DNA from: a virus
Reading direction: 5' to 3' (one strand)
Virus record (IMG/VR): IMGVR_UViG_3300017772_000160
Coordinates: 1 to 21,861 of that record
Length of the DNA stretch: 21,861 nucleotides
Positions 1 through 21,861 of the stretch are shown here, one piece after another. Position numbers and translations under genes: made by a program. Under the pieces are notes generated by a model. The model was given only the letters and a program-made list of their open reading frames with translations. It was not told where the DNA came from and did not search any database. The first letter of the stretch is position 1. Every line of letters begins with the position of its first letter.

Positions 1-82
1 AGTAGAGTCTGGAGATATAGAATCAACTATACCATTCAAGTATATGTTAGACAATGAGGAACTTCCTATAATCATTGCATAA
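1..82 (+). CDS. 3' end of an unidentified gene
   Basis: The frame beginning at position 2 is open from the window edge and ends in TAA at 80-82, giving a 26-residue C-terminal tail that finishes NEELPIIIA. The stop overlaps the next start codon as TAATG, the same arrangement seen elsewhere in this gene cluster, which supports it as a real gene end. Too little is present to assign a function. Confidence 0.6.
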   Translation, partial: VESGDIESTIPFKYMLDNEELPIIIA

Positions 83-384
83 TGGCCAGACCAAAATTAC
101 CTGAGATAGATAAATTAAAGAAACGAGTCAGGAAAAGATATCCTGGCTCTGTATGTGTTCAAGACTCTATAGGAGAATTCTATATAGAATGGCAATCTGA
201 AAACTTAAATGATACATTCTTAATGGAAAATAGTTCTTCTGAAATAGAAGCATGGCAACAAGCTAGTATAACAGCTAAGCATGAACAACATATTAATAGA
301 ACACATCCTTTAAAGAAATTAATGTCTCAAGAACAAAAAAATCAAAATAAAGAACGTATAACAAGAAGAATTAGAAAAATATGA
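82..384 (+). CDS. hypothetical protein, basic, 100 residues
   Basis: I do not recognise this protein. It is strongly basic at both ends (KLKKRVRKRYPG near residues 11-22 and a C-terminal tail rich in Lys and Arg), with a more neutral middle containing EFYIEWQ and a helical stretch around residues 55-70. No cysteine cluster, membrane segment or signal peptide is visible. The start overlaps the upstream stop (TAATG) and the stop overlaps the next start (ATGA at 381-384), so it is translationally coupled to both neighbours. The charge pattern would fit nucleic-acid binding, but that is only an inference. Confidence 0.65.
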   Translation: MARPKLPEIDKLKKRVRKRYPGSVCVQDSIGEFYIEWQSENLNDTFLMENSSSEIEAWQQASITAKHEQHINRTHPLKKLMSQEQKNQNKERITRRIRKI

Positions 385-773
385 TGATAAAAACAATAAA
401 TCACTCATGGGCAATACCAGAATCAATGATTAATAGACATGGTGAAATCTGGGCAGGAATAGATTTTGAAATCAATCCAAGAATTTCAAATTATGCATTC
501 CGTAATGATCCGTTATCAGTAAATGTTGGAAAACTTTGTTTATGTAATAAGAAATTAGATACTAATTTAAAACAATTAAGATCATTAAAAACAATATTAG
601 AACATGTTATCACTGATTTTAAATTATTACATGGTAATCAAGGAACTATTGATGTTAATGTATTAAATATTACATTTCACTTAAGATCTATAGAAATTCA
701 AAGATTATATGAAACAATTACTGATTCTATAGACGTAATTCAGAAATCTTATAGATTAGGACTATATTTATAA
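381..773 (+). CDS. hypothetical protein, 130 residues
   Basis: Unrecognised soluble protein. The N-terminal half is mixed beta-like (WAIPESMINRHGEIWAGIDF) and the C-terminal half, from about residue 60, is helix-rich and leucine/isoleucine-rich. No catalytic motif, signal peptide or membrane segment is apparent. The start is the ATGA overlap with the preceding gene. The stop codon at 771-773 lies inside the putative promoter element 765-777 that precedes the next small gene, so the coding sequence and a regulatory site share bases. Codon use is the same A/T-ending type as its neighbours. Confidence 0.65.
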   Translation: MMIKTINHSWAIPESMINRHGEIWAGIDFEINPRISNYAFRNDPLSVNVGKLCLCNKKLDTNLKQLRSLKTILEHVITDFKLLHGNQGTIDVNVLNITFHLRSIEIQRLYETITDSIDVIQKSYRLGLYL

Positions 774-777
774 TAAA
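765..777 (+). promoter_or_regulatory. putative late promoter element, copy 1
   Basis: The 13-mer TATTTATAATAAA is an exact copy of the elements at 9519 and 21309 and lies 7 bases upstream of the ATG at 785. It overlaps the stop codon of the preceding gene. Confidence 0.45.
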
Positions 778-784
778 GAACAAA

Positions 785-949
785 ATGAAGAAATATAAAT
801 ATTTTTTTATATCTGATTCTAAAAAAGAAGCCGTTGGAAAAGTAACAGCTTTAACACAAAAAAGAGCAATTCAAAAAGCTGCACAAATAAAACGATTATC
901 AACTAATCATTTTTTAGAATTATTTAATGTAGAAGAAATTCATGAGTAA
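785..949 (+). CDS. hypothetical small protein, 54 residues
   Basis: A short ORF running ATG 785 to TAA 947-949. The product is basic in its first two thirds (MKKYKYFFISDSKKEAVGK, then a helix with KRAIQKAAQIKR) and more hydrophobic and acidic at the end (FLELFNVEEIHE). It fills the gap between the genes at 381 and 942, overlaps the latter by 8 bases, and is preceded by a copy of the recurring promoter-like element. Pattern and packing support it as a real gene; the function is unknown. The alternating Lys/Ala/Gln helix could bind nucleic acid, but nothing specific identifies it. Confidence 0.6.
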   Translation: MKKYKYFFISDSKKEAVGKVTALTQKRAIQKAAQIKRLSTNHFLELFNVEEIHE

Positions 950-1373
950 TCATTTATCAAATATTGAAGTAGGATTAGCTGAATATAATTTTTTTCAGCA
1001 ATTATCATCTAATGAAAAATTTTTCTACTTAACTGAAATATATGATATAGAAACAAAAAAGAATGGCAATTCTTCAATAGTCGACAATCTTCAACTATTT
1101 TTTGATGATTTAACAGAATTACAACAATATGACGTATTAAATAGCACTGGAAGTGATTTTAGTAAAGTTGATGTTTTAGTAGATAATGATAACATTGTAT
1201 TAGAATCTAATAGTCTTCGAGCTGTAAAACATATTAAATATAGATTTATGGATGATGGATATATATTAATACGTGATAGTGATGTTGAAAAAATGTTTAA
1301 AAAGAATAAAATAACACGATATTTACGTGTTTATAAAATTATAGGACGAGTTTTTCATTTGTGCTATAATTAA
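942..1373 (+). CDS. hypothetical protein, 143 residues
   Basis: Unrecognised soluble protein. The first half is acidic (several Asp/Glu-rich stretches such as FFDDLTELQQYDV near residues 53-65) and the C-terminal third is basic and beta-like (YRFMDDGYILIRDSD, then KKNKITRYLRVYKIIGR). No signal peptide, membrane helix or metal motif is seen. It overlaps the end of the 54-residue gene by 8 bases and is followed by a hairpin with a T-run, so it is probably the last gene of this transcript. Acidic N-terminus with basic C-terminus is compatible with a small protein-protein adaptor, but this is not evidence for a function. Confidence 0.65.
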   Translation: MSNHLSNIEVGLAEYNFFQQLSSNEKFFYLTEIYDIETKKNGNSSIVDNLQLFFDDLTELQQYDVLNSTGSDFSKVDVLVDNDNIVLESNSLRAVKHIKYRFMDDGYILIRDSDVEKMFKKNKITRYLRVYKIIGRVFHLCYN

Positions 1374-1383
1374 TAATATAAGC

Positions 1384-1410
1384 ATTGAGATACGGTAGGT
1401 CTCGATTTTT
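1384..1410 (+). terminator. probable intrinsic terminator after the 942-1373 gene
   Basis: ATTGAGA (1384-1390) pairs with TCTCGAT (1400-1406), seven pairs including one G-T wobble, around a 9-base loop, and runs into five T residues. The stem is short for a terminator, but its position between a gene end and the Hsp20 leader fits. Confidence 0.5.
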
Positions 1411-1439
1411 ATAAAATTAAATTTAAAAACGGTTAGCTA

Positions 1440-1472
1440 ATGCAACCAAAAAACACAGGAGGTTTAAAATGA
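1440..1472 (+). CDS. possible 10-codon leader peptide before Hsp20
   Basis: ATG at 1440 opens a 10-residue frame (MQPKNTGGLK) whose TGA stop (1470-1472) overlaps the Hsp20 start as ATGA. The Hsp20 Shine-Dalgarno AGGAGG is embedded in its Gly-Gly codons. A hairpin (GGTTAGC with GCAACC, 1431-1447) overlaps the leader start. It may be chance, since a ribosome binding site read in this frame naturally gives Gly-Gly. Confidence 0.25.
   Translation: MQPKNTGGLK
1457..1462 (+). promoter_or_regulatory. unusually strong Shine-Dalgarno of the Hsp20 gene
   Basis: AGGAGG lies six bases upstream of the ATG at 1469. It is the fullest Shine-Dalgarno match in the window; most other genes have only short A/G runs or nothing recognisable. 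It fixes the Hsp20 start. Confidence 0.8.
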
Positions 1473-1882
1473 CACATTTTAAAGAAACACTATTATTCAA
1501 TGACTTCGATTTAGTTTGGAAAAACTTTTTCGATCAATCTTCTAAATTTTTACCGGTAACATCAAATAAAATGAATTATCCAGTTGATATATTTACAACT
1601 GATAATGGAATACAATTTGAAATTGCCGCAGTAGGTTTAGAAAAATCAGATATTGAAATTTTAACAGAAGGAGAAACGTTAAGAGTTCGATATGACAAAG
1701 GCAAAGAAGAAAAACGTGAATTTATTCACAAAGGTATCGCTAAAAGAGCTTTTGATTTTGCTTGGAAAATATCTAAAGAATTAGATTTAACAAAAGCAGG
1801 AGCTGTAATGGAAAAAGGATTGTTAGCAATAGATATTCCATATGCTAAAGATAGAGCACCAAAGCGATTAACAATTAAATAA
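1469..1882 (+). CDS. hsp20: small heat-shock protein, Hsp20/alpha-crystallin family
   Basis: An ATP-independent holdase that binds unfolding proteins in the cytoplasm; phage copies are well known in marine T4-like phages and are thought to protect virion or replication proteins, though the exact role is unsettled. The alpha-crystallin domain spans about residues 37-125, opening with YPVDIFTTDNG and closing with the diagnostic GAVMEKGLLAIDIP (residues 111-124, the family's A-x-x-x-n-G-v-L signature). The C-terminal RLTIK supplies an I-x-I-like anchor (L-T-I) used for oligomer assembly. At 137 residues it has the normal length of a compact bacterial or phage sHSP with a short N-terminal arm. 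A full AGGAGG precedes the start, suggesting high expression. The unrelated small gene at 1888 follows after 5 bases. Confidence 0.93.
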   Translation: MTHFKETLLFNDFDLVWKNFFDQSSKFLPVTSNKMNYPVDIFTTDNGIQFEIAAVGLEKSDIEILTEGETLRVRYDKGKEEKREFIHKGIAKRAFDFAWKISKELDLTKAGAVMEKGLLAIDIPYAKDRAPKRLTIK

Positions 1883-1887
1883 GTTAT

Positions 1888-2091
1888 ATGAGACCTACCA
1901 ACTCAATGTATATATCTCCAACTATTGAGTATCAAAATAAGAGATTTAATATACGAAGATTAGTTCGAGAAAATCCGGAAGAAAATATAGAATATTGGAA
2001 ATCATTAATTGCTCATGATCTTGTTTTAAGAAAAGATGGATATTTGTGGTTTTTAATTGAAATTTCTGATGCTGAAATTATAGAAGAATGA
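1888..2091 (+). CDS. hypothetical small acidic protein, 67 residues
   Basis: Unrecognised. The central segment (RRLVRENPEENIEYWKSL, residues 23-40) is strongly helical and charged, followed by a short beta-like region (YLWFLIEIS) and an acidic tail ending in IIEE. No metal-binding or membrane features. It begins 5 bases after the Hsp20 stop and its stop overlaps the next start (ATGA at 2088-2091), so it is very likely co-transcribed and coupled with both. No usable Shine-Dalgarno is present, in line with coupling from Hsp20 translation. Confidence 0.65.
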   Translation: MRPTNSMYISPTIEYQNKRFNIRRLVRENPEENIEYWKSLIAHDLVLRKDGYLWFLIEISDAEIIEE

Positions 2092-2588
2092 AAAAGAAAA
2101 AATTACCAAAATATGTTCAACAATTATTTAAAAAGCCACAATTTAAAATTGGAGAAATTGTTAAATATAATTTCCTAGGAGAAATAGGATGGGGAAGAAT
2201 AACTAAAATTAGAAAAGACAATGACAAAGTTACTTATATGGTTAAAGGAAATGGGTATGTATATCCGTGTGGCATTCAAATCAAAGAATACTCCAGTTAT
2301 TACGCCGGAGCCATCGACTACGAGACTTCAAAAAATAGATCAGATAATGAGCAAACCGGAGTTTCAACAACTAAAACACGAACTAACAATCAAACAAGGA
2401 AACGACTTTCTGGATCTAATAGCAACTCAGTATCAGATACAAGACTTAACATTGGGACAAAGACTGATATTAGGAATGGCAATGAACAATACATTAAACC
2501 AGATTCAAGAAGCAAAAAATCAGCTGAAAGAACGGAATTAGATAAAGAGTTTGATAAACAGAAAAATTTCTTAAGAAAATTTACATAA
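2088..2588 (+). CDS. SH3-like-domain protein with low-complexity C-terminal half
   Basis: Residues about 17-67 look like a compact SH3/KOW-type beta barrel (FKIGEIVKYNFLGEIGWGR, then KVTYMVKGNGYVYPCG), a fold used for protein or nucleic-acid contacts. From about residue 68 the protein becomes Ser/Thr/Asn/Lys/Arg-rich and unlike a folded domain, down to a charged helical C-terminus (ELDKEFDKQKNFLRKF). The same bases (2257-2541) carry a second open frame that encodes a much more protein-like sequence, and the DNA there is about 36% G+C by my count (86 of 240 bases at 2281-2520) against about 22% in adjacent lines. So the C-terminal half may be an overprinted disordered tail, or the real product may be a frameshifted fusion. 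The N-terminal half is secure; the C-terminal half is uncertain. Confidence 0.6.
   Translation: MKKKKLPKYVQQLFKKPQFKIGEIVKYNFLGEIGWGRITKIRKDNDKVTYMVKGNGYVYPCGIQIKEYSSYYAGAIDYETSKNRSDNEQTGVSTTKTRTNNQTRKRLSGSNSNSVSDTRLNIGTKTDIRNGNEQYIKPDSRSKKSAERTELDKEFDKQKNFLRKFT
2257..2541 (+). CDS. candidate nested, out-of-frame gene (94 residues)
   Basis: Lies wholly inside the 2088-2588 gene in the +1 frame relative to it. The frame is open from an ATG at 2221, but the ATG at 2257 is preceded by AAAGGA at a good distance and is my preferred start. The product has a short basic beginning (MYIRVAFKSK), a Pro/Thr linker (TPVITPEPSTT), and then three helix-like segments: LQKIDQIMSKPEFQQLKHEL, TLGQRLILGMAM and a C-terminal QIQEAKNQLKERN. 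This looks like a genuine helical protein rather than a shadow. Codons here use G and C endings (ACG, CCG, GAG, CTG, CAG) that are rare elsewhere in the window, as expected if two frames constrain the same bases. The alternative is a +1 frameshift joining the SH3-like domain to this segment. Function unknown. Confidence 0.4.
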   Translation: MYIRVAFKSKNTPVITPEPSTTRLQKIDQIMSKPEFQQLKHELTIKQGNDFLDLIATQYQIQDLTLGQRLILGMAMNNTLNQIQEAKNQLKERN

Positions 2589-2638
2589 AGGTTGGATATT
2601 AATAATATTATTCTTATTATATAGAAAAAATAAGAAAT

Positions 2639-3109
2639 ATGAAAAAAGTAACAATATTATTAAGTGTGATGCTAATAGGTTTAGTATCATTTAGTCAGAA
2701 ACTTGAATTTGACAAATATCCAAATATCGATAGTTTAAAAACTGTATTACATAATACATTAACAAAATTTAAGAATGATAAAGATATGTCATTTTTAAAT
2801 TCTAATATTGTAATAAATGATAGTTTAGACTATTCTCATTATAATTCTACGACTGGTAATTATGTAGTATATTCAACTATGAATTCAAAAGATTATATAA
2901 AAACGATTTTAGATCCAAATTTATCTTCTTTTATCAGTCATCCAGATTATGAATTTGAAATCTTAGAAACATCAGAATCATTTATTAATCATTTTGATAA
3001 ATGGGTAATAGTAGTAATGATTGATTCTGATAAATATGAAAAACAATTGATAGTTCAATTTAATTTTCATTATTCAAATAAGTTACAGCATATTGATATA
3101 ACAGGATAA
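2639..3109 (+). CDS. exported protein with flavobacterial-type signal peptide
   Basis: Residues 1-19 form a Sec signal peptide: MKK, a hydrophobic core (TILLSVMLIGLV), then SFS followed by Gln20 and Lys21. Ending in S-F-S|Q-K is highly typical of Flavobacteriia, where the mature protein starts at Gln. There is no lipobox cysteine, so the mature protein (about 137 residues) should be periplasmic or secreted. The mature part is acidic and mixed alpha/beta (INDSLDYSHYNSTTGNYVVY; DKWVIVVMIDSDKY), with no recognisable enzyme motif. It stands alone in a unit, 50 bases after the previous gene and ending at a strong terminator. An exported phage protein could modify the envelope, exclude other phages or be a captured host gene; none of these can be chosen from sequence alone. 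Confidence 0.75.
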   Translation: MKKVTILLSVMLIGLVSFSQKLEFDKYPNIDSLKTVLHNTLTKFKNDKDMSFLNSNIVINDSLDYSHYNSTTGNYVVYSTMNSKDYIKTILDPNLSSFISHPDYEFEILETSESFINHFDKWVIVVMIDSDKYEKQLIVQFNFHYSNKLQHIDITG

Positions 3110-3129
3110 AATATTAAATCTTGATCAGT

Positions 3130-3161
3130 AAAAAAGCGCTTCTTTATGGAGCGCTTTTTTT
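3130..3161. terminator. bidirectional intrinsic terminator
   Basis: AAAAAAGCGCT (3130-3140) and AGCGCTTTTTT (3150-3160) form a perfect 11-pair stem with a 9-base loop. The T-run on the + strand serves the gene ending at 3109, and the A-run, read as U on the minus strand, serves the convergent gene ending at 3187. Confidence 0.9.
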
Positions 3162-3186
3162 ATTTTAAACTAACAAAAATTTTATA

Positions 3187-3738
3187 TTAACTATAAGAAT
3201 AGTATTCATTAGGTTCAGATTTATATACGTCTAATGGTCCTGGGATTGGTTTTAATTTAATTCCATTTTTTGCAAATCCAGCTTTTAATCTACTTGCATC
3301 CATTCTAGCTTCTGTCATTAACATTCCTATTATATACTTATATATTCTATCAGCACCTAGGCCTTTTAATGGAGCTGGAGTATTTTGTTTAAACCATTGA
3401 CCAATTGTTCCTTTGCTAAAAACAGTAAATAAAAGTTTATCATCTACTAATAATTTTCCACCCATATTTAGGACTTTACCATCTGCTCCTTTAACTGGAT
3501 ATGTTATATATTTTATATTAATACTATATGGAGCTCTTTTAATGTCTGCCCCTTTTGAATCTTTTTTATCAACTCCTAAAAACGAATAAGTTTTTTCAGC
3601 TTGAACTTTTTCACCGGATTCTTTGTCGTCTGGGTCTACTTGTGCTGGCATATCTGCAGGAACTTCAGCGTCTGCTTGTTCTTTAAGATTTTTAGTTCCA
3701 AATCTTTTCATATTTTCTTGTAAAATATTCAAATTCAT
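3187..3738 (-). CDS. probable virion protein with capsid-targeting-like leader
   Basis: The only minus-strand gene in the window. The first 20 residues (MNLNILQENMKRFGTKNLKE) form an amphipathic, basic leader ending in L-K-E, which fits the (L/I)-x-E cleavage rule of T4 prohead protease gp21; T4 internal head proteins carry a similar leader that packages and releases them. An acidic, Asp/Glu/Pro-rich linker follows (residues 21-48), then a globular region (about 50-183) with beta-strand character (YSINIKYITYPV, GGKLLVDDKLLFTVF) and a helical segment (YKYIIGMLMTEARMDASRLK). No enzyme motif is visible. AAAGGA precedes the start at normal distance, and the recurring promoter element lies about 22 bases upstream. 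Role as a head-internal or scaffold-associated protein is inference; a general structural or hypothetical protein is the alternative. Confidence 0.65.
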   Translation of the reverse strand: MNLNILQENMKRFGTKNLKEQADAEVPADMPAQVDPDDKESGEKVQAEKTYSFLGVDKKDSKGADIKRAPYSINIKYITYPVKGADGKVLNMGGKLLVDDKLLFTVFSKGTIGQWFKQNTPAPLKGLGADRIYKYIIGMLMTEARMDASRLKAGFAKNGIKLKPIPGPLDVYKSEPNEYYSYS

Positions 3739-3760
3739 AATTTTCCTTTGTATTGTTAGT

Positions 3761-3777
3761 TTTATTTATAATAAATA
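3761..3777 (-). promoter_or_regulatory. putative late promoter element, copy 2 (minus strand)
   Basis: Read on the minus strand it is TATTTATTATAAATAAA, the same coding-strand pattern as the + strand copies, and it also contains the exact T4 late consensus TATAAATA. It sits 22 bases upstream of the minus-strand start at 3738, leaving room for a short leader with AAAGGA. Confidence 0.55.
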
Positions 3778-3833
3778 TATCAAAAATAAGTTTTCATATC
3801 TGATTGTAAAATGTCATTTTTTTTATTATAATA

Positions 3834-3845
3834 TATTTATATAAG
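3834..3845 (+). promoter_or_regulatory. putative late promoter element, copy 3
   Basis: TATTTATATAAG lies 22 bases upstream of the ATG at 3868. With copy 2 it makes the 129-base interval 3739-3867 a divergent promoter region. A small inverted repeat, AAAATG-T-CATTTT at 3808-3820, lies between the two elements and could be an operator or chance. Confidence 0.5.
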
Positions 3846-3867
3846 ATAAAACAAGAAAGGTAAAAAC

Positions 3868-4023
3868 ATGGATAAAGTTAAAAATATAGTAAATTCGTCA
3901 TGGTTTAAAGCTGCTGCAATAGGCGGTATTGGTGTATTATTATTGTTAGACAAAAATGTATTTTATTCCGGTATTGCATTTGGATTTGCAGTACGTGAAT
4001 TTTTCTTAATATTTAAAAAATAA
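3868..4023 (+). CDS. small membrane protein, 51 residues
   Basis: ATG 3868 to TAA 4021-4023, with AAAGG seven bases upstream. After a short charged start (MDKVKNIVNSSWFK) come two hydrophobic segments, about residues 15-27 (AAAIGGIGVLLLL) and 32-49 (FYSGIAFGFAVREFFLIF), separated by a two-residue polar turn with Asp28 and Lys29. The C-terminus is basic. The form (small, two short membrane segments, basic tail) resembles holins or other phage inner-membrane miniproteins, but no lysis enzyme is encoded nearby, so a holin role is only a possibility. It begins the membrane-protein cassette. Confidence 0.6.
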   Translation: MDKVKNIVNSSWFKAAAIGGIGVLLLLDKNVFYSGIAFGFAVREFFLIFKK

Positions 4024-4039
4024 TTAAAAAGGTTATAAA

Positions 4040-4216
4040 ATGTCAAAATTTATCTACAAAGAACAAGTTCAGGATCTAATAACTGACTCAGCTGATATTG
4101 TAAGAATGATGGGAAGATCATTAGAAAATGGTCATTTAGATACAAATTCAGCTTTACATAATTTATCTGCTGCATTAACAAAATTAGAAAAAGCAGGTGA
4201 ATTTCTAAGAAAATAA
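4040..4216 (+). CDS. hypothetical small helical protein, 58 residues
   Basis: ATG 4040 to TAA 4214-4216, with AAAGG seven bases before the start. The product is soluble and almost wholly helical by appearance: SKFIYKEQVQDLITDSADI, MMGRSLENGHLDTNSALHNL, then SAALTKLEKAGEFLRK. No cysteine, membrane helix or catalytic motif. The stop overlaps the start of the membrane protein at 4216 (TAATG), implying coupled translation and a likely shared complex or at least matched dosage. Unrecognised. Confidence 0.6.
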   Translation: MSKFIYKEQVQDLITDSADIVRMMGRSLENGHLDTNSALHNLSAALTKLEKAGEFLRK

Positions 4217-5235
4217 TGAAAAAATTTTTTCCGTATTTAGTATTAATAGCAGCATTAGCTCTAGCATCTAGTGCTGCATATTATAGTGTATATGGAATTA
4301 GTAAATTATTTTCAGCAGCTGCAATATCAGTTGCCATTATGGCTGGGACGTTAGAAGCTTCAAAACTTATAGCAGCAACTTATCTTCATAGATATTGGAA
4401 AAAAATTAATTTTCTTTTTAAATTATATTTAACATCAGCTGTATTAATTTTAATGATAATAACTTCTATAGGAATTTATGGATTTCTAACCGCAGCATAT
4501 CAGAAAACAGCAAATGAATTATTTGTAATGGACAAAGAAATATCTGTAATAGAAATGAAAAAATCTAGATACAATGAACAATTAGATGGATACATATCTG
4601 AAAAAATACAATTGGCTAGTTCGATAACAGAATTAACAAAAGGTCTTTCTAATAATAAAATTCAATGGAGAGATAAAGAAACTAATCAAATTATTACTTC
4701 AACTTCTAGTAGAACCAGAAAAGTATTACAAACTCAATTAGATGATTTCAAAACACAAAGAAATAAAGTGTCTGTAAAAATAGAAGGATTAACAGATTCT
4801 ATAACTAAATTAGATTTAAAAGTTTTAGATTTACAATCAAATTCAGATGTTGCCAATGAAGTTGGCCCATTAAAATATGTTTCTGAATTATTAAATCGCC
4901 CTATGAATCAAGTAGTGAATTGGTTTATATTAATTTTTATATTTGTATTTGATCCATTAGCTGTAGTTTTATTAATTGCTGCTAATAAAGCTTTTGAAAT
5001 AGTTAGACAATCTATAAAAGAAAATATATATGGTGAACAAGTTATAAAAAATAGTAATCCGGATGTTTTTAGGCCTCCACATCCATCTGATGCAGCTGCA
5101 GTACCTTATTCTGATACTGAAGATTTTCTTGAAGAAGAAGCTGAAAAAAGAATGGATATTATAGGTCAAAATGGAAATGAAGGATTACATTATAAAGAAG
5201 AATCAAAACCAGGAAAAACAAAAGTTATATCATGA
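4216..5235 (+). CDS. four-helix membrane protein with central coiled coil
   Basis: Four predicted membrane helices at about residues 5-27, 33-56, 69-95 and 235-257. Between helices 3 and 4 is a roughly 140-residue charged, heptad-like coiled coil (about 98-215), and the C-terminal 80 residues after helix 4 are soluble and acidic (FLEEEAEKRMDIIG). Helix 2 carries GTLEASKLIAATYLHRYW, helix 4 carries FVFDPLAVVLLIAANKAFE; such signatures recur in uncharacterised membrane proteins of marine phages, from memory. With four spans both termini are on the same side, so the coiled coil lies either in the cytoplasm or periplasm with the tail. Coupled to the 4040 gene by TAATG and to the zinc-ribbon gene by ATGA. 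Function unknown; an envelope-remodelling, superinfection-exclusion or lysis-control role is conceivable. Confidence 0.75.
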   Translation: MKKFFPYLVLIAALALASSAAYYSVYGISKLFSAAAISVAIMAGTLEASKLIAATYLHRYWKKINFLFKLYLTSAVLILMIITSIGIYGFLTAAYQKTANELFVMDKEISVIEMKKSRYNEQLDGYISEKIQLASSITELTKGLSNNKIQWRDKETNQIITSTSSRTRKVLQTQLDDFKTQRNKVSVKIEGLTDSITKLDLKVLDLQSNSDVANEVGPLKYVSELLNRPMNQVVNWFILIFIFVFDPLAVVLLIAANKAFEIVRQSIKENIYGEQVIKNSNPDVFRPPHPSDAAAVPYSDTEDFLEEEAEKRMDIIGQNGNEGLHYKEESKPGKTKVIS

Positions 5236-5378
5236 AAAAAGAAAAATCAACAAAAATGTTACAATGCAGATGTGAAAATTGTACTAATATAGTAGAAGTA
5301 GCTAAAACATCATTATCAGTCGTTTGTTCTTTCTGTACATTTAAAATGGCAGAAGGTATATTGGAATATTCCAAATAA
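5232..5378 (+). CDS. zinc-ribbon-like miniprotein, 48 residues
   Basis: ATG 5232 overlaps the preceding stop (ATGA); TAA at 5376-5378. The sequence has C12-R-C14-E-N-C17 and later C32-S-F-C35, i.e. CxCxxC, 14 residues, CxxC, a pattern expected to bind one zinc ion in a ribbon fold. The first 11 residues are basic. Such miniproteins in phages often bind nucleic acid or RNA polymerase, but no specific family is recognisable. The last codons contain a perfect 14-base palindrome (TTGGAATATTCCAA, 5361-5374) directly before the next promoter-like element, so the end of the gene may double as an operator. Confidence 0.6.
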   Translation: MKKEKSTKMLQCRCENCTNIVEVAKTSLSVVCSFCTFKMAEGILEYSK

Positions 5379-5396
5379 TTTATTATAATAAATAAA
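5378..5396 (+). promoter_or_regulatory. putative late promoter element, copy 4 (palindromic variant)
   Basis: ATTTATTATAATAAATAAA; its first 16 bases (5378-5393) are a perfect palindrome. It begins on the last base of the zinc-ribbon stop codon and ends five bases before the ATG at 5402. It is a variant of the element at the other sites, so less certain. Confidence 0.35.
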
Positions 5397-5401
5397 AAGT
5401 T

Positions 5402-6178
5402 ATGTTAGAAGCCGAAAAAATTAAATCGAACTGGGATGAATATAGAAATAGGGTGAATACTTTATTTCCAGATAGAGCAGAAAAATTAAATAAATTATAT
5501 GATGATTATGAAGAAAGGATTGTAATGATGCCTGCTTCTTCAGTTGCACATTATCATAATGCATTTGCTGGAGGATATATAGATCATGTATTGAGAGTAA
5601 TGGATTGCGTAAATAAATTATATGATTCATGGGAAAGTATGGGATCTGATATGTCTGGATATTCTAAACAAGAAATGATGTTTGCTGCTATGCATCATGA
5701 TTTAGGTAAATGTGGTTTTCCGGGAAAAGGAAGAGAAGTATACCAAGTTGAAACATCAGATTGGCATAGAAAAAATATGGGAAGAATGTATAAGCATAAT
5801 GAAAATATTCCTTTCACAATGGTACCGGATTTATCAATATATTTACTTCAAAAATATCAAGTTCAAATGTCTTGGAATGAGTTTCAAGCTATTAGAATAC
5901 ATGATGGTATATATGATGATGCTAATAAACCATATTTTATTGCAAGATCAGCACAAGCTAAATTAAAAACTAATTTACCTTTACTATTACATCATGCAGA
6001 TCATATGGCATCACAAATAGAATATGAAAGATGGAGATCTCATAAAAATAATTCTCCTAATCCTATTAGTGCAAAAACAAAAGCAACAAAGAAAACAGCA
6101 ATTAAAAATTTAGCAGAACAAAATCCGGATATTGACAAATCAATAACAGATATATTTAAAACATTTGGAGATTCATGA
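5402..6178 (+). CDS. HD-domain metal-dependent phosphohydrolase
   Basis: Metal-binding residues of the HD superfamily are in order: H50/H52 with NAFAGGYIDHVLRV (53-66, His62), the HD dyad in AAMHHDLGK (95-103, H99-D100), H167-D168 in IRIHDGIYD, and H197-H198-x-D200 in LLLHHADHMASQIE. The N-terminal H-x6-8-G-G-Y-I-x-H-V pattern resembles the HD domain of YhaM-type 3'-5' exoribonucleases (HHxxxGGLLxHT), but the OB domain of YhaM is missing. At 258 residues it is a single-domain protein with a basic, Lys-rich tail (about 215-235). Likely to hydrolyse a phosphodiester or nucleotide substrate in the cytoplasm; candidates are nucleotides, signalling nucleotides or RNA ends. It is coupled by ATGA to the membrane protein at 6175 and precedes the sigma factor. 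Substrate cannot be read from sequence. Confidence 0.85.
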   Translation: MLEAEKIKSNWDEYRNRVNTLFPDRAEKLNKLYDDYEERIVMMPASSVAHYHNAFAGGYIDHVLRVMDCVNKLYDSWESMGSDMSGYSKQEMMFAAMHHDLGKCGFPGKGREVYQVETSDWHRKNMGRMYKHNENIPFTMVPDLSIYLLQKYQVQMSWNEFQAIRIHDGIYDDANKPYFIARSAQAKLKTNLPLLLHHADHMASQIEYERWRSHKNNSPNPISAKTKATKKTAIKNLAEQNPDIDKSITDIFKTFGDS

Positions 6179-6468
6179 TTGAAATTGTATTATTAATATT
6201 AACATCAGGAACTGCAGTTTACTTTATGTATAAAGCATATACTTTAGCTGGATTATTTGCAGATCAGGAAGATTATATACAAGAATTAGAAGAATATTCT
6301 CAATACATGTATAATCAAATTAAAAATTCATTAAATGAAGCAAAACGTATTGATAGCAAAGGAGCTTTTGAAGCAGATGATGAAACTGGAACGATATTTG
6401 AACAATTAAAACAAGTAGTAGTTAACTTAGAGGAAGAATTTAATGCCAAGAAAAAAGAAAAAAAGTAA
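6175..6468 (+). CDS. single-pass membrane protein with acidic cytoplasmic domain
   Basis: Start is the ATGA overlap with the HD hydrolase, with GGAG five bases before it. Residues 2-24 form one hydrophobic helix (IEIVLLILTSGTAVYFMYKA), followed by a long acidic helical stretch (DQEDYIQELEEYSQYMYNQ), a loop IDSKGAFEADDETG (about 60-73), and another helix ending in a Lys-rich tail. The IDSKGAFEADDE loop looks conserved-type, and from memory similar small proteins recur in T4-like marine phages without assigned function. Its 3' end overlaps the sigma gene by 26 bases, so the two are co-translated. Function unknown. Confidence 0.65.
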   Translation: MIEIVLLILTSGTAVYFMYKAYTLAGLFADQEDYIQELEEYSQYMYNQIKNSLNEAKRIDSKGAFEADDETGTIFEQLKQVVVNLEEEFNAKKKEKK

Positions 6469-7144
6469 TAGATATTGGACAAAAATAACTGAATATTCAG
6501 TTGCAGCATATAATAGATCTAATGACAAACAGGTTTTAAAAGAAAAAATTTATAGAAGATTTATATATCCTGCTTTTTTAAAGTTGTCTGAAAATCTTAT
6601 TAATAAAATGAAGCCGGATTATATTAATTCTTCTTTTCAAGATTTACAAACAGATTTGGTAACATATTTAACAATGAGATTAGATAAATTCAATCCTAGC
6701 GCCGGTAAAGCATACTCATATTATACAAGAACTGCATTTAATTATTTAATAGCAGAAAATCAAAAAGGATATGCAAAATTAAAAAAAGAATCGGACCCTA
6801 TAGATATAGACGAAGAAAGAAATATTGTAACAGAAATGCATAACAACGAAATGAAAGAACTTTTACAATTTTTCATGAATGCATATGTTAACTATTGTTA
6901 TGAAAATATTAACAGAATATTTACAAATCAATCAGATATACACGTTGCTGACTCAATATTGTATCTATTTGAAAATAGAGAAAATATAGAGCAATATAAT
7001 AAAAAAGCTTTATATGTATTTATACGTGAACGTACAGGATTGCAAACTAATAATATTACTAAGGTTATTAAAGTACTAAAAAACATATATAATCTAAAAT
7101 TCAAAGAATATGAACAAAATGAATTCGTGAATTTACCCTTTTGA
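6443..7144 (+). CDS. gp55: late-transcription sigma factor, gp55-like
   Basis: Residues about 65-115 match a sigma region 2-type core: FQDLQTDLVTYLTMRLDKF, NPSAGKAYSYYTRTAFNYLI and a basic KLKKE tract, the same arrangement as T4 gp55 (YxNPHAYITQACFNAFVQRI with a lysine run). A helix-turn-helix-like segment at 190-216 (LYVFIRERTGLQTNNITKVI) could contact DNA. gp55 replaces the host sigma and directs host RNA polymerase to late promoters, activated by the sliding clamp. The last residues, NEFVNLPF, resemble a clamp-binding peptide, as gp55's own C-terminus does. At 233 residues it is a little longer than T4 gp55 (185). GAGGAAG precedes the start seven bases upstream. It is followed at once by a putative late promoter and the structural genes it would switch on. 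Confidence 0.75.
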   Translation: MPRKKKKSNRYWTKITEYSVAAYNRSNDKQVLKEKIYRRFIYPAFLKLSENLINKMKPDYINSSFQDLQTDLVTYLTMRLDKFNPSAGKAYSYYTRTAFNYLIAENQKGYAKLKKESDPIDIDEERNIVTEMHNNEMKELLQFFMNAYVNYCYENINRIFTNQSDIHVADSILYLFENRENIEQYNKKALYVFIRERTGLQTNNITKVIKVLKNIYNLKFKEYEQNEFVNLPF

Positions 7145-7157
7145 TATTTATATTAAA
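7145..7157 (+). promoter_or_regulatory. putative late promoter element, copy 5
   Basis: TATTTATATTAAA begins on the base after the sigma stop codon and lies 12 bases upstream of the ATG at 7170, opening the structural gene run. Confidence 0.5.
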
Positions 7158-7169
7158 GGAAATGTTCCC

Positions 7170-7601
7170 ATGGATATTAATGAAGAATTATTCAAAGGTG
7201 TTAGTTTTGCTGATTTAATGTCAAATGTTTATCACAATTCAAAGAAAAAAGATAGACAAATAAATCAATTAATATCACAATTACAACCACTTATAAGAAA
7301 TGCGTCAGATGCTACTATTATAGTACCTTTAATAAAAGAATATTTAGACGTAGCAGTAAAAAATGATGATCATATAGTTAAACTAACTGCTATTACTCAA
7401 CGTTATATTTCAACTACTCAGACTATATCTGGAGAATCATCACTATTAAGTGAATCTGAAAAGAAAGAATTGCTAGGAATGGCATCTAAAGAATTTGAAG
7501 ATGAGCTAACAGATGAAATAGAAAAAATAGAAGAAGAAGATAAAGAACTTCAAGAAAAAATTCAAAAAGCTAAAGATTTAATACAAGAAAAGGATTCATA
7601 A
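7170..7601 (+). CDS. helical acidic protein opening the structural module
   Basis: Unrecognised by name. The N-terminus (MDINEELFKGVSFADLMSNVYH) and a central segment (NASDATIIVPLIKEYLDVAV) look like conserved helical regions, and from about residue 95 the protein is a long acidic coiled coil (DELTDEIEKIEEEDKELQEK). No membrane helix or cysteine. It lies directly after the gp55-like factor and 0 bases before the spike-like gene, so it is probably a tail or assembly protein; a chaperone for the spike is one option. A role as the gp33-type late-transcription coactivator was considered because of location and acidity, but there is no specific support. Confidence 0.65.
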   Translation: MDINEELFKGVSFADLMSNVYHNSKKKDRQINQLISQLQPLIRNASDATIIVPLIKEYLDVAVKNDDHIVKLTAITQRYISTTQTISGESSLLSESEKKELLGMASKEFEDELTDEIEKIEEEDKELQEKIQKAKDLIQEKDS

Positions 7602-8633
7602 ATGTCTACTTTTACTAAAGTTAATTTTGAAATTGCAGAAGTTATTGATGTTGAACCTTTAAAAACAGGAAATGACGAACAAAATTTATATTCTGTTAAA
7701 GTTGAAATTTTTAATACTAGTACTACTCAACATGATATAAGTGCTAGGCCGGCTTCATTAAATATTTTAAAGCCACCATTAAAAGGAGAAATAATTTTAA
7801 TCTTTTCCGGACCAAATCAATATTCTGGTAAATCTAGAAAAGAATTACAATGGTATTATTTATGTACACTTCCAATTCAATCTAGTATATATCATAATTT
7901 ATTACCAAATGCTGCATCATCAGAAACATTTACGCCACCTATTGAACCAAAAATTGTTAATCCTTTACAATCATTTACGGGCGATTTATTATTACAAGGG
8001 CGTTTTGGAAATACAATAAGATTGGGATCATCCAAAATAAAACAAGACACAGATACTGCAGTAGAGCCGAATTGGGTAGATAATACAAATGATGACAAAT
8101 TAATTACAAATCCAATAATTATACTATCAAATACTACAAAACAAAAACAATCGGATCAAGATAATATTTATGGAAGAAAATATAGTATAGAACATTTAAC
8201 AAATGACGATTCATCGTTTTATTTAACTACATCTCAACAATTATCAACTTTAAAATTATCTGGAGTAACTGATAAATCTGGAGGATATAATAAATTTAAT
8301 AAATCTCAATTTATAGGAATTGCAGACCGTATTTTATTAGTTTCAAAAACTAATAGTATAATTCTTGATTCAAAACAACGTATTAATTTAAATGCTGAAC
8401 AAGTATTGTTAGGTGGAGACGATGCAGCTGAACCAATGGTAAATGGACATGAGTTATTATTAGCATTGTTAGATTTATGTTCAGCATTACGAGCTGGTAC
8501 TAATGGCACCGGCGGAGTTTTTTCTGAACCAAATCCTGCAGCTAAAGGTTATATAAAAAAAGTTGAAGAAAGATTATCTGCAGCAACAAATCCAAAATCA
8601 ATATTAAGTTCAAGATACTTCATGAAAAAATAA
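7602..8633 (+). CDS. baseplate hub / tail spike protein, gp5/gpV-like
   Basis: Forms, or sits at, the tip of the tail tube that punctures the cell. Residues about 5-95 look like an OB-fold (LKPPLKGEIILIFSGPN, 58-72, is the typical central turn), followed by QSFTGDLLLQGRFGNTIR (123-140), a G-x-GRFGxxIRxGS signature known from gp5-like hub proteins of T4-like marine phages. After an Asn/Asp-rich linker, residues 242-275 (DRILLVSKTNSIILDSKQRI) give short beta repeats like the start of a triple-stranded spike. No lysozyme domain is present, unlike T4 gp5. AAAAGGA lies upstream. Its place just before gp25 and gp6 homologues matches V-W-J order in P2. Assignment rests on the signature and the context; precise hub role unproven. 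Confidence 0.65.
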   Translation: MSTFTKVNFEIAEVIDVEPLKTGNDEQNLYSVKVEIFNTSTTQHDISARPASLNILKPPLKGEIILIFSGPNQYSGKSRKELQWYYLCTLPIQSSIYHNLLPNAASSETFTPPIEPKIVNPLQSFTGDLLLQGRFGNTIRLGSSKIKQDTDTAVEPNWVDNTNDDKLITNPIIILSNTTKQKQSDQDNIYGRKYSIEHLTNDDSSFYLTTSQQLSTLKLSGVTDKSGGYNKFNKSQFIGIADRILLVSKTNSIILDSKQRINLNAEQVLLGGDDAAEPMVNGHELLLALLDLCSALRAGTNGTGGVFSEPNPAAKGYIKKVEERLSAATNPKSILSSRYFMKK

Positions 8634-8649
8634 ATAGAAAGATTAAAAT

Positions 8650-9504
8650 ATGCCTGTTACATCACCATTAGACAAAATTCCATTAATTCCTCCAGTATTA
8701 ACTAGTATAGCTGTTGATAAAATTGTAAAATTTATAAATAAACTAATTGAAGATTTATTAAAAGTAGTACAGGATTCAATAAAGCTACCAGATGATTGCG
8801 ATTGTAATGACCCTAGAATTGATGCATTAAAAGATAATCTAGATGATATATTAGAAAGACTAAAAAAATTACAAAACCTCGTTGCACAAATTATGAAATA
8901 TGTCAATTTATTTAAGACATTAATAGGAATAGCATCTGCAATAAAAAATACATTATATACAGTACCAATTATAGGACAAGCTGTATTATTATCTGATTTA
9001 TCAATGGTACAAACTATGACAATTGAAAATGCAAAAAAGTCATTAGGACAACTAGAAGGAATTCCTCCTAGATTAAATATTGGTGTAGATATGGCAGTAT
9101 CCCAATTGGCACAAGTTGCTACAAGATTAGCATCTGCTTGTTCTGGAGCAGCAAATGGTACTGGCAATGATGGAAGTACTAGCGATGAATTGTTAGAAGT
9201 ACCAAAACAATTGAAAGACGAAATTGACAAATTAAATCTTGATTATAATGATTTATTACCTAGTGAATTTTATCAAGAAAAAAATGTATCTATAGATGAT
9301 ATAGATTTAAGAGGTGATTTAATACAAGATTTAATTAATCAACAGCAAGATTTATTAAGTTCGCTACAAGAAGCTCCTTCTCAATTAATTAAAGGAAATG
9401 GAGCTCCAACTAATGATCTAGGAAAATCCGGTGATTATTATGTAGATGAAATTACAAATGAAATATATGGCCCAAAATTAAATAATAAATGGATTGATAC
9501 GTAA
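8650..9504 (+). CDS. helical tail protein with fibre-type C-terminal motif
   Basis: Residues about 20-90 are long amphipathic helix (IVKFINKLIEDLLKVV; RIDALKDNLDDILERLKKLQ), 90-130 a hydrophobic stretch (TLIGIASAIKNTLYTVPIIG) that could be a buried helix or membrane-active segment, then more helices. The last residues (about 262-284) read DYYVDEITNEIYGPKLNNKW, a module (D-YY-D-TN-IYGPK-W) that I recall at the ends of many phage tail-fibre and collagen-like surface proteins. The gene sits between the spike-like gene and gp25, so it is likely a tail or baseplate structural protein; a tape-measure was considered but the protein is too short. The CDC pair near residue 50 (DDCDCND) is isolated. 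Name uncertain. Confidence 0.6.
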   Translation: MPVTSPLDKIPLIPPVLTSIAVDKIVKFINKLIEDLLKVVQDSIKLPDDCDCNDPRIDALKDNLDDILERLKKLQNLVAQIMKYVNLFKTLIGIASAIKNTLYTVPIIGQAVLLSDLSMVQTMTIENAKKSLGQLEGIPPRLNIGVDMAVSQLAQVATRLASACSGAANGTGNDGSTSDELLEVPKQLKDEIDKLNLDYNDLLPSEFYQEKNVSIDDIDLRGDLIQDLINQQQDLLSSLQEAPSQLIKGNGAPTNDLGKSGDYYVDEITNEIYGPKLNNKWIDT

Positions 9505-9518
9505 ATCTATACATTACA

Positions 9519-9531
9519 TATTTATAATAAA
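9519..9531 (+). promoter_or_regulatory. putative late promoter element, copy 6
   Basis: TATTTATAATAAA, identical to copies 1 and 9, lies 11 bases upstream of the ATG at 9543. Confidence 0.5.
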
Positions 9532-9542
9532 AAGAAATAATC

Positions 9543-10022
9543 ATGAAACAAGAAAAATTTATTAATGTACTAAAAAAAGTTATAAACGAAGAAGTTCGAA
9601 CAGTTATTAAACAAGAGCTTACAGAAATAATAAAACAAGGTTTAGAAAATACAATACAAGAAATTAAAACTTCGCCTAAAGAATCAGTTACATCGAAAAA
9701 GTCTAATAATAAAGTTAAATTTAAAGAAAATAAATTTTCAGATATTTTAAATGAAACAACAAGATTAACAGAAAATAACAAAGTAGCTGATTATGCATCA
9801 TTAATGTCAGAAGATATTATGATGACTTCAAAAGATGCTCAAGGATTTGGAATGAACAGAAGCATACAAAATATAAATCAAACTTCTGTAATGTCAGATC
9901 CAGAAACTGGAAAAACGTTAGAAGTAGATCCCGTTATTCAAAAAGCAATGACACGTGATTATTCAACGTTAATGAAAGCAATTGATAAGAAGAAAGGAAA
10001 TGGGATACCGATTAGAAAATAG
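9543..10022 (+). CDS. hypothetical protein before gp25
   Basis: Helical, charged N-terminus (about residues 1-45, KVINEEVRTVIKQELTEIIK), a Lys/Ser/Asn linker (46-70), and a C-terminal region with DPETGKTLEVDPVIQKAM (119-136) and DYSTLMKAIDKKKG that looks conserved. It lies between the tail protein and gp25 and overlaps the latter by 23 bases, so it is probably a baseplate or tail component or assembly factor. It contains L-x-E and I-x-E triplets, but in no leader-like arrangement. No family name can be given. A putative late promoter precedes it. Confidence 0.6.
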   Translation: MKQEKFINVLKKVINEEVRTVIKQELTEIIKQGLENTIQEIKTSPKESVTSKKSNNKVKFKENKFSDILNETTRLTENNKVADYASLMSEDIMMTSKDAQGFGMNRSIQNINQTSVMSDPETGKTLEVDPVIQKAMTRDYSTLMKAIDKKKGNGIPIRK

Positions 10023-10431
10023 TGAAATTAGATCTGAATCAAATTCTGCAATTGGAATAAAATTTCCGTTTAATGGTAAACGTGTTTTTAATTCTACATT
10101 TACAACATTGGAACAATCCGAAAGTAATTTAAAAAATTTACTTTTAACAGGATTAGGAGAAAGATATGAACTAGTAGAATTTGGAACTTCTTTAAAATTT
10201 CTTTTATTTGAACAGCAAACTACTAAATTACAAATAGCTATCGATGAAGAAATACGTAACTCTGTTAACAGATGGTTACCATATATTAATATTGAAAAAA
10301 TTGAAGTCATATTTGATACACCATTACCAAATATAATAACAGTTGTATTAGATTATACAGTATCAAATATTGATGCGTTAAAATCGATTACAATATCAGC
10401 AAATGAATCAGGACAAGTAACAGTTGAATAA
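10000..10431 (+). CDS. gp25: baseplate wedge protein, gp25/gpW family
   Basis: Belongs to the gp25-like (GPW_gp25) family that forms the inner wedge contacting the sheath. The diagnostic segment is LKNLLLTGLGERYELVEFGT (about residues 44-63 counting from ATG 10000), followed by AIDEEIRNSVNRWLPYINIE (80-99) and a beta strand IEVIFD, exactly the family layout. Length from this start is 143 residues, near T4 gp25 (132). The longer reading would start at TTG 9982 inside the preceding gene; I prefer ATG 10000, the nearest canonical start, preceded by AAAGGA. The gene overlaps the upstream one by 23 bases. The gp6 homologue follows immediately, the W-J order of P2-type baseplates. Confidence 0.9.
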   Translation: MGYRLENSEIRSESNSAIGIKFPFNGKRVFNSTFTTLEQSESNLKNLLLTGLGERYELVEFGTSLKFLLFEQQTTKLQIAIDEEIRNSVNRWLPYINIEKIEVIFDTPLPNIITVVLDYTVSNIDALKSITISANESGQVTVE

Positions 10432-10446
10432 AAGGAGTATTATTAA

Positions 10447-12327
10447 ATGGACGTAAATAAAAATGTAAACTATTTAAATAAAGATTTTAATCAATTTCGA
10501 AAAAATCTTATTGAATTTACAAAACAATATTTTCCAAATCAACATACTGATTTTAATGAATCATCACCTGGAATGTTGTTCTTAGAATTAGCAGCATATG
10601 TTGGAGATGTTTTATCATTTTACGCAGATACTAGTTTAAAAGAATCAATTTTAAATCAAGCTCAAGAAAGAGGAAATATAATTAATCTAGCTAATATGTT
10701 AGGATATCAGCCATTAAATGCAGTTCCTTCCCATGTTAAATTAAATGTTTTTCAATTAATTCCTGCAGTAGGATCTGGAACTAATAATAAACCAAACTTT
10801 GATTATGCATTATCAATTAACGCTGGAATGCGAGTATCTCAAGAACAAGGATCTGCAGAATTTAGAACATTAGAATCAGTAGATTTTAATTTATCTTCAT
10901 CTGTTAGTCCAACAGAAGTTACTATTTATGAAGTAGATGATTCTACTAATGAGCCTACATATTATCTTTTAAAGAAAGAAGTACAAGCAGTATCTGGAAC
11001 TATTAAAACAAAAAGTTTTTCTTTTGAATCTGCAAAAGCATATGATAAAATAGTATTACCAGAAGAAAATGTAATAGAAATCATATCAGTTACTGAAACA
11101 GACGGCGATGCATGGACAGAAGTTCCATATTTAGCACAAGATACAGTTTTTCAAGAAGTATTAAATGTAAAAGAAAATGATCCAGACACATTTCAATTTC
11201 GTGACTCATCTCCGTATCTATTAAAAATGAAAAAAGTTGCTAAAAGATATATAAGAAGATTACGATCAGATAATAAAATGGAACTTCAATTTGGTGCTGG
11301 AGTAAGTAGTAATAATGATGAAGAAATAATTCCTAATCCATCAAATGTAGGTAATGGATTAGAACGACAAAGAAAAAACATTAATGTTGATATTGATCCT
11401 TCAAATTTTTTATATACAAAAGCATATGGAGAAGCTCCTTCAAATACAACATTAAATGTAACATATTCCACCGGTAATGGATTATCTGACAATGTTGATA
11501 GTAATACTATTAATAAAATAGATTTTGTATCATTTCGTGACGACCCAAATTCAACAAATGCTACAGCAATGGTTAATTTTGTTAAATCATCTATTTCAAT
11601 TAATAACATTGGACCTGCTCGAGGAGGTAAAGAACAAGATTCATTACAAGATATAAAAAATAACGCAGCTGCAAATTTTGCAACTCAAAATCGATTAGTT
11701 ACAAAACAAGATTATCTTGTTAGATGTTATTCTATGCCAGCAAAATTTGGAAGTGTGGCAAAAGCATATATTGTTCCAGATGACCAAATAGATCAAGAAC
11801 AATTAGAAGATACTCGTATTGCTAATCCATTGGCTATGAATCTATATGTATTAGGATACAATTCAGATAAACAATTAACCGAATTAAATAAAGCTATTAA
11901 ATTAAATTTAAAGACATATCTAGATTATCATCGAATATTAACAGATGCTATTAATATTAAAAATGCATTTATTATTAATTTTGGAATTGATTTTGAAATA
12001 ACTGTATTGCCTAATTATAATTCAAATGAAGTGTTATTAACGTGTATAAATGAATTACAAACATATTTTAGAATAGATAATTGGCAAATTAATCAACCGA
12101 TAATAAAATCAGAAGTCATGCAAATAATAGCTAATTCAAAAGGAGTACAAAACGTAGTAGGATTGCAATTTAAAAATCTATTTAAAAAGACAGAAAATTA
12201 TTCTGGTAATGTATATGATTTAGAAACTGCAACAAAACAGGGTATTATATATCCTAGTCTAGATCCTAGTATATTTGAAATTAAATTTCCTAAAAAAGAT
12301 ATTAAAGGAAAAGTAACAACATATTAA
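10447..12327 (+). CDS. gp6: baseplate wedge protein, gp6/gpJ family
   Basis: Forms the ring of the baseplate wedge with gp25 and gp7-type partners. Residues 39-72 contain the family hallmark SSPGMLFLELAAYVGDVLSF, with YADTSLKESILNQA following. AANFATQNRLVTKQDYLVRC at about 405-424 is the second conserved block (T-x-x-DY). The C-terminal region after about 500 has INFGIDFEITVLP and a beta-rich tail ending KFPKKDIKGKVTTY. At 626 residues it is close to T4 gp6 (660). AAGGAG lies about nine bases upstream, and the start is confirmed by the conserved N-terminal frame. Co-transcribed with gp25, 15 bases upstream. Confidence 0.9.
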   Translation: MDVNKNVNYLNKDFNQFRKNLIEFTKQYFPNQHTDFNESSPGMLFLELAAYVGDVLSFYADTSLKESILNQAQERGNIINLANMLGYQPLNAVPSHVKLNVFQLIPAVGSGTNNKPNFDYALSINAGMRVSQEQGSAEFRTLESVDFNLSSSVSPTEVTIYEVDDSTNEPTYYLLKKEVQAVSGTIKTKSFSFESAKAYDKIVLPEENVIEIISVTETDGDAWTEVPYLAQDTVFQEVLNVKENDPDTFQFRDSSPYLLKMKKVAKRYIRRLRSDNKMELQFGAGVSSNNDEEIIPNPSNVGNGLERQRKNINVDIDPSNFLYTKAYGEAPSNTTLNVTYSTGNGLSDNVDSNTINKIDFVSFRDDPNSTNATAMVNFVKSSISINNIGPARGGKEQDSLQDIKNNAAANFATQNRLVTKQDYLVRCYSMPAKFGSVAKAYIVPDDQIDQEQLEDTRIANPLAMNLYVLGYNSDKQLTELNKAIKLNLKTYLDYHRILTDAINIKNAFIINFGIDFEITVLPNYNSNEVLLTCINELQTYFRIDNWQINQPIIKSEVMQIIANSKGVQNVVGLQFKNLFKKTENYSGNVYDLETATKQGIIYPSLDPSIFEIKFPKKDIKGKVTTY

Positions 12328-12335
12328 CATGAAAA

Positions 12336-12348
12336 TATTTATATAAAA
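12336..12348 (+). promoter_or_regulatory. putative late promoter element, copy 7 (abuts ATG)
   Basis: TATTTATATAAAA ends two bases before the ATG at 12351, closer than any other copy. If it is a promoter, the transcript would start at or next to the start codon. It is the most doubtful of the set, since the interval is short and AT-rich. Confidence 0.3.
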
Positions 12349-12350
12349 TT

Positions 12351-12971
12351 ATGGCACTAACATTATCAACATCAGGCATAACTAATTCAGGAACAATTCA
12401 AGCTGCACATATATCGCAATCGATTGATGCATTGAAAGGAACTCATGCGTATAATTTAACTCCATCTGGGTCGTTTACGTTTACAGGAGATACTGTTTTC
12501 ACCGGGACTGTATCAGGGAATAAATCAAAAATAATTACTTCCCAAGTACCAAATGATTCGACAATAACATTTGATGTAAATGGTGATTCAAATTCTATAT
12601 ATGTATTAATAGTTCCCTCCGATGGTAATCAAGGTTCAAATGGAATTGGATTTAAATTGCCTAGACCAAATTCTGTAACGCCTGGTACTGCATATAAAAT
12701 TATAGTTGGACAAGTGGGAGATACTGCTACTAGTCCAGCGGCATTAGCAAGATCATTTAATATCTTTGTTGAGAGTTCTGATCAAAAAGCCTTATTCAGT
12801 ATTCTTACTACTACTAATGCCACATTACAAAAGTCAAATGGACCTTTTGTTCAAATGGAAATAGCATCTTCTAGAACCTTTACTGGAGATCAATATGATT
12901 TGATATGTGATGGAACATATTGGCACGTAACAGGAGTAACTGGATCACCTACTATAACATATTCAAATTAA
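12351..12971 (+). CDS. small beta-rich structural protein
   Basis: The N-terminus MALTLSTSGITNSGTIQAAH followed by ISQSIDALKGTHAYNLTPSG is a recurrent opening of small tail or baseplate proteins in marine T4-like phages, from memory. The rest is Ser/Thr/Gly-rich beta material with repeated strands (SFTFTGDTVFTGTV; ISQSIDALK; YDLICDGTYWHVTG). The YDLICDGTYWHVTG segment is typical of short fibre-like or lectin-like folds. No signal peptide. Probably a decoration or fibre-attachment component of the baseplate; the precise role is unknown. It lacks any Shine-Dalgarno, and the element at 12336 lies directly in front. Confidence 0.6.
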   Translation: MALTLSTSGITNSGTIQAAHISQSIDALKGTHAYNLTPSGSFTFTGDTVFTGTVSGNKSKIITSQVPNDSTITFDVNGDSNSIYVLIVPSDGNQGSNGIGFKLPRPNSVTPGTAYKIIVGQVGDTATSPAALARSFNIFVESSDQKALFSILTTTNATLQKSNGPFVQMEIASSRTFTGDQYDLICDGTYWHVTGVTGSPTITYSN

Positions 12972-12985
12972 TAGAAAAATAAAAA

Positions 12986-14143
12986 ATGTTTAAAATATTA
13001 TATCCATCCCAAGACACTACTATTTTAGAAGCTTCTAAAGAACTTAATGCTGGACTTGATGAAATTCTAGAAATTGGTAAGCGTGATACTACTGGCGGAA
13101 CTAATTATTTAAAAACAAGATCGTTAGTTCAATTTGATATAACACAAGTAACTAAATCATTAACAAAATATAATATTAATATTAACAATTGTAAGTTCTT
13201 TTTACAATTACATACAACTCATGCAATAAATCTTCCTTCGAATTATAATATACATGCTAAAATGATTGCCGATCAATGGGATAATGGTTTAGGGTTTGTA
13301 AATTCAAATCCTAAAATTAAAAACGGATGTACGTGGAATTATCCAACGTCAGGATCAATTTGGTCTTCTGGATCTTCTTTATTACCTAATGAATTTGTTG
13401 ATGGAAGTAATATATACATATCTGGTTCTGGTACCGGTGGAAGTTCTTTATATCAAGATCCAAATTCTGGATTACAAATGGTATTTTCTCAATCATTTGA
13501 TCGTGTTAGTGATTTAGATCCATTACAAACTATTAGAAATACTGATATTTACATGGATGTTACTTCCGCTATTAAAACATGGCAATCTGGATCGAATGGT
13601 AAAATAATTCCAAATTATGGATTTTTATTACAATTTTCAGATGTCGACGAACGCAATCTTAACACTCAAGGACAAGTTAGCTTTTTTAGTCGTGAAACTC
13701 ATACGGTATATGTTCCAAAATTAATTATGTTTTTTGATGATTCAACATTCAATACAGGATCAATGTCAGAAATTAATTTTGAATCATATAAAATATACAC
13801 AGATATTAAGAAAGAATATAAAGATACAAGTGTTAATAAAATACGAATATTTGCACGAGATAGATATCCTAGTAAGTCGCCAACAAATCAATTCCCAGAA
13901 TCTACGGTAAAATTTTTACCTACTAGTTCATTTTATTCAATAACAGATGCAGGATCAGAAGAAGTTGTTATACCATTTAATAAGGATTATACAAAAATAA
14001 GTTGTGACAGTACTAGTAATTTTATTAATTTAGACACAGCTGGATTAATGCCAGAACGATATTATAGATTAATATTTAAAGTTGATTCTGGAATATATGA
14101 AGAAATTATTGACGACGATTTTTATTTTAAAGTAGTTAGGTAA
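12986..14143 (+). CDS. DNRLRE-type structural protein
   Basis: Resembles the DNRLRE fold (a beta-sandwich found on cell-surface and secreted proteins): it opens with YPSQDTTILEASKELNAG (residues 6-23) and LEIGK (28-32), has SLVQFDI (46-52), and later DIYMDVTSAIKTWQSG (187-202) and YGFLLQF (211-217), the family's closing strands. A further 170 residues with beta character complete the protein, including a segment with IRIFARDRYP (about 291-300). In phages such domains are likely receptor- or matrix-facing. It follows the beta-rich protein and precedes two other structural genes, so it is part of the tail or baseplate periphery. Family assignment is moderate; the C-terminal half is unassigned. 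Confidence 0.6.
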   Translation: MFKILYPSQDTTILEASKELNAGLDEILEIGKRDTTGGTNYLKTRSLVQFDITQVTKSLTKYNININNCKFFLQLHTTHAINLPSNYNIHAKMIADQWDNGLGFVNSNPKIKNGCTWNYPTSGSIWSSGSSLLPNEFVDGSNIYISGSGTGGSSLYQDPNSGLQMVFSQSFDRVSDLDPLQTIRNTDIYMDVTSAIKTWQSGSNGKIIPNYGFLLQFSDVDERNLNTQGQVSFFSRETHTVYVPKLIMFFDDSTFNTGSMSEINFESYKIYTDIKKEYKDTSVNKIRIFARDRYPSKSPTNQFPESTVKFLPTSSFYSITDAGSEEVVIPFNKDYTKISCDSTSNFINLDTAGLMPERYYRLIFKVDSGIYEEIIDDDFYFKVVR

Positions 14144-14147
14144 ATTA

Positions 14148-15524
14148 ATGATAAAAAGTTTAAAAAAATATCCTAGGGTTGGACAACGACTTTCTAGATC
14201 TAAAGCTTTATCTGAAGGTCCTATAAAAAGCAGTCAAAATAAAAATGGAGATGGAAAACAGCAATCTTTAAATATATCATCAACTGTACCTACTAATCAA
14301 ACTATACCAAATGCAGTTTTACCTAGTTCGAAAGAAAAATATATTAAAGATGGGTTAGCTAGCACAACAAATGAAATATTAAAACGAGATCGAGCTGGCA
14401 ATTTAGAATTTCAACAGGACAATAAAAATCAACAACCTTTATTAATAGAGCCAATAACAGAAACATATACAAATAAATCATTTATTGATGCAGTTGATAC
14501 ACAATTTCAATTTTTTAAATTTCCTCCTAAAATTAAATCAAGCGGAGAATTAGATCTAGATTTCAATATTGATTTTAATATAAATGATTTAGGATATGAT
14601 CCTGTTTCTGGATTATATCAAATATCAAACTCAATGGATAGCGCCAATTTAAAATTATATCCCAATAAGCGTATAACTGTTCCATTTGATAAAACAATAA
14701 ATGGTCATTCTATTGATACTGACCGTAATGAATATATTATTACGCCAGCTATGTTAAAATATTTAAAAGATTCAGGAAGAACTTTGTTTTTTGAACTTGA
14801 TTTATATACTCAGATAAAAAATGATGATTATAATGTTAATTATTTTGTATATTTAAGTAGAGTTATGAAACAAAAATGGAGGCCATGGGTGGGTTCTTCT
14901 GGTGGTATAGATAATAGAGGTTATAGATATTCTGGATATAGTAGTCCTTCAGCTGGGAGATATGTTAGAAAATTAAATACTAGTTTTCAGAATGGAAGTA
15001 CTACGTTATTATTTGATCCAATGAAATGGGGATATACTAATTATGACGGAGGCGCATCAGGAAAGCCTCCAGGAGTAGAAAAACAAGCTTCTTGGTTTAT
15101 ATCTGGAGATGATGATACTGATAGAAGATTTTTTGCATATTCAATGAAACATTCGTTTAAATTTTTAGTAGATCCAAATGATATTGCTCCATATGATATG
15201 TATTATATATCGGTAAAAGCAGATGTAGCTAATAGTCCATATAATACTAGCGCTCCTGTAACTAGTACTACTCATATTGCTTCCGTAAATAAAAGTACTG
15301 CATTATTGCGTGTTTCTTCAGTTAAAGATCCATTAAAATCAGAACCTAATAGACAATACAGATTTCAACAAAAAGGAGCGTATGCCGGGTCACCAGAAAA
15401 TCCATTGACTTTAAATTTTCTTAAGAAACCATATTCTAGCAATATACGTACAGATAATCCATATGGACTCATTTATACAAATGATCGAGGATATTGGTTG
15501 GATTATAGACCAGATTATGATTAA
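14148..15524 (+). CDS. structural protein of the tail region, unassigned
   Basis: N-terminal about 95 residues are basic, Ser/Asn/Lys-rich and disordered-looking (SLKKYPRVGQRLSRSKALSE; SSQNKNGDGKQQSLNISST). The rest is globular and beta-rich, with FPPKIKSSGELDLDFNIDFN (about 125-144), RTLFFELDLY, and a Gly/Ser/Tyr/Arg-rich stretch (NRGYRYSGYSSPSAGRYVRK, about 257-276) that may be a flexible loop or surface tip. It ends in DNPYGLIYTNDRGYWLDYRP. It begins four bases after the DNRLRE gene and is followed after five bases by the 1245-residue gene, so it belongs to one structural operon. No family is recognised. A fibre-connector or baseplate-periphery role is inference. Confidence 0.65.
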   Translation: MIKSLKKYPRVGQRLSRSKALSEGPIKSSQNKNGDGKQQSLNISSTVPTNQTIPNAVLPSSKEKYIKDGLASTTNEILKRDRAGNLEFQQDNKNQQPLLIEPITETYTNKSFIDAVDTQFQFFKFPPKIKSSGELDLDFNIDFNINDLGYDPVSGLYQISNSMDSANLKLYPNKRITVPFDKTINGHSIDTDRNEYIITPAMLKYLKDSGRTLFFELDLYTQIKNDDYNVNYFVYLSRVMKQKWRPWVGSSGGIDNRGYRYSGYSSPSAGRYVRKLNTSFQNGSTTLLFDPMKWGYTNYDGGASGKPPGVEKQASWFISGDDDTDRRFFAYSMKHSFKFLVDPNDIAPYDMYYISVKADVANSPYNTSAPVTSTTHIASVNKSTALLRVSSVKDPLKSEPNRQYRFQQKGAYAGSPENPLTLNFLKKPYSSNIRTDNPYGLIYTNDRGYWLDYRPDYD

Positions 15525-15529
15525 ATATT

Positions 15530-18500
15530 ATGCTTAAAAACTACTCAAATAAAGACGAATTATTAGCTGCAAAAAAAGCATTAAGTGCAAACAGAATAGA
15601 TAAATTAGACTATGATTTATTAAAATTCCCTAGATATCGAATATCGCATGTATCTACTTTATTGCCTAGTTTTAATCAACGTATTGAATTACATGTATAT
15701 TCAAATGAAACATGGATAACTGGAAATCATAGTATAACTGCAACATCAGATATTCCTACACAATATTTTGGAAGTTCTACATCTAGTAATGATCAAAAAT
15801 TTCCATATGGAATTTTAAATATTAGTATATTAGATGAATTCAATAATTTAGGTATTACTGCAGGAAAATTTAGATTTGTTTTAAACTTTTTTACAAATTT
15901 AATTGGTAATTATGATAATCAATATTTAAAAATTTCTGAAATATCACCTGATCGTACAGAAGTAAAGTTATCATTAATTGATAAAGAAAATCAAATAGGA
16001 CTTTCGCAGATAGCATCATATGCTTCATCTGTACGACAAACATATGAAAATGGAAACAAAAATAATCCAAATGTTACAGAAACATATATATTAAATTTTA
16101 GTCAAAATAATTGTGCGCAATTTGTTAATAGTGTAGTTGTTGGAGAACATTTATATGTAAAATTATTAAAACCTTTAGACTCTAATATTGAAGAAAAATT
16201 TAAATGTTGGGTAGTTAAGGAAGATAAACTTCCTTATGTTGATTCAATACATATTTTAGCTGATTCAATATTAGACGAAATAAATAGATTATCAGGTCCT
16301 AATTGGCAAGCTAATTCAGAAGCTACTAGTATATCAACAGAAACAGATTTAAAATCTTGGAATGACTTGTTAGGATCTTCAATACAAACATCTCAACAAA
16401 TAATTGACTCATATTTCTCCGGAAGTTTATCTGGAATTGATTTAAATATTCAGTATCATGATTTTAATAATTTTGTTTTTTATAGCTCTGCAGCAGAACG
16501 TGTTGCAAATTTTAAATATAAACTAGGTTTAATTGAAACATATGTTTCTCAATCAAAAGTAATTTCAAATATTACTAGTAATATTTCAACAACAAATGCA
16601 AATGATTTTAATATATTAAAAACAAATTTAATATCTGGATTTGATGAATTTGAACAATATTTGTATTACGAATCTTCGTCTATAGATTTCACACATGATA
16701 TTTACTTATCTAACGATATTAATGTTTCTGAATTAACAGGTAGTTATATTCAACCAGCTCCAAAAAGTAATTCAACCATACCATATAGTATCATGTCTGT
16801 TACTAGTAGTGAATTTAATGTATGGTATAATGCATTATATTATTCTGCTAGTTTATATGACAATTACAATAATAATATATTAACAAAAGGTATTCCAGAA
16901 TTTATAAGATTTGATTCAAATAATTCGGATATGGATATATTTGTTAACATGTTAGGACATCATTTTGACATTCTATATACATATGTAAAATATTTATCAA
17001 AACTTTACGAACGTGATGAACATCCAAAACGAGGAGTTCCTAATGAATTATTATATCAAGTTGCAAAACAATTTGGATGGAATTTATCCATAGGTAATCA
17101 AGGTGCAGATTTATGGGAATATTTATATGGAACAAATGAATTAGGAACACCAATAACTGGATCTTTATCTGTTGGAGATCCTGGCGTGTCTAGAAAAGAC
17201 ATGACTTTTCATGTATGGAGACGTATTGTTAATAATTTGCCATATTTGTTAAAATCGAAAGGAACTAAACGAAGTATCAAAGCTTTATTATCATGTTATG
17301 GAATTCCTCAATCAATGATTTCAATTAATGAATATGGAGGACCTAAATTAACAAGAACTCCTATATATGAGTCACATGAATTAAAATATGCGTTAGATTT
17401 AATAAATAATTCAGCTGGTACTACTGAAATAGATTATTCTGGTCAAATTCGCTCTGTAGAGCTAAGATTCCGAACAGATAATGTACTAACAAATCCATCG
17501 ATGCCATCTACTATGAATTTATATTCCGTTGGTGGAAACAATGTTACAATTGATTTTAACAGTGGTACTTTAGGAACTATTAGAATAAACACAACAGCGT
17601 CAGGATTAATTGATTGTTTTGATGGAGAATTTGTAAATACTTTATTAAGATCTGGTTCTGATAACGGAACATTAGAATTAATAGCTCAAAAATCAAAATT
17701 TGGAAAAATTACAACTACGGTTTCAGCATCAGTAACAGGAAGTTTTCCTAGTACTGGTAAAGTTATATTAGGTGGAGAACCAGGTGGCAATGGAGGATCT
17801 AGATTACAAGGACAATTACAAGAATTTAGATTATGGACTTCAAGTTTAGATTTGGCTCCATTTTCCAATCATACAAAAGCACCGGGAGCATATGACGGTA
17901 ACATAGATACATATAATGAATTATTGTTTAGATTACCATTGACTGAAAATGTAAATCATAATTTAACTAGTAGTTTATTAGGAATTGAACCAAACGAATC
18001 CAATATATCAGCATCATTTTTTAATTGGTCTAATTCAAATCCATATAACTCATTTGAAGAAACATATTTTTATGATGCTATCACTGTTGGTAATGATACA
18101 TTCGATGATAATAAGATTAGAATAGAAGACAATAAATTAATTGCTCCATTATCTGTAAATAATAGAGCAGAACAAAGTCAATATGATACTGCTCCAAAAG
18201 ATTCTCCTAAATTAGGCGTATTTTATTCTCCTCAAACAATAATTAATGAAGATATTATTTCACAATTAGGACGTGTTAATTTAGAAGATTATATTGGAGA
18301 TCCTATTGATAATGACTCTAGAAATTATTCTGTTTTAGAAAAATTTGCAAATACTTATTGGAAAAAATATAAAGATAAAAGTAATTTAAATGATTTCTTA
18401 AGTATATTTAAACTATTTGATTTAACATTCTTTTCACAAATTGATCAATTATTACCAGCTCGAGCTGAAAAGATAAAAGGATTATTATTACAACCAACAT

Positions 18501-19267
18501 TATTAGAAAGAAGTAAAGATAGTACAGATACAGGATATTTTACTAAATTTAATGAAACATATAATACTGAAATTATTTTATCTGACTCTACGAAAAATAT
18601 TACTTCTTCTATTCATGATTTAAGTAGTAATTTAATAATAGATGATTATAGAAATAATACTATTGATGGTAGTATATCAGATAATTTAATTGCATATTTA
18701 ACATCTAGTAGTGATTCATATGCATCCGCGTCATATCAAAAAACATCATTGCGTAGACAAAACGGAGCATGGGTAACTGATGTAACGCCTTATTGGGAAT
18801 CAGAAGCAGTATCTCCTATTATTTTAGATTCTAGAAAATCTAATATATATCAGAAAAAATTTATTTCTTCTAGTATTGAATTAGGTCAATCATCAGGTTA
18901 TGGTACCGCAACATATGGAAATTCACAATATGGATCTACATTGTCAGTTAATTCTAAAACAATAATACATTTTAGCTATTCATTTGCAGATGTTCAGGAT
19001 TATAATATTGAAGGAGGATCTAACTCTTTATATATGGGATCAAAATTAATTGGAAAAGATTTTAATATTGAACCTACACGATTCGAAGGAGATTTTAAAA
19101 CAGTAGATGGCGGCCCAGTAGTTGAATTTACAGATATTAATCCAAATAAAATAACATTATCACAACCTGGATCTACTGGTGCATTTGTTATTGAGAAATT
19201 AAAGAAGAAAAAAAGTCGAAAAAGAAAAGGATCTTCAGGCGAGGAACCTAGAAGATATGAAAAATAA
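15530..19267 (+). CDS. giant baseplate wedge-like protein with lectin-type domain
   Basis: Three regions can be separated. (1) N-terminal about 470 residues are mixed, beta-rich and unassigned. (2) Residues about 470-600 hold MLGHHFDILYTYVKYLSKLY, YQVAKQFGWNLSIGNQGADL and WRRIVNNLPYLLKSKGTKRS with IKALLSCYGIP; the KGTKxSIKALLxxYGIP pattern matches the P2 gpI-type tail protein fold (KGT...AL...G), which T4 gp7 replaces. (3) Residues about 630-770 form a concanavalin/LamG-like sandwich (IRSVELRFRTDNVL; GGSRLQGQLQEFRLWTSSLD). Further on, LLPARAEKIKGLLLQPTLLE (about 973-992) is a conserved block, and the extreme C-terminus is strongly basic (KLKKKKSRKRKG). At 1245 residues it is the largest protein here. 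Placed after gp6, it fits the wedge or peripheral baseplate; the lectin-like domain suggests glycan contact. Exact equivalence to gp7 is unproven. Confidence 0.65.
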   Translation: MLKNYSNKDELLAAKKALSANRIDKLDYDLLKFPRYRISHVSTLLPSFNQRIELHVYSNETWITGNHSITATSDIPTQYFGSSTSSNDQKFPYGILNISILDEFNNLGITAGKFRFVLNFFTNLIGNYDNQYLKISEISPDRTEVKLSLIDKENQIGLSQIASYASSVRQTYENGNKNNPNVTETYILNFSQNNCAQFVNSVVVGEHLYVKLLKPLDSNIEEKFKCWVVKEDKLPYVDSIHILADSILDEINRLSGPNWQANSEATSISTETDLKSWNDLLGSSIQTSQQIIDSYFSGSLSGIDLNIQYHDFNNFVFYSSAAERVANFKYKLGLIETYVSQSKVISNITSNISTTNANDFNILKTNLISGFDEFEQYLYYESSSIDFTHDIYLSNDINVSELTGSYIQPAPKSNSTIPYSIMSVTSSEFNVWYNALYYSASLYDNYNNNILTKGIPEFIRFDSNNSDMDIFVNMLGHHFDILYTYVKYLSKLYERDEHPKRGVPNELLYQVAKQFGWNLSIGNQGADLWEYLYGTNELGTPITGSLSVGDPGVSRKDMTFHVWRRIVNNLPYLLKSKGTKRSIKALLSCYGIPQSMISINEYGGPKLTRTPIYESHELKYALDLINNSAGTTEIDYSGQIRSVELRFRTDNVLTNPSMPSTMNLYSVGGNNVTIDFNSGTLGTIRINTTASGLIDCFDGEFVNTLLRSGSDNGTLELIAQKSKFGKITTTVSASVTGSFPSTGKVILGGEPGGNGGSRLQGQLQEFRLWTSSLDLAPFSNHTKAPGAYDGNIDTYNELLFRLPLTENVNHNLTSSLLGIEPNESNISASFFNWSNSNPYNSFEETYFYDAITVGNDTFDDNKIRIEDNKLIAPLSVNNRAEQSQYDTAPKDSPKLGVFYSPQTIINEDIISQLGRVNLEDYIGDPIDNDSRNYSVLEKFANTYWKKYKDKSNLNDFLSIFKLFDLTFFSQIDQLLPARAEKIKGLLLQPTLLERSKDSTDTGYFTKFNETYNTEIILSDSTKNITSSIHDLSSNLIIDDYRNNTIDGSISDNLIAYLTSSSDSYASASYQKTSLRRQNGAWVTDVTPYWESEAVSPIILDSRKSNIYQKKFISSSIELGQSSGYGTATYGNSQYGSTLSVNSKTIIHFSYSFADVQDYNIEGGSNSLYMGSKLIGKDFNIEPTRFEGDFKTVDGGPVVEFTDINPNKITLSQPGSTGAFVIEKLKKKKSRKRKGSSGEEPRRYEK

Positions 19268-19287
19268 TAAAAAAGTTTAGATGATAA

Positions 19288-19300
19288 TATTTATTAAAAA
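19288..19300 (+). promoter_or_regulatory. putative late promoter element, copy 8
   Basis: TATTTATTAAAAA lies 17 bases upstream of the ATG at 19318, within the 50-base gap after the 1245-residue gene. AAAAGG follows at a sensible ribosome-binding distance. Confidence 0.45.
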
Positions 19301-19317
19301 TAAAAGGTATATACAAT

Positions 19318-20025
19318 ATGGGATATTTAAATAATAATACAATAACAGTAGACGCAATACTTACAAAAAAAGGAAGAGAATTGTTAGCTGCTGGAAGTAG
19401 TGACTTTAATATTACGCAATTTGCGTTAGGAGATGATGAAGTAGATTATGGATTATGGAATGTTAATCATCCATTAGGATCTAGTTATTACGGAGCATTA
19501 ATAGAAAATTTGCCGCTAGTAGAAGCTATACCAGATGAGACTCAAGCATTGAAACATAAATTAGTTACATTGCCAAAATCTACAACAAGAATACCAGTTA
19601 TAACAGTTGGAAATGCTTCGATAAATTTATTAGCTGGAGGAGATTCGTCTATCATTAGTCCAAATACAAGTAATTTTCAAGGAGGAAATGCAACATTTGG
19701 ATATACAGCAATTTTATCTGACAGTACTGTTGCAGATATATCAGTAACAAAACAATTATCAAATCCAGGAAATTTACCAACTGCTCCAACTTTATTAGGA
19801 TCGAATGCAGATAAACAAAGTGTTGCTGTAGCAGGATTTGAGTTCCAAGTTACTGCATTACCACAAGTTTTATCAGATAAAGAAGCAACTATAACTATAA
19901 TAGCTAACGAAACTGGTGGTAGTACTACTATTAATGTAAAAGTTAAGAAAGAAGTTGCAGCTACAGCTGTAAGAAAAGAAGATATTGGATTTAGAGAAGA
20001 AAATAGAGGTAACTCATATAGATAG
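19318..20025 (+). CDS. structural protein with Ig-like C-terminal region
   Basis: The first about 95 residues are the conserved-looking part: MGYLNNNTITVDAILTKKGR, FALGDDEVDYGLWNVNHPLG, SSYYGALIENLPLVEAIPDE. I have seen this opening in many contractile phages without an assigned function. Residues about 110-215 look like a bacterial Ig-like sandwich (SDSTVADISVTK; GFEFQVTALPQVLSD; ATITIIANETGGSTTINVKV). The protein ends in a basic, Arg-rich tail. Such a layout suits a tail or baseplate surface protein. It lies first in the unit started by the element at 19288, followed by the 409-residue structural protein after 24 bases. Confidence 0.65.
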   Translation: MGYLNNNTITVDAILTKKGRELLAAGSSDFNITQFALGDDEVDYGLWNVNHPLGSSYYGALIENLPLVEAIPDETQALKHKLVTLPKSTTRIPVITVGNASINLLAGGDSSIISPNTSNFQGGNATFGYTAILSDSTVADISVTKQLSNPGNLPTAPTLLGSNADKQSVAVAGFEFQVTALPQVLSDKEATITIIANETGGSTTINVKVKKEVAATAVRKEDIGFREENRGNSYR

Positions 20026-20049
20026 AAATTAGAATAAATAGGAAAACAA

Positions 20050-21279
20050 ATGAATTTAATTAATAATTTAAAAACATTACCAAATCATGGTCAAATGGAA
20101 ACAAGATCTACTACGGGTCAACAAGTTTCGTTAGATGCTGGTGCAGATGAAGCTGAGTTTTTACAAGCTAATCAACCCTCTAATATACCAACAATTCGTG
20201 TATCAGGACAAACATATTCAAGTTTTAATCCAGACGAAGATGTTGTTACACAACAAAAAGAAATAGTTACAGCTGGATTATGGACTGGAGGTTTAGGATC
20301 ATTAACGACATTTCATACTTCTTCTACACAAACTGTTTCTCAGATAAGACATTATGTAGACGTAATAGATGCAGCTCCAAATGTAGAAACAAGAGAAGTT
20401 CAATTTGCGTTAGCATACGGTCATGTTGAAGGAAAAGGATCTTCAAAATTAGGAACACAAGAAACTCCTGCAGCACAAGCTATTTATTCGCAATATAGAC
20501 AATTATTATTAGAAAAAGATGCAACAAGATTTGTAACAGCTGGATCTGGTAGTACTGATTACATATATGTTGTCAATATACAAAGAAGTAGACAAAAAGA
20601 AAAAATAGATTTTGGAAATTGGGAGCTACCTTTACAGTCTATTACATCACATGATACAAATGCAACAGGAAGTGTTGCATGTGGTAGTCAAACAGTAACG
20701 TTAATTGATGATTCGAGTATTAATTCGAATGGAACAAATACTAGTGCAGGAATAGTTTATAATATTGTTTCTGGAAGTATCGATAATGGAGTACATTCTC
20801 CAGGAGGATCTAGTACTGCTACATATTATGGATTATTTTATCCATTACATGGTATTATGGTATTAGATGGAAAAATGTTAGATCAACATGTTGGATTTAA
20901 TACTAATTTAAGTGCTACTAATTCTGCAACAGCAGAAGGTAATAATCATTTTATATTATTTAATTCAATATCAGGTTCATCAGCTGCGGCAAGCGGAAAC
21001 ATTGGATTTGAAGCAAGAAATGAACAAGAGATAACAAGTACTCATTATTTTGTAAGAGTAAAAAATGGAAGTTTTAATTTTTCAAATAATCCTTCATATG
21101 TAACTGGATCAGTTGGAGATTTAAAACAATCAACATTTGTTAATAATCCAAAAGCATATATAACAACCGTTGGATTATATAATAGTAAAAATGAATTATT
21201 AGCTGTTGCTAAATTAAGTAAGCCGTTATTAAAGTCATTTTCTAGAGAAGCATTACTGAGAGTAAAATTAGATTACTAA
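20050..21279 (+). CDS. structural tail protein, unassigned, 409 residues
   Basis: The C-terminal block LLAVAKLSKPLLKSFSREAL with RVKLDY (about 384-409) and the central AIYSQYRQLLLEKDATRFVT (about 144-163), DYIYVVNIQRSRQKEKIDFG (168-187) resemble conserved parts of a structural protein common in T4-like marine phages, from memory. The intervening parts are Ser/Thr/Gly-rich beta material. No enzyme motif. AGGAAA lies upstream. It is the last gene before the terminator at 21302-21338, so it ends the unit begun by the 19288 element. A role in the baseplate or tail fibre network is likely but not nameable. Confidence 0.65.
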   Translation: MNLINNLKTLPNHGQMETRSTTGQQVSLDAGADEAEFLQANQPSNIPTIRVSGQTYSSFNPDEDVVTQQKEIVTAGLWTGGLGSLTTFHTSSTQTVSQIRHYVDVIDAAPNVETREVQFALAYGHVEGKGSSKLGTQETPAAQAIYSQYRQLLLEKDATRFVTAGSGSTDYIYVVNIQRSRQKEKIDFGNWELPLQSITSHDTNATGSVACGSQTVTLIDDSSINSNGTNTSAGIVYNIVSGSIDNGVHSPGGSSTATYYGLFYPLHGIMVLDGKMLDQHVGFNTNLSATNSATAEGNNHFILFNSISGSSAAASGNIGFEARNEQEITSTHYFVRVKNGSFNFSNNPSYVTGSVGDLKQSTFVNNPKAYITTVGLYNSKNELLAVAKLSKPLLKSFSREALLRVKLDY

Positions 21280-21301
21280 AAATAATTACATGGAATTAAG
21301 G

Positions 21302-21338
21302 CCCGTTATATTTATAATAAATATATAACGGGTTTTTT
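21302..21338 (+). terminator. strong intrinsic terminator carrying a promoter-like element
   Basis: CCCGTTATAT (21302-21311) and ATATAACGGG (21323-21332) form a perfect 10-pair stem with an 11-base loop, followed by six T residues. The element TATTTATAATAAA (21309-21321) lies across the end of the 5' arm and the loop, so terminator and promoter are nested. Confidence 0.9.
21309..21321 (+). promoter_or_regulatory. putative late promoter element, copy 9 (inside terminator)
   Basis: TATTTATAATAAA is identical to copies 1 and 6 and lies 22 bases upstream of the ATG at 21344. If transcription starts a few bases past the element, the new RNA carries only the 3' arm of the hairpin and would not terminate itself. 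Confidence 0.5.
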
Positions 21339-21343
21339 CTAAT

Positions 21344-21861
21344 ATGAGTAATCAAAATACAGATATCACTAATTATAACGGTACGGTACCAACTGTATTT
21401 AAAAAACTAGACTCAGCTGATTATAAAGTTAATCCATTTGAAGCAAATAAACAATTTACATTTACTTCTGCAAGTGCTGTTGAAGATGGATTTCTTCCGT
21501 TACAAGGAGTATATGTAAATACATTACCCAAAATTTTAATTGATAATAATGAAACATTTCCTTTAAACATTGACAATTCATATCAATTTAATACATATTA
21601 TTCAATTGATCATTTATTTTATAAATACAAATATGAGCCGGCAAAAACATTTGGTCCAACAAATTTAAATAAAGTAGAAAAGTATTTATATCAAACAGCT
21701 TCAGTTTTTAGTATTCCTCAAAAACGATTTGGCGATGGAATTAAACTAGATTCATTTACATGGACTAATGGATCATTAACATTAAATTCTGATAGACATG
21801 GAAATATATTTGATATTAATGCTAATTCTTCTAGTTTTTTAGAAGATTTTCCAATGTTTTC
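21344..21861 (+). CDS. structural protein, partial (C-terminus beyond the window)
   Basis: ATG 21344 opens a frame that is still open at the window edge (172 complete codons). The sequence is Asn/Thr/Ser/Phe-rich with beta character (NKQFTFTSASAVEDGFLPLQ; NSYQFNTYYSIDHLFYKYKY), ending near SFLEDFPMF. No signal peptide or known motif. It starts 5 bases after the T-run of the nested terminator and promoter, without a visible Shine-Dalgarno. It is probably another tail or fibre-associated protein of the same late module; the missing C-terminal part prevents a better call. Confidence 0.65.
   Translation, partial: MSNQNTDITNYNGTVPTVFKKLDSADYKVNPFEANKQFTFTSASAVEDGFLPLQGVYVNTLPKILIDNNETFPLNIDNSYQFNTYYSIDHLFYKYKYEPAKTFGPTNLNKVEKYLYQTASVFSIPQKRFGDGIKLDSFTWTNGSLTLNSDRHGNIFDINANSSSFLEDFPMF

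Follow-up and report, generated by a model that had tools for sequence, protein, structure and literature searches.

Introduction

The locus described here raises the question of whether a single stretch of phage DNA encodes two proteins, one nested within the other on the same strand and in a different reading frame. Few such nested genes that are both long and conserved across deeply diverged relatives have, to our knowledge, been documented in large dsDNA phages, and gene callers are prone to omit the second frame. The window, by which we mean the whole 21.9 kb of DNA analysed, is an uncultured virus record that carries a T4-type baseplate wedge gene, and the nearest cultured relatives of that gene are in the Microcystis phage Mel-JY01 (50%) and the Flavobacterium phage immuto (40%). 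We consider it highly probable that the window contains a real same-strand overlapping gene pair, with an outer gene encoding a barrel-tether-helix protein and, complete within it in the +1 frame, a gene for a small helical protein that has its own internal start.

Results

Organization of the two frames

The outer gene (2088–2588, + strand) is an open frame encoding 166 aa, with a beta-barrel domain, a hydrophilic linker rich in Ser, Asn, Thr, Lys and Arg, and a C-terminal helix, a layout found equally in 45 distinct homologues. The inner gene (2221–2541, + strand) lies in the +1 frame and is an open frame encoding 106 aa from a conserved ATG start; it is conserved among the homologues and belongs to a 112-codon run of the window sequence that is free of stops. 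The initial annotation had proposed two same-strand open frames with the inner one spanning 2257–2541. Both frames are indeed open, but that start is too late; the ATG at 2257 does not occur at that position in the homologues, and the conserved start is the ATG at 2221.

Upstream of the pair, the ORF list and the sequence give a 67-aa ORF (1888–2091, + strand) whose stop codon overlaps the outer start codon (ATGA). This overlap suggests translational coupling, such that translation of the outer gene may be coupled to that of the preceding ORF. Two genes upstream of the pair (1469–1882) is a phage-encoded Hsp20 (phrog_432, E 1e-16) with a strong AGGAGG site, and an HD-domain phosphohydrolase-like protein (phrog_5889, E 8e-18) is encoded at 5402–6178; in immuto an annotated phosphohydrolase is similarly placed upstream of its baseplate genes.

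Composition and chance

To simplify the presentation below, we will refer to the segment encoding the inner helical domain as the core. The region 2281–2520 had been singled out for a G+C content of 36%, and recounting gives 0.358 (86/240). The lower G+C content reported nearby is also seen, at 0.21–0.26 in neighbouring intervals, with the overlapping interval 2161–2400 at 0.34. A weakened A/T bias at third positions had likewise been described, and is evident in both frames: third-position G+C in the outer core is 0.21 as compared with 0.09 expected, and T occupies the third position of inner codons at 0.15 as compared with 0.31 expected. The earlier estimate that an open frame of this length has about one chance in a thousand agrees with our resampling, as a +1 run this long appears in 2 of 4000 synonymous resamplings of the outer gene codons. 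Permuting the outer gene's own codons produces such a run in 111 of 4000 trials, so that within single genes the open frame is only mildly significant. As a control, 95 alternative frames of 19 genes of the window were compared with synonymous resamplings, and for this frame alone did none of 400 resamplings give a run of its length.

These figures indicate that frames this long do arise occasionally at the same composition, and the inner frame could in principle be spurious, or could be the product of a frameshifting sequencing error that splits one gene. We assign a negligible probability to such chance or artefact, as the layout is common to 45 distinct homologous genes on separate contigs, the reversal of codon-position preference described below recurs in independent pairs of sequences, and only one of the 95 alternative frames in the window behaves in this way.

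Other open runs occur in the window. A 195-aa open frame at 8643–9230 (− strand) is antisense to the gene at 8650–9504, with a resampling P of about 0.025 that is non-significant among 95 frames. Those at 19318–20025 (− strand) and 9543–10022 (+2 frame) extend for 64 and 55 codons, with resampling P of 0.005 and 0.007 respectively, which is roughly the chance yield of 95 tests.

Homologues of the pair

IMG/VR was scanned for both frames, and following removal of fragments 45 distinct outer genes were compared. An inner profile constructed over all groups was too diverse for a scan of the collection, and a sub-group profile was used instead. In a marine group the outer proteins have 52–77% identity to that of the window and a single gene length; a far group is diverse, with outer identities of about 25–38% and longer spacers. 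The inner protein has 55–85% amino acid identity in close relatives and 18–29% in far ones.

The +1 frame is open from the conserved start to a stop situated 4–21 codons before the outer end in all 45 genes, and the overlaps range from 321 to 432 nt in length. Stops in the inner frame of homologues, or a single continuous frame, were the two outcomes against which the initial annotation had set its proposal; there are no inner-frame stops in the 45 distinct homologous genes, and 45 of 45 keep the two-frame layout, at identities down to about 26%. Even among relatives whose outer linker can no longer be recognised, the inner helical core remains conserved, for example at the motif F-[LM]-x-x-[PT]-x-x-Q-x-[LM]-K-A-E; examples from the far group are L-A-L-x-E and I-Q-K-N-E-K. 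Within the outer tail, residues L151, Q158, F161, L162 and F165 are invariant or near-invariant. At 5001–5600 of the locus designated L065, the end of the outer gene has an apparent short in-frame duplication (KSTLEDA repeated), and the inner frame is lengthened too, with both frames still open.

Neither protein was convincingly matched in 50,697 phage records, and no homologue of either was found in bacterial genome contigs or in cultured phages, among them Mel-JY01 and immuto, which are the nearest by baseplate gene. A match of the inner profile in Mel-JY01 at 0.01 was judged to be due to chance. Searches of Pfam, PHROGs and PDB gave no convincing profile match to either protein, the best being phrog_10521 at 0.006 (with 4 of 27 outer members) and DUF5991 at 2e-4 (with 3 of 27 outer members). 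The neighbouring genes (Hsp20, a methyltransferase and a CAP domain protein) vary between the groups and reveal no function. In L051, a 169 kb phage, two proteins with CAP or sporulation-like domains (5609–6157 and 8157–8744) are encoded beside the pair.

Selection on the two frames

Substitutions counted by outer codon position (1/2/3) in 13 gap-free marine sequences number 366/340/900 before the overlap and 275/98/476 after it. The corresponding counts in the core, from all pairs of the 13 sequences, are 1758/1475/540, such that substitutions concentrate at outer position 1 (the third position of inner codons) and are avoided at outer position 3 (the second position of inner codons). The same reversal is seen in 17 pairs picked so as to have no branches in common (296/190/148 in the core versus 54/42/142 upstream; chi-square p = 4e-23), and the result is therefore not due to repeated counting of relatives.

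For the inner frame in the core, dNN/dNS is 0.40 and dSN/dSS is 0.27, as compared with about 1 and 0.6 where the inner frame is absent. Of 78 marine pairs, 77 have a higher amino acid identity in the core for the inner protein than for the outer, and none has a lower one. The initial annotation had called for constraint in both frames to be checked on aligned homologues, and these comparisons, including that of the independent pairs, show that purifying selection acts on the inner frame in the core. For the outer frame, the dN/dS-like ratio is 0.15–0.26 outside the core, with 0.26 on both sides outside the overlap, and dNN/dSN is 2.17 within the core, which reflects no purifying selection on the sequence of the outer linker there. 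The dual constraint initially proposed is thus upheld in that both frames are kept, but strong constraint does not act on the same bases in both, the outer frame in the core being held only to openness and hydrophilicity.

A sliding codon-position profile locates the switch of the selected frame from outer to inner at outer codons 79–90 (about 2334–2347, + strand), with a return to the outer frame at the inner stop, 2541. The same zone is marked by a jump in divergence in mosaic pairs of loci. L017 and L025, in both of which the outer gene is at 5001, have 0 differences in the first 210 nt of that gene but are sharply divergent from there into the core, and L038 and L039 have small differences outside the core and strong ones inside it; in both pairs divergence begins at the junction between barrel and core. 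The inner-coding segment may have been exchanged by recombination or have diversified as a unit.

Predicted structures

The folds of both proteins were predicted with AlphaFold2 from alignments of 27 loci. The outer model has a confident barrel at about residues 11–80 (block means 86–92), a disordered stretch at 88–144 (pLDDT 33–40 over most of it) and an end helix at 144–163. The inner model begins with a poorly defined leader at residues 1–32 (pLDDT 50–64), followed by a confident helical domain at 33–105 (block means 88–96 for residues 41–100).

On these models the + strand can be divided into segments that alternate between the two proteins. The outer N-terminal folded domain (residues 8–87; 2109–2348), delimited by AlphaFold2, the outer-frame codon pattern and weak matches to tudor, chromo and SH3-like domains, lies over the inner leader (residues 1–32; 2221–2316), which from its pLDDT and stop counts appears to be a passenger under weak constraint, stop-free in every homologue. 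The inner helical domain (residues 33–105; 2317–2535), with predicted helices at 33–43, 46–71 and 78–105 and with inner-frame selection, lies over the outer disordered linker (residues 88–144; 2349–2519), for which pLDDT, dNN/dSN and hydrophobic depletion point to a stretch that is kept open and hydrophilic with its residues otherwise free. The outer C-terminal helix (residues 144–163; 2517–2576), with the motif LDxxIxKQxxFLxxF, is recognized by near-invariant residues and by the outer-frame codon pattern after the inner stop; it begins within the overlap and runs beyond the inner stop. The proposal that the nested frame encodes a folded helical protein just where the outer protein becomes rich in Ser, Asn and Thr is supported by the placement of the predicted helical domain over the disordered hydrophilic linker.

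The confidently folded parts share little DNA, namely the junction at 2317–2348 and the last codons at 2517–2535. In the pLDDT profiles and in the codon-position switch, the folded or functional segments of the two proteins do not coincide, as in a segregated overlap.

Foldseek relates the outer barrel to tudor, chromo and SH3-like domains with a probability of up to 0.99 over 40–70 residues, at E values of at least 0.03 and with low TM-scores, and there is no sequence relation to these domains. The only strong structural match of the barrel is an uncharacterised protein of 188 aa from an uncultured phage. Comparison of the inner model with PDB yields nothing, the best E value being 0.2.

Probable reading of the outer frame through the core

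Given the inner protein and the phage codon usage, the outer frame is open by chance in only 0–3 of 4000 resamplings at each of 16 loci, because T is depleted at the inner third position; these resampling tests treat related sequences separately, and the product of their P values is no true probability. Hydrophobic residues in the outer linker are at about half of what the inner protein allows with stops forbidden (mean z −4.8 over 28 genes, all negative). We read this depletion as selection for a soluble, disordered outer linker, notwithstanding that local base composition could be a partial cause of it. Past the inner stop the outer tail is conserved in the outer frame, with a ratio of 0.26. 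Together, the resampled openness, the hydrophobic depletion and the conserved tail argue that the outer frame is really read through the core.

Initiation of the inner gene

The conserved ATG is separated from the core by 38–67 codons, over which constraint falls on the outer protein. Within this leader, +1 stops are absent from all 27 representatives, as compared with 1.1–4.7 expected in each (P0 0.001–0.24 each). Upstream of the conserved ATG they are about as frequent as expected; the last +1 stop is 9–48 nt upstream of the start in 42 of 45 genes, and three genes are without any. The ATG itself is retained in 44 of 45, and the exception, L093, has ATA at this position and an in-frame ATG two codons upstream. 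ATG retention alone is weak evidence, as codon bias would keep most. There is no clear or strong Shine-Dalgarno sequence at 2221, and many genes of the window are likewise without one. RNA folding around the inner start gives no unusual structure, and the stretch is A-rich.

One homologous locus, L030, has the outer barrel domain alone, in a gene that ends just after the barrel. Its 28.6 kb record has no inner core, and the former leader is broken by a TAA. L030 nests among pair-carrying marine relatives, with 98/96 support for the whole clade and weaker support for its exact position, and it reads as a joint loss of linker, tail and inner gene, after which the leader would no longer have been kept open.

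These observations bear on an alternative in which programmed +1 (or −2) frameshifting near outer codons 80–86 fuses the barrel to the inner helical domain, beside the unshifted protein, and the inner gene has no start of its own. The selected frame does switch exactly where the outer domain ends, as such fusion would predict, and the lack of a strong ribosome-binding site at 2221 also speaks for it. However, frameshifting does not need the +1 frame to be open before the junction, yet the leader is stop-free in 27 of 27 representatives with an in-frame ATG in 45 of 45 genes, and a leader stop appears in L030, where the inner gene is lost. The spacing between the domains also varies between groups, and reading of the sequences reveals no conserved slippery site, only 23 of 45 genes having an A-run upstream of the ATG. 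Neither a conserved shift site nor a second frame open only downstream of it, the marks of programmed frameshifting, is seen, and we regard this alternative as improbable.

A late inner start at ATG 2347 would produce the helical domain only, as 64 residues. Inner-frame selection becomes visible at about this position, and the codon is found in most marine relatives, but it is missing in L025, L026 and several far relatives, is without a ribosome-binding site, and leaves the stop-free leader unexplained. Initiation there seems very unlikely to us. The stop-free leader, which a frameshift at the junction would not need, thus favours internal initiation at the conserved ATG over a junction frameshift, and we infer that the inner gene is translated in infected cells from this start.

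Discussion

The pair has two complete frames that are open beyond chance and that are both kept by selection across homologues, as is expected of dual-coding DNA. That both frames are open and selected, where selection switches between them, that the start is conserved and that the leader lacks stops can all be read from the aligned sequences themselves.

A plausible explanation for the viability of the pair is a division of labour between folded and unconstrained segments. Where the outer protein is folded, the inner frame would read an unconstrained leader, and where the inner protein is folded, the outer frame would read a linker needing only openness and hydrophilicity; the conserved outer end helix would be encoded mostly downstream of the inner stop or in the DNA of the inner C-terminal tail. 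Most likely there is one mRNA with two starts, and ribosomes would enter at the A-rich and weakly structured ATG 2221.

The predicted layout of the outer protein suggests a binding module tethered to a docking helix, and the inner model suggests a small helical adaptor. As the linkage of the two genes is long-lasting, the two co-made proteins may act together, in the same step or complex, although this is a guess that we would expect to fail rather more often than hold. Similarly tentative, and in our view rather doubtful, is the fuller proposition that two undescribed protein families are locked in one DNA stretch in which selection switches frame twice and the linker is selected for hydrophilicity alone, and that the nesting has lasted because they are obligate partners from one mRNA, as spanins are, but acting in a different process.

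The 45 diverged copies illustrate how two proteins can be accommodated in the same DNA through an alternation of folded and disordered segments. The pair allows measurement of what selection demands of a disordered linker whose bases are fixed by the other frame, and it adds two uncharacterised phage protein families, of which the inner one is likely to be unannotated.

In T4, gene 30.3' is embedded one base downstream in gene 30.3. This is likewise a nested +1 gene in a T4-type phage, although the genes are different there. Overlapping genes are common in dsDNA viruses and most often share 4 nt (PMC7017920), whereas the overlaps described here are of 321–432 nt. The nested arrangement is known in kind from lambda Rz/Rz1, where, as here, the smaller of two phage genes lies wholly within the larger, in its +1 frame, and where there is hardly any overlap between the parts of the two genes that are sensitive to mutation (PMC5295617). 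The proteins themselves differ. In Rz an N-terminal membrane helix is combined with a periplasmic coiled coil, whereas the outer protein here begins with MKKKKLPKYVQQLFKKPQFKIGE and continues into the beta barrel, which makes for a charged, soluble N-terminus; Rz1 carries a lipobox cysteine and is a lipoprotein of the outer membrane, whereas the inner protein here is without cysteine. The immediate neighbours of the pair include no recognised lysis gene. A spanin identity is ruled out by the cysteine-free inner protein together with the lack of an outer N-terminal membrane helix.

Segregated or asymmetric overlaps, such as HIV tat/rev and that of apple stem grooving virus, in which the movement protein lies over a linker, resemble the present pair in that the DNA for a variable linker of one protein also encodes a folded or constrained part of the other (PMC8227390). 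In contrast to these, the pair described here belongs to a large dsDNA phage, and the roles swap within a single overlap, from outer to inner and back to outer.
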